Origin: Enchytraeus crypticus | Lineage: Eukaryota > Annelida > Clitellata > Enchytraeida > Enchytraeidae | DNA length: 64,000 nt | Direction of reading: 5' to 3' | Assembly: GCA_905160935.1 (NCBI GenBank) | Contig: CAJHZI010000350.1 | Coordinates: 62,001-126,000 of the forward strand | Shown: positions 1 to 64,000 of the stretch, in pieces | Layout of the letters: the number at the start of each line of letters is the position of its first letter | Position numbering within the stretch: the stretch's first letter is position 1 | Program-made: the position numbers and the translations under genes | Notes under the pieces: generated by a model | Seen by the model: only the letters and a program-made list of their open reading frames with translations | Told to the model about the DNA's origin: nothing | The model's database searches: none

Positions 1-112
1 CATTATTTTGGGCTGGGATTCGAACCCATGAGGGTTCAATGTACGTACCCGAGGATCTGTCATTTAAGACTTCATGACGTACACCCTACGCTCTTAAGAC
101 ATTCTACAAAAT
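1..112 (-). repeat. SINE-B copy (tRNA-like head)
   Basis: Read on the minus strand this carries a tRNA B-box-like GGTTCGAATCC (plus positions about 14-24), followed upstream by a stretch shared with 30860-30950 and 40385-40475 (aggatctgtcatttaa, then the cttcatgacgt region). It is the tRNA-like head of the local SINE-B family and is cut by the window edge. Confidence 0.6.
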
Positions 113-921
113 TCTTATTCTTAAAACCTCATGAAGTTCTCGGATGGAGAAATATCACAAACCTGTAACAAAAGGTAATTCCCGTCAAGGATGCAATTAA
201 CAGACATACCAGAACAGAAACAACTGCTATGATTGTTGTTTTACCTGTAAAAAGCAATAAATATTATCAGATATAGGCCTACAGCAAAGTATTAATATAC
301 ATATAATGTAAGACAAAGATTATCGTTGCAAATATATTGAAGGAGTTGTCTCATTTCGCATAATAGCAGTAAAGCTTGAAAGAATATTACAGAAAAACCA
401 TAAAGTTTTATTCGGGATTATTATTTTTATATTATTTTAATTCCACGTGTTGTGCTCGGGTGTGGTTGGACCACTGCAGAATTGGGCATGTTGCAATGAT
501 CGTAGCATTGTAGCAATGATTGCATTACTACGTAGATAGATTAAATAAAAGAGCCAAATTTATAAGGAAACACATCCTATATTTTACCAATGCAGGAAAT
601 ACTGGAGGAAAAAGGAAAAGCGAGAAAGAAACAAAGTAGCAGGCCTAATTATAAAATGTATTGTATAAAGAGACCATAATAATGTATACAAGTGGATGAG
701 ATAAAAGCATTGGAAGTGTCACTAGGTGGTCAATAGGCTGAAAATAATGCCAATAAAGAATGTCTCAATTTCAACATAACATGTACATGTACACGTATAT
801 CGACACTTTGTATGATTAGATGTATGTAACTTCATTGTTATGAAGTAACACATTTATCAATGCAGTGCTTTTAGCGAAGTTGAGAGAAAATAGGCATAAC
901 AGATTATTACATAATAAAAAA
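113..921. other. No gene seen; module D fragment at 438-487
   Basis: AT-rich sequence with no convincing exon. Positions 438-487 (cgtgttgtgctcgggtgtgg, then the accactgcagaa region) match the start of the module D repeat also seen near 10445-10495 (inverted) and 45728. Confidence 0.5.
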
Positions 922-1056
922 GCTGATAAAGCTAATGTTAACGTCAGTTTCTTCACTCGAAAGCGATGTCAATGTCGGGGGAGTTCAGGATTGAACCCGC
1001 ACATACTGATCCGCGGTCGAGTACCTTACCGACATCGCCACTGGCTCCAGCCAATA
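922..1056 (-). repeat. SINE-A copy
   Basis: Reverse-complement copy of the main local SINE. On the minus strand it has the A-box-like segment in 'gccagtggcgatgtcggtaa', the B-box-like GGTTCAATCC region, and a non-tRNA tail ending near 'tgacgttaacattagc'. The same unit occurs about 18 times in the window. Confidence 0.8.
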
Positions 1057-1332
1057 AGCAGAAAAATGTCAGTTGTGCGTCTATCCTTATCATCTACTAA
1101 TTATATAGACATACCCGACGTGGTCTGCAGAGGTGGACAAAGTTCTCCCAACAGTCCACACAGCGGTTTATCAGTAGGGGGCTTCATTCTGTCTCCTCCC
1201 CAAGATATGTTAGACATCAGTTCTTGAACAGTCTGTTAATGAATGAAAGGATTGGCGTAGGGATGGAGTGTGATTGACAAAGATATGAACGGAAGGATGA
1301 ATAGTTGAATAAATGACCGAATGAGTTGATAT

Positions 1333-2165
1333 ATCTCTCTTAGCGCACTGCCTACTGCCAGGTCCATGGAATGTGATACCTCCACTCTTCTCTGTCTTCC
1401 GCTCTCCTCTTCATGTCGGTATATGAGTGAATATTTATAGCATCTAACATTCCTAAACTCAACCTGCCTCTGTCTCAATTTGCTTCCATTCTGCCTTCTG
1501 TAACCGCTTTTAGTAGACTTCCCCCCCCCCTTAGAATGGGTCCTATCCAACTATTTATTAATGCATTTATTAACTATCTATCTGTACTAACTCTCTCCAG
1601 AACTTTCTCATTTGTAGCCTTTTGAGTTCAGCTTATCCATTCCATTCTTCCTAATATCCACAAAACCAATGCCTCTAGTTTCCTAGTATCTTTAAGGTCC
1701 AAGTTTAACATCCATATAAAAGCGTTGTCTAAACCAAGGTTTTCATTATCTTTATCTTTGTGTCTTTCTTGAGACTTTTTCTTAGAGTTATTTCCTATTA
1801 CCGAAGGTCTTTTTTGCTTGAGCAATTCTATTGCATATTCCAATCTTCCATTTCCCATCACCTGTTTTAGTATGACCTAAATATGTTAAACTCCTTACCT
1901 AATCCAATCTCATAGCATTTATTATAATATTAACTTTCCTCTATTCTGGGACACTCTATTCACTTTTGCCCTTTTTATGTAAATCTTCATTCTATATCTC
2001 AATGCCGCATCATTCGGCCTATCCATTATCGTCTACAGTCCAGTCTCGCTCTTGGTCATCTGCAAATCTTATATCTTGCAATAATTTTCCTCCTACTTTT
2101 ATTCCTTCTTCCTTGTCTTCAATGACTTCCTCTATCATTGCCTCAGTGTTGATACTGATCGACAC
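1333..2165 (-). mobile_element. RTE-like LINE, 3' fragment, degenerate
   Basis: On the minus strand this begins with a reverse-transcriptase core (IRFADDQ near 2080) and runs to the family's usual 3' end, marked by 'ccatggacctg' followed by 'ggcagtgcgctaagagag' at about 1333-1370. The C-terminal tail coding is broken by stops and frameshifts. It aligns by eye with the better copies at 12455-13125 and 16390-18238. It is a 5'-truncated dead copy. Confidence 0.8.
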
Positions 2166-2220
2166 TGAATGACTAAATGAATGATTTAAAGAAAGAAACA
2201 TTGATTTAAAAATTAGCAAG

Positions 2221-2352
2221 TAAATAAAAGATAAATAATGAGTAGTTACTTTGTAAATAAAAGATAAATAATGAGTAGTTACTTTGTAAATAAAAGATAA
2301 ATAATGAGTAGTTACTTTGTAAATAAAAGATAAATAATGAGTAGTTACTTTG
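2221..2352. repeat. Perfect 33-bp tandem repeat, 4 units
   Basis: Four head-to-tail 33-bp units start at 2221, 2254, 2287 and 2320 and appear identical. Each unit contains 'agataaataatgagtagtta'. Identity among the units suggests recent expansion. Confidence 0.9.
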
Positions 2353-2966
2353 TAAATGAACGAAGGAATGAATCAACTACACCAAGAATAAATGAACATT
2401 TGAATAAATTATAAATTTAGAAAATTAACAAAAGGCAATATCAACGAAGAAAATAATGAAAATAAGAAATGTATGAATTTATGTGTAAATTAATAAAGGA
2501 GCAAACGAAAAAATAACTAAAGGAGAAATAAAAATTCATTCATTTTATAAAACGCTGGAAGGAAGGCAAATAAATATATTGAAACGAAAAAGTTCACTTT
2601 CAACGATATAATGATACGATTAATTTATTGTTTACATTAAGTACACCAATTACATAAAAAATGTTGACATACAGTATAAATGATTAGAATGAGTGAGTCA
2701 GTGAATGAGTGACTGAGTGAATGAGTGAGTGAGTGAGAGGGTGAGTGAGTGAGCGAGCGAGCGCGTGAGTGAGTGAGTGAGCGAGTGAGCGAGTTAGCGA
2801 GCGAGAGAGTGAGTGAGAAGAAAGAACGAGGAGACAGAACTAGAGAGAATCAGGGAGGAAAAGGAGGAGAATATGCCAAAGAGAAACAGGAGAAAAATGT
2901 CTGAGAAAAAATATTGAAGCTTATGTGTAGTATTGTTTAGAAAGACACAAAAACACTTGCCCTTAC
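2353..2966. other. AT-rich spacer with (GTGA)n microsatellite at 2690-2820
   Basis: No exon of the upstream receptor gene was found here. Positions 2690-2820 are an imperfect GAGT/GAGC tetranucleotide run. The receptor's transmembrane and cytoplasmic exons must lie to the left of the window or be too divergent for me to see. Confidence 0.6.
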
Positions 2967-3073
2967 CCCATTTGTCACTAATTCTATAATTATATAGGGA
3001 ACGTATTCACTATTCCCATCGAAAGCCCACAGAGACATTTGTAGATTCCTGTCTCCATTCTTGTTTATTTCCA
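2967..3073 (-). CDS. Receptor exon 7: end of ligand-binding domain
   Basis: Acceptor ggaaaag, donor GG|gtaagg at 2966-2961. The exon starts in phase 1, completing a Val codon with the G from exon 6, and ends in phase 0. It encodes [25 protein letters not shown] and IELVTNG. The N-G-D-R and S-L-W elements are the classic membrane-proximal end of ANF-receptor domains. Confidence 0.82.
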
Positions 3074-4648
3074 CTTTTCCAGTCTTTCCTATTTAGAATA
3101 GAAATAGATAGTTGTGAAATGCTCAAGCACAGATATATTGTCGACTAAAATTAAGATAGGAGGATATTCACAACCTGGAATTGCGGTCATGGATAAGTAT
3201 GGAGAACATTAGGTGAACTTTCATAATTGCGAATGAGTAGTTGCAGCTCCAGTTGTCCAGATTGACAGGTAACTGAAAAATTCTTTAAGAAATCCTAACA
3301 AAGTTTACGTGAGATATCTTCTAATAGGGTATTATTTCTTAGAAGCGGTAATTCAGGAAAAATGACAATGAGCGAGAGGAAGAGCGAGACTAGTGAAGCT
3401 AATTTATTTGATAAGCATTCATTGTGAATATGTTTGCCACTGGCTTGAGCCAGTGGCGAAGTCGGTAAGATACTCGACCGCGGATCAGTATGTGCGGGGT
3501 TCAAATCCTGGGCTTGCCCGTCACTGATATCGCTTTCGAGTCAGGAAACTGACGTTAACCTCAGCTTTATCAGCTTTTATCTTAAAAGTAAAACGAGTAT
3601 AGATATTTAGAGAAGCGTTCTATATGCTATAGATCTGCTGCTACTAGGCAGAGTGGAAAAGTTAACATTTTGTTTTATTTTTTAAAGATGTTAGTGTCGG
3701 CTAATCGCTGATTTGAGCCTTCAGTCCGCTGGTAATCAATCGGAGGCCTCACATATCATACGAGTGACTTAACAATCGGTATCAATTTTATTCTGTAAAG
3801 CAGAAACAATGAAATAGTACCATTAAACTCTATTTACTAAATATTACCATTATTATTATAATTAGAGCCCAGAAAAGTAACTTCAATTATTTACGATATT
3901 TGGTGGCATTGTGAGAATGTCTCCAGGTGTTTCACTGGACGCGCAGCGGGGAGACTCTCCAATGTTGTCTCTCTTGCTTGCAGTGGAAATAAGCGTGAGG
4001 TCTACAGTTTGTCACTCAATTATTGAATTGAGAGTGACTAACTGTAACGTACTGTTACATTAATCTTTGTGACGGTAGCTCGAGTGTGTCGAGTCGTCTT
4101 TAAGACGACTGGACACACTCGACACACACCTTGTGCTACTGAAACTTGACGTGAAACACACTACAACCTACAACCTACCTACCTAGTCACTAACCGGTGT
4201 TTTTTGATGTCATCGTCTAACCGTCTAATCAGAGTGGGCTACTCTGATAAAATTGTTAATCATCATTTCGACTTTTCTTTCGACTTTTTAATTTTTTTTT
4301 TAATCCTTTCTTCGACCTTTTTTTCGACTTTTCCATTATAATTAAGAACGAACCAGCAAACTGAGAGCCTTGAGATTCGAGAAACATCAGAGAGCCGTTC
4401 CTGTGATCCTCGCCCTTGTTTATGACGTTGCTGACAATCATCGAGTACAGATAGGTCAAATCATAGAGAGGCAGGGCATCCTGAGTGGACTGTGACATAC
4501 AAAATGTAAAACTGACATCGCCGTTTTATACACGTGCATATATAACCGTATCTAAACGTTTTCATTAACACACCATTGTACATATGAAATGCAATATATT
4601 AGACCTATTTATATGCACCAAGACTTTCACCCAAATGAAATTTACTTT

Positions 4649-4697
<49 letters not shown>

Positions 4698-7600
4698 AAT
4701 AGCAATTGCATTTGTCAAACCCTTGAGCTTTTGCTTTCGTTAAAAAAGTATGCATACGTAGAAAGTCTAAATTTAAGTGTAAGCCTAAGTCTAAAGACTC
4801 CTTCAAAGTAACTTTGATAAAGGAGCCAAGCGATGAGTGTCTCTGTGAAAGAAACACGCCCATATAGACGTTAGCTGGATATAAGTGCATTGGACTCTTC
4901 CTGTCTAATTACTTTGACTGATTGCATCATGTAAAATTGTACAATTCTTCGAAGTTGACTGATGTTTCTGGATAAGTGGGCTGAGACGGTGGCAAATTGG
5001 CAAATAGCTCGACAGCTGATACAGGGTTCAAATTCAGTGCTATTCTCGTCACTGACATACTTTCGAGCAAGAAATTGACGTTAGAATGGGGTTAGTTCTG
5101 TTTGGAACTAGTTAGTTCTGTTAGTTCTCTTTGTGTCAGTTTTACAGATATAGGCCCGCACTCCGTTTGAATTCTTAATTTCTTTTATCCTTTAATATTT
5201 AAATCTCCAAATTGAAAAATTGAAAAAATATCCACAGCATTTTAAGCGCCTTGCTTTTTCAAAATTTTTCACTCAAATAACTTCGGAAAAATTTATTATT
5301 CTCTATTTTTGTTATTTTGAATAGAACCGCTCTTGTATGTCATTAAAACATGTAAGGAGTTCTTATTCATTAATTATTTACTTTAAACTACTAGTTACAT
5401 TTACAGGAAAATTAGCTAATATTTATTTTATTAAATTAAATATTTAAAATGAAATGCGCTAATTGTACGCATATACAATTACTTTATTAGACCTACATGG
5501 ATAGATAGCGTGACATTTTCAAAGTAATATCGTTGAGAAGTTTTCAATCCCGGTAACAATGTACAATATACATGTCATGTATATATGTAATTTGTTAATT
5601 AGGTCGACTCCTCGTAGAGACATTATTTTATACTAGTTATTCAAAGGTTTATGCTGAATCTTTTAAATTCTCTCTCTTGTATTCTGCCAAGTGGAAGGCC
5701 CAAGGTGTATATTTTACTCACATGCAGCTTTCATGCTGCACAAAAGAGCATTCCAGCGATTTAGGAGTAAATCCTCTTGCAAAAAGATATGCCGCCCGGG
5801 CACAACACGGGGAAAATAATTTTATTTTTTAAGTTAATCTGTTTAATTTACTAAAATAATAATAATAATAATAATAATTATTATTATTATTATTTTTTTA
5901 ATATTTTTTTTTACCCCGGTGTAAAGAACCTGGGATTTGATAAAAACGATTCAAGCAATACGTGCTGAATCGCCGCCCGGCTACTCGAGGTCATCAATCG
6001 GCTTAAAAGAATTGTTGAAGCAGACTGCATGAAATCTTTGCGAAGTCATGGAAAGTCATGGAAAGCCTTTGCCAAAGAAAAGAGGTCTCTCGCTTATCGC
6101 CGGTTTGCTCTGTGATAAGTCTGCCTATGCCATTAATAAAGTCAGCTCCTTCGGGATCATCGGGGCCATGGTTTCAATGACCACCGGAACAACTTCATAT
6201 CCTGAGGACAGATCACGGTATTTATCCAACTTCCTAGAGGCGGCATGAACAGCAGCTCCACCGGCTGTGACTGAAGCCGTATTAACGTAGGAGTTTGTGT
6301 CAATGACCGTGACGTCCCATACGGCACATTTACCGTGCACCAGGGCACTAAAGTCATGCCGTCCGACGCTGCCGTCTGATCTGGACAACCCACTGGTTCC
6401 TTAGAGGAAGGGATTGCCTGCTCTTGAAAGTGCTCGCCATATTAGTCATTTAAATTGTGCTGGCAAGACATTCTACCTGAGCTTCGTTTGCAGGAGAGGC
6501 CGAGGAGACCTAAAGCGTCGACTTCATGACCGCAGGGGCACATGTGAGGCTCGCAAGTTTTCGCCCCTAAACGGAAACTAGCGGCTACTCGAATCGCCTC
6601 ATTGTCTAAAAAAGCCCACAAGAAGCAACAGTGAGAGCGTGAAGCCAGTCGCTGCTAATTTTGGATGATACAGCTAGGAGTCGTGCTCTGTCTACTGCAT
6701 TGGACTGGAATTCTAACAGACTGTTAAAAATCCGATCCACTATAGGACGGTCCCATGATTTCTGGCTACTGACTGAGGTAGAAGGTGGAGCACTGGAGGT
6801 GAGGCTTTTGGACCAAACTGACAACGCAACGTCAATGGATCATAATGATTATTATTATTATTATTCTAAAATAATTGTTAATTATTTTTAATATGATGTA
6901 ATCACTAGGGTGAAATTCTGATAAAACACTATCATTCAAAAGGAAAATCAGCTTCAAGAAGAGAAAAGTGTCTAATCGAGCCAACTTACAATTATATTTA
7001 ATTTAGAATTTCCAATTTAAATTTAAAAAATTATATTTAAAAAAATTATGTTAATTTAAAATTATAATTTAACAAAAATTATATTAATTCAAAATTATAT
7101 TTAATTTAGAACTTTATATTTAATTTAGAACTTCCAATTATATTTAATAAATCATGTAAGAAATTTAGTGAAAATCCGCTGACAAGAATAATATGTTTCC
7201 AGAGTTGCTGGAAACATATACAAAAATTAAGCTCAGATATTCAGATATTATTCAGATATTCGTTCTTCTGAGAACTTAATTAGATACAAGGAAATTTTAA
7301 ACTATTTCGAATGCAGTTTAGGTCATTAGTAAACGGTGCATTCCTTGTTATGTTCTTAATATTCTATAACGTGTGATGTAATAGGGTTCTAACTTGTTTT
7401 TAGATGTCGCTAAAAATTAAAATGTAAGTAGGCCTATGTGCTGTTAAGAAAAACAAAATTAGTATGCATATGCGCTACGCAATTAGAGTAAGTGAGCATA
7501 TTAGTGAGTATATGCAAGTGCGCTACAAGTATTGTGATTAACAGAGAGTCAATCGACAGCAGATATACTCTCTGCCTTGTATTCGGTTCAATGTTGAGTA

Positions 7601-10500
7601 GAGAAAACCAAGTAAAAACTGAGAAAAACAATGAAAATGTACCCCAGAAGCAATTTTATACTAAGTTAAATGCAACAGGACTGGCAATGCATAGTCTTCG
7701 TGATGGAATTAGCTTGTTGATCTATGGAGTTCTAATATATTATACGTATGTTATTCAAAATAGCGCCAAAACACTAAAACACTTGTAATCCCTGCTGGCA
7801 GTGATTAAAAAGATGTACCTTGATCTAGTTTTTGGAAAACACTAAAGAGTAGAAATGCGGAAAAAATCTATTAGGAAATTCAAAGAGTTGCCGTGCGGTT
7901 CTTCATAAGCAATTATATGTACAACTCTTTTTGAGCAAGACTTTCTTCTTCATCTAGGGGTAATTTTCAACTACCAGTGTTTGCTAATTTTGTTAAGCCA
8001 TGAGAAACATAAACATTTAAACAACTAATCTAGCTGTAGACTGAAGCCAGTGGCGATGTCAGTAAGTTGTTCAACCGCGGATCAGTATATGCGGGGTTCA
8101 AATCCTGGGCTCGCCCGACACTGACATCGCTTTCGAGTGAGGAAACAGACGTTAACAGTAGCTTTACCAGCTTTTATCAGCTGTATATATCGGTTCCTCA
8201 ACTTCAAAACAGAACTTTTCATGCTATCGCACGCAGCTTTAAAGAACTGACACTGGATTGAGTCGAACTCTTTGTTGTCATGGATGGCAGTAGTATTCTA
8301 ATTCCTACTATGTTACGTTTTGAATGCGTTCAAGGAAAAGTAAAGTAGCAAGCTTAGTTGTCATTTAACTGTGACCTAGTTATAAAATAGCTTGTAGCTT
8401 TATACACTTATATAGTGATCGGTATGTGCGGGGTTCAAATCCTGGGCTCGCCCGAAACTGACATCGCTTTCGAGTGAGGAAACTGATGTTAACATTAGCT
8501 TTACCAGCTTTACTTTTACTGTAAATAGAACTGAGCGTTAATATAATCATGTGAATTACTCAAGCACTCATTAATGCACCTCGTACATCGTAAGAGTACA
8601 TCGTCAGTTACAGGGAAAATTGATATTTATATTTATTTTATTTAAAGTCTATCATGTCGAACGTACTTAAAACAACATGATACAACATAATAAACATGAT
8701 TGCTGAACTGACCTGAGCAGACTGTGGGATAAGTCCTCTCCACGGAGGAAGCTGTCCCGCCCTTGTCACATCCGTCAGGAACTCAAGCTCTCTCCCCGCC
8801 ACCAAATGTTCGGCAAAGGTTATCTGTAAATAGGCACCTACATTAAATACTTAGACTACAAGTGATCAGATCTCGCTCTCTCTGTAGTATTCTGGGAATG
8901 TTAGGTCCAGTGTTTGATTTATAGTCAAAGTTGCTTTCACTTTTACTAAAGAAAGAGCGTCTAATTGACAAACATATTGATTTCGTCACATACGGACAAA
9001 TGTACAATTGTCTGTAGCCCTAGAGGCGACTAAACGGAAACTGAGGAAGGCAATGCGATATAATCTCAGAAGCACTATTTTTGCCATCTAAAGGCTATTT
9101 GGAGGATTCGGAAAAGCTTTGCTTTGATGAGAAGAAGAGGATGAAAGGGGACTTTATGTAGGAACATGTAGTTTGACCCTCCACGTTTTGCATAACAATG
9201 CAGAGATTTAATGAGATGTAACCCTTAAGCAAATGTAACATTTTTGCGTTTTCCAATTGTGCTTCAGTGAATGCCCTGTCATCTCATACTAAGGATACAA
9301 ACAACTTACGATTGGTCTTTTCTATAATGAACCTAATACAACGACACAAAGTAAGAAATAATGAGTTGAATAAACGTAGCCTAAAACATGTATTGCTAAA
9401 TTGCAATGTATCATCCTTTTGTATCTGGTTAATTCAGAGATTTTCATCTCAATACAGTCCCCGACAACAATACCAAAGGTTGTGAGCGATAAGACCAGGT
9501 TCAATGCTCTTTTCTAATCTTGCATTAAGTTATGATATTTAATTCTTTATTTCTATTCTCTTAAATTTTCACGTTTGTTTTAGTGATAATTTTAGATGTA
9601 CATTGCTGTTATATAGTTGTACAAGGGAATCAGCCAGAGAGAGTGTATTTCGCTCATACTGATGACCGTTTATTTGTATCTTGATTGATCTACACTTACT
9701 TGTGTTTGTGTTTAGATTCATGATACAAATTAATAAACGATGTTTTCTCTTTCTCAAAAAAAATTAACCTGTTTCAGGACAGTGAAGGCCTGTTTGCGAT
9801 GCGCTGTGTTATAGGCTGGAACACTACTGTTGAAGACTCTGAATATTCCAGTGATATTACTTGAACTTGGAAGGTACTTAAAGAATGCATAATCTCCATT
9901 AGTCATACCGACATCTTGTGCCGCAAACAGGTACCTCGCAATAACGTTATCGTCAGCATGACATAGTAGTATAACTACAACATACATAACCATAGAATTT
10001 AATTTTTAATGAATATACTGTACATGTAGTAATTTTCAAAAAAAGTTTCAGAACTCTGCGGTACGACTCATTCCTGGTATTAGGAGACATGAACATGTCT
10101 CCTAATACCAGGAATGAGTCGTGTCTTACGTATAGGCTTCCTATTCCTCAAAGAGCTGAATACAAACATTCGTATATATTTTTGAAAAATCCTGGGCTCG
10201 TCCGTCACTGACATCGCTTTCGATTAAGGAAACTGACGTTAACATTAGCTTTACCAGCTTTTTAAAAGTTTACGCTTTATAGCTTGGGAAAAGTATTGTT
10301 TCTGAGGTGGTTTCCCGTCCGTTGCCTTCTTCACTTAGATGGATTAATTACAATTTAATCCTGGGAAAAATATTTAAAGATGAGGTGGAAAAATATTAAA
10401 TGGTTAGTTGCCTCTTACGTACACGCAGCAGATTATTTGCGGTTGCTCTATTCTGCAGTGGTTCAACCACACCCGAGCACAACACGGGGAATAAAAGATG

Positions 10501-10546
<46 letters not shown>

Positions 10547-10584
10547 CTGTATATATACATATATACATATATGCATATATATAC

Positions 10585-10647
<63 letters not shown>

Positions 10648-13600
10648 GTATATATAATATGCCTACATGCATGTACATGTAGGCCTGTACATTAATCACC
10701 TACTTCTGCCTCGTTCTCTTAGACCCAATACATTTTTTCTTAAACCATCGTCTGAGAGATCGTCTGGCCACAAGAGGTACTCTGGGTGACTGACATATCC
10801 GCTGTTGTAGAGGACATTCGAAATACTGACACCCGCAGAGGAGCACCACTCAGAGCTCATGTCAGTGATGTAAGCCACTCTACTCCACGAGTACGTCTCG
10901 AACAGTCTGCCAAACGCTACACCGAACGACTCGTAGGAACCTGTGACCCTGATGACCGTGTTGAACCTGGTCTTATCGCTCACAAGAACGTCGAAACAGT
11001 AGACGGGCAGCATCAACAGGTTGTAGTAGCTGGCTATCTGGGCCGATCTCTCGCATGCTAGGAAAATAGTGAAAGTAACAGTTGTTCAACTTGTATACAT
11101 GTATACATATGTAAATGTATACATGTATACATATGTACATGTATACATGAATACATGTATACATGTAGTACTGCATGTATACATGTAGCGCTGTTGTCTG
11201 GTCAACGCTGTCCTGCTCTTATCGACACTGCCAGTGTTGCTCGCTGATCTCGTGAACTAAATAATTAAAATGATCATCACTGGTATTAACCATTTAACAA
11301 AGTATTAGAGTAGAAATTTACCAAGGATATAGGGCGTAAAATTTTGGCGTCTATTGGTCATGGTCAAACGGTAAATTGACGCTAAAAGGTACCAAGGTCC
11401 AAGGTACATATTCATACTCAGAGTCTGCTTTCGCTTTCCGTTAAGAGCAATCTATAGATCAACAAGTTAATTGTTTCACAAATGGCCTAACCTTATGCAG
11501 CCTATAGCTTGGAGGAAAATATGGCTTCACCATTAAGTAGGATCGGAGGAAGACAAAAGAAAAACTACTGAAGCTATATTTTATCTTGATGAAGTTTTCG
11601 TTAGGAATACTCTTCAAAATGGATTCCATTGATTCGTTGATTGAGGGCACTCATTGCTAAGTCGGTATCAAATTAGTTGAGCGTGGTATTCAATTCCCAA
11701 TGCAGATCAGTAGGTTCAGGGTTTAAATTCAGTGATCGTCTCACTGATATGCGTTCGAGAGAGAAAATGAGTCTAAATTAGGGCCTTCCGGCTGAATCAG
11801 AACATGTATGAATATAGATTTACAATTTCGATAAAAGGAATTTCATTTTGGCAGAACATAGAAACACGTACAATGTATGCTAAACGTTAACTCTTATTAC
11901 TGTATGATATTAAAAGAATTACTTGCTGAGCATGGAGGTCCGATGATGACATCTATACTGTGCTCGACTATTAACTTCAATATTGGGTCGACTGCGTAGA
12001 GAATGTCGCAACGGTTGATTGCGTAGAAGTAGCTGTGCATAATATGCTATAATTAAAGAATTTAATGCTTTTTATTTACAATATAATTTGCATACTTTAT
12101 AATTAGCATTTGCTTTAAAATACAACCATAATTTAAATTTTATTTAAATTAAAGTACAGTCTAAGATTTACGGAATCTATCAACTTCTTCACTTCGATAA
12201 ACACTTCCTGTGCATCATAATGTCACTTTTAATAAATAACAATAAAAAGAATTCGCAATTTGAGATTTACAGAATATATACTATTCTACACTTCTAGACA
12301 AACATTCCCACTATTGCAGAATGTTAAATTAGTTCTAAAATTACTTTAAAAGACAGTTAGTTTGAAATTAGTTTGAAATAAAGAATTTGTGTAAAGTTTT
12401 CAATGAAGAGTCATTTTAAACAGTCATGAATCGACTAAATTGCTCTCATAGATTAATATAAAAAAGACCAAGGTTATGAGAGTGTCCAATAATAAAGATG
12501 AAGTTAATATCGCAACAAATGGTACGAAATTGGAACAGGTAAGGAGTTTCAAACATTTGGATCATACTATAACCGATGATGGGAAATGTGAGACGGAAAT
12601 ATGCAGTAGGATTGCACAAGCAAAAGCGGCCTTTGGTGATGGAAAAGAACTATTAACAAAAAGTCTAAAGAAAGACACAAAGATAAAAGATAGTGAAAAC
12701 TTTGGTTTGGACCACGCTATTGTATGGATGTGAAACATGGACCTTAAGGAAGGAAGATATTAGGAAACTGGAGGCATTGGAAATGTGGATTTGGAGAAGA
12801 ATGGAGAGGATTAACTGGACTCAAAAGGTTACAAATGAGGAAGTCCTGGAGATAGTTGGCACAGATAGACAGTTGATAAATGTATTAAGAAATAGGAAGA
12901 AGAGATGGATAGGACACATTCTAAGGGTGGATGGTCTATTAAAAGTGGTCATAGAAGGTAGAATGGAAGGAAAAAGAGGCAGGGGCAGGCCGAGATTAGG
13001 TATGTTAGATGATTTAAAAACCCACTCGTATGTGGAAATGAAGAGGAAGGCGAAAGACAGAGAAGAGTGGAGGCGTTATGTACCATGGGCCTGCCAGTAG
13101 GCAGTGCACTAAGAGAGATAAAGAAATACTACAATGAATATCTTAGTCAGTAGGGCATTTACAAACTGGATCATAGAATTAAATAAATTTGACACTTTCG
13201 TTAAATGATTAATAAAAGCAAACGAATAAGCCCAGTGGCTTATTGATGATGTGGCTATTGATGATGATATGATATGATTGATGATATGACTTGTGGCTGA
13301 TGTGGCAATGATATTGATCATTGCCAGTGGCAATGTCGGTAAGATATTCGACTGCGAATCTTTCGGATATGTGCTGGTTCAAATCCTCGGCTCTCCCGTC
13401 ACTGAACTCGCTTTCGAGAGATGACACTGACGTTAAAATCGGTTGTACAGCTGTACCATTGCAGAAGTAAGTCGAGCTTGGCTATCGATAAGAGAAACTA
13501 AATAACCATTCACTAAGCAAAGAGATTTTTACTAAAATAATTTATCCAAAGAAGTCTAAGACAACTACATTTAGCGTTATTACAACATTTCACCGGTTCC

Positions 13601-13915
13601 TAAATTTGTAGAACATTTTGAATATTTTACATGACTTTTTTGTCAATATTTTTGTCAATTTTTTGTCAATTTCTTACATATCATCAACGAAAAATATGCT
13701 ATGAAGCTATTATATAAGAAGAACTGTTGTCGGTACCTGATATTCTTTCCCGTAAGGAATCCATCTCGCTGGGCTTGCTCCACAGCCAGAGTGATTGCAC
13801 CATGATTATAGTCCGATGACGTGTAGCCAATGCGAATTTCATCGCTTTCTTCCGAAGTAGTAGCAATCTCAAAAATTATGATCTCAAACAGAAGTAGCAA
13901 AGACGGCGCTCTCAT
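2967..13915 (-). CDS. Natriuretic peptide receptor / receptor guanylate cyclase-like, 5' part (7 exons, partial)
   Basis: Seven exons join in phase on the minus strand: 13915-13737, 12032-11923, 11057-10704, 9974-9769, 8823-8713, 4489-4354 and 3073-2967. They give about 401 codons. Residues 1-20 are a hydrophobic signal peptide. The rest is a type I periplasmic-binding-like ANF-receptor domain. Family marks are DVIIGPPCS near residue 90, [12 protein letters not shown] in exon 4, [10 protein letters not shown] in exon 6, and NGDRN followed by SLWAFD in exon 7, the usual end of the domain. Proteins of this family bind peptide or other extracellular ligands at the plasma membrane. In the cyclase forms a kinase-homology and a cyclase domain follow the membrane helix, while clearance receptors lack them. 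Those parts are off the left edge, so I cannot tell which form this is. Introns hold SINE-A copies, RTE-like LINE pieces and a TA array. Confidence 0.86.
3074..3443. other. Receptor intron 6, 5'-distal part; nothing recognised
   Basis: No repeat family or exon was recognised between exon 7 and the SINE-A copy that follows. Confidence 0.4.
3444..3590 (+). repeat. SINE-A copy, near full length
   Basis: One of the best copies. It has 'gccagtggcgaagtcggtaa' (A-box-like), GGTTCAAATCC (B box) near 3497-3510, and the non-tRNA tail with 'ctttcgagtc' and 'tgacgttaac', ending in a T/A-rich stretch. It lies in an intron of the receptor gene, opposite to the gene's direction. Confidence 0.88.
3591..4353. 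other. Receptor intron 6, remainder; two inverted repeats
   Basis: Positions 4081-4100 and 4102-4121 form a 20-bp inverted repeat with one mismatch and a 1-nt spacer. A second, less perfect one is at about 4000-4045. No other feature was recognised. Confidence 0.6.
4354..4489 (-). CDS. Receptor exon 6
   Basis: Acceptor tgtcacag, donor G|gttcgt. Phase 0 in, phase 1 out. It encodes [17 protein letters not shown], then [16 protein letters not shown] and QGSQFA. The LYD-x-x-YLY motif and the G-x-D-x-RNG-S motif are typical of the second lobe of ANF-receptor domains. Confidence 0.82.
4657..4695. repeat. (TA)n microsatellite
   Basis: About 39 bp of uninterrupted TA inside receptor intron 5. Confidence 0.95.
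4980..5100 (+). repeat. SINE-A copy, degenerate
   Basis: It is recognisable by 'agggttcaaattcagtg' (degraded B box), 'cactgacat' and 'ctttcgagcaagaaattgac'. Older than the other copies, judging by its divergence. Confidence 0.6.
5101..5849. other. Receptor intron 5 spacer; nothing certain
   Basis: AT-rich sequence. A short module D end (gcacaacacgggg) sits at about 5799-5812. No coding exon seen. Confidence 0.4.
5850..5897. repeat. (AAT)n/(ATT)n palindromic microsatellite
   Basis: About eight AAT units turn directly into ATT units, making a self-complementary AT hairpin. It sits next to the retroelement fragment that follows. Confidence 0.85.
5898..6830 (-). mobile_element. Retroelement C-terminal domain, degenerate copy 1
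   Basis: On the minus strand, pieces in different frames read ISSDWLHAL, then a Cys-rich [16 protein letters not shown] region near 6530, then [25 protein letters not shown] and [11 protein letters not shown]. This set (a C-x-C-G knuckle, a 'D-x-T-x-x-DT' block and a final 'VPVxxET' block) is the C-terminal module of a widespread group of marine-invertebrate reverse-transcriptase ORFs. I am not sure of the clade name. No RT core is present. Stops and frameshifts show that it is dead. A second copy of its 3' end is at 45010-45295. Confidence 0.7.
6831..8042. other. Receptor intron 5 spacer; short palindrome
   Basis: Very AT-rich. Positions 7191-7202 and 7208-7219 are a perfect 12-bp inverted repeat with a 5-nt spacer. 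Small ORFs at 7434-7788 on both strands match nothing I recognise and are probably chance. Confidence 0.5.
8043..8182 (+). repeat. SINE-A copy, near full length
   Basis: It has 'gccagtggcgatgtcagtaa', the B box GGTTCAAATCC near 8095, and a tail with 'cgctttcgagtgaggaaac', ending 'ttaccagctttta'. Inside receptor intron 5. Confidence 0.88.
8417..8515 (+). repeat. SINE-A copy, 5'-truncated
   Basis: It begins within the tRNA-like region (ggtatgtgcggggttcaaat) and keeps the whole tail. It lies only about 240 bp after the preceding copy in the same orientation. Confidence 0.85.
8713..8823 (-). CDS. Receptor exon 5
   Basis: Acceptor tttacag, donor CAG|gtcagt, phase 0 at both ends, 37 codons. It encodes [16 protein letters not shown], then [18 protein letters not shown]. 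It joins in frame to exons 4 and 6, which carry clear ANF-receptor motifs. By itself it is less conserved, so the call rests on splice sites, phase and position. Confidence 0.7.
8824..9768. other. Receptor intron 4; module D fragment near 9015-9080
   Basis: Positions 9018-9080 match module D (gaggcgactaa, then aactgaggaaggcaat). Otherwise nothing recognised. Confidence 0.45.
9769..9974 (-). CDS. Receptor exon 4
   Basis: Acceptor gttgtag, donor CAG|gttaat. Phase 1 in, phase 0 out. With the A from exon 3 the start reads [17 protein letters not shown], followed by [17 protein letters not shown]. This is the strand-helix 'RxIxLC....xxxRxxxxAAxxxGMTNGDYxFF' block conserved in natriuretic-peptide receptors and receptor cyclases. 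Confidence 0.88.
10063..10122. repeat. 29-bp perfect palindrome, 2-nt spacer
   Basis: Arms 10063-10091 and 10094-10122 are exact inverted complements around 'aa'. The right arm continues into sequence (about 10105-10185) that reads [20 protein letters not shown] on the plus strand, like the tail of a LINE reverse-transcriptase ORF. Confidence 0.9.
10094..10187 (+). mobile_element. Probable LINE ORF2 tail fragment
   Basis: A short plus-strand reading ([16 protein letters not shown]) resembles the basic C-terminal tail of CR1/L2/Crack-type LINE proteins. It is too short for a firm class. It is bounded on the left by the palindrome and on the right by a SINE-A tail. Confidence 0.35.
10188..10268 (+). 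repeat. SINE-A copy, 5'-truncated
   Basis: It starts at 'cctgggctcgtccgtcactg', just after the B box, and retains the tail through 'ttaccagctttt'. Confidence 0.8.
10270..10497 (-). repeat. Module D copy
   Basis: Reverse-complement match to 45722-45965: 'gtgttgtgctcgggtgtggt', the 'gtacgtaagaggcaacta' block, 'cccaggattaaattg', and the 'ggtttcccgtcc/accacctcag' block. It is a conserved non-coding repeat often seen with RTE-like 3' ends. Confidence 0.7.
10498..10660. repeat. TA-rich array
   Basis: About 160 bp of (TA)n with occasional C/G interruptions. It produces long spurious ORFs of Tyr and Ile on both strands. Confidence 0.95.
10704..11057 (-). CDS. Receptor exon 3: core of ligand-binding domain
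   Basis: Acceptor cctag, donor A|gtaggtg, phase 1 in and phase 1 out, 354 nt. It begins [20 protein letters not shown], then [36 protein letters not shown] and [13 protein letters not shown]. The order 'C....ASYxNLPM', 'SDKxxxxTxxRxxG' and 'WxRVAxI' matches the first-lobe to second-lobe passage of the ANF-receptor family. Later Cys residues (SEWCSS) may form a disulfide. Confidence 0.9.
11080..11195. repeat. ATGTATAC short tandem repeat
   Basis: Imperfect repeats of 'tacatgtata' / 'catgtatacatatg' in receptor intron 2, close to the acceptor of exon 3. Confidence 0.75.
11655..11790 (+). repeat. SINE-A copy, degenerate
   Basis: 'gctaagtcggtatcaaatta', 'cagtaggttcagggtttaaa' and 'cactgatatgcgttcgagag' mark an old, decayed copy. 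Confidence 0.55.
11923..12032 (-). CDS. Receptor exon 2
   Basis: Acceptor atgcacag, donor A|gtaatt, phase 2 in, phase 1 out. It encodes [17 protein letters not shown], then [16 protein letters not shown]. The IGPPCS motif is diagnostic of ANF-receptor ligand-binding domains, and the upstream NRCD supplies a likely disulfide partner. Confidence 0.9.
12033..12454. other. Receptor intron 1, distal part; nothing recognised
   Basis: AT-rich sequence with no repeat family or exon that I can identify. Confidence 0.4.
12455..13125 (+). mobile_element. RTE-like LINE, 3' fragment (best C-terminal tail)
   Basis: Two overlapping frames (12476-12733 and 12693-13100) give the end of an RTE-type [57 protein letters not shown], then the tail [33 protein letters not shown] and [17 protein letters not shown]. 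The Y-G-C-E-T-W and R-G-R-G-R-P-R motifs are standard for this LINE group. One frameshift near 12700 breaks it, and the RT core is missing (5'-truncated). The 3' end is 'ccatgggcctgccagtaggc' followed by 'agtgcactaagagag'. Inserted in receptor intron 1, opposite to the gene. Confidence 0.88.
13322..13452 (+). repeat. SINE-A copy
   Basis: 'gccagtggcaatgtcggtaa', a diverged middle, the B box 'ggttcaaatcc' near 13377, and the tail 'ctttcgagagatgacactga'. Confidence 0.8.
13737..13915 (-). CDS. Receptor exon 1: start codon, signal peptide, first strand
   Basis: ATG is at 13915-13913. The first 20 residues are hydrophobic ([15 protein letters not shown]...), a likely signal peptide. Then come [14 protein letters not shown] and [19 protein letters not shown], the first beta strand and helix of the ANF-receptor fold. 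Donor AG|gtaccg, phase 2. I chose this Met because it directly precedes the hydrophobic leader and I saw no upstream coding. Confidence 0.85.
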
Positions 13916-14500
13916 TGCATCAATTAATTCTCAATTACATATGAACGATGTACTTTGTTGTGAGTCTTTATTTTAATTTACTTCTTTTAAGTTACAGAAG
14001 TTATGAAGAAACGTTGCAATTTCAATGATCTGCCAGATTTTGATTGAGTTACTCAGAGGATATATGTATTTACGAAATAAATATTTAAGTAAAAGATCTA
14101 CTACAAGTCTACTATTTTCTTACTAATTATAAACTGTCGGAAAATGTAGATTCTTCGCCTAATCAGGCGAAGAATCTACATTTTAACTTATATATTTTTC
14201 TATCTCTTGATTAAATGTTTATCGCTAATGAAATGGCGCACACCAATTAATCACCATTCGCTTATAATATCAGAACAGTATTCGCTGCACCTAGTAAGAC
14301 CTAACAGCAGCAACTGCTGCTACTGGCAACGGGTTGACAGATAAACTAACCTAACGCTATGATTAAAATGATAAATTAGCTTTGAATTTTTTTATATCGC
14401 GGCACGAATATTTAAAGTCAACAATAGGGAATAACATCTCTTCTTGCTTACACGCACACATTCCTTTTCTGTCTATCTGTCTATCTCCCTACTTACCTTT
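13916..14500. other. Upstream region of receptor gene; palindrome at 14141-14184
   Basis: The promoter should lie here but no element stands out. Arms 14141-14160 and 14165-14184 form a perfect 20-bp inverted repeat with a 4-nt spacer. Confidence 0.6.
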
Positions 14501-14505
14501 CCTCT

Positions 14506-14506
14506 C

Positions 14507-14551
<45 letters not shown>
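14506..14551. repeat. (CT)n microsatellite
   Basis: About 45 bp of CT dinucleotides. Confidence 0.95.
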
Positions 14552-14552
<1 letters not shown>

Positions 14553-14683
14553 ACAGCAAATATGACGTAAATATCTTTTAGAGGTATAATAACGCTACTT
14601 AAGATTCTATGCATGCGAGAAATGTGCCGCTAATGTGATGTCGTGAATGAGAGGACGGCGAGTTACGATGCGGAAGGAACGAA

Positions 14684-14685
<2 letters not shown>

Positions 14686-14727
<42 letters not shown>

Positions 14728-15175
14728 TATGTATATATATAAATATATATATATATAAATATACATATACAGTATATATATGATATAAATATATATGATA
14801 TGATATATGATATATTATATATATAATAATGTATATATGTATTATTATATATGTATATATATAATATATATACATGTATATATATACATATATATGCATA
14901 TATAGCCTATATATATATATATATATATATGTATATAGTATATATATATAGTATATATATACAGTATATATATATATACATATATACATACATATATATA
15001 TACAGTATATATATACAGTATATATACAGTATATATATATACAGTATATATATTTACGAATATACGAATATACATATATATTCGAATATACGATAATAAT
15101 AATATATAATATAATAATATAATAATATACGAATATATATATATATATATAATATATATATATATATGAATTTAC

Positions 15176-15218
<43 letters not shown>
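14686..15218. repeat. Long TA-rich array, about 530 bp
   Basis: (TA)n interrupted by GTATATA, CAGTATA and CGAATATA variants. It is the longest AT simple-sequence block in the window. The long ORFs over it on both strands are artefacts. Confidence 0.95.
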
Positions 15219-15219
<1 letters not shown>

Positions 15220-15220
15220 G

Positions 15221-15258
15221 GGTTTACTACTAGAGGCTGTAGTCTCTAGTAGTAAACC
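15221..15258. repeat. 15-bp palindrome at edge of TA array
   Basis: Arms 15221-15235 and 15244-15258 are exact inverted complements with an 8-nt spacer, directly after the TA array. Confidence 0.75.
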
Positions 15259-15355
15259 TTGATCACACAAACTCCACATAAGCGGGGAGGGTTTACATCG
15301 TTAGAATACTATATTTTTTAAAATACAGCCATGTATGGTAACCATGTATGGTAAA

Positions 15356-15466
15356 AAAGCTAATTTTAAGGTCAGTTTCCTCACTCGAAAGCGATGTCAG
15401 TGACGGGCGAGCCCAGAATTGGAACCCCGCACATAGGCCTACTGATCCGCGGTCGAATATCTGGTA
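15356..15466 (-). repeat. SINE-A copy
   Basis: The reverse complement shows the tail, then the B box (ggttccaattctgggctcgc), then 'tattcgaccgcggatcagta'. A TAGGCCTA octamer interrupts the tRNA-like part near 15434. Confidence 0.8.
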
Positions 15467-15776
15467 TGCTATTTAATGTTGGTAGCAATTCTATTCTAAC
15501 AAAAACGTTTTCGAACTAAGCTATCTCTCACGAAAAGTTACTGATACACGTATTAGAATAAAATGCAGATGACTCAAAAGCTTTTCGGTATAATTAATCC
15601 AAGGATCATGCAGAAGATCTGCGGTGTGCCGGATAATTGCAATTTATTGGCTGCGGCGTTGGCTTCATAGTCGGCGACGTGTTGTGTGAGGCGGCGTCAA
15701 CAAAATAATTAGAAAGTTTAACTGAAGTAATTTTTCTGGAAATTGTAACATAATAAACCCAATAAGTAGTAAAAGC

Positions 15777-15912
15777 AAAGCTGGTAAAGCTAAGGTTAAT
15801 GTCAGTTTCCTCACTCGAAAGCGATGTCAGAGACGGGAGAGCCCATGATTTGAACCCCGCACATACCGATCCGCGGTGGAATATCTTACCGACTTCGCCG
15901 CTGGCTCCAGAC
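15777..15912 (-). repeat. SINE-A copy, near full length
   Basis: All landmarks are present on the minus strand: 'gccagcggcgaagtcggtaa', 'ttccaccgcggatcggta', B box GGTTCAAATC, and tail 'ctttcgagtgaggaaactga'. Confidence 0.87.
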
Positions 15913-16389
15913 AATAAGATAACATAAGATGAATAAGGTTGTATTATTTTCGCAATATTTTCATACTTATCATTTAAATGTGCACTACCGCAATTTTAAT
16001 ACTCATATATTAATATTTTGGTGAGAAAATCGGTGTTTGATGTGTAGCTGGATTCCTCCATAAAGTCAAACTTTTTAGCTTTTGAGCTTATTACATCTAG
16101 ATGTATAAAACATGGACAATTACTACTTTTGAGAACTCTATGTAGAATTGTAAATTTAGAATTAAATTAGCAATCTTTAATCGAAGCAACGTTACGCAAT
16201 ATGAAACAAAATGTCTATAGTTATAACAAATTTTGTAGAAGCTCTCTAGTGTTAGATTGTTTAGTTATCGCACTTGTATTCTGCACTTTTTCGGTCTTTG
16301 TACGACACCTGTTAAATTTCTTAGTTGTTTAATTGACGAATAAAGATCTTCAAAGATTTAAATTGTTGGGGTGACTGTCCGTTACTGCA
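15913..16389. other. Intergenic spacer; nothing recognised
   Basis: AT-rich sequence between a SINE-A copy and an RTE-like LINE. Confidence 0.4.
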
Positions 16390-18238
16390 GTCTCTCTTAG
16401 TGCACTGCCTACTGGCAGGTCCATGGTACATAACGCCTCCACTCTTCTCTGTCTTCCGCCTTCCTCTTCATTTCCACATATGAGTGTGGCTTTAAATCAT
16501 CTAACATACCTAATCTCGGCCTGCCCCTGCCTCTTTTTCCTTCCATTCTACCTTCAATGACCTCTTTTAATAGACCTTCCCCCCCTCAGAATGTGTCCTA
16601 TCCATCTCTTCTTCCTATTTCTTACTAAGAAATAGGATCCTGAGAGTTGGCACAGATAGACAGTTGTCTATCTGTGCCACCTCTCTCCAGGATTTCCTCA
16701 TTTGTAACCTTTTGAGTCCAGCTAATCCTCTCCATTCTTCTCCAAATCCACTTTCAAATGCCTCCAGTTTCCTATATCTTCCTTCCTTAAGGTCCATGTT
16801 TCACATCCATACATCCATAGCGTGGTCCAAACCAAAGTTTTCACTATCTTTATCTTTGTGTCTTTCTTTAGACTTTTTTTGTTAATAGTTCTTTTCTACT
16901 ACCAAAGGCCGCTTTGCTTGTGCAATCCTACTGCATATTTCTGTCTCACATTTCCCATCATCGGTTATAGTATGATCCAAATTTTGAAACTCCTTACCTG
17001 TTCCAATTTCGTACCATTTATTGTGATATTAACTTCACCTTTATTATTGGACACTCTCATAACCTTGGTCTTTTTTATATTAATTTTCATGCCATATCTT
17101 TGGGCCGTATCATTCAGCCTATTCATTATCTTCTGCAATCCAATCTCGCTGCCCTCTACCATTCCTTGGTCATCTGCAAATTGTATATCTTGTAACAAAT
17201 TCCCTCCTACTTTTATTCCTTCTTCCAAGTCTTCCATGGCTTCCTCCATCATTGCCTCAGCTTAAATGTTAAACAGCAGCGGCGAAATGCTACAATCTTG
17301 TCTAACTCCACGTCCTATTTCATCTTCTTCTGAGTATTCTTGCTGAATTTTGATTACTGCTCTTTGATTCATGTACAAGTTCAAAATTAGTTTTCTATCT
17401 CTCCAGTCAATTCTAATTCTTTTTAAGATATTCGTCATCGTTATCCAATCAATCCTGTCAATGGCCTTCTCGAAGTCTACAAAGCATACAAAAACGTCAT
17501 TTCCATATTCAAAGTTTCTTTCGCAAAGCACCCGCATTTCTCCTATTGCTTCTCTTGTGCCGCATCCTTTCCTAAAACCAAATTGTGTCTTGCTCAGTAT
17601 CATCTCTGCTTCCGACTGAATGCGATTGTTTAATATCTTTAAGAAGATCTTCGATGCATGAGGTATTAGGCTGATTGTTCTGTAATCCGAACACTCCACA
17701 GCATTGGCTTTTTTGGGAATTGGAATCATCACTAACTTGGTAAAGTCGTCTGGCCAAATACCTGTACTGTACACTTCCATACATACCTCCATTAACTTTT
17801 TGAGTGTTTCTCCTTGCAACATTTTCAAGAATTCTGCTGGGATTTCATGTATTCCAGCTGCCTTCCCCTTCGTCATACAGTTAATTGCAGAATAAATTTC
17901 CTCCTTCATTAAATCGGGACCCCTTTTATCGTCTTCTATGATATTCTCTTCTTCTATTTTAAAATCCTCTTCAACTGGTTTCCCAGCCTTATGATACATA
18001 TTCCTCTACATATTCTCTCCATCTTTCCTTTAATTCGTCCAGCTCTGTTTTCAATTCCCCATCTTTACCCTAATATACTAATGTTCCCCTTTATACCTTA
18101 CCCATTATACCAATGTTCTTTACATCTCCTTTCTTTTTCTTATCGGTTCTTGTTAATATCCTGACTTCCTGGTATAATAGATCCGACCTCCCTCTTATAT
18201 CATATTCTGCTAAATCATCACACGTTTCACTCCACCAA
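16390..18238 (-). mobile_element. RTE-like LINE, longest copy (RT core to 3' end)
   Basis: Read on the minus strand from 18238 to 16390. The start is WWSETCDDLAEYDIRGRSDL, the linker before RT, then broken sequence. Then 17999-17262 is an open RT palm: [67 protein letters not shown] and QDCSISPLLFNIYAEA. The catalytic FADDQG follows at about 17195. The thumb and tail run to the 3' end 'ccatggacctgccagtaggc' at about 16415. The RT is an enzyme for target-primed reverse transcription, but this copy has frameshifts at about 17262, 16960 and 16800, and a 40-bp internal inversion at 16625-16664. The endonuclease is missing. The 5' end stops exactly at a palindrome. Confidence 0.9.
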
Positions 18239-18266
18239 ATTCATTGGTGGAGTGAAAAGTGTGATG
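18216..18266. repeat. 23-bp palindrome at LINE 5' truncation point
   Basis: Arms 18216-18238 and 18244-18266 are inverted complements with one mismatch and a 5-nt spacer. The left arm is still LINE coding sequence (WWSET...), so the right arm is an inverted copy of the LINE's own 5' end. Confidence 0.9.
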
Positions 18267-18716
18267 CAGTAGATCTATATTAATTAATAACATTCCAAAA
18301 CTATAACTAATATATAACTTAAATGTGGTGACTTTTAAACGGTTGACCTTTTGTAACGTTTGTAACCTTTTTATGTGTATCTACTATAGTTATTATATTG
18401 GACAAAACATCTCAAATATAGATTACTAGAGGATAAAATCCCTATTCGATGGTATTGCAGAGACTTAGATTGAAAATAAGTCATCTATGCCAATTCCAAC
18501 AGAGATGATGAATTAAATTAAATCTCTGGTATTAACAAAGCAACGATATTTTACAACAAGCAACGAAAATTACATTTTTCTTTCAAAAAAGCTTAGCTTA
18601 GTTTGACTTTTAGTCAAACTGCTTTTACTAAGAAAATAGTTAAACTGTTTCTGTAACTTTTATAGTTTCTGTAACATTTATGTAGTTAAACTTTCCGTTG
18701 CAACTATAAACTGAAC
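18267..18716. other. Intergenic spacer; nothing recognised
   Basis: AT-rich sequence with no identified feature. Confidence 0.4.
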
Positions 18717-18962
18717 TTTTGCCCATCAATATAATTAGCGTAACGTCAACGTATAATATAAAATTGTGCAATTAGCCTAATGTCGACGTATTGCATAAAA
18801 TTATGTATTAGCATTAAGCAACTAATATTACTGAAAGCGAAACTTAATTTTTGCCCATCATTGCAATTAGCCTGATGTAAACGTATAATATAAAATTGTG
18901 CAATTTGCCTAATGTCAACGTATTGTATACAATTACGCAATAGCATTAATCAACTAGTGTTA
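18717..18962. repeat. Tandem duplication, about 132-bp period
   Basis: About 115 bp starting at 18718 ('tttgcccatcaatataatta') recurs at 18850 ('tttgcccatcattgcaatta'), including 'acgtataatataaaattgtg'. The copies differ at many sites, so this is an old duplication. Confidence 0.8.
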
Positions 18963-19019
18963 TTGTAGGCGACATCTTTTCTAAGATACGAGAAACCTAA
19001 CTGTCGCAGGTTATTTTGG

Positions 19020-20790
19020 TTAAAAGTTCAGTGAATGCGATTTATATTGTAAGATTTAATTGCAGCTGCTACCAACACACAGGTATGTCTAAGCGGATAT
19101 ACATGATTTTCATATTTTTGCATTATCATGGCGGGAGTACATCGGCCTACTGATATGGGGAAACCAAACTCTCTGCATGCGGCCAGCCGAAGAATTTCAA
19201 TAAGTTGCAGATTTTGTTAATAGAAGATACACCTTGTGACTTGCAGTTGAGAAAAACAACATTTTTACATTTAATCATATTTGCTCAAATCAGCTTATAT
19301 ATCATGCTTCGTTGTACAAAACTATTGAGACATATGATGTTTCCTCGCCTGATTACATCCTCGTCGAGGTCATTTACCGACGGCGAGTTCGTAAACATTG
19401 CATTTTGGCCGTTTGCGATTAAGTTTGTCCTAAAAAGAAAAGTGCCTTTAACATACCGCTAACGTACCGCTGTCTCGTATGTCAATTCAAAGACGAATAT
19501 CTGATACTGAAAATGATATAATACTACAGCTAACAGAAAGAGCAAAATCTTTTCAGTATTTCTCAATTGCCTTGGATGAGAGAACTGATGTAAATGACAA
19601 TGCACAATTGATTCTGTTCATCCGCGGAGTTGATGAAATATTCGAGACAACTCAGGAGTTGGCTGGACTTGCTTCACTTCACGGCCAAACTACTGGGCTT
19701 GAAATATTTAATCGTGCCGATAATCGATGAACTGAAGTTGCTTGGTCGAAATTGGCTTGTGTAACAAAATTTGGTGCGCCTGCTATGATAGGCAATAAGA
19801 ATTGATTTATAGCACATTTAAAGCGTCATTTAACTCAGACAGGAAACAACCAGTCAATATTTGAGCATCATACATCTTACATCAAGCGCAACTGTGTGCC
19901 AAGACATTGAAGTGATGGATTTTGTATTTCAGAGAGTCAATTTCATTAAATCCAAGGGGCTGACAATTCAAATCTTTTTTTTGGAAGAGACTGAAACGGA
20001 GTTTGGCTGAAACGGCTTATTTATCTCTACAAGGATATTATCTAGATTATTTTTAGCCGATAACGGAAGAGACTCGTCCTTTAGTGTCAGATGAGATGCG
20101 GCGAGCAGATTTATATTTTCTTACTGAATCACATCCCATTTGAATCAACTGAATAAGAAAATGGAAGTTAATACGCTGTTGGTTTTAGTGTTGTTTGAGA
20201 TATTGACTGCATTTGAAAGAAAGTTCAAGCTCTTTACTCGGCAGTTGAAGGCAGGCGACATGGGTCACATTCCAACGTGTCGTCAGATGGCTGAAGCAGA
20301 ACATGGCGGGAGATTTGATTTCAGAAGTCAAGCAGCATATTTAGATAAATTTCAAGAGGAACTTGAAACAAGATTCATCTACTAAGAAACCGATGTATGA
20401 TCTGTTCAGTCAACCGTTTACTATTGATGTTGACAGCTTGGCTACATCACTGCAGTTAGAAGTGATCGATTTGCAGTCATCTTCAACACTTCGAATAATC
20501 CACAAGGATCCGGATGACTTAAATCTCTTTGCAAACTTTTGGTTAAAGGAATATTGTTGAAAATGCCCTTAAGCTCATTTCAGTGTTTGGAAGTAGTTAT
20601 ATATGTGAACAAACGTTTTCAGTAATGAACTTGAACAAGTCCAAGTTTCGATTAACTCTGACTGATGAAAATCTGCGATCAATTATAATTATGAGAGTTG
20701 AAACCAGCTGTATATCACAAAATGTTAAGGAACTTGCTTCTAAAAAATCTGCAATATTTCTCATTAGTGATTGACTTGCTAGAAAAGTAC
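19020..20790 (+). mobile_element. hAT transposase remnant, GTF2IRD2/ZBED-like
   Basis: Plus-strand pieces in several frames align in order with a hAT-superfamily transposase. They are SSRSFTDGEFVN (about 19350), SIQRRISDTENDIILQLTE and YFSIALDERTDVNDNAQLI with LASLHGQTTGLEIF (19479-19710), ERKFKLFTRQLKAGDMGHIP (about 20215), SQPFTIDVDSLATSLQLEVI (about 20410), and the C-terminal dimerisation block FGSSYICEQTFSVMNLNKSK (20586 on). The 'LDExTD' segment holds the first catalytic Asp region. The set is closest to the hAT proteins related to vertebrate GTF2IRD2 and ZBED family members. At least four frameshifts or stops make it a pseudogene. I did not find terminal repeats. The 5' limit is a guess. 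Confidence 0.82.
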
Positions 20791-20973
20791 ATACTGATGT
20801 TTAGTATGTTCTTCCTTGTTTAAAAGGGGTTGCTTTGGCCGCATTTAATACCTATTCTAGAATTTAAATGGATATAATAAATTTGACTGTCATAGTACCA
20901 ATGATAATTCAATTGTCATCGCTAATGCTACTGAGTCACACATGAGTGGTCGATGGGTGTGGGCTCTCATATG

Positions 20974-21016
<43 letters not shown>

Positions 21017-21024
21017 TATATATA

Positions 21025-21064
<40 letters not shown>

Positions 21065-21092
21065 TCTACAGATATATATAAATAGATATACA

Positions 21093-21137
<45 letters not shown>
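20974..21137. repeat. TA-rich array
   Basis: About 160 bp of (TA)n with a short interruption at 21061-21090. Confidence 0.95.
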
Positions 21138-21140
<3 letters not shown>

Positions 21141-23984
21141 TAGCACTTTGTCACATTTAAACACATGCAGCTACCCACAATTTTCACCTCCCCCCTGCTA
21201 CATTGATTTCGCCTCCACGAAAAATTGAATGGCCCGTGACTGCTGTACAATAAATAAAGTGGCACTTCGGTCCATCGAGGTTGTGCACCCCTGGTTTCAC
21301 ATCTTATATTAATTCGGGACTAAAAACCCATGACTAAAAACAGCCAACGAATTTGATTCTGAGAACTACTTGTAAAAGTTAGTAAATCTATTAGAAAAGT
21401 GATCCACGTCGCTCACTCTGGACGGCAAAAGCAGGTCGTCGCGCCAATCCACGCGTCAATGCACGACGCCGCAGGGCTCTAAGATGTCGACTGAATATTA
21501 ATGCAATAAAAGCTAACATCTTATTTTAAATCTCCCAATTATGCAACTATGTCGCTGAATATAAAATGTTGACATATATATCTTGCTTATAAAATTTTAT
21601 ATCTAAGTAATTTTGGTATCTTTTTCTCGCGTCATTGTTAATGCCTTGTGAAAGCGCACACACAATATACAATGCTGGTTTAGAAATACGCTTCTGTTAA
21701 TCAGAAATTAATTGATTACTAACTGGCCTGAGATTTTAATTCAGATTTCTTGATTCTGAGGTGTAATTTCTTGAGCTAAAATGACAGGCTACATTCTAAA
21801 AGTGGAAAATCACCTCATAATCCATAATCACCTCATAATCCATTACATGTATAACCTGAGATTCGACAGGTGGTGAAAGCATTAATTCCCTTAGAAACTA
21901 AACTAATATTTGTTATCATTATTGTACTGAGTTCTGTACTCCGTTGCAACTTCTAAAAGTCACAAGTTTATTCTAAATGACACTCTATTTCCATAAGTTT
22001 TATCTTATTAATCTGTTGAAATAAAAAATTTACACCCCACCCTTAGAGAGTAGTTTTGTTTTTTGAAGATTCACATCACTTTGCACACCAATTCACCAAG
22101 GACAAGTGTAAACCATTAAAGTCAGTAAAGTGGTTAGTGTAAACCATTACTATTTTATTATTCCTCTGATGATGTAGAAATTTGACCTCCCTTCGAGATG
22201 CATTTAGCTGTATTTTTTTAGCTTCATTTACTCACAAAGATTCAATTTGTTATTCTCTTGCTGTGCTTGAGCTGGGTCACCGGAAGTAGACCTGAATGTA
22301 AACAAATGCCCATAGCTCAGGTCGCCAGACAGCGGCTGCAGCACTTGTAATGTGCATAAATCTACAATCGAGTTTTCAGTATTAACCTAGGCTTCCTTTA
22401 ACTCTAGTCTTTGTTATGAGGTGTGTTTTAAATCCTAAAAGTATACTTGATAGCTACGCAATCTGTAGGCCTACACTGCGGTTTCTAGAACACATTAAAC
22501 GTAACTGCTCTATAGTGGTCTTTCTTCGATTTTGCTCTACCGAATCAATTAGGCTTAAGTCGTCGGCAATATTTCCGGCTTCACAACCATAAAATAGTAT
22601 ATTTCACTAACGCCCATTCATTAAATTCCTCTACACTAATATACATTTGAGACGTGGATATTGCTTTGTCATTTTAGCATTTCATCCTAATTCTATGTTG
22701 TTGCCTAACAACCCGTTGCAATACTTCATCCGAATTTACTAATAATCAGATTAATTACTTTAAAATATAAATTCCGGAACTTAAAATTAATTAAGAAACT
22801 TTAAATTTCAGTTAACTAAACTTCTAATAAGATGTTAAATGTAATTACTTGTGCAAAAGATTTGTCTGAGTGAGAGGAAACCTTCCTCGTGTAGTATTCG
22901 ACTATGCCACTTGTGATTGAAGTTTTTGTTAGGAAGCTACTTTAATCAAGTATGGTGTGTTTTGAATTTCATTTTAAAATAATTTAAATGTAACCGTATT
23001 CCATAGGCTAATATTAAAGCATTTCAAATAGGCAATTTATTAAAGGTAAATATAGTATTAGTTGGGTTACATGAATAAATTAATGTCGTCCTAACTTAGA
23101 GAATTTAAATGAGTCGTAGAAGAATATTAAATATTCAATAGTTGGATAACGCACGCCTTTCCGAACCAAGAAAAATTGATGAATAAAACTGTCTGAGAGA
23201 AGAATAAGGTTCTTGGGACAATTAAATGCTTAAGAATAGAGATGCTAAGATGGCAATTAATTGAAAACTAAGTAAGAGAGAGAGAGAGAGATGGGAAGGG
23301 AGGAAGACTTGGCGTAGTACAACCAGTATTTATAACAAGGAACATCTCACGAAAATGAAAATGAGCTAAGACATTTGCAAGTGATCTAAGTGAATTTTAC
23401 GTCCCATTTTCTGTTTAGAATGCAAGGAACCGATGATGATTATGACCTTAAGCAATGCACTAATGAAAACTCGAATTGTATCGGACGCTATCTGACTGCA
23501 GCTGTAATAGATCTAATACTTTGCAATGATCTAATACCTTGCAATGATATAAATTTTAACTGAATAAATGACAAGTTTAATTAATGCCTTGCACTAATGA
23601 TCGCTCTTCCTGTCTAGTGGATATAAATACATCGTGTTTTGTCCTGTACTAATGATTATGCTGATTACATCGATACTGCGAACACGCACTATCATAATCA
23701 AGAAGCAACTTAGTAAAATATCAATACGGAGTTATTAACATTAAATGTAATCTTATAACATTACCTTCATTAGTTAGTAGCACTACCTCCGTAAACAATC
23801 ATCCAAATGTGATCCATCAATAACTCTTTCAGTCAAATTATAGTCATACACATGTAAACATTAGGCATATTATACATGTCTTTGTTTGATTTGGTATTTG
23901 ATAAACTAATATGTAAAGAAGTAAATCGAAAGAAGGAGGAATAGGAAGGGGAGTAAGACGAAGCTGTTGCATTTCAACACTTTC
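21138..23984. other. Intergenic spacer, 2.8 kb; no gene recognised
   Basis: No repeat family or coding exon could be supported. A small direct repeat 'cacctcataatccat' lies at 21810-21845 and a (GA)n tract at 23274-23290. This is the largest plain stretch between the divergent receptor and channel genes, so distal regulatory DNA is possible, but nothing visible supports it. Confidence 0.4.
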
Positions 23985-24130
23985 CTTTAACATTTACGCA
24001 GATGCCATGATGATAGAAGCAATGGATAACATTTAAGAAAGAATTAAAATTGGAGGTAAACTTATGAATGATGTAAGATTTGCTGTTAATCAAGGTGTGA
24101 TTGTTAGTAGCGAAGTGGAAGTGTGATTGT

Positions 24131-24163
24131 TAGTACAGAAAATTTTAGTTAGTTAGATTGTTA

Positions 24164-24194
<31 letters not shown>

Positions 24195-24420
24195 TTTCTC
24201 TCTCTCTCTCTCTCTCTTTAATGTCACTTCCTGCTGAGAGAGAGAAAGAGAGAAAGAGAGAAAGAGAGAGAGAGATAGAGAGAGAGAGTGCAGTGCATTG
24301 AGAGCCATCATCATCATCTTTCCTTTAATCCCAGTTTAAATAGGGTCGGTATACGAATGGACTTTCTCCGCTCCTCTTTGTCCCGTACCATATCAAAATC
24401 TCTTCCATTCGTTTAGAGAA
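24131..24420 (-). repeat. CAT/CT/GA microsatellites plus repeat E
   Basis: (CAT)n at 24170-24194, (CT)n at 24197-24220 and (GA)n at 24236-24290. Then 'catcatcatctttcctttaa' and 'agggtcggtatacgaatgg' match a repeat also found inverted at about 44285-44370 and 48205-48300. Confidence 0.7.
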
Positions 24421-24489
24421 TTTTGTTGCAATTTCTGGAGCCTAGGCGCTCACCAACCGAATGCCCTTTCTGACGTTGGTTTGGATCTA

Positions 24490-24575
24490 AGTGCTTTAGT
24501 CGCCTTCTACGACACGTGCAATCACCGGTTGGTCGATTCTTCAAACAACCCGGACACAAAACAGGGAAGAATGGA
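24490..24575 (-). repeat. Module D fragment
   Basis: 'agtcgccttctacgacacgt', 'accggttggtcgattctt' and 'acccggacacaaaacaggga' read as the reverse complement of the module D start. Confidence 0.6.
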
Positions 24576-25248
24576 AATTTGCATAAAAAGTTTGAAATGA
24601 AAATTAACGTAAAGACAACCAAAGTAACGAGAGTGTCTAGAAAACGGGGAAAAGTCAATATAGAAATAACCGGTATGAAGTTAGAGCAGGTAAAGAGTTA
24701 AAGATATGACACGCATTAACAGAAGATGATAAATGTCGAACAGAAATTAACTGTAGAATTTATCAAAGGACGAAAGAATTACTACAAAAAGTTTGAAGAA
24801 AGCCACAAAGATAAAGATTGTTAGGACTTTAGTGTGGACCACGCTACTGCAGGGTAGTGAAACACGGACGTTAAGAAAGGAGAAGAGAAAACCTTTAAGC
24901 ATTCGAAATATGGCTATGGAGAAGAATGGAGAAGATCAATGACTGACAAAATGAAGAAACGAAGCAGTACTGAACAGGGTTGTCATAAATAGATAATTGA
25001 TAGATATCATAAGGAATAGAAAGAGGTACTTGATAGTTTACTCAGAGGGATTGGTTTGCTGAAAGAGGTAATTGAGGGAAGAATGGAAGGAAAAAGGTTA
25101 GAGGAAGACCGAGACTTGGGATGTCGGTTGATTTGATAACTTATTCATATGCTGAAACTAAGAGAAAGGCAGAGGATAGAAATATGTGGATGAGTTATAT
25201 GCGAAAAACTAGTCAATCGGCTACGTACTAAGAGAGAGCAAGAGCCAG

Positions 25249-25274
<26 letters not shown>

Positions 25275-25281
<7 letters not shown>

Positions 25282-25735
25282 GTTTGAACAAATCCATGAA
25301 GATAAAGATTGTAAAGACTTTTGTGGGGACCACGCTCTTGTACGGTTATAAAATAACCGTTAAGATAGATAGCAGGAAACTTGAAGCATTCGGAATTGGG
25401 CTATGGAGAAAACTGGAGAAGATGAAATGTTCTCATAAAATTAAGAACTAAGTGGTGTTTGATAGGATTGGCATATATGGACAATTTATAATATCATAAT
25501 TAAGAGAAAGAAGAATTGGATAGTTCATGTCCTGAGAGAGAATGATTTACGAAAAGAGGAATAATTGTAGAATGAAAGGAAAAAAGTTTAGAAGAAGACC
25601 GAGACTTGGGATGTTAGGTGTCTTGATAACTAATTCCTAAACTGGTAGGACAAGAAAAGCAGAGAATAGAAATACGCGGAGCTGAGCCATGGACCTGCCA
25701 ATAGGCAGTGCAGTAAAATAGAGAGTAACTAAATG
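25275..25735 (+). mobile_element. RTE-like LINE 3' fragment next to channel gene start
   Basis: A degenerate C-terminal tail: 'tttgtggggaccacgctctt', 'gtacggttataaaataaccg' and 'gaagaagaccgagacttggg'. It ends with 'ccatggacctgccaataggc' and 'agtgcagtaaaatagaga'. It is a separate insertion placed in tandem after the previous copy and ends only about 80 bp before the channel start codon. Confidence 0.75.
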
Positions 25736-25817
25736 TTATAGTTAGAGATTTTCGTAATTAGTATAATGTCATAGGAACAATCAAATAAGTAAGAATATAA
25801 GTCATACTATTTCTATC

Positions 25818-25986
25818 ATGAGAGGGCTAATAATAGCTGCTTTGATATTGGGAGAGATCATATTCCTAGCAGTAGGAGGAGCTATCTTCTATGCACTGGA
25901 GTATCGCTCGACTTCCTCGGAGCAGCAGGAAGCGGAGCAGGCCCTTAATCAATCCAACATCACCTGGCTACTGCAGCGATTTATTG
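25818..25986 (+). CDS. K2P exon 1: start codon and M1
   Basis: ATG opens directly into the first membrane helix (MRGLIIAALILGEIIF, then GGAIFYALEY). NQS and NIT sequons follow at residues 44 and 47. Donor G|gtgacg, phase 1. K2P proteins commonly have very short N termini, so this Met is plausible, but an upstream coding exon is not excluded. Confidence 0.88.
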
Positions 25987-28900
25987 GTGACGATATTACG
26001 TTTCATTGATCTCTATAATTATTAAAGTAAACATGTATTATTAGTTAAACGTTATTAGTAATGTTATTATTAGTAAACATGTATTATTAGTTAAACGTGA
26101 TTATTAGTAAACGTTATTAGTAATGTTATTATTAGTAAACATGTATTATTAGTTAAACGTGATTATTAGTAAACGTTATTAGTAATGTTATTATTAGCAA
26201 ACATGTATTATTAGTAAACGTCATTAGTAATGTTATTATTAGTAAACATGAGTGCGAATTGCATAAGAAGCCTTCAATCCACCAACCAATCATTTATGCC
26301 TTGTTTTTTTTTTTTTTTTCTATGTAATCATATGCCTTGAAATGTTCGTAGCTAGCTACGACCATTATTTGGTCTCTGCTATATCTAAGATGTATGCACT
26401 ACAGAGTGTACCTACCATGTGACGGAAGTACGAGTAGTAGCACTCGACTAACATTACATATCCTTTCAGTTCAAGTACTTTATAAATTGGAGCTCAAGCT
26501 TGCGCACTGTTTCTATTTCCCGATTGCAATATCCCTATTTGAAACAAACTTGTACATATCCATTCAATAAAAGTACATGTAAGTGCAGCTGTCTAAATAT
26601 GCGCTAATTAGCAGATATCTATATTATGCGGAAGTACATTCGTCGTTCCTTACTGAATTTCATAGTTCTTCTGTAAGGAGCGTTTAACTTTATTGCGAAA
26701 ATCAAATAGCCTACTGGCTTACCTAATGGCTAATCTACTGGCTAATCTACTGGCTAATCTACTGGCTTACCTAATGGCTAATCTACTGGCTAATCTACTG
26801 GCTATAAATACTGGCTAACCTACTGGCTATATGCTGTAAATAATGTAGTAATTAGTCCTCATCTAGTCTAGAACGTGTGCTACAAATTGATCATTAACAC
26901 AAAATGCTTTCAAGAAATAAGGTTACACATCTGCTTATCTTACCCAATTTGGTCGCCCCTTACTATGCTGTACAGGCATCCAAAGCTCTCTATGGGTTCA
27001 ATTTTCTATTTTCTAAGCTAATGTGATATAAAAGAGAGTAGCGATTTTGATAGCTCCACAAGAGGTTAATTTACTCAAAGTTTTGTAATTTCAGATACAA
27101 GTTTACGCATTTGTCAATTTTGTTAGTATTTAGTTCAAAGGCTAAAGGCACATTACATGTTGATTAAATATCTAGAACGGATATAATTGATCAGCTAGTC
27201 TAGGAGTAAAAATTCGCGCCTAGAGATCTGAAATCGGAACCTAATCATTGTGCTTTTGTCATTATCTTACAGTTGATATCGTTTATATGAAATCTCTTTC
27301 TATTCCACATTACCTATCCAGTGATCTATTCGTGTAAACACGTACAGATTACTACTGTAGATAGGGAATGTTGTCGAGCACCAACGAGTAATTCATCTAG
27401 AGTTAAATTCTGCAAATTCCGACATATCTACATCTATAGTTTTAATTTTTGAAATTATTTACTTAATTTAAATTAGCGAAATTCCATTTCCAGGTGATTC
27501 AATTAGAATGTAAAATGTTGTCATTGATATGATCAATTATTAAATGATAACTTATTAACTAAAAACTCGGGGGCGGAAATTATCGCATTCGGTTCAGCTG
27601 CGCGTGAATTGAACTAAATTAAGCTATGTCGCGCCCGGTTAGTACTTTGTGGTTGACCACCTAGACTGATAGCTTTGAAAAAAACCTGAGGGCCTTGGAA
27701 GGTTATACTGAAATCAGCATCGACTGCAATCGAAGCGCTAACAAAAGGCAACGGCTACCAATAACCAAGAAGAGAAAGGAGGAAATAACGAAAGCAACAA
27801 AAACAGCAACTAAGAAAGGAACCTTTGTAAACACATGCGGTTGTCATGTGTGTGCTTATTTATCGACCTGACTGACTGTTTCTTTATCACCGGACCGGCA
27901 CCATTTATGGGTTTTTTTTCTCTCTCTCTTCAGCTCATTGTTTTTCAAATCATTCGGGTAAAACCAATTTGTAGTGATATGTGATGGGGACGTCCCTGAC
28001 ATGATCTTTGTATGAGCAAAAGATAGCTTAAATCTTTATTATTATTATTATTGTATTATTAAATCTTAATTATTATTATTATTGAATGCTTCCACATTGT
28101 TCGCCTGACCGCGCTGATGACGTAGAGAATGGTAGCTATGGTAACCTAACGGTTAACGACCTGTCCAGTCTATTTGAAGAGATAGCTCAAGTGGAGCAGC
28201 AGATAATCGCGGATCAGCAGGCCTCTGATAACTGGAACTATGCGGGATCTGTGTTCTTCGCAATGACAGTTGTTACCACAATCGGTAAGATTCTTGTGTC
28301 TTCAAATAGAGTACTAAACATAAGCAACGTAAAAACTGGGTAACAAATGCACATTCGAGCGTAATTTAAATAACAAAACAAAAAATACGTTAAAAAAACT
28401 TTCAGGTCTTCTAGAGAAGCAATCTATTCGTTAGAAGATATCTATTCAGATTCTAAAAATTGGTAGGAAAAAGTTACAATTTTCTAACAAAGCGTAGCAA
28501 AATTTCTCTTAACAAGTCTTATTGAATGGATATTTTTTCAATTTGAGTTAATTCTGACAGCAAAAACTGACTTCTAACTGATGACCTTTAATCAGGGTTC
28601 TTGGCTGCAATCATGAGGATAGCTTTCATATTTTACAGACTTCATCAGCCGTTAGATTATCGCGTTTGGGAAAAATGAATAGTCATGGAAGTCTGAGCCT
28701 ATCAGACATTCATCATAGAAATCATTCAGGTCGAATGTAGACATTTCCAGCAGCTACTGCATAATATCTCATGAGATTATCAATCAGTTTTGTTTCAATG
28801 CTAACGAGAGAAAATAATATAAAATATGATGATTCGAATAATATACTTATGAAAACCGGTAAAATTTATAAAAGGGACATATACTCAACCAGTACACAAA

Positions 28901-31900
28901 TTATTAATTCAAAAAAGGAAGAAATGTAGGACTATACCAGGAATAGTCATGAAAATGTACATAATGAGCGTTGAACAGACATCGGTTGTTGTATAGAGAG
29001 GCCTGGAGTTATACATGTATGTACAGTTAATATTATTGTCGTATGAGGTGATGGTTTTTAGAACATTGCATACTTTCCGTGGATTATATTAGTTGCTATC
29101 TAGGCGAAATTGCGTACACATTGTTCAAACATCACCTCATGCATGACACATTTGTGTCATGCATGAGGTGATGTTTGAACAATGTGTCTATTGGCTTTAT
29201 CTATTGGATGATTTCTACTATTAGTTACGTTTAAAAGTTACAGCAACAATATTCGGACTTTTACAATGAAAGCGATGAAATAGTTGTAGATTGTGGCCGT
29301 TTTGGGAAAGAAAGCGTTTGGGCATGAGGAAGCGATAGTGCCTTCGGGAAAATGCACCCCTCTGTTGGTCTGAGCCTGGTCGATGCAGAAATTAACTATC
29401 AGCGCGTAATTGCTTTACAATCATGTAACTTAATATAGATTTATTTTAAAGTAATCAAATTTAATTAAAATAAAATAATAAATTATCTCTCTCGTCAAGT
29501 GCGTTACTTTCACGTCTCTCACATTGTCAGCGGCATTTCTGGTTTTAACGACAGCTGATCCCGGACCTGACATCTACTGCTGGTTTTCCCCAGCGACATC
29601 ATCATCATCTTATGATATCAACGTTAAACTACATCATCACTGTATTCATGACATCGGGAACTAAATATACGAAGCAGTATTGAGGGGTGTTATTTTGAAG
29701 CTGTATGCAGTATATCGTATACTTAACCAATACATTTATCCTTATTGGTGAATCTACCCGCCACACTAAGAACTTCACTTCACTTGGCCTGTACTGTAAT
29801 TAATTACTTTTTAGTAAAAATTTGTTCCTATAACTTCCACCATAGTCTTGCTTTCTTTATTCAGGGTATGGCAACATTTACCCCACAAATAGTGGTTCTC
29901 GTGTGTTCTGCTGCTTCTACGCTCTGCTAGGAATTCCTCTCACTATGGTCATGCTGGTGGCTGTGGGCGAGAAGCTCAACGATCTGGCAGCCAGGCTGGA
30001 CAGGAGGTGCACTAAGCGCAGGCCAAGAGTTGGTAAGGTATGCTGTGCTACCTTCTATAAGTCTAACACGACGATTTAAAGCTGTAGTAAGGATAAACAG
30101 AAGTAGACTAATCTTAAATCTTCTATAATCAGAAGTAGACTAATCTTATATCTTCTAACACGACGATTCAAAGCTGTAGTCAGGATAAACAGAATTAGAC
30201 TAGGTGGAGATGCTAAGAATTTAGAGAAATTGTGAAATTGTGTAAAATAGAGGAACTGAATTATGAATATTAAATTTCATGAATCACAAGTCAGTTATCA
30301 GAATTTAGCAAGAAGTTTGAAAGAAGGAGTAATAGGACGAAAGTAAGTCAAGGTGGTTGCGAGTTACTACTTCTATGTAACATTGACAACAGCAATGATT
30401 ATTTACTGAACATGAGTAAGGACTAAAACCTGGATATAAGCTCCTGAAAAGTTGATAGATGTGAGGTTTGCTTTTAGTAGCGAAGATGGATTACAGAAGC
30501 TTGCGGCATTAATAATACGGAGGCTTTGAAGTAAGGAATGAAGATTAATATTAAGAAGACATAAGTGGTAAAAGAATCTAAAGAATGAGGAAAAATCAAT
30601 ACTATGAAAAAGTAAGAAGGGAAAACATGAAATGAGTTTCATATAAAGAATACATGTATAGGGCCACAATAACAGAAGATTGTAGATGTAAAAGTATTAA
30701 AAAAATAGTAAACACGCATTATAGTGAATAATCAACTATGTTGATATCTATCACTTTAAAAACCACATGTTTAATCCTTTAGGCAATTTAGACCATTTTC
30801 CGTATAACCAGTCCAGTGAATGTCCGAGATTTTACTCTCAGATCAGCGCGGCCGGGATTCGAACCCACGAGGATTCAAATCACCTCAGGATTTGTCATTT
30901 AGAACTTCATGACGTTACCCCTACGCTATTTAGACATTCCAAAAATAGATGTGACAAATCAAAATAAAATATAGAATTATATTTAATTATTAAAATATAG
31001 AATTGTGTTCGCAAACTGGATTCAGTGAGAGGACAAACTACTGTGTACGTCCAAATAGCTTGAACAAATCCATGAAGATAAAGCTTTTAAAAGCTTTAGT
31101 GTGGACCGTGGTCTTGTACGGTTGCGAAATATGGAAGTTAAAGAGTAGAATATTCGGAAATAGAAAGTTCTCAATGTGACTACGGAAAAGTACGGAATAT
31201 ATAAGATCGGTTGACAAAGTTACGAACGAAAAAAACTTTATTAACGGAGCTGGCACGGACAAGCAACTGATAGGCCTAAAATTATATGACACGGAATAAA
31301 AAGAAGAGCTGCAAAGGTCATGTTTTGAGAGAAGATGGTTTACTAAATATATATTAGAGGAGAGAATTGAGGGGACGAGAGTTAGTAGAAGACTGAGAAA
31401 GTATGAAGTATGGTTATTAAATTATTAGTATGTGGAAATATAAGAAAGCTTAGAATAGGAAACTTGCAATTCACTAATAGAGGGATTGATGAAAGTTAGC
31501 TAAGCGATTTTATACTTATTTCTTTAAACCACAGCAAGCTAATGAAGATTATTAAGTAAGGAAATATAGGTTGCCTTGAGGACCGATAGATAAAAGGTGC
31601 TAGAGAATTCTGAACGCGTTGCAAACGCATGATAGATAGAAGAAGAGGGTAGGTCATACAGCAATGAGTTGCAGTAGTCAAGCTTAGAATGAACTATTGA
31701 GTTAGCAAGAGTTATGTATTACTGCTATGTATTATGAATATTCTATTATATGTTTTTAATATACTACAGGGTGAGTAAAACAAATGATTACACCGGCAAA
31801 ATGTTTGAACATCTCAGGCAATTGTTAGTATTTTCAAATCAAACTTTTATCAATCACTAAAGGACTAATTGCTGATGGGATGGCCAATTTTCATCCATTT

Positions 31901-34900
31901 CAATCTATATATTGATCAGTTATACAAGTTTCAGCAGAGCAACCCCGCATTTTTACCTAAAAATTGCGTTTTGCTACAACGGTAAGGGCAGATTGCACTT
32001 CATTGACGAGAAGGTAAAGGTGAACTCTCAGTATTACGTCAGTACTTTACTTCCCAAGCTGTTGGATTATTGCAATGCTCTTCTACCAAATGGTTTCATC
32101 TTTCAGCAGGATGATGCTCTGGCTAACCTATCTCGTCATGCACAGCAATGGATCATCGAGAGAAACCCGGATTTCATCAAGAAGAATGAATGGCCTCCAA
32201 ACTCTCTCGATCTAAATCCTCTGGATTACTATGTCTGGGGAACCATGCTGCATCTCTATCAGAAACACCAGCCGAAGCCTAAAAATAAAGACAGAACTGC
32301 AGGAAGTGCTTCAATCATTCTGGGAGAGAGTGCTTCAAGCTGGAATCAACAAGGCTGTCTTAGCATTCCGAAAGCGACTGCAGTCCTGCGTAGCAGCGGG
32401 AGGAAAGCATATCGAATAGTCAGTAATGCTAACAGGTACAACTGGTTCTTTCTGAACTACCACACCGGCACCTTTTAGGGCCAAAATAAACATTGAATTA
32501 AATATAATTTATATTTAAAGTACATTAAAAAATGGAGGGTTGCTCTGTTGAAACTTGCATAACTGGCCAATCTATGCATTAAAATGGATAAAAATTGATC
32601 ACCCCATCAAACATTGGTCCATTAGTATTTGCTAAAAGTTTGATTTGAAATATTAACAATAGCCTGAGATATTACAACTTTTTGCAGGTGTAATAATTTC
32701 TTTACTCACCCTGGATATGATATATATTGTTCCTGTAGTGGTCTTTACAGAATCATTACTGACTTCATTTTTCAGTTCGATACCGTTAGGATGGCCGAGT
32801 GGATAGCAGCTTAATATGAAAGGGGGTATGCTTTCAAACTCCAGCGGTGCCGTCTTTGACAGTTCTCTTGTGGTACGAAAATAGACGTTGAACTTCAGCA
32901 GGAATACTGAGATTGCTTGCCGTCAAAATGAATTGCTTGTATTAACAAGCAATATTTACTAACAAGCAGTTACAGTACTTGACGAAATATTTTGTTAAAA
33001 CTTGTTTTATAGATTGGCAGATCGCTGTATATACTGCTGTTGGGCTTTGGTCTATTTGTTCTCATACCAAGTGCAGTGTTCAGCGCAGTGCAGCAATGGG
33101 GTTACGGGACAGCCGTCTACTATTCCATCATTTCACTGACTACAATTGGATTTGGAGATTATGTAGCAGGTAATGAATTCAATTTGTCTACAGTTGTTGA
33201 GTCGAATGATATTTCATATTTTAAAGTTTACTTATTGTTCAGATTTGTTTGGTTTTTAGAGTATAATGTAAAATAGACCTATTTCTTTAAGTGATACGCT
33301 ATCACACAACCCTTGGCTTCCTCAATTCTGAAGACATTTCAATGCTGAGATAAGCCGAGAGATCCAAGCAGTTGCAGGCGACGCTCGCTTGTGGTAGCGG
33401 GCTATCAATGGCACTAAATCGATAGAGTAGTTTCATTTCTCGGCACTTTCGATATCAAATATGTCGTGTGAAGAACAATTTAAAAATGAATTTAAAAATA
33501 ATGTGCTAAAAATAATATCTCTGTTTAGGGTGATAAATTGGCCAATCATAATATAAATAATAGGAATAATAATTGTGATTAATAGTCTCAATAATAATAT
33601 GAATAATGTAAAAAGTAATTCAAATAGTACTTTTGAAACATTATCAATAAAAATATTAATATTTATAGAAGCAAAAAGGAAACGATGGCAATAATATCAC
33701 TCACTCGTCATTAGGAAGGTCGCAAGATGGAGTGCTAATTTATAATTACTTTACTCTTGTCTAGGCTTCACCTGCACGGGATCTTACTGCGGACTCTATC
33801 GAATCTCGGTAGGGATCTGGATTTACATAGGACTGGCCTGGCTGGCTGGACTCATCAGCTCCGTGCAGGATGCATTCCAGGCTGTAGTCAAAAAAGTCGA
33901 TGCCAGTCCCATCAAAGATAAAATCAAGGAAAAGGTAAACATTTATCTAAAGTAAAATAGAACATGAAGCGCTTCATTCTAACCGTATGCTCGTAATGTC
34001 TAGAAGGTTAATATTAGCATTTTTATTCTCAATGAATGTAACCATAGAGCTGTTATACTTAGTTTGCTACTATCTCTATTAGGAGTAGCAGTAGCTGTTA
34101 TTGAGTAGTAGCAGTAGCAATAATAGCAGTAGTAATATAATAGTAGTAGTAATAGCACTAACAATAATAGCAGTAGCAATAATAGTAGTAGCAGTTAGTT
34201 AGTAATAGCCGTAGCAGCAGTAGTTAGTTCTCTATTAGCATCAGCAGCAGCACTAGCAGTTGAATATCAAACTGATTCACTGGCCGAATACTCCAATAAC
34301 ATTACACTTTTCTCTCTCTACTGTTCAGTCAAACTACCGATTTAACATGCATGTTTCAATTGTTCCTGTTTTCAAGCACTCAATCTATAAGCAACTTAAA
34401 TATACAAAAGAGTTAAATCAATCGACTTCTTTATGTAGCAAATAGTTGGAGAAAATATGACTCTGAGTTGGTTTATCCTTACATTTCGCAATTCTTGCTT
34501 AGTAGTTCTTTATGTTATACACAGTTTACTATCGGCCCATTCTCTAGTAACCTGACAGAAAGCTGAAAAATTAAATGGCACATCAAATGCAATATCTATG
34601 TGTAGGTAAATTGCAAATATAAAATTAGTTACTAAGGCTAGTAACTTACTAGCTTACGCCTACTGACTTTCTTCGTGTTGTATTCGGGATACTAAAGAAT
34701 AGACCAACCGTTAACTGCGGGTGTCGTAAGAAGCGACTAAGCAGAAACTGAGGAAGAAAACAGGAAATCACCTCAGAAGCCATATCTTTTCCCAAGCTTA
34801 GGCTAAATAAGGCATAGCCTTTCGTGATGTGTGTAAGCGTGTAAGCTGTGGGACACTTTGAGTGGATTCCATCACATTGCCATATATTTACCTTGGATCT

Positions 34901-36971
34901 GCCGCTAAGCAAAACACCCGAGAAAGCTACAAGCTTCCATAGAGATGATTTTAGTATTGCATGCCTTATTAGCTTCACTAAACGTAGATACCAGGCCTAC
35001 TAGCAACATCAGTTTAAAACTATAAATTTATTGGCATCGTTTAATATCAGGCGTATCTAAAGCTTTCATCAATTTTGACTGCTTGGCTTAATTGAGAGTG
35101 AGTTGTTCCTGTGGCAACGTTTATTTATGAGATTTAAAAGATAATATTTAAAAAAGATAATATTTAAAAGATAATATCAATCAGTGAACAAAAGATCCCC
35201 GAAACGTTTGGCTTACTCTATGCAGTTTACATTACCTGTTTACAGTAGATATCGTTATGAGAAGACACCTTTCATGTTCAGAAATTGTAAAGTTCAATAT
35301 TTGTCAGCACGCAAATTTTTATTCTGTAGCGCCAGGTATGGGTTCTACTCTGTCTATGAAATACGTCTTGACGAGTTTTAACGTTAAGGACTGACTGAAT
35401 TTGTATTGTATTTGAATGATAATTTGGTAAAATAAATGATTTGAAAAAGTTATGTTCTCAAGCGTAGCTAATCTCGCAATAGAACAGTCAATACACCAGA
35501 CGAAGTGATCCAAGCCTTGTGATCGCCATGTCTTATAGGCCTGCCGTTTGAAATAAGTGGACACTCAAATTTTAAATTACTAGCATTTCGACCCTTTATA
35601 TCAGCTGCAGCCTTAATGGATCAAGCTGAATCTTTTTTTATTCAAACTATCTTTATCTTTGAAATTATCTTTGAATCAAACGTTCAAAGATAATTTCAAA
35701 GCTTGCAAGCTGAATGTCCCTGATTCTGTTAATGGGTGGATCGCTAGCTTCTTATCTGACCGTTCTCATACGACCATCTTCGAAGGTCAATTATCCTCTC
35801 CTAAAACAATAAATGCAAGTGTAGTCAAGGCTCTGCCATTGGTCCTCCTGTATTTACAGTTGTTTCCTCTGATCTAAGGACAATGCATTCAGCAAATTCT
35901 TTACTAAAATTTCCTGATGATACACATCTCATAGTACCATCATCACATTTACATCTAACTGAAGTAGAATTAATGAACTTAGAAAGATGGGCTTCAGTAA
36001 ACAATCTACAACTAAACAGAAGTAAATCTAAGGAAATAATCTTTAAGTCACCTAGCTGTAAGCGTCAAACAATTGAATTGCCCTACTTAGCTGGAATAGA
36101 ACGAGTCTCAAATCTCAAATGTTTGGGAGTCACAATTTCGTCTAATTTTTCCTTTTCTTCTCATATATCCAATCCTATATCCTCATGTTCGAGTAATATT
36201 TTTGCTTTATACTCCTTGAGCACAAAAGGTCTATCAAATGAACTCCTGCAAATAGTGTTCCAGGCTTCTACTCTAAGTAAATTACTCTACGCCTCACAAT
36301 TTTGGTGGGGGTTTACTTCTGCTGACGCTAGAAACCGTCTAGAAGCATTTTTAAGACGAGCAAAAAGGGCTGGTTTTTACAACAAAGAGCAAACTTTTGA
36401 GAATCTTTGCATGTCAGCTGACAGTAAGCTATTTAGCTCAGTCTGTAATAATCCTAACCACTTGTTGGCTCCGCTTATGCCCTCACTAAACCAACACTCA
36501 CATCAAACCCGAAGAAACGTTGCAAAAAGAAGTTACGCTATACCATGCGTAGCTCTTTGAATGATTAAAACTTCATAACCCGCTTGATACTAAGTGATGC
36601 TGTAAAACCATAGCTAATTTAATCTTGGTTTAAAATGCATTGTTAGTATTTTGTTTGACTGTGAATCTTCTCTTCTAATGTAGGCTAATCATGTTCGTAT
36701 GAAACCTATCTGCTACCGTTAGATTATTTTGAAATAAAAGCAAGATTTATTATATTTTAATATCAAGCTTAGTGGAGAGCCATCCAATTTAAATGCAATT
36801 TAAACCCATTCCTTCCGTAGTTAGAATTTATCATTAGAATATCGTATAATGACTGTTATGAAACATTATCTTGGACTATTGTTATCATGGTATTATGGAA
36901 CTTTATATTTGCTTTTTGTTCCATGTATGTTTGTACGTTTTCTGCGGTATGTCAGATTTCAAGTAATAAAC

Positions 36972-37040
<69 letters not shown>

Positions 37041-40000
37041 CAGATAGAGACTGGGAGATCAGATAAATCTATTGAGGTCCTGGGTCTCAAGAAGGGAGAA
37101 AATTTTCAGGTCTGTCAGGTCACAGCAAATTATATCACGGTAATTAATTAATTAATATGATTTAGTAATAATAAATGTCAGACTATAAATGTTATGTAAA
37201 GTAAAACTGAAAGTAGGAAAGGCATCAGCATTATCGAAGTTTCATCATTATCATTGTTTCAGCTGAGATGGTTATATCCACTGTAACAGGCTGGATAGCC
37301 AAATGGATGGCAGACTTGCTAGGAATGAGATCATAGGTTCGAATCACTGCTAGACCGTCTCACAGTTCTATTGTGGTGCTGAATCAGAAGTTAAACTTAG
37401 CTGTGCGGTTTTGATGTGAGCAACATTAAGAGTTTATTGTCATTTTCGTTATAACCGATGGCTCGAGTCATGTTATAAGTAATATGTCCTGACTGATCTC
37501 TAAGAAACATTGTTCGCAATTAAAAGATGCTCTTGTGGAACATTTTAAGACTGCTACAGTGGTGCTCCTTTGAAACATAAACTTAAACGTTTCAAATTCG
37601 CATTAAAATGAAGCATTTGCAATTTTTACAAATCAAGACGTACAACAAACATAAACTGAACGAAACCTTAATTAAACAGCCTTTTTAATATAGGAATTAC
37701 GTCTATATATGTATTGTCTTCGCTTACTTTAGGCGCCTATACTCTAGAAATAAAGAAAATGATATCTTATCTGTATTGCTAAAACTTTTTAAACAATCTA
37801 GCCACAATGCTGCTTTCAAATGAAGCCAAAAACTGAATGAAAAGTAGAATGAACAATTTACTGACTTAGGACACGTAGCCAGATAGCTAGCGCCCTTAAT
37901 AACACGTTAACAGATGTGTTCATTTTCTTATGACATCCGTTGAAATCGACCTAAGGTAGACTTTAAGTTAAGGTCCATGACCTTAATGTGCATTATATAA
38001 ATTCATTTACGGCGTAACCAATTAACATCTAACCAACTTTCCGATTCGTACCGACATATTTTGCACTCAACTATATAAGAATAGGATGTTTTTCGAGATT
38101 TGGAGAGTTAATGGAGTGTTTAGTAAAATCAAACAGTTTAAAATCAAACACATGGTTAGACAATGTTGAGAATTTATAGATCTTGGTTAAATAATTTAAG
38201 TAGGTATAAGATTCCGGAAAAATTAATGTATAGACCAGATGTTTATGAGGTTATTAAAAATGTTTTAAGCTTTAATCAGTTTGGTTTTAGAGTTGGACTT
38301 TCAATAACAGATGCAGTACTAAGCTGCACAGATATGCTAAAATGCTTAAGGGAGTGATCAATTTTTAATAATATATTCCTGGACTTTTCGAAGGTATTTG
38401 ATATGTTGATCATAATTTGCCATAAAACAACTTAGGACCTGAGTGGAGTCTCCTAACAATGGTTATGTCAGGTGTTGAGGGTATATACCTGTACATATTA
38501 GCTATATGTAATATAATGAGCCAGTTCCGTCTATCTGAAGTAACGCTGTCGTCGCTCGCTCGCGAAATCCCGTAGTAGTTACTCTAATTAAAGCTCTGTC
38601 ATTTGACGAGTTTAAATTTATGGCGAGTATATTTTAATTTTATCGAGCGACAAATTTATAATTCCCAAATGTAGCTTGGGGCACTCTCTCCCAGATTGAT
38701 TGTAGTGATTGTAGCACTTCCTGCAGTTCTGTCTTGTTTTTAGGCTTCGGCTGGTGTTAATGATAGAGATGCAGCATGGTTCCTGAGAAATAGTAAGCCA
38801 TAGGATTTAGATCCGGTGAGTTTGGAGGCCATTCATTATTCTTGATAAAATCCGGGTTTCTCTCGCTGATCCATTCCTGTGCATGACGAGATGCATGAGC
38901 CGGAGCATCATTCTCTTTTTTTCTGTTGAAAGATGAAACCCATTTGGTAGAAGAGCACAGCAATCATTAAACAGTTCCGGAAGCAAAGTATTGACGTAAT
39001 ACTGAGAGTTCACCTTTACCTTCTCGTCAATGAAGTGCAATCTATCCTTACCGTTGTAGCAAACGCCATTTTTAGGTAAAAATAGGGGGTTGCTCTGCTG
39101 AAACTTGTATAACTGGCCAATCTTTAGATTGAAATGGATGAAAATTGGCCACCCCATCAAAAATTAGTCCCTTATTAATTGGTAAAAGTTTGATTTGAAA
39201 ATATTAATAATAGCCAGAGATATTCAAACTTTTTGCAGGTGTAATCACTTGTTTTACTCACCCTGTATACTTTCCATAATACATAGTTCTTCAGCTATGG
39301 AATACTAAATAATATTCTGTATATACTGTAAAGTAATATTTCTCTTACTAATCGTTTAGTGCAGAATCTATCCCGTTTCATGGATTCTTTTATTAGATTA
39401 TGCGAAAATTATTTAATTAATAGACTGTGAGCTCTTGTTATTTGTTAACAATTTCAATTATATACTGAACGATCGAACGAACGATCGATGTTGTTTCTCC
39501 TAATAAATACTGTAAATAATGCTGCTGTGTTCAGCTAGATAAGGTACTGCAGATGGCCACAAATAGGCCTACGAGTAATATTTACTTTTGTATTGCTTAT
39601 TGGTTGCATATTTTTATCATTATTTGCCTGAATGTTTCTATTTGATGTAAAAGCTAAAAAAGCTCATGTTAACGTCAATTTCTTCACTCGAAAGCGATGT
39701 CTGCGACGAGCAAGCCCAGGATTTGAACCCCGCATATACTGATCCGCGGTCGAGTACCTTACCGACACTGGCTGGAGCCTGTGGCGACGTTTGTAGTATC
39801 CATACAGATGTGCTGAAATCAAATAGAATAAAGCATCTCTCAGTTCTCTCTCTCTCTCTCTTTCTCTCCCTCTCTCTCGCTCAAACCATTAGCACTGAAT
39901 TTAATGTTTGATTTGAAGGACCAGGAAGACGAACCTCACATTGCCGGACAGATAAAATTAGGACTGTGTACTCCAGGCGACAGTTGCTCGAGTGCCGAAG

Positions 40001-40785
40001 GTCATCCGGATAATATTGTAGTGGATGAGACAGAAAGAAGTAAAACAGAAGAAAAACTAAGCGAAACTATTCCGGAACACAGTCAGTTATAGGCCTAACC
40101 ATAGGCCTATTAGATAAGTTAATTCCATAAAATTAATTCCATAAAATTAATTCCATAAAGCTATTGTCACATAACGATAGTGTTTGGGGCGAGTCAGAAA
40201 ATTGTCAGTGTATTGCCTCCGACAAATAAAAAAGTAAACACGCAATATAGTGAAATGATAATCTACATGTATGCTGATATCTATCACATTTTAATACCAC
40301 ATGTTTAAACAGTTAGGCAATTTAGTCCATTGTTCGTGTAACCAGTCCAGTGAATGTCCGAGATTTTACTCTCAGGTTAGCGCGAGTGGGAATCGAACTC
40401 ACGAGGGTTTATTTCATCTCAGGATCTGTCATTTAAAACTTCATGCAGTTACCCCTAAGCTATTGAAACATCAAAAATAAAGCACTATGATCAAGCGATC
40501 AAACATTAATTGTGGAAACCATTATAAGGCTATAAGCTAATCTAATATATTTATTACGTTAATAAATTGTACTAATATATTAAATGAGAAAAGAGTTAGG
40601 CAATATCTTAGAGATGTATTTCAATGCTAAACACTTTTTTCTATTAAATAAATAGCTGTAGAAATAGAAGTCATAAGTAAAAACTTATTTAATCAAGAAG
40701 TTAACTAAACATAGGCCTACGCAGAAGCATTAATCAGAGACTGATTAATGCTTTGAATGGATTCCCAGATGAGGTTTTCGAGGCA

Positions 40786-40840
<55 letters not shown>

Positions 40841-41335
40841 GCGGGATAAAGAGAATAGCTATGGATAAATATAGATGAATATAGGTGAATATCATTTAAC
40901 TATGGAACTACAGTTATGCGATGAGGTTACGGGGAATAGCACTATCGAGGAAGACATAAATGTCACTTGCTTTGGACTGATACTGACTGGTTATAGATTT
41001 CATATTGTTCCTAGAATCAATAACACGTCACACTCTTTGCCCACTATGCTACCTCGACTAATCTTTATTATCATTGTACTATTACAGATTACACGCGTAT
41101 TGTTACATTAGTTACTGTAGTTATTAGTTACTGTAGTTCCTATACAAGTCTTAAGCAATTACACTTCGTTACTCGTTAACTTAAGCAACCATCATTTAAC
41201 TAGAGCCTTATCTTATCTCCCCATTGCTCTTCCTCACACTCCAACAACATCATTCTGCTGCTTCCAGTGTCCCTACACACTGGCCAGCCCAACACTGTCA
41301 CCAAGCAAAGTCCATCCACTTCCGCCCCGCACTGA
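25818..41335 (+). CDS. Two-pore-domain potassium channel (K2P/KCNK family)
   Basis: Exons 25818-25986, 28126-28284, 29865-30037, 33013-33169, 33765-33934 and 37044-37109 join in phase. A tail exon starts at 39919. It either stops at 40092 (355 residues in all) or splices at 40081 to 41268-41335 (374 residues). K2P channels are dimeric leak K+ channels in the plasma membrane that set resting potential. Seen here: M1 at residues 4-27, an extracellular cap helix region with three N-glycosylation sequons, pore 1 with TTIGYGN (107-113), M2 with YALLGIPL, M3 (about 170-193), pore 2 with TTIGFGD (210-216), and M4 with GLAWLAGLIS. A hydrophilic tail follows. The GYG plus GFG filters and the split glycine codons are typical. 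I do not assign a subfamily, although M2 is somewhat TREK-like. Introns carry CR1-like, RTE-like, mariner and SINE insertions. Confidence 0.92.
25987..28125. other. K2P intron 1 with two tandem arrays
   Basis: Positions 26030-26250 hold an irregular tandem array built on 'ttattattagtaaacatgta', with three to four copies of a roughly 60-bp unit. Positions 26700-26830 hold about ten copies of a 12-bp unit 'ctaatctactgg'. Nothing else was recognised. Confidence 0.7.
28126..28284 (+). CDS. K2P exon 2: cap and pore helix 1
   Basis: Acceptor tgacgtag, donor G|gtaaga, phase 1 at both ends, 159 nt. It encodes ENGSYGNLTVNDLSSLF, then DNWNYAGSVFFAMTVVTTI and the first nucleotide of the filter Gly. W-N-Y/F and V-V-T-T-I-G are hallmark K2P residues. 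Confidence 0.95.
28285..29864. other. K2P intron 2; 35-bp palindrome at 29116-29187
   Basis: The only feature recognised is a perfect palindrome: arms 29116-29150 and 29153-29187, spacer 'tt'. Positions 29600-29640 contain CATCATC runs. Confidence 0.75.
29865..30037 (+). CDS. K2P exon 3: filter 1 and M2
   Basis: Acceptor ttattcag. It completes the Gly codon and continues YGNIYPTNSGSRVFCC, YALLGIPLTMVMLVAVGEKL and a basic stretch with RRCTKRRPRVGK. The donor is AAG|gtatgc at 30037 (phase 0), which fits the next exon. An alternative G|gtaagg at 30032 would shift the frame. Confidence 0.95.
30038..30199. repeat. Local duplication in K2P intron 3
   Basis: 'aacacgacgatttaaagctg' with 'aggataaacagaagtagact' recurs about 95 bp later with small changes (30062 and 30157). 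Confidence 0.7.
30400..31480 (+). mobile_element. RTE-like LINE, heavily degraded, split by SINE-B
   Basis: Positions 30440-30660 keep traces of the region after the RT core (agcgaagatggattacagaa, ataagtggtaaaagaatcta). Positions 31045-31480 keep the thumb and tail (gaacaaatccatgaagataa, tagtgtggaccgtggtcttg, acggttgcgaaatatggaag). The SINE-B copy sits between them. Confidence 0.6.
30695..30952 (-). repeat. SINE-B copy, full type
   Basis: On the minus strand the head is a tRNA-like sequence with B box GGTTCGAATCC (plus 30856-30866). The body contains 'gagagtaaaatctcggacat', 'tggactggttatacgg' and 'agtgatagatatcaac', ending 'cactataatgcgtgtttac'. The same body occurs at 40225-40475 and 47960-48115. 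Confidence 0.8.
31767..32713 (+). mobile_element. M1: Tc1/mariner-type transposon with long TIRs, internally deleted
   Basis: The ends read CAGGGTGAGTAAA...ATTACACC and its complement after a TA target. Inverted similarity continues for about 190 bp (31767-31962 against 32527-32713). The interior encodes the transposase C-terminal half: CYNGKGRLHFIDEKVKV, FIFQQDDALANLSRHAQQWI and NEWPPNSLDLNPLDYYVWG. The second and third catalytic Asp are present (QQD and NPLD). I count 37 residues between them, which points to a DD37D-like group. A frameshift after about residue 130 and loss of the N-terminal DNA-binding half make it non-autonomous. A second truncated copy is at 38665-39265. Confidence 0.87.
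32786..32910 (+). repeat. SINE-C copy (tRNA-derived)
   Basis: 'aggatggccgagtggatagc' is a strong A-box-like, class II tRNA-like start. The tail 'gacagttctcttgtggtac' and 'agacgttgaacttcagc' is shared with 37275-37420. The B-box part is weak. Confidence 0.6.
33013..33169 (+). CDS. K2P exon 4: M3 and pore 2
   Basis: Acceptor ttttatag, donor G|gtaatg, phase 0 in and 1 out. It encodes IGRSLYILLLGFGLFVLIP, then QQWGYGTAVYYSIISLTTI and GFGDYVAG. TTIGFGD is the second K2P selectivity filter. Confidence 0.96.
33170..33764. other. K2P intron 4; nothing recognised
   Basis: Single-copy looking AT-rich sequence. Confidence 0.4.
33765..33934 (+). CDS. K2P exon 5: M4 and start of cytoplasmic tail
   Basis: Acceptor tgtctag, donor AAG|gtaaac, phase 1 in and 0 out. 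It encodes FTCTGSYCGLYRISVGIWIY, then GLAWLAGLISSVQDAF and KVDASPIKDKIKEK. The GLAWLAGLI segment is the M4 signature. Confidence 0.95.
34080..34265. repeat. (AGT)n/(AGC)n trinucleotide array
   Basis: Imperfect TAGTAGCAGTAGTAAT repeats in K2P intron 5. Confidence 0.85.
34665..34835 (+). repeat. Module D copy
   Basis: 'cttcgtgttgtattcgggat', 'gtcgtaagaagcgactaagc', 'aactgaggaagaaaacagg', 'aaatcacctcagaagccata', 'cttttcccaagctt' and 'aggcatagcctttcg' follow the order seen at 45722-46000. Confidence 0.7.
34836..35650. other. K2P intron 5 spacer; nothing recognised
   Basis: No feature recognised. A short repeated 'ataatatttaaaagataata' lies at 35140-35175. Confidence 0.4.
35657..35701. repeat. 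19-bp palindrome at LINE 5' truncation point
   Basis: Arms 35657-35675 and 35683-35701 are exact inverted complements with a 7-nt spacer. The right arm is LINE coding (TFKDNFKA), so the left arm is an inverted copy of the truncated LINE 5' end. Confidence 0.9.
35657..36560 (+). mobile_element. CR1/L2-like LINE, 5'-truncated RT and C-terminal domain
   Basis: Two frames read KLNVPDSVNGWIASFLSDRS (about 35706), then after a frameshift SANSLLKFPDDTHLIVPSSH, LERWASVNNLQLNRSKSKEI, SNLKCLGVTISSNFSFSSHI, LLYASQFWWGFTSADARNRL and RAKRAGFYNKEQTFENLC. This is the RT palm/thumb and C-terminal region of Jockey-superfamily (CR1/L2-like) LINEs. The catalytic F/Y-A-D-D is changed to FPDD, so it is inactive. 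The 36561-36790 tail is probably its 3' UTR. Inserted in K2P intron 5, same orientation as the gene. Confidence 0.87.
36976..37036. repeat. (TA)n microsatellite abutting K2P exon 6 acceptor
   Basis: About 30 TA units end 7 bp before the splice junction. The intron end reads TATATATTAACAG. Confidence 0.95.
37044..37109 (+). CDS. K2P exon 6: cytoplasmic tail
   Basis: Acceptor ttaacag, donor CAG|gtctgt, phase 0 at both ends, 22 codons: IETGRSDKSIEVLGL, KKGENFQ. It is hydrophilic, as expected after M4. The call rests on phase, splice sites and position. The upstream intron end is a TA repeat rather than a pyrimidine tract. Confidence 0.65.
37275..37425 (+). repeat. SINE-C copy (tRNA-derived)
   Basis: 'ggctggatagccaaatggat' resembles an A box, 'ataggttcgaatcactg' a B box, and the tail 'cacagttctattgtggtgct' is shared with 32850-32905. 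Confidence 0.65.
37426..38162. other. K2P intron 6 spacer; nothing recognised
   Basis: No feature could be supported. Confidence 0.4.
38163..38425 (+). mobile_element. LINE reverse-transcriptase fragment
   Basis: It reads RYKIPEKLMYRPDVYEVIKN, NQFGFRVGLSITDAVLSCTD and, after a stop, FLDFSKVFDML. NQFGFR-x-G and FLDFSKAFD are RT finger/palm motifs 2 and 3. Only about 80 codons remain. Confidence 0.75.
38665..39265 (-). mobile_element. M2: second copy of the M1 mariner-type element, truncated
   Basis: The right end (39241-39265) is the M1 terminal repeat beside a TA. On the minus strand the long terminal repeat is followed by CYNGKDRLHFIDEKVKV, SQYYVNTLLPELF and NEWPPNSPDLNPMAYY. The catalytic Asp of NPLD is replaced by Ala (NPMA), and a frameshift lies near QQD. 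The copy stops at about 38665, within the transposase, so the other terminal repeat is missing. Confidence 0.85.
39266..39651. other. K2P intron 6 spacer; nothing recognised
   Basis: AT-rich. It contains one TAGGCCTA octamer near 39566. Confidence 0.4.
39652..39782 (-). repeat. SINE-A copy
   Basis: On the minus strand: 'ccagtgtcggtaaggtactc', 'gaccgcggatcagtatatgc', B box GGTTCAAATCC, and the tail. In K2P intron 6. Confidence 0.85.
39919..40092 (+). CDS. K2P tail exon (candidate last or penultimate exon)
   Basis: Acceptor gatttgaag at 39918, phase 0, matching exon 6. It encodes DQEDEPHIAGQIKLGLC, then ERSKTEEKLSETIPEHSQL and a TAG stop at 40090-40092. It is acidic and Ser/Thr-rich, as in channel tails. 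A good donor A|gtcagt lies at 40081, just before the stop, so it may instead splice on. There is no family motif, so the assignment is by phase and coding look. Confidence 0.5.
   Translation, partial: DQEDEPHIAGQIKLGLCTPGDSCSSAEGHPDNIVVDETERSKTEEKLSETIPEHSQL
40225..40478 (-). repeat. SINE-B copy
   Basis: Same layout as 30695-30952. The tRNA-like head has 'gttcgattcccactcgc' on the minus strand, and the body includes 'gagagtaaaatctcggacat' and 'agtgatagatatcagc'. An AATAAA at 40225-40230, at its edge, could serve as a poly(A) signal if the channel ends at 40092. Confidence 0.78.
40725..40753. repeat. 13-bp palindrome, 3-nt spacer
   Basis: Arms 40725-40737 and 40741-40753 are exact complements. 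The right arm leads into LINALNGFPDEVFEAV on the plus strand, possibly a LINE ORF tail. Confidence 0.6.
40788..40838. repeat. (TA)n microsatellite
   Basis: About 50 bp of TA. Confidence 0.95.
41268..41335 (+). CDS. Possible alternative last exon of K2P gene
   Basis: A good pyrimidine tract ends in gcttccag at 41267. Joined from donor 40081 (phase 1), the exon reads MSLHTGQPNTVTKQSPSTS, APH, stop at 41333-41335. It is Ser/Thr/Pro-rich like a channel tail. The other frame is also open for 38 codons (SPTLSPSKVHPLPPR), so the reading frame is uncertain. Confidence 0.35.
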
Positions 41336-41834
41336 TCGCACATCCTCCTCAGAGCATCATGGACTGGGTTTATATACACCATAGGAGAGGTACACAGACA
41401 CACACAGAGACATACACAGAAACACTCTGTAAGTAGGCCTATACTAAGTACTGTGACTAAAGCTCATTTGTTGAGAAGACTTTGGATACACCAGACGTCT
41501 CTCTAGACTTTGGATTACTTAGGCATTCACTTTTGATATACCCCAGGATTACACAATAATATGGGTTACATTATATAATCATGCGTGCTGATACAGTACA
41601 CCATTATACGGGTAAGTTTTGTACATCTTATCAATCAATAGACCTATATCACAATATACTGTATATATAAATCAATTTTAAAATCCATATAGGCCTAATT
41701 GCAAGAAGTTCAAGCAATATTGGCCAGAGAGCGAAAATTTGTTAATCTTAGAGATTTTATTATTTACAATTGTACACTGTATAGAATTTAAATAATTTGT
41801 TGGGTTAATTGCTTATATTGGTATATAATTATAC
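41336..41834. other. Convergent intergenic region; nothing recognised
   Basis: It lies between the 3' ends of the channel and the RNF213-type gene. It contains two TAGGCCTA octamers. Confidence 0.4.
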
Positions 41835-42032
41835 ATGTATATCGCGATGTTGGTAAGATATTCGACCGCGGGTATGGCTTCTGCTTATTATTCCGGAGCT
41901 TTGTCGTATTCCTATGACCCTTAGACATTTTCTTAAAGCTGGTAAAGTTAAGGTTAACGTCAGTTTCCTTACTCGAAAGCGATACCAGTGACGGGCGAGC
42001 CCAGGATTTGAACCCCGCACATACTGATGATA
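41835..42032. repeat. Two SINE-A pieces in opposite orientation
   Basis: Positions 41840-41880 are a plus-strand piece of the tRNA-like head (gatgttggtaagatattcga, ccgcgggta). Positions 41935-42030 are a minus-strand B box and tail. This suggests inversion within one copy, or two fragments joined. Confidence 0.75.
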
Positions 42033-42284
42033 ATGACAGAATGAGGTTTTTGGGGTAGGTACTAGGCCTACACCATAAGATTCTAATGCCCGCCAAGCTG
42101 TTCAAGATCATTCATATGTTTCTGATATTTAAAATTAACCTTTCACTAACTCAACTAGAATGAGTTTCACTTATAGTAATTGCAAGACTGGCCATTTTAG
42201 GTAAAACTGCGAGAAAAAACATTTGAGATCCGGATACAAGACAGCTAAAGCCGGTCACGTGATTATTCTGCTCTTATAGACCCT

Positions 42285-42535
42285 ATTCAATTTTGTACTT
42301 ATTTTGTACGTTGGCATGCAAAAGAATAGATTAATCGTAAAACGCACGTGTCGTAAAAGGCGACAAGCTGAAACTGAGGAGGCTTATTTTTCCAAAATTA
42401 TTTACCTAGGAGGCATATTTCCAAGCTTAATATCTAGATTATATAATAGAGTAAAGGCCCAGCCTTTGCGGCATGAAGTTGTAAATCAAGTAAGTGCTCT
42501 TAAGGAGCGAGATAGTATGAATATGTACTCTTAAT
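42285..42535 (+). repeat. Module D copy with RTE-type 3' extension
   Basis: 'tgtcgtaaaaggcgacaagc', 'tgaaactgaggaggc' and 'cccagcctttgcggcatga', then 'gctcttaaggagcgag' and 'atgaatatgtactc', in the same order as 45780-46060. Confidence 0.65.
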
Positions 42536-42774
42536 ATGGAATTTGACAAAACGCAAGAGAAAGATTATAATTTTTTATTAACAACTTTGCAATTCTGTCA
42601 AACATCTAAAGAACTACCAAAGAAACGAATGGTTAAATAAAAAGTAAAAACAAATTAATGAATGTAAATTACTAATTAGCATAATAATTAAACATACTAA
42701 TGTAAAATAATAATTAAAAATATATAAGAAGTTTAAAATGCAAAATATTACAGCATGGATTATAAATTTAAACT

Positions 42775-42775
<1 letters not shown>

Positions 42776-42822
<47 letters not shown>
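42776..42822. repeat. (TA)n microsatellite
   Basis: About 46 bp of TA. Confidence 0.95.
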
Positions 42823-42826
<4 letters not shown>

Positions 42827-43082
42827 ATATAGAAGTCTGATTAGATAACTAAATCCAATAATGACAATAACTAATTTAAATTAAGGAGTTCAGTTTTTGA
42901 GGTTACAAAAGCGCTGGCCGCAGTATAGTTGAATAAGTTTATAATGAATTTCCACGCAGGCAGATAACCATCGAGAATAAACACGTATCTTACTGCCAGT
43001 AAAACACGATCGACAAAGGCTTTGTAAATACATGATCATAGCCATAATATAATGTAACAAATATTAAAAATTAGGTCCACAC

Positions 43083-43088
43083 TTTATT
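43083..43088 (-). promoter_or_regulatory. Candidate poly(A) signal for RNF213-type gene
   Basis: AATAAA on the minus strand about 250 bp after the stop codon at 43341. No transcript evidence is available, and AT-rich DNA yields such hexamers by chance. Confidence 0.3.
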
Positions 43089-43340
43089 GAATTGAATATG
43101 AAAATTAACTAAAAAATCATACTCATTTAATTACAACTGAGAAAATCAGATTTTTAAAACTAAAAGATAGTAAATGAGAAGTTCTTAGGTCATTAATCAC
43201 TTATTAATGACGTAAACATTGAATTAAAGTTTACAAAAATATCCATAAACAAAAATTCTAAAACTCTGTACTAATAACATAATGGTTGTGATAAGAAACG
43301 AATCGTCATTTAATGTAAGGCGTCGCTTTGTGCAAGAAAC

Positions 43341-43495
43341 CTAATCAGAACTTTTACGGCGCCTGGGATTGACGGCAATCTTCCACGTGTCGATACAATG
43401 CTTCACTAAGATTTCTGATGGAAAGCGTTCGTCCTGCAGGATAGGAATAGCGTCTACGTCCAAGTCCCTTTCCTCCATATAAATCCATAGCGCAT
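43341..43495 (-). CDS. RNF213: RNF213-type last exon with stop codon
   Basis: It encodes [15 protein letters not shown], then [20 protein letters not shown] and a basic end RRRKSSD, TAG. The FPxEIL and C-x-x-x-W motifs are the family's C terminus. The acceptor could be 43496 or 43498. The first fits a phase-1 donor at 46191 but leaves this region about 15 residues shorter than I expect, so a small exon between 43.5 and 46.2 kb may be missed. Confidence 0.85.
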
Positions 43496-46400
43496 CTCTT
43501 AGCCTAGTCAATCAATCAATCAACCAATCAATCAACCAGTCAGTCAACCAGTTAGTCAGTCAACCAGTGAGTCAGTCAGACAGTCAGAAAGTCAGACGTC
43601 CGTCAGTCAGTCAGTCGATCAGACAGTCAGACACTCATACCACCGACCGACCCACCAAACAATCAATAAGTCAATAAGTAAATGTATCAGCCAATCAATC
43701 ATCAATCATTCCATTAACTATTCAATTAATTAATAGTCTAGTCCACCATCATAAATCAATCAATCAATCACACTTTTAAAATTATCAAATGAAACACTCT
43801 ATTCAAAATTACGATGGCGGTCCATAAGTTTTGCAATTAACACGTAAGTCGGAGTGGATCAACAATTTCTCACTGCTGCACTCGACAGAGAGAGCGGAGA
43901 AAAACTGAGACAAAACTGACTTAATTCGGACTTTACGGCTCAAAAAAGCTGGTAAAGCTATTGTTAAACCCAGTTTCCACACTCGACGCGATGTCAATGA
44001 CGGGCGAACCCAGGATTTGAACCCGGCACATACTGATCCGCGGTCGAATATCTTATCGACATCACCACAGGCTCAAACATCTCCAGTCCGGGCTGGTTGC
44101 ATCGCAGGGCTTAAAAATGCTTTCCTTAAGTAGAAACAATATGTTACAAATATGAAGACGAGAATCTTACGTTGCCATTTCAACGATTTTCAAATCTACC
44201 ACAGTAACACAAGTAGATGATTCATCGACCTTGATTATAAAAGAGCGTAATTTTTCATTAAATATTTGATTTTCTATTAGTAACTGTTAGGACAGAGAGG
44301 ATTTGAGACAGCCTATTCGAATCCCGACCCTAGATAAACTGGTATGCAAGGGAAGATGATGATGATGATGATCAAGCATGTAGAAATATTTCCTGCATGG
44401 TCTATTTTAAATAAAAAGGATGTCTAAATAGTGCAGTGTTAAAGTGCGTTAGGTAACGTCATAAAATTTTAAATTGGTATCAGGAATACTCCTGAGGTTT
44501 GGGATCAATTCTAGTTAGAGCTAATTCTAGAGTAATATCTCTAACATTCAAAGATGGGTAATATGGATAAATGTCTAAACTGCCTAATTGCAAAAATGTG
44601 CAATTAGGCAGTTTAAATGTGCTAGATGTCATCAGAGATGATCATATAATCATGTGTTTATACTGTGTACTGTGTAACCCTTATTAGCATCTATTATCCA
44701 CTTTTCTAATTCTTTTCAGCGTTAATAACATCTGAGTTGATCCATGTGAATGAGCTCTCAGAGATGTCCTAAGATTTGAGTATTTTGTGTTCAAGATAGA
44801 CACAATAAATAAGAGAGTAAACGTACTGAGGCAGGGGCATATTGTTGCTATATGCGCCGATTAATCCTTGATATATTTACTTTTAGATTGCCTTATATAT
44901 GCAATAACACAACCTAGCGGTAAGTAAATTGCTATATATTCTCTAATACTAAGGTTATGTAAACAAATAATTGAATTATTTATTATTATTAATATCGTTA
45001 TAGTTTCTTTTTACCCCGGTTGTAAAGAACCCGAGGTTTGATAAAAACGATTCGAGCAATAGGTGCTGAATCTCCGCCCGGCTACTCGAGGCCATCTAGC
45101 TGCTTAAAAGAATTGCTGAAGCAGACGGCATTAAATCTTTGAAAAGTTATGGAAAGCCTTTGCCAAAGAAAAGAGCTGTTGCTTATCGTCGTTTCGCTCT
45201 GCAATTAGTCTTCCTATGGCATTAATGAAGTCAACTCCATCGGGTTCATGGGGTCCATGGTTTCAATGGCCACCGGAACAACTTCGTTATCGTTATTATT
45301 ATTATTATGTTGCAATTTTAATATGAAGGCCCGTCGTAACATTGAAGTGGCATCTGATATTCAGAATAGATAATATCTACAACAAAGGTAAAATTGTCAA
45401 AATATTTCTCATATTTCCTCATATTTCCAAATATTTTCATATTTCCGCATATTTCTTTATGGGAAGGTTCTGTCAGAGGCAATCCGGCTGGATATCGAAT
45501 CCGTAGCCTCTTGCTTATCAGGCAAGCGTGCTACCAACTCTATGCCATACAGATACAACTCATATCCGACAATAAGCAATGAGTATTGAGCTGCGCTATT
45601 AACGAGAATGAATTTTGGGAAGAATTAGTGAGACGTACTCACAAGAAGTTACCGAAATGAGAAATAAATCAAAGAGATTTACAAAAGAACTGATCGAACT
45701 TGTAAAATATATTCAAATATATATCTTAACGCCCCCGTGTTGTGCTCTGATCATTGCAGAATAGAGCAACCGCAAACAATCTGCTGCGTGTACGTAAGAG
45801 GCGACTAAGGCAGGAGCTGAGGATGGCAAGAGGGGACCCACCTCACCATGAAATATTTTCCCCCAGGATTAAATGGTAATTAATCCATCTAAATGAGGAA
45901 GGCAACGGGAAACCACCTCAGAAGCCATACTTTTCCCAAGCTATAGACAACATAAGGTATGGATAAGGCATAAACGTTGTGAAGGAATTAACTTGTTGAA
46001 CTAAGGAATGCTCTTATGGAGCGAGAAGAAAGCAGGCTTTGAGTATGAATATGTACCTTGAACCTGCCACTTGGCAGTGCACTGAAGAGAGAGATATTTC
46101 AACGTTAAAATTTAAACAATTACAAAAAATAAACAAAACAAATGAGTAGAACGGACTTGGTGTTGGAGTTGTCGACATAATCTTCCTGACCGGGGTCCTG
46201 AGCCACAGTCAACCTCATCAGTATGCACTCGTAGAGCAGCGGCAGGAAGACGTCCATGTTTGTCTGCTGCAGTCCCAGGCTCAGTCTCTTCCTCAAGTCC
46301 CGTCCCACCGGCTCTCTGTATCTCCCGTCCACTCCTTCAAACGCCTCCTGTACAGTCAATCCATCCATTAGTAATCAATCAATAGGTCCATCTCTCATTC

Positions 46401-47454
46401 GTTTGGTCAATCAATCAATCAATCAATCAATATCATCCAGTCACTCAATAAACGAATAGGTAAAGCAAGCAAAATCAATAAAACATTCAATAAACGAATA
46501 AATCATTCAATAGGCAAATCATCATAAACTCTTTCATATTAAAGTGATATAGCCTCAAGCAAAACTACGTAAAACATTTAAGAGCAGGTGTCTCTATGAT
46601 TCAGTTGATTAAATGCCTTTAAATACATTCCAGTGTCCCCAGAAGGTTATTTTTATCTCTACATGTTTGTGCGGTCATGAAGCACTTCACGTGTTCAAAC
46701 AAGTAGTTCTTCGTGCTTAAGATTCATATCGCCAGATTGTAGACACACGTGACATTGAGTTACCTGGCCGTTGTTGAAGTGCAAGCGAGCTCGAACGTGA
46801 GACAGCAGCATCCACAGAGATTCAACGTGCTTCAACTGATATTTGTCAATCTATAGTAATAAATGACAAGATACGACTCAACAATTTGAGAGATTACCCC
46901 AGTGGCTTCACTCATAATAGATATAGAGAATGTTATTCACTTTATTCGTCTCAGTGAATAACCGAAGAGTTTTATCGGTCGTAAAACAGCTACACAACTG
47001 AGCGCTTGTAGAACTGTCTGCATTTGACTGGAATATATAGTATTATATACACAATATGGCGAAGTAAATCCATATACAACACAAACACATCACGGGCATA
47101 TCGCGATCATTTTATTAGTATATCACAAGCATTATAGGCCTACATCATAAACACGCTAAAATCACGAACCCATCATCGAACATCACGATAATATTTCAAA
47201 CTCATCACGAGATAATCACTACGACATCACGAGCACATCACGAGATAATCACAACGACATCACGAGCACATCACGAGATAATCACTACGACATCACGTGC
47301 ACATTCAGAGAGACAGAGAGTGAGAGAGAGAGGAAAAGAGAGAGGAAGAGAGACAGAGAGAGAGAGAGAGAGAGACAGAGAGTGAGAGAGAGAGAGAGAC
47401 AGAGAGAGAGAGAGACAGAGAGAGAGAGAGAAAGAGAGAGAGGCAGAGAGAGAC

Positions 47455-47485
<31 letters not shown>

Positions 47486-47704
47486 CAGAGAGAGAGAGAG
47501 GAAGAGAGAGAGAGAGATAGAGCTAGAGTGAGAGAGATAGATAGAAGAAAGCGGGTATAGCTAAGGTTACCGTAAGTTTCCTCACTCGAAAGCGATGTCA
47601 GTGACAGGCGAGCCCAGGATTTGAACCCGCACTTAGAGAGAGATAGATAGAGAGGGAAAGAGAGAGGGGAGAGAGAGAGGGAAAAAGAGGGGGAGAGAGA
47701 GAGA

Positions 47705-47740
<36 letters not shown>

Positions 47741-50700
47741 TAACGACGGCTAGTGAAGAGATAGGCTTCATCTTGAGTGTGTCTGTCATGAAGTGGACGA
47801 CACGACAGTCTGGTTCGCCCCCCACAGACACGAGGAAGCCTATGACGATGTCGAGAGTGGCCAGCAGGTCATTCACCTCTGGTAACTTCTGCTGCACGGC
47901 CGAGGTCACCTCGTGTGCGTTGGGCAGCGGCACCTGCATTGAATGATATGCTAATTGATAGATCTGAGAGTAAAATCTCGGACATTCACTGGACTGGTTA
48001 AACGGAAAATGGACTAAATTGCCTAACGGTTTAAACATGCGGTATTAAAAAAGTGATAGATATCAACGTAGTTGATCATTTCACTATAATGCGTGTTTAC
48101 TTTTTTTTATAGAAACTCTAATTTCTAATAAATCTACATTAAACAGCTATGTAAATTAAATCAATTACAATTGATCAACTCTAATCAAATAGGGGATTGA
48201 CTGATGTTGTGATGTGAGACAGAGAGGATTGAGACAGTTAATTCGTATCCCGACCCTGGTTGAACGGGGATTCAAGGGAAGTTGATGATGATGACGGTAA
48301 TTGATCAACTCTTAAATGTACAATGAATGGAAACGAGGAAAATTTAAAAAAAAGAAACGCATTATAAATTGAAATGTGAACAAAATAAAATGTTTAACAA
48401 ATTTTAATAAAGAATAAACTAAAATTGAATTGAATGAAGCTTAACACTGGAAATGAAATACAATTGCATTATGTAGAAGAGACTTAAATGTAGAACATAA
48501 ATAATTAAGGAAAGGGAGTTGAATTTCAAACATGTAAAACAATTTAAATTATAAATCAAAGTGAAATATAGAACTAATATAAAGGGCGCGGAGTTTCAAA
48601 CCTCTGTAGCGCGCGTCATAACAAACTTAAGTAACGTCGGAGCTTATTAGCATGGGTGTTTAATAGGGGTAGTGGTTAGTATGGGTGCAGGTTAGTATGG
48701 GTAGTGGTTAGTAAGGGTGCTGGTTAGTACGGGTAGTGGTTAGTATGGGTGCTGGTTAATAGGAGTGGTGGTTAGTATGGGCGATGGTTAGTAGGGGTAG
48801 TGGTTAGTATGGGCGATGGTTAATAGGGGTAGTGGTTAGTATGGGTGCTAGTTAATAGGTGTAGTGGTAAGTATGGGCGATGATTAATAGGGGTAGTGGT
48901 TAGTATGGGTGCTAGTTAATAGGTGTAGTGGTTAGTATGGGCGATGATTAGTAGGGGTAGTGGTTAGTATGGGTGCTGGTTAATAGGGGTAGTGGTTAGT
49001 ATGGGTGCTGGTTAATAGGGGTAGTGGTTAGTATGGGTGATAGTTGGGCTAACATGTATGCATACTGCGTGCCGACAGCCATTAATAGACTTATGTAAAG
49101 CGTTCAATAAATGCAATGTGTATGGTATTTACTTCAACGAAAAAGGTTAATAAAAATGTAATTAATATACTCGAAAATTGGTTTACAAAAAGTGGAACTT
49201 CTGTTAATTGGACTGGATATGTTTCTCGATATGTTCCTCTTTTGTCTGGGGTTAAGCAAGGTGGAATACTGTCGCCCATTCTATTTGCACTTTTTGTAGA
49301 CAACGTCTTGGATATACTGAATCAGTCAAGCTATGGTTGTCGAATAAATTTCCGTTGCTGTAATAGTTACATGTACGCAGACGATTTATAAAATAAAATA
49401 CCTTGGACTAACGATTGTAAGTGCAAAATATTTCAAATGTGAATGGCACGAAACCAGAGGAAAATTTTACACCTCGGCTAACATTATATTGGGCAGATTG
49501 GGGACGACAGCTTCAATCGATGTTCTCTTAAAGCTAATTCGTATGCAGGCAGTGCCAGTTCTACCTTATGGTATTCCAGCTGTACAACTGAATAAATCAG
49601 AAATGGAAAGCTTTTCTAAGGCACACAACAGTGTCGTCTCAAAGATTTTCCGTACATTTGATAAAAATAATATTTTATATTGTCAGTGGTATTGCGGTTT
49701 TTTGCCATTTGATTTATTATATGAACACCATAGGTTTACATTCCTGCATAATTTAATAATTAATGATAAGTTAAGTGCTAAGCAGCATTTGGACTCTCCC
49801 GATTACAATGATTATTTAAAAATTAAAAGTAAAATCGCCATAGATAGCAATGACTCTTTGTCGAGTATTCGTTATAAATTCTGGCGCTATTTTAAAAATG
49901 CTCTGTTTTAACTATTGTGCAGTTTGTGAAAAATTGAAATTGTTAAACTTTTATATGAACTTTTTTATATGTATTCTGTTGTGTCACGTTTTGCAATGTA
50001 ATTGCATCTGTGCGTGATTTCTGCCATGAATTGGTGAATAAAAGATTATATTGAACAAACCCCCGGAGTGTTGAAAGATAATCTTAAACTCCGCTCCAGC
50101 TACTATCTGCCTAATAAATAGGCAGTGACTGACTACTTACTAATAATGGAGGAAAGAGGAAGTAAAGAACACTACAAAAAACAGAAACTTAAGCAAGAAT
50201 AATTTGTAGTCACGTGCGTTATGTCATTTGTCAAATTAGATTAACAAGAAAAAGTGATACATACTGCTAGAAATCTGACGCGTGAAGAATAATTTCCTGA
50301 TAAAATCACAAAGACTTACCTGTTTGAATTTTACAGATGCATTAAATGAAAGATATACCTAATGCAATGAGTAATTCAGAAATTAATTGACCTCATTGAA
50401 AGATAATTTAAGTAATGTAAAAATGAATAAGTTAATTTAAGAGAATAATTAATTTGTAATTAGTTGTTTATTTTTTATCAACGACATTCTGCAATGTGTT
50501 ACCTGTTGAATTAGGGCTCTTAGCTGTACGAGAGCAACAGCATTGGTGAAGTCTTCACGAAATGCGATGAAGTTGATCTGCATGGAACACATAAAGTCTA
50601 AATAGGTATCACAATATAATCTTATGTCAAATTCTACTTAAGATACATATACAGGGTGCGCATTAAAAAAATATCCTCCTAGACAATTACGATAGCTTAG

Positions 50701-51470
50701 TCAATTCTTAATATTTCGCCTTGAAATTTTAAGATTTCTCTTGTGGAGGAATTTAGCCACAAGCTGACCAAATTTTGTAAAAATATCTTTAAGGGAACCG
50801 GAGTTATCCAAGTTTTGCGAAAAAATTGCTTTTTTTCATTTAACACGTAACGTAAAACGCCAATTAGAATCAATTCCTTTTTGAAACTGTGCTGACTCTG
50901 AAAAAGGCCGACAGATGATGACGCCTCTGATATTGTGTTACAATGTATTACACTAACACTATTCTGCTGAAACTGATTGAAGACTGCAACAAGTTAAAGT
51001 CAAATGATTTAATTTTTCAACAGAACGGCGTGCCGGCTCACACTTCACTGTAAGAAAAGACTTCTGGCCGGCACTAAAGCCCAGGGCGTTCATTTCGAGC
51101 ACACATTGTAGCACAATATCAGAATCGTCATCATCTAACGGCCTTTTTCAGGGTCAGCACATTTTCAAATAGGAATTGATTCTAATTGACGTTTTACGTT
51201 ACGTGTTAAATGGAAAAAAAATCAATTTTTTCGCAAAAATTGGATAACTCTGGTTCCCTTAAAAATATTTTTACAAAATTTGGTCAGCTTGTGGCTAAAT
51301 TCCTAAACAAGAGAACCTTAAAATTTCAAGGCGAAATATTAAGAATTGACTAAGCTATCGCAATTGTCTAGGAGGATATGGATATTTTTTTAATGCGCAC
51401 CCTGTATATATATATATATATATATATCAACAGTAATTAATTGTATATGTTATATATTATATAAAAATAT

Positions 51471-51520
<50 letters not shown>

Positions 51521-52565
51521 TCTTTCAATTGATATCTAAGTGCACCACTGACACTGATATATGTGCACGAATGAGAGAGATCCTATTAATTTGTTTAATA
51601 TTTCAATTTAGCATAGAAAATATACAATTAAATGCAAATAGTCGAATAGCACGCAATTTCAAAATCAGGTTTAACACAAGGCTCTAGGCACTAACAGGGA
51701 CCCATATAAAGTTTATATATATATATATATATATATATAATCTATAATCATTATTATTTGTTATCTTATTATATATATAAATGTATATATATAAATGCAT
51801 ATATACAGACAGGGGCAAAAAAAATAATCCCCTAGCGAAATCTCAATAACTTTAACAAAACTCGAAATATTTGTACAAAATTTTCTGAGCTTCTAGGGGA
51901 GGAATTTCTGCGTATAACCTGCAAATTTAGTGGAGATATGTTTAGTAGTTACGAAATTACAGCATTTCTAAGAGAAAAGTTCTAAAAACAATTTCAACAA
52001 GGCTTTTCGAAATGTCAGTCGTTCTTTTATTAGCAAATAACGACACTGAAAAGGGTCGTTTACTTAAGTAGTGGAGTATAAGCCTACACTACTTTGTTGG
52101 CTGCTCCAGTAAAAGGTGCTTAAATGTTGTTCTTCTGTTAAAATTATTCCTAAATTTTGACGAAAATTTTCGGTACTTTTGTGTAAACAAGCCTTGTTAA
52201 AATTGATTTTAACACTTTTTCCGGAGAAACGCTGTATTTTTGTTACTTCTGAATATAAATTCACCAAACTTGCAGGATATATGCAGAACTACTTTCTCTA
52301 GAAACTGCGAAAATTTTGTAAGACAATTTTGAGTTTTGTCGAAGTTATTAAGACTTTTTGTAAAATAAGCCTTGTTAGAATTGATTTTTGTACTTTTTTC
52401 ATAGAATCGCTGTAATTTTGTTAGTGCTCAAAATATTTTCATAAAATTTGCAGGTTATACGCAGAAATTCCTCCTCTAGAAGCTCCAAAAATTTTGTACA
52501 AATATTTTGAGTTTTGTTAAAGTTATTGAGATTTCGCTAGGGGATTATTATTTTTTGCCCCAGTC

Positions 52566-52632
<67 letters not shown>

Positions 52633-52646
52633 TACATGTATATATA

Positions 52647-52718
<72 letters not shown>

Positions 52719-55700
52719 TATATAATACAATGTCGCTCTCAATGTCAGGATCATGAATAGTGACAGTGAAAACATGGTCAATATAACAGAAAATATAAAA
52801 ACTGAATTTCTACGTATTTCAATGTTTAAACATCAGGCTGTTACGCTCGTGTACCACAAACCTGGAAGTCCAGTCTGGGTCGACCTCGAATGAACCTCTC
52901 GACTATCTGCGCCTCCACCTCCTTGAAGTCGTACTCGACCTTCGTTCCACTGCCGACCTCCAGCGAGTAGCTGCAGTTAGCGAGCACGATGGGCTGAAGG
53001 TCACGCTCCTCGTGGAAGGCCACGAGGTGGGCGTGGTTAGCGTCCTGAATACTCACCATTGTCTCCAGTCTGTTTAACACGTATTTAATTACCTGTAGTG
53101 TTTATTCCCACATTACCTGCAGTGTTTAATATTACATTACCTGCAGTGTTTAATATTACATTACCTGTAGTGTTTAATATTACATTACCTGTAGTGCTTA
53201 ATATTACATTACCTGTAGTGTTTAATACCACATTACCTGCAGTGTTTAATATTACATTACCTGCAGTGTTTAATACCACATTACCTGCAGTGTTTAATAT
53301 TACATTACCTGCAGTGTTTAATATTACATTATCTGTAGTGTTTAATATTACATTACCTGCAGTGTTTAATATTACATTACATGTAGTGTTTAATATTTCA
53401 TTACCTGCAGTGTTTAATATTACATTACCTGCAGTGTTTAATATTACATTACCTGTAGTGTTTAATATTACATTACCTGCAGTGTTTAATATTACATTAC
53501 CTGTAGTGTTTAATATTACATTACCTGTAGTGTTTAATATTACATTACCTGTAGTGTTTAATACCCTGTAGTGTTTAATACCACATTACCTGCAGTGTTT
53601 AATATTACATTACCTGCAGTGTTTAATATTACATTACCTGCAGTGTTTAATATTACAATACCTGCAGTGTTTAATATTACATTACCTGTAGTGTTTAATA
53701 TTACATTACCTGCAGTGTTTAATATTACATTACCTGTAGTGTTTAATACTACATTACCTGCAGTATTTAATACTACATTACAACTAATATTTAATACTAC
53801 ATTACACCTAGTATTGAAATGTAGTGTTTAATACTATATTACCTGTAGTGTTTAATACTATATTACCTGTAGTGTTTAATATTACATTACCTGTAGTGTT
53901 TAATACTATATTACCTGTAGTGTTTAATACTACATTACCTGTACTGTTTAATTACTACATTACTCCAAGTGTCTAATACTAGTGCAGCGTTTAATACTGC
54001 ATTACTAATTATGAAGGAATGTACGACTAGTGAGAAGGTAACATAAGAAACAGTGAAATAAACTTACAATTAAATAAAGCAAAGTAGGAACAATACAACG
54101 AGAAAGAGACTTTTGTTTGGTAAGTTTGCTGTACTCCTCCATGAAGTCGTTCTGGAGCTCGGTGAGATAGTAGAGGAGAGCCACCGAGCACAGACCCCAG
54201 CCCCTCATGGACGGCAGTAGAACAGACAGTCTCGTGTCTCCATCGATACGCTCAGGAATGTAGTCCCTCGACAGCTGCTGTCCTTTGAACGCTGTGTCCA
54301 TAACAGATGAGTCATTAGAGATTACGTTATGTTCTCACGTGACACGTATAGGTAGACAGGATTGTTTCTCAGGGAATGACGCCCCTGCCCAGTATATGTT
54401 AGTCGAAGCTGAGGAAGGCACAGGGGGCTTACCTTGTCATAAGCAGAATCACCAGAATTATAATAATAATGGTATATCTAAAGGAATGTTATGGATGATT
54501 TAAAGACTCATTCATATGTGGACATGAAGAGGAAAGCGGAAGACAGAGAAGAGTGAAGGCGCTATATACCATGAACCTGCCAGTAGGCAGTGCACTAAGA
54601 GAGAGAGAGAAAGTGACATGTTTAGAAGTGTGCTTTTTCTTCTAGCTGCCCGGCTCTGTACGCACTGGTGTATATGCGCGTCAATGTGTGTGTATGACCT
54701 TGATTTAGTATTGCTCCACTATTATTTACCCTGTGTTTCTGGGAATTTTTTATTTTATTTCTTTTAAATGTTTATTTCTATTTGTATTTGTCAGTGATTT
54801 GGTGTTGATGCTGAAATAAACACATATCTCTCTCTTATTCTCTTCTGCCACTGACATCGCTTTCGAGTGAGGAAACTGACGTTAGTATTTGCTTTACCAG
54901 CTTTATATATTTAATCATAATACGCTCTTAGATCATTTTTTTCGATTCCTCGATGCAATTTCACTCGAATGCAATTAGCACTCAAATTATGTATATCATT
55001 TGTAGTACTGCATCTCCTAATACCTCTTCAGATACGATTATCAAGGTCTTGACTCTTGAGACAACCTTTAAACCTGTGAAACTCTGAAAATTGAGTATCA
55101 TCTAATAATTGGTACTTTGAGATAGCGATCAAATTCTTTTCAATAAATTTTTGTGTCCAACTAACTCGGGCACAATCTTACAAAAATTTCACTCGTAATA
55201 TTGACTATAAAAAATCACTCATCTGCCGTTTTGTTTTGTTCATATTCGACAACTACGACAAAAGAGCTGCTTCATGAAAAAGCTGGATGAATTAATAATT
55301 AGCCCGTACATGGAGAAATTATGTACTGGTGATAATTTGTACAATCTTATCTCGTCATAGCCCCTTTAGCGAAAGTCAATGACGTTAAATCTACAATTAA
55401 ATAAAGCAAAGTAAGAACAATAGAATGAGACTTTGTTTGGTGAGTAAATATAAAAATAAAATTGAATAAGTAGTTACTTCTTTATTAAATCTTCGCCAGT
55501 GACGAAGTCGGTAAGATACTCTATCGTGGATCAGTTTGTGCGAGGTTCAAATCCTGGGCTCGCCCGTAACTGATATCGCTTTCGAGTGAGGAAACTGACG
55601 TTAATCTTAGCTGTAGCAGCTGTGCATTGATTTATCGATTGATAATTCAGACAAGTACGTGCACTGACCATATCCTTCAAGACGCTTATGAACGTAACTC

Positions 55701-57574
55701 CAGACAGTAGAGAACTGGTCGATGAGGTTCTGCAGCTCATCACGGCTCTCTTCTGTCATCAACAAAACATATTAATAGTTTACCATCAACAAAACTCTTC
55801 TAGAAGTTCTACCTCTCTAGTTTACCATCAACAAAACTCTTCTAGAAGTTCTACCTCTCAGGACTAAGCCATGGCACTATCGGTTAGGTACGCAACGGCG
55901 AATAAGAACATACAGGTTGAAATTTTGATTTTAATTGATGTATGAAAATGCTGTTGTTTTAACTAAGATTTTAATAGAATTAATTGCTATTTGTATAATT
56001 TTATTCGATACTCAATTACGCACGAACAATTGTTGTCGTAGTTTAGTTTTCATATTTCTTACATATTTCCGGTGTGGGTTCTTGTAAGTGCCGTTAAGTC
56101 CTTTTTTAAGTCTTTAAAGTCTGCAGCAGTATTTTGTCAACCCTGAAAACTATGTGTTGATGGGTATATCAAAATAAATAAAATAAAAGTTGTAAATAGA
56201 ACTATATAAATTTTAACTATAACTATATAAACGTTGTAAATAAAACTATATAAATAATATTGGACACCATATCTTTACTAGCAGTGCTCTCACGTTGTAA
56301 AATATCAAGGCTATAGCTGTGATATATTATAACGAAATAATAAATACATAAATAAATAATGGAGTTATCAACTTATGTAAGAGGTAATTTCTTCGATATA
56401 TTCCATACTAATAAATGCAGAGAAATGAGCGAATCAATCTCACCGTCAGTCTGTTGTAGGAAGGTCTTCAGTGTGGCTGTTGTGGCCTCGGCACTGTCGA
56501 TGCTGCGGTTCAGCCTTTGCAGCAGTATTTCGTGTAACTTAATCACACTGGGCAGCAACCTCAGTGCTCTTAACTCGGGTTCCTGCATACACGACACAAT
56601 AGCTTGCACTGCTTAATATCAGCGATCATAACTATTGATATTGACTTTCGCGCAATGAACTTCCGCGTGAGATTCAGCATTAAATAGTAGATATCAATTA
56701 ATTAAAATTAATTAAAAGTCCGGTTCTTCACTAGAATGTGATGTCAGGAATGGCGTGACAGAGGAATAGGGAATACTACTTCTACTTTTAACTTAATTCA
56801 CGCTTTAAATACACATGCAAGGTTTATGCCTTGCCTATAAATACGACATTGAGTGTCACTCAGTAATTCATAATCCCAGCTAATATCTAATCAGCGCTTA
56901 AGAATTTATGCGGAACTTAAAACTACAGAGCACTGAGGAGATCTATCTGTTATTCCGCAGCCAAACAATGAGCTAAAATCCAGTGTTCGCTTTATCATTT
57001 ATACACTTGCGATAAAGAAATGTTACACTAATCTGAGCTTTATCCATTTAGAACATTGTAATAAATAGTTCTATTATATAATAAATAATAGAAATCAATA
57101 ACCACTTATTATTTAATATGGTTCTACAGCTATGACGGCTTCAATGCACACATACTGGCTCTGAGTTTCAAGCCTAAATCAAAAATATTGTAAAGCTAAC
57201 GTCGGTTTCCTCACTCGAAAGCGATGTCAGTAACGGGCGAGCCCAGGATTTGAACCTCGCACATACTGATCAGCGGTCGAGTATCTTACCGACTTCGCCA
57301 CTGGCTCTAGACGGACAATTAGAGCGGAAAATGGAGCGACATCAACTAGCAAGTGAACCTATCACAACGCCTGCACCATTATCAGACACAAATTGTTGCC
57401 AAGATATATAAGCTAACACCAATAGTGGTTTCATGATAATCACAAGTGTCTTATTCCGTTCTTATAATTTCTGTATAACTTTTGGTAGGTTTATTCTCAT
57501 GCTTGAATGTTCTAACACGGTTCAATGACTTTTATTGATATTAGAAGAAGTCAACATACAAACTATTACAGAGA

Positions 57575-57615
<41 letters not shown>

Positions 57616-57664
57616 AGAGAGAGAGAAAGAGAGAGAGAGAAAAAGAGAGAGAGAGAGAGATAGG

Positions 57665-57697
<33 letters not shown>

Positions 57698-60600
57698 GGA
57701 GGGAGGGAGAGAGAAAGATAGAGAGAGATAGAGAGAGAAAAAGAGTTAGAGAGAGAGACATAAAGAGAGGGAGGGAATTAGAGAGAGATAGACTAACTGC
57801 TTTGTACAATACTTTGTATACTGCTTTTGTATATTTATATTGCTTGTATACTGATTTTAGCGTATTTATTTTAGCTCTATGTTTGTGATTACCTTCACAA
57901 TTGTGTGTAGTATATTTAAATCCTATTAATTAATCCTTTAACTTTAATTTTCTACTTTTAATGAACTAAATCCGGAATATGTAAGCGCTTCTATAGCCTG
58001 TATCCTCCGTTCACACAAACGTTTCAATATTTAGCTTTTATATCTGCTTTACCTGTTTTAAATGTCTGATGTGATAAATAAATAAATAAATAACCCTGCG
58101 TAGGAAGCTGCGCAGTATAGGAAACTGGATCTGTTTCTTATCAGCGCCACCTCGCGCCGTCATCTCGTGCAGCTCTTGCGCCATGTGCTCCAGAGTTACT
58201 CTGCTCCGGTACCTCCACACGCTCGCCAAGTTTTCCACTTCCATCACCTCGCCTGCCTCCGCCCCAGAGTCGACCTCGTATAACAGCCGCATCAGTGGGT
58301 TACTTCCTGCACGAATGAATGACGATCAATTGAACAACCAGGCAACCAATGTATCACCTTGTCAATCAGACAATATAACAATCCTCACACTCAACAACAA
58401 CAACAATACGATTAGAGTGCTATTGTTGTCCATGACAGCATTGAGCACTGTGAAACCAAATCAGAGTCGATGAGCAGAGTGAGGGATCCATAAACGGTGC
58501 GAGCCAAACTTCGGGTAGTCAGTCCAAGGAAAGGTACTAGCGGAATGGAGGTTTGCGTGTTGGTCTCAGATCGTGGACGTTTGGTGGATAGGAAGAGTCG
58601 CAAGAGAAACTCACAAATTTATCAAACCAAGCATTTTATTCAAAATCACAAGGATGTTTAAAGAGTTTGGCAACTAACATATAACTGCCAAAGAGTGTGG
58701 CACAAGTTTGGTATCGTTAGAAAGAGACTTCCTTAATAATATACACAAATATTAAATGTCTATTTTATATTCATGCTTCTTACAGAGTGCAATATAAACA
58801 TATAAAAAGTATACCAATAGTACAGCTTACGCTGATATGAAATCGAAAATAGAGAGATGGGGTGGGTTGGTTGACAATTTTAATACAATCTATACAATTA
58901 AAATGTAGTTAAATCATTTTGAGACCTAAAGGTGCGCTTTGGCATCGATCACGCTTCTTTATATGTAGATATGAAACACGCTTCTTTATATGTAGATTAG
59001 GAGGGAGGATATCAGCAAACTAGAAGCGCTGGAAATGTGGATATAATAAATAGTAATAAATAATAAAGGTTTAACATCCGTTTCCTCATACAATGATGAT
59101 GTCAGGGATGTCCCCCATCATATGGATAAGAAAGAAAAAGCTGGCTAGACTCAAATTTCCAATGGAGTAATCCTGGATAGTTAGTATAGACAGACAGTTG
59201 ACAAATTCATTTAAAAATGAAAGAAGAGCTGAACTGGTCACAATCTAAACTATATATTTTAAGAAAAAATTATAGTTTTTCATCCACACATATATAGTCT
59301 TGACGGTCTAAATGAATAAAGTCTGCTGGATTAAAGATAGACCCAAGCAAGATTTGATCTGACTTCGAATGATGATGAAACAAATGAACTCACCCAGTCT
59401 GTCATCATTCACTATCTGATGGTTAGCCGTCTGCAGCCTCTCATTCAGATTCTACAAAGTCGATCGATAACTAGCAGTTAGCACGATAACTTTAGCATAT
59501 TTATTCTAATTAGATTAGATAACTAGCAGTTAGCACGATAACTTTAGCACATTTATTCTAATTAGTTTAGATAACGTTTAGTGATGGGGAGAAAAAATAA
59601 CTAAGCAAAATGAATCAAGTCTGACTACTTGGTCACTGATTCACTACGCCGTGACGGGCTTCTGATTCGCTATTAGCCCTTCGCTAATATAGATCAAATT
59701 TGAGCAGTCCTTAAGACAAGTGTTATGTCACAAAAGCCTCATAGACCTAAATAGAAGTTGCTCATGGCTGGAGCCAGTGGCGATGTCGGTAAGATATTCC
59801 ACCGCGTTACAGTATGAGCGAGGTTCAAATCCTGGGCTCGCCGTCACAGACATAGCTTTCGAATGAGGAAACTGACGTTAACATTAGCTTCTATATTCAT
59901 GCTTATTAACTCTAATAAAATAGTACAATGACGAAAGTTGTGCAACTTCTAACGTATTTGAAAACTAGAAGAGTGAATAAATTTAATTGCTTGCATTTAC
60001 TTTGGATTGTTCCTAGCATGAAACAATGAATACAGACTGTTCGATTGAATTTCCAACATATGGCTTTCTATGTATTATAAGCAATAGCCAAGTATTGCAA
60101 ATAACTTGACCATCAACCCAGTAAATCAGGACGAAGAAGCTTCCGATTTGGCTATTAAATCATCATAGAGATACAACAGAGATCATGGTATAGAAACCTG
60201 GAATAAGAAAGAGATGACGTTGGCAGAAAACGTCGTTTCCCATTCCTGACGTGCTTGCTTTGATCTCAGCTTATCATCCAATCCAGCCACGACTGCCGTT
60301 ATACAAATATCCATATAATTCAGCTTTTCTTTAACAAACATTTATAAAACATAACAATTTAAAGAAGAAAGGAAAAGTTTTAGCTAGAGACTCAAAAGGT
60401 TACAATTGAGGAAGTTCTGGAGAGAGTTGGTACAGACAGACAGTTGATAAATGTATTAAGAAATAGGAAGAAGAGATGTATTGGCAGCTCAACATTCTGA
60501 GGGGGAAAGTGTATTAATAGAGGTCATAGAAGGTAGAATGGGATGAAAAAGAGGCAGGGGCAGGCCGAGATTAGGTATGTTAGATGATTTAAAGACTCTA

Positions 60601-61575
60601 TAATATGTGGACATGAAGAGGAAAGCGGAAGACAGAGAAGAGCGGAGGCGTTATATACCATGGACCTGCCAGTAGGCAGTGCACTAAGAGAGAAAGAGAA
60701 GAACAATTTAAAAGCATGTAAAAAGTTCTCGAATTATTCCAATCATAGTTCAATGTTAACTGCAATGTGCACTCAAACCAGCAAAATACTGAAGATTCGT
60801 TTTTTCAAGGATCGTTTCTTATTAGTATTAACACAACAAAAATTAAATTAAAAAACAATTCATCAAACGGCATATAAATGACTATTCTATAGGAGCATTC
60901 CAGTAAATCTTAATTTTTTTATTCCTCTAGAAAAAACACGACATGACATAAGCACGTATTTACAGTGCGTCCTTGCTTAGTTGCTCTTTGTTGTATTTTT
61001 CGTAATTACTTCCTCTCCATGATTATTAAATCCGCGCCTTTTGATATCGCAGAAGAATAATCTTACAACACACGAATTTTTTTATTCAACCAGCCAGCAT
61101 TTGACATTCTAAAGTGGTTGCCCATCCAAGTAGTGTTTGCTATCCCACACGGAGGAATAATTTATTTTTGTTCGTATGATTTCGCATATGAGAACCGCAT
61201 GTACATTCATTCATGCATTTCATTCAACAATTACCAATAGCGTACCGGTTTCAGTACTATGCTTATACCGTGTTTTACAGCTTGTATTATTATTTTTCAC
61301 TGAGAAAATGTAAGAATTTGGTAATTTTGACCATTAGCCGAGTGTAACAGCTGGTGGTTGTTAGCTAGCAGACCTGTCAGATACGAAAGAGGACACGAGA
61401 TCGAAACTCGACACAGTAGACATGAGATAGGTGCAAAAGTTAACTACAACAGTATAGCTACATAGTTCCGTTCAATTGAATAAGTGGTTCTTACATTGGT
61501 GCTAAATGCCCCTGACAATCGAAAGCTAAATAATTAATGTTAAGAACCATTGTTCACTGGAATTGCTTTAGGTGA

Positions 61576-61641
<66 letters not shown>

Positions 61642-61645
61642 ATAT

Positions 61646-61688
<43 letters not shown>

Positions 61689-63684
61689 GACAGAGGAAGA
61701 GAGAGTGAGAGAGAGACAGAGAGAGACAGAGACATACAGAGAGAGAGAGAGAGAGAGAGAGTGAGAAAGAGAGAGAGCGAGAGAGAGAGAGAGAGAGAGA
61801 CCAGGTTGAGGCAGGGAGGCGCTCCTATCTATCAGCTGATGCAGAAGTATCATGACGTCATCTCTACTGCGTCCTATCGCTCGTGCTGTCGCCTCCACAT
61901 CCTCTCTGACGTGCTGCCACAGGAAGTTTCTCACCTGATTGTCTGCCACACGTGGTGCTATCAGCTCACCTACCTCCTGCACAACAAACATCAACCAATC
62001 CACGCGTGGTGCTATCACGTGGCGCTATCAGCTCACCTCTCTCCTGCACCACAAACATCAACCAATCCACGCGTGGTGCTATCAGCTCACCTATCTCCTG
62101 GACCACAAACATCAACCAATCCACACGTGGCGCTATCAGCTCACCTATCTCCTGAACCACAAACATCAACCAATCCACACGTGGTGCTATCAGCTCACCT
62201 ATCTCCTGCACCACAAACATCAACCAATCCAAGCGTGGTGCTATCAGCTCACCTATCTCCTGCACCACAAACATCAACCAATCCAAGCGTGGTGCTATCA
62301 GCTCACCTATCTACTGTACCACAAACATCAAGTGAACCAATCCAAGGCTTAAATAACACAGGCTTCAACAACTAATGTTATCTTCCTTCCTTAAGACCCA
62401 TGTTTCACCTCAATATAATAGCATGGTCCAATCCAATCCAAGGTTTCCACTATCTTTATTTTTGTTTCTTTTTAGACAAAGATAAAAGCAAGGTAAATAT
62501 TATAAAAGTACAAAGTTAAAAGTTATTTCCTATTACCGAAGACGTCTTTTGCTTGTGCAATTCTACTGCATATTTCAGTCACACATTTCCCATCATCAGT
62601 TAAAGTATGACCCAAATATTTGAAACTCCTTACCTGTTTCAATTTCGTATCATTAATTGTGATAGTAACTTCACCTTTATTATGGGACACTCTGATCACT
62701 TTTGTATTTTGATGTTAATCTTCATGTGGGTAAACAGGATTGTTTTCTCAGGTAATGACGGCCCTGTCTAGTAAATGTTGTTCGAAGCTGAGGAAGGCAG
62801 AGGGGCCCACCTCATCATGAGCAGAATCCCAAAAGAATAATGGTATATCAAAAGGAATGCTATATAATATTTAAAGATTCACTCGTATGTGGACGTGAAG
62901 AGGAAAATGGAAGATATAGATGAGTGGATGCGTTATATATCATGGACCTGCCAGTAGGCAGTTCACTAAGAGAGAGAGAGAGACATACTCATGCCATATT
63001 ACAATGCCGTATCATTCAGGCTATCCATTATATCTATCCATTATATCATTCATTATCTTCTGCAGTCCAGTCTCGCTGCCCGCTACCATTCCTTGGCCAT
63101 CCGCAAATCGCATATCTTGTAACAATTTTCCTCCTAACATTATTTCTTCTTCGATGTCTTCCATGGCTTCCTCCATCGCTGCCTCAGCGTAAATGTTAAA
63201 CTGCGAAGGCGAAATGCTCAACCTTGCCTTAATCCACGTTCTTTTTCACCTTCTTCTGAGTATTCTAGTTGGATTTTGATTACTGCTCTTTGATTCATGT
63301 ACAAGTTTAAAATTAGTCTTCTATCTCTCCAGTCAATTCAAACTCTCTTCAAGATATTTATCATCATTATCCAATAAATCCTGTCAAACGCCTTCTCAAA
63401 GTCCACAAAGCATTCGAAAAAGTCATTTCCATGTTCTAAAATGTATATTCATATGAATATTCATGCATTCATTACATGTTTATTCATATCAATATACATG
63501 AATACATCATAACTGAATGGGAGTATATGAATATACCTGATTGTGATCAATGGATCCCAGATACATGGACATATGAAGAAGAGCTCTCATGAGAGCCACT
63601 GAGGCAGGACTGAGGCCTCTCTCAGGCACAGCAGTCCATGGACTGGCGCCACCTAATATGTGACCAGGTGCAGTGTTATCAGCT
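43341..63684 (-). CDS. RNF213: RNF213 (mysterin)-type E3 ubiquitin ligase, C-terminal region (14 exons, 5' end off window)
   Basis: Fourteen minus-strand exons, 63684 to 43341, join in consistent phase into about 653 residues ending at TAG 43343-43341. RNF213 is a very large cytosolic protein with a dynein-like AAA motor, a RING, an RZ zinc finger and a helical C-terminal domain. It ubiquitinates proteins and bacterial LPS and acts at lipid droplets and pathogens. The visible part begins just after the expected RZ finger ([10 protein letters not shown]) and covers the whole C-terminal domain. Conserved blocks in family order are [163 protein letters not shown] and [16 protein letters not shown] could not see AAA, RING or RZ exons. 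They should lie to the right. Introns carry many SINEs and minisatellites. Confidence 0.93.
43505..43765. repeat. CAAT/CAGT simple-repeat block
   Basis: Imperfect 'tcaatcaatcaaccagtcag' repeats directly upstream (gene sense) of the last RNF213-type exon acceptor. Confidence 0.85.
43942..44078 (-). repeat. SINE-A copy
   Basis: All landmarks on the minus strand with scattered substitutions (gatgtcgataagatattcga, ggttcaaatcctgggttcgc). Confidence 0.83.
44285..44372 (+). repeat. Repeat E copy with (GAT)n end
   Basis: 'gacagagaggatttgagaca', 'attcgaatcccgaccctaga' and 'caagggaagatgatgatg'. It matches 48205-48300 and, inverted, 24300-24350. The 'attcgaatcccg' resembles a tRNA B box. Confidence 0.65.
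44373..45009. other. RNF213-type intron; palindrome at 44576-44615
   Basis: Arms 44576-44592 and 44599-44615 are exact 17-bp complements with a 6-nt spacer. Nothing else was recognised. Confidence 0.6.
45010..45295 (-). mobile_element. Retroelement C-terminal domain, copy 2 (3' end only)
   Basis: It matches 5910-6210 closely (accccggt...gtaaagaacc, gctgaatc-ccgcccggcta, agcctttgccaaagaaaaga, accaccggaacaacttc-t). On the minus strand it encodes the end of the same domain (VPVAIET-like) and the 3' UTR. It is 5'-truncated. Confidence 0.8.
45464..45562 (-). repeat. SINE-D / tRNA-Ile-like element
   Basis: The minus strand reads TGGCATAGAGTTGG (A-box-like), an anticodon arm CTTGC-CTGATAA-GCAAG giving GAT (Ile), and GGATTCGATATCC (B box). 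The acceptor stem does not pair, so it is a tRNA-derived repeat or pseudogene rather than a working tRNA. Confidence 0.6.
45722..46095 (+). repeat. Module D plus RTE-type 3' end
   Basis: The longest module D: 'cgtgttgtgctctgatcatt', 'cgtacgtaagaggcgactaa', 'ctcaccatgaaatattttcc', 'ggaaaccacctcagaagcca' and 'gaacctgccacttggcagtg', then (GA)n. The last part is the RTE-like 3' end, so module D looks like the body of a non-autonomous RTE partner. Confidence 0.7.
46191..46347 (-). CDS. RNF213: RNF213-type exon 13 (of those visible)
   Basis: Acceptor tgtacag, phase 0. It encodes [40 protein letters not shown] and RLTVAQDP. The low boundary (donor G|gtcagg) is chosen for phase. Reading on gives [13 protein letters not shown] before a weak gttcta. 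Confidence 0.85.
46365..46510. repeat. (CAAT)n block
   Basis: Imperfect tcaatcaat repeats directly upstream (gene sense) of exon 13. Confidence 0.85.
46764..46850 (-). CDS. RNF213: RNF213-type exon 12
   Basis: Acceptor actatag, donor CAG|gtaact, phase 0 at both ends, 29 codons: [28 protein letters not shown]. The Q-L-K-H....LW motif is conserved in the family. Confidence 0.86.
47190..47300. repeat. 33-bp minisatellite, about 3 units
   Basis: 'acatcacgagataatcac' with 'acgacatcacgagc' repeats three times with few changes. Confidence 0.85.
47305..47740. repeat. (GA)n tract with embedded SINE-A
   Basis: About 430 bp of GA-rich simple sequence, interrupted at 47546-47633 by SINE-A. In gene sense it is a CT tract that starts 4-5 bp after the donor of exon 11. 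Confidence 0.93.
47546..47633 (-). repeat. SINE-A tail inserted in the GA tract
   Basis: Minus-strand B box and tail (ggttcaaatcctgggctcgc, tgtcactgacatcgctttcg). GA repeats flank both sides. Confidence 0.83.
47745..47933 (-). CDS. RNF213: RNF213-type exon 11
   Basis: Acceptor caatgcag, phase 0 at both ends, 63 codons. It encodes [40 protein letters not shown] and MTDTLKM. The V-G-F-L-x-x-x-GG-x-P block is strongly conserved. The donor is probably GTC|gttagt, directly followed by a CT repeat. Confidence 0.88.
47955..48118 (+). repeat. SINE-B body, 5'-truncated
   Basis: 'gagagtaaaatctcggacat', 'cactggactggttaaacgga', 'agtgatagatatcaacgtag' and 'cactataatgcgtgtttact' match the SINE-B body without the tRNA-like head. 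It begins about 20 bp upstream of the exon 11 acceptor. Confidence 0.8.
48205..48303 (+). repeat. Repeat E copy
   Basis: 'gagacagagaggattgagac', 'aattcgtatcccgaccctgg' and 'attcaagggaagttgatgat'. Confidence 0.65.
48625..49045. repeat. 32-bp minisatellite, about 13 units
   Basis: Unit: 'gtggttagtatgggtgctgg' plus 'ttaataggggta'. It is G-rich on the plus strand with repeated GGG or GGGG runs, and directly precedes a LINE fragment. Confidence 0.92.
49090..50062 (+). mobile_element. LINE RT fragment with internal deletion at YADD
   Basis: It reads [38 protein letters not shown] and SYMYADDL, then a stop. Coding resumes in another frame with [40 protein letters not shown] and [20 protein letters not shown]. 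About 100 residues of thumb are missing exactly after YADDL. The 3' end 'ggtgaataaaagattatatt' is typical of LINEs. Same strand as the RT but opposite to the host gene. Confidence 0.86.
50063..50502. other. RNF213-type intron; nothing recognised
   Basis: AT-rich. Confidence 0.4.
50503..50577 (-). CDS. RNF213: RNF213-type exon 10
   Basis: Acceptor catgcag, donor CAG|gtaaca, phase 0 at both ends: [25 protein letters not shown]. Short and less conserved, but position and phase fit between exons 9 and 11. Confidence 0.72.
50652..51404. mobile_element. M3: foldback Tc1/mariner-type element, about 250-bp TIRs
   Basis: The ends CAGGGTGCGCATTAAAAAAA and complement are flanked by TA. Inverted similarity runs 50652-50909 against 51150-51404. 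The core at about 51000-51110 retains [14 protein letters not shown], a mariner transposase motif with Asp changed to Asn in QQD. The element is non-autonomous. Confidence 0.85.
51405..51805. repeat. TA arrays between M3 and M4
   Basis: (TA)n at 51405-51427, 51474-51513, 51715-51739 and 51770-51805, separated by plain sequence. Confidence 0.85.
51806..52567. mobile_element. M4: foldback element with duplicated right arm
   Basis: The ends CAGACAGGGGCAAAAAA and CAGACTGGGGCAAAAAAT (complement) are next to TA. The left arm is 51806-52030. The right side carries two successive arm copies 180 bp apart (52192 and 52372, both 'ccttgtta-aattgatttt'). Only a small centre (about 52030-52190) is unique. 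No transposase was recognised. Confidence 0.8.
52568..52722. repeat. TA array
   Basis: About 155 bp of (TA)n, with CACACACA at its end, starting exactly at the TA target of M4. Confidence 0.95.
52862..53069 (-). CDS. RNF213: RNF213-type exon 9
   Basis: Acceptor ttaaacag, donor CAG|gtttgt, phase 2 in and 0 out. It encodes [54 protein letters not shown] and RGRPRLDFQ. The E-R-D-L-x-P-I/L-V/I-L-x-N-C and F-x-x-G-x-P-R-L motifs are very typical. Confidence 0.93.
53085..53975. repeat. 24-bp minisatellite, about 34 units
   Basis: Unit 'ttacctgcagtgtttaatat' plus 'taca'. It starts about 20 bp upstream (gene sense) of the exon 9 acceptor. Since 24 is a multiple of three it yields spurious open frames on both strands. 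In gene sense each unit contains CAG|GTAATG. Confidence 0.95.
54111..54291 (-). CDS. RNF213: RNF213-type exon 8
   Basis: Acceptor ggacacag, phase 2 in and 2 out. It encodes [40 protein letters not shown] and [16 protein letters not shown]. The G-L-C-x-x-A-L....L...N motif is conserved. The donor AA|gtctct is weak but phase-perfect with exon 9. Confidence 0.9.
54335..54620 (+). mobile_element. Non-autonomous RTE derivative, copy 1
   Basis: 'acaggattgtttctcaggga', 'gaagctgaggaaggcacag' and 'ataatggtatatctaaagga', then the RTE-like tail 'gatttaaagactcattcata', 'gaggaaagcggaagacagag' and 'cagtaggcagtgcactaaga', (GA)n. The same deletion structure is at 62727-62988. Confidence 0.8.
54843..54908 (+). 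repeat. SINE-A tail fragment
   Basis: 'ctgacatcgctttcgagtga' to 'ctttaccagcttta' only. Confidence 0.78.
54909..55492. other. RNF213-type intron; nothing recognised
   Basis: AT-rich spacer. Confidence 0.4.
55493..55625 (+). repeat. SINE-A copy
   Basis: 'gccagtgacgaagtcggtaa', B box 'ggttcaaatcc' near 55543, and the full tail. It ends about 45 bp after the exon 7 donor in gene sense. Confidence 0.85.
55669..55752 (-). CDS. RNF213: RNF213-type exon 7
   Basis: Acceptor gatgacag, donor G|gtcagt, phase 1 in and 1 out: [20 protein letters not shown], then HKRLEGY. Fits the family's L-x-x-x-I-x-x-F-x-x-x-W segment. Confidence 0.82.
55780..55860. repeat. Direct duplication, about 38 bp
   Basis: 'tttaccatcaacaaaactct' with 'tctagaagttctacctct' occurs twice in a row. 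Confidence 0.85.
55861..56443. other. RNF213-type intron; nothing recognised
   Basis: A short direct repeat 'actatataaa' lies around 56200-56250. Confidence 0.4.
56444..56582 (-). CDS. RNF213: RNF213-type exon 6
   Basis: Acceptor gtatgcag, donor G|gtgaga, phase 0 in and 1 out. It encodes [39 protein letters not shown] and QQTD. The 'E-x-E-L-x-x-x-x-x-L-P-x-I/V' start is a hallmark. Confidence 0.92.
56583..57189. other. RNF213-type intron; decayed SINE-A tail at 56717-56760
   Basis: 'gtccggttcttcactagaat' and 'gtgatgtcaggaatgg' look like an old SINE-A tail on the minus strand. Nothing else. Confidence 0.4.
57190..57312 (-). repeat. SINE-A copy
   Basis: Minus strand: 'gccagtggcgaagtcggtaa', 'actcgaccgctgatcagtat', the B box and the tail. 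Confidence 0.87.
57568..57790. repeat. (GA)n tract
   Basis: About 220 bp of GA-rich simple sequence with A- and G-rich interruptions. Confidence 0.95.
57791..58094. other. RNF213-type intron; nothing recognised
   Basis: An (AATA)n run at 58074-58092 abuts the exon 5 donor. Confidence 0.45.
58095..58306 (-). CDS. RNF213: RNF213-type exon 5
   Basis: Acceptor cgtgcag, donor AGG|gttatt, phase 1 in and 0 out. It encodes [38 protein letters not shown] and [12 protein letters not shown]. The N-P-x-x-x-x-x-Y start and the W-x-x-R-x-R-x-T segment match the family. Confidence 0.92.
58307..58984. other. RNF213-type intron; nothing recognised
   Basis: No repeat family or exon was identified. Confidence 0.4.
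58985..59260 (+). mobile_element. RTE-like LINE, decayed fragment split by SINE-A remnant
   Basis: 'gaggatatcagcaaactaga' and 'agcgctggaaatgtggatat' correspond to [13 protein letters not shown]. 'gactcaaatttccaatggag', 'agacagacagttgacaaatt' and 'gagctgaactggtcaca' follow the tail. Positions 59060-59110 resemble a SINE-A tail on the minus strand. Confidence 0.55.
59394..59451 (-). CDS. RNF213: RNF213-type exon 4
   Basis: Acceptor tttgtag, donor G|gtgagt (consensus), phase 0 in and 1 out: [20 protein letters not shown]. It links exon 3 to exon 5 in frame. Confidence 0.85.
59766..59892 (+). repeat. SINE-A copy
   Basis: 'ggagccagtggcgatgtcgg', 'gaggttcaaatcctgggctc', 'gctttcgaatgaggaaactg'. 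Confidence 0.87.
60198..60292 (-). CDS. RNF213: RNF213-type exon 3
   Basis: Acceptor aacggcag, donor CAG|gtttct, phase 1 in and 0 out: [32 protein letters not shown]. The R-x-x-W-E-x-x-x-x-x-x-V-I pattern is family-typical. It is short, but it repairs the phase between exons 2 and 4. Confidence 0.86.
60383..60705 (+). mobile_element. RTE-like LINE 3' fragment
   Basis: 'gactcaaaaggttacaattg', 'gaagaagagatgtattggca', 'aaaaagaggcaggggcaggc' and 'ccatggacctgccagtaggc', 'agtgcactaagagag'. A fairly young tail, truncated at the WTQKVT region. Confidence 0.85.
60706..61570. other. RNF213-type intron; nothing certain
   Basis: Positions 61335-61440 may be a decayed tRNA-like SINE (agctggtggttgttagctag, gatcgaaactcg) but cannot be firmly assigned. 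Confidence 0.35.
61577..61800. repeat. (TA)n followed by (GA)n, abutting exon 2 donor
   Basis: (TA)n at 61577-61634, then (GA)n at 61647-61800. In gene sense the CT-repeat begins at the first intron bases (G|gtctctctct). Confidence 0.95.
61802..61976 (-). CDS. RNF213: RNF213-type exon 2 (of those visible)
   Basis: Acceptor ggtgcag, phase 0 in, G|gtctct phase 1 out, 175 nt. It encodes [40 protein letters not shown] and [11 protein letters not shown]. FLxxH, DxE and LLHxxL correspond to the helices after the RZ finger. The first nine codons and the acceptor are repeated in the adjacent minisatellite. An alternative acceptor at 61935 would remove 14 codons. Confidence 0.88.
61951..62341. repeat. 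54-bp minisatellite, about 7 units, copying an exon start
   Basis: Units at 61951, 62004/62018 (with a 14-bp extra piece), 62072, 62126, 62180, 62234 and 62288 are spaced 54 bp apart. In gene sense each holds 'tgatgtttgtggtgcag' followed by codons for EIGELIAPR. Eighteen codons per unit keep the frame open across most of the array. Confidence 0.95.
62380..63440 (-). mobile_element. RTE-like LINE, interrupted by non-autonomous copy
   Basis: Minus strand. The RT core is at 63440-62994: 'atcctgtcaaacgccttctc', [15 protein letters not shown] and [20 protein letters not shown], with FADD changed to FADG. The thumb is at 62726-62380. The two halves are separated by an inserted plus-strand element and join at 'ttcatgcc'. 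Confidence 0.82.
62727..62988 (+). mobile_element. Non-autonomous RTE derivative, copy 2 (nested)
   Basis: It has the same order as 54335-54620: 'aacaggattgttttctcagg', 'gaagctgaggaaggcagagg', 'aataatggtatatcaaaagg', 'atatttaaagattcactcgt' and 'ccagtaggcagttcactaag', (GA)n. TCATG at 62722-62726 and 62989-62993 looks like the target-site duplication. Confidence 0.85.
63537..63684 (-). CDS. RNF213: RNF213-type exon 1 (of those visible)
   Basis: Acceptor gtgcacag, donor CAG|gtatat, 148 nt, phase 2 in and 0 out. It encodes [39 protein letters not shown] and YLGSIDHNQ. In the family this segment comes directly after the RZ finger, so that finger should be in the next exon, beyond 64000 or hidden at the edge. 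Confidence 0.9.
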
Positions 63685-64000
63685 CTGTGCACAATAAAAC
63701 CAGTAACATATAACAACAACAATAGCATTTGAGTCAAGCATATTCAGAATGCATGCAGAAATCAATAGAATTTAGTGTATTGAAAATAATACGTACATCA
63801 TAGCCTCAAATATAAATGCTAAGGATTTTAACCAATGCATTTGGAAACAAGCAACTAAGAGAAACAGCCAAGTCTTCGGTGTTGAGCCTGAAAATGAAGT
63901 AGAATAGTCTGCAGAGTCACTGCAGAATAAACCAGCTGCTCCAGTCGCATGATGCTACCAACCCCACAGGAGCTAGGATGAATGCTAAGAGAAAACAACT
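63685..64000. other. RNF213-type intron to window edge; no firm exon
   Basis: A minus-strand frame at about 63855-63985 (SCGVGSIMRLEQLVYSAVTL) is open but does not match the expected RZ finger and lacks a phase-2 donor. Confidence 0.4.

Follow-up and report, generated by a model that had tools for sequence, protein, structure and literature searches.

The RNF213 gene and the array at one of its acceptors

The window, a stretch of 64,000 nucleotides from one contig of the annelid Enchytraeus crypticus, carries a gene that is, judging from its sequence, an intact-looking orthologue of RNF213. Translations of the window's exons, joined together, match RNF213 chains of solved structure with an E value of 2e-48, the protein join of exons A and B aligns to these chains with no gap at the junction, and the RNF213 identity of the exons holds both around the array described here and along the contig. 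Among the introns of the gene that were located, which are not all of its introns, the shortest measures 408 nt. The features of the array and its flanking exons are as follows.

61802..61976, minus strand: RNF213 exon B, whose donor CCTG|GTCTCT, placed by reading phase, directly abuts a (CT)n tract
63537..63684, minus strand: upstream RNF213 exon A, with donor CAG|GTATAT in phase 0 and a putative acceptor
61952..62342, minus strand: minisatellite of seven units, the unit being 29 nt of intron end plus 25 nt of RNF213 exon start
61952..62005, minus strand: unit 1, the real boundary, with acceptor gtttgttgtgcag|GAG, first exon base 61976 and a gapless RNF213 alignment over the junction
62006..62072, minus strand: unit 2, 67 bp long through a local duplication of 13 bp, which frameshifts the upstream acceptors
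62073..62288, minus strand: units 3-6, of 54 bp apiece, units 5 and 6 being identical
62289..62342, minus strand: unit 7, the outer edge unit and the most diverged, with a mean of 8.5 differences from the other units

The first-pass annotation had described a 54-bp minisatellite that duplicates a splice acceptor together with the start of an RNF213 exon, and the repeat call, the unit split and the homology all confirm this description. The array comprises six units of 54 bp and one of 67 bp (unit 2, with 13 nt extra), and splitting at a shared motif gives spacings of 54, 54, 54, 54, 54 and 67 over 62342-61952. Tandem Repeats Finder called positions 62018-62331 with a period of 54 bp, 5.8 copies, 95% matches and a score of 551, and returned an additional 67-bp row at 61949-62084. 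The annotation had further assigned the same acceptor and the peptide EIGELIAPR to every unit; the duplication stands, but the identity does not. The real exon begins EVGELIAPR and the real acceptor, gtttgtTgtgcag, is one base off the common gtttgtggtgcag, while unit 2 reads ERGELIAPR, units 3 and 4 carry ccag and tcag, respectively, and unit 7 has tacag followed by a stop. The mean number of differences is 3.3-4.5 for the interior units and 8.5 for unit 7; at 4.8, edge unit 1 barely exceeds the interior units, which is a point against the explanation proposed below.

As a DNA query against the 524-Mb assembly, the 391-bp array found a single locus, its own, in a search that skips very common words, and the exact 25-letter unit pattern had two matches in the genome, both within the array. 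An origin of the unit from the adjacent retrotransposon remnant was rejected, as the likeness of the remnant to other copies ends at 62379, outside the array. Misassembly is frequent in tandem arrays, and one lancelet globin array was thought by its authors to be aberrantly assembled in the draft (PMC3087553), so that the repeat number or the 13-bp insert could be wrong here through read collapse or expansion. Most units, however, differ from each other and several independent arrays of like kind lie in the same RNF213 gene, and an assembly artefact is considered highly improbable.

Strength and reading frame of the duplicated acceptors

Acceptors were scored with a matrix built from the gene's own acceptors (n=30), and donors with one built from 22 donors. 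The real site reaches 14.0, the top of the 30, units 2-6 score 10.9-12.7 and unit 7 scores 8.7, compared with a median of 6.9. Five of the six upstream acceptors outscore all but four or fewer acceptors on this gene-derived matrix, and the earlier proposal that the repeat copies could act as competing acceptors is upheld to the extent that they are strong candidate sites. All six lead to a stop. Units 2-6 are mutually in frame and out of frame with the real exon, owing to the frameshift that the 13-bp duplication of unit 2 introduces (67 mod 3 = 1), whereas the acceptor of unit 7 fails because its first codon is TAG. The first-pass view that the units are mostly in frame, such that copy number would add in-frame residues, is therefore rejected for the present assembly.

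We infer that unit 1 is the acceptor in use, since the complete exon follows it, its site score is the highest and its protein join is gapless. The explanation that we regard as probable, and hold with considerable confidence, is that tandem duplication of a 54-bp segment across one RNF213 exon's 3' splice site founded the array, which then expanded on the intron side; splicing would use only unit 1, the copy joined to the full exon, and the remaining six copies would be intronic decoy acceptors, the occasional use of which would yield a premature stop. Two further points run counter to this explanation: the scores of most decoys come close to that of the real site, and if the spliceosome scans from a branch point that lies upstream of the array, it would reach the decoys first.

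Each of the seven units also contains AG|GT, as exonic ATAG|GTGAGC or a one-base variant. The donor-like site noted earlier in each unit is thus real as a motif, and its score of 8.3 falls within the range of the 22 matrix donors (0.2-11.4). An intron in the process of birth could be read from this, with each unit offering a ready donor-acceptor pair from which short new introns, or microexons, could result, and a potato RdRp intron is indeed described as having arisen from a duplicated intron-exon structure with a cryptic GTAAG (PMC4974935). Inside the 54-bp units, however, the donor lies 47 nt from the next acceptor, far under the shortest located intron, so the 7-nt microexons suggested in the first pass are unlikely; such exons are also hard to define and break the reading frame. 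Intron birth in progress consequently appears to be a very doubtful reading.

Other arrays at splice sites of the gene

Two further RNF213 splice sites lie inside arrays of like kind and seven more abut one, the gene carrying arrays on both the acceptor and the donor sides. A second acceptor array lies at C267:160255-160856; of its five scored variants, the copy next to the exon ranks highest, and the other copies matched by pattern lead to a stop in 13 of 13 cases. At the 131-kb donor array, readthrough beyond the real donor is ended by a stop five codons on. Two repeats in the window end shortly before an acceptor.

53088..53981, minus strand: 24-bp minisatellite, ending 19 nt before the exon G acceptor (first base 53069); weakly resembles that acceptor (uncorrected P 0.03)
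55776..55859, minus strand: 42-bp x2 repeat, ending 24 nt before the exon E acceptor (first base 55752; exon placed from phase); resembles that acceptor and the start of the exon (uncorrected P 0.009)

Probable exons with boundary arrays at C267 148 kb, 155.7 kb and 210 kb were excluded from the counts; they look coding, and comparison with RNF213 gave no convincing match. Mitochondrial gene order lends no support to a lancelet as host, and a tRNA scan over the mitochondrial locus returned none.

The decoys of the first array, strong on the gene's matrix and all stop-bearing, and the 13 stop-bearing copies of the second invite the reading that copy number sets decoy use, with the stop-bearing transcripts degraded and RNF213 output tuned between alleles. 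Against this, the exon-adjacent copy scores best in both acceptor arrays, chance alone would put stops into most reading of intron sequence, the frame of five of the six copies is closed by a single 13-bp duplication, and the lancelet Adh and TnC mirages are reported to produce no aberrant mRNAs (PMC3902484). Such allelic tuning is judged unlikely, and the broader proposition, that the splice-site arrays of RNF213 form a length-variable set of stop-bearing decoys whose repeat number sets the share of transcripts sent to decay, and with it the output of an innate-immunity gene in different individuals or somatic cells, is judged very unlikely.

Arrays constitute 9.1% of the gene region and contain 3 of 55 exact splice sites, with 5.0 expected under random placement, so no special targeting of splice sites by spanning arrays is needed; the exon-core edges likewise give it no support, since of 74 such edges 2 fall inside arrays (6.7 expected) and 8 come within 30 bp of one (8.6 expected). 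In the abutment tests, for which sites were hand-picked and several distances tried, arrays abutted 7 of 55 splice sites within 30 nt, compared with 0.75 expected. Since arrays cover 9.5% of non-exon bases and 0.7% of exon-core bases, truncation of arrays at exons would account for most of this excess. A mild excess is seen for acceptors that have an array base <=25 nt upstream (7 of 30 vs 3.1 predicted by shifts, P 0.016), and short-period repeats lie within 30 nt of 5 of 55 splice sites (0.8 expected, P 0.005); chance placement alone fully explains neither the acceptor-side excess nor that of abutting short-period repeats, which weighs against the explanation given above. To judge from the placement statistics, most of the pattern needs no special mechanism in a gene that is rich in minisatellites. 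Because the annelid host gene is rich in minisatellites, such arrays may come about through ordinary repeat turnover and be retained wherever splicing can tolerate them, and the present array is most likely a tolerated by-product of a minisatellite-rich genome.

Relation to mirages and other boundary duplications

The array resembles the splice-spanning minisatellites described in lancelets as mirages (PMC3087553, PMC3902484), with which it is best filed. As in those accounts, a tandem unit of minisatellite size (54/67 bp, seven copies) bridges intron and exon in a real gene, here with RNF213 homology, its copies carry AG/GT signals, and acceptor and donor sides are both affected. The mirage of the lancelet globin gene BflGb6 is described with homogenised interior and diverged edge units (PMC3087553); the RNF213 array agrees with this in part, through the identical units 5 and 6 and the diverged unit 7, but its other edge, unit 1, lies barely above the interior units. 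The cases in these two reports are from lancelets, whereas the present host is an annelid and the gene RNF213, a single very long gene with several such arrays. Each array offers a natural test of how the spliceosome chooses the right acceptor from several that are nearly identical, and is a candidate from which a new intron or a shifted boundary could develop.

Intron gain by tandem duplication, as described for ATP2A1 and potato RdRp (PMC4974935), similarly involves a duplicated segment with AG|GT that includes a ready acceptor; the RNF213 array differs in its seven copies and in its 47-nt spacing, which speaks against a newly spliced intron. The earthworm metallothionein genes provide an annelid parallel with intron minisatellites, although that account places them in the first intron and does not describe them as built from a splice site (PMC12783039). 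The same account reports GTYAGK donors and duplicated fourth exons that are absent from the transcript (PMC12783039).

RNF213 and the array at the acceptor of exon B

The gene concerned encodes RNF213 and lies on contig C267, of which the window covers G000:C267:62001-126000 (window coordinate = contig coordinate - 62000). Translated exons of the window match solved RNF213 chains, and a join of 507 of their residues aligns with residues 4589 to 5238 of 5247 of chain 9g08 (E 2e-48), while open reading frame pieces further up the contig match earlier parts of the protein (E 5e-183, 2e-55, and 3e-28). Along C267, 37 exon cores were positioned, several of which have no significant match alone and were placed by their order inside a larger match. 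Over the stretch covered, the gene appears intact, and the junction between exon A (ending SIDHNQ) and exon B is in phase 0, with no gap in the alignment to RNF213.

Window 63537-63684, minus strand: exon A, upstream of the array
Window 62379-63439, mixed orientation: non-LTR retrotransposon remnants, immediately 5′ of the array in gene orientation
Window 61952-62342, minus strand: array of seven tandem units
Window 61802-61976, minus strand: exon B, its acceptor at 61976 in unit 1

In gene sense, each unit joins a 29-nt intron end to a 25-nt exon start, bearing out the proposal of the first-pass annotation that acceptor and exon start are duplicated together; in the common form, the intron part ends ggattggttgatgtttgtggtgcag and the exon part is GAGATAGGTGAGCTGATAGCACCAC. 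All units measure 54 bp except unit 2, which a local 13-bp duplication close to its 3′ end lengthens to 67 bp. The same array was recovered by TRF. As a DNA query against the 524-Mb assembly, with very common words skipped, the 391-bp array found a single place (E 6e-202), and the exact unit pattern gave two matches, both within the array. Pieces of the retrotransposon remnants match other copies, e.g., near 12450, 16775, 17121, and 54351.

Several inferred donors of the gene are unusual, i.e., GTCTCT (window 61802 and 54111), GTTAGT (47745), and GTCTGT (~C267:152966); these GTC and GTT donors are reminiscent of the GTYAGK consensus that an excerpt of PMC12783039 gives for an earthworm gene. 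The donors at 61802 and 47745 lead almost directly into (CT)n tracts, microsatellites that look as if grown from the donor. An open reading frame at G000:C267:155855-156235, inside the RNF213 region, contains a coding minisatellite of VAQVEVAQMDVAQ-like repeats.

Decoy acceptors, reading frame, and donor-like sites

The decoy acceptors of units 2 to 7 lie at window 62043, 62097, 62151, 62205, 62259, and 62313. Acceptor strength was predicted with a matrix built from hand-chosen acceptors of this RNF213 gene. The unit 1 acceptor, left out of the matrix, scores 14.0, the top of 30 leave-one-out scores (median 6.9), while the decoys score 12.7 (units 2, 5, and 6), 11.6 (unit 4), 10.9 (unit 3), and 8.7 (unit 7). 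Among the 3,656 same-strand AGs of the window, 0.03% reach the score of unit 1, 0.11-0.22% those of units 2-6, and 1.1% that of unit 7. The decoys are thus good acceptors that score a little below the real one, and the expectation that array copies could compete as acceptors holds at the level of predicted strength. In classic splicing work, a duplicated acceptor is used more readily when exon sequence follows it.

Translation from the unit 1 acceptor into exon B is open. Units 2-6 are open and mutually in frame, as had been proposed; the further idea of added in-frame residues fails, since all six upstream acceptors meet a stop, those of units 2-6 reaching one common stop after 25 to 97 codons and that of unit 7 having a stop as its first codon. 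The frame into exon B is broken because unit 2 is 67 bp long, and the in-frame idea would hold solely if an allele lacked the 13-bp insert. The donor-like AG|GT, from which 7-nt micro-exons had been thought conceivable, is present in every unit and scores 8.3, inside the 0.2-11.4 range of the 22 donors of the donor matrix, but the distance from it to the next acceptor is 47 nt, compared with 408 nt for the shortest among the RNF213 introns located.

Other arrays at splice sites along the contig

Repeat arrays occur at further splice sites along the contig:

C267:160255-160856, 39/53/130-bp array: repeated unit holds another exon's acceptor plus the 12 nt that open that exon
C267:130839-131020, 30/42-bp array: repeated unit holds the end of an exon with its donor TTTTACC|GTAAGT
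C267:147890-148098: seems to repeat a CTAAAG|GTTTGT-like donor at a probable exon
C267:210123-210280: seems to repeat the donor GAGAG|GTTTGT at a probable exon
C267:155650-155768: may repeat an exon start with its acceptor; exon not homology-confirmed

In the first array, all 13 of the 14 pattern-matched copies that do not adjoin the exon meet a stop, and the exon-adjacent copy has the top score among five variants scored. In the second, reading on past the real donor leads to a stop after five codons. Both exons stand in order within RNF213 matches and are weak alone (2.5 bits for what follows the start of the first exon, 4.6 bits for a stretch containing the second). The homology search gave no RNF213 match for the probable exons at 147890-148098 and 210123-210280.

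At five more RNF213 acceptors, an array ends 17-24 nt upstream. Three of these arrays show a weak likeness to acceptor plus exon start (P 0.009, 0.03, and 0.04, of which just the first remains near 0.05 when corrected for five tests), and the other two show none (P 0.12 and 0.53). One of the five, a 24-bp minisatellite of ~37 units (window 53088-53981), ends 19 nt ahead of its RNF213 acceptor, and many of its units carry CTACAG|GTAATG or CTGCAG|GTAATG, an acceptor fused directly to a donor.

Chance placement and known systems

Minisatellites, counted from a period of 15 upwards and with simple repeats excluded, make up 9.1% of C267:105000-224500. For 55 exactly placed splice sites (30 acceptors and 25 donors), with expectations from circular shifts, exon-edge bases lie inside minisatellite arrays at 3 sites versus 5.0 expected, while 7 sites have an abutting minisatellite at most 30 nt into the intron versus 0.75 expected. 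Short-period arrays contain none of the sites (2.3 expected) and abut five (0.8 expected, P 0.005). The abutting excess is largely expected from truncation at exons, since minisatellites form 9.5% of non-exon bases versus 0.7% of exon-core bases. An earlier test on exon-core ends gave no excess (8/74 within 30 bp of an array versus 8.6 expected). Taken jointly, 7 of 30 acceptors have array bases at most 25 nt upstream versus 3.1 expected (P 0.016), a test on hand-picked sites with hand-typed coordinates of few-base precision, in which six distances were tried (P 0.016-0.17). We conclude that the placement of the arrays calls for no special mechanism and that a mild, unexplained excess at acceptors remains.

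Excerpts of PMC3087553 and PMC3902484 describe lancelet mirages, minisatellite-like duplications of intron-exon boundaries in the Adh3, TnC, globin, and PGBD5 genes, which vary in length and seem not to upset regular splicing; in one globin gene, the interior units are homogenised, with the edges excluded. In the RNF213 array, units 5 and 6 are identical and the most diverged unit is at the outer end (unit 7), while the divergence of unit 1 barely exceeds that of the interior. A boundary duplication in potato did yield a new intron, according to part of PMC4974935. Among the titles and abstract openings listed for open-access papers on minisatellites at splice sites, intron-exon boundary repeats, and intron gain by tandem duplication, none names such an array in an annelid.

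The mitochondrial contig C802, read with code 5, carries nad3, nad2, cox1, cox2, and cox3 in this order on one strand; genes other than cox1 were named by eye, and nad1 lies outside the stretch examined. An excerpt of PMC2639372 gives nad3 between nad1 and nad2 as a derived annelid feature and places all annelid mitochondrial genes on one strand.
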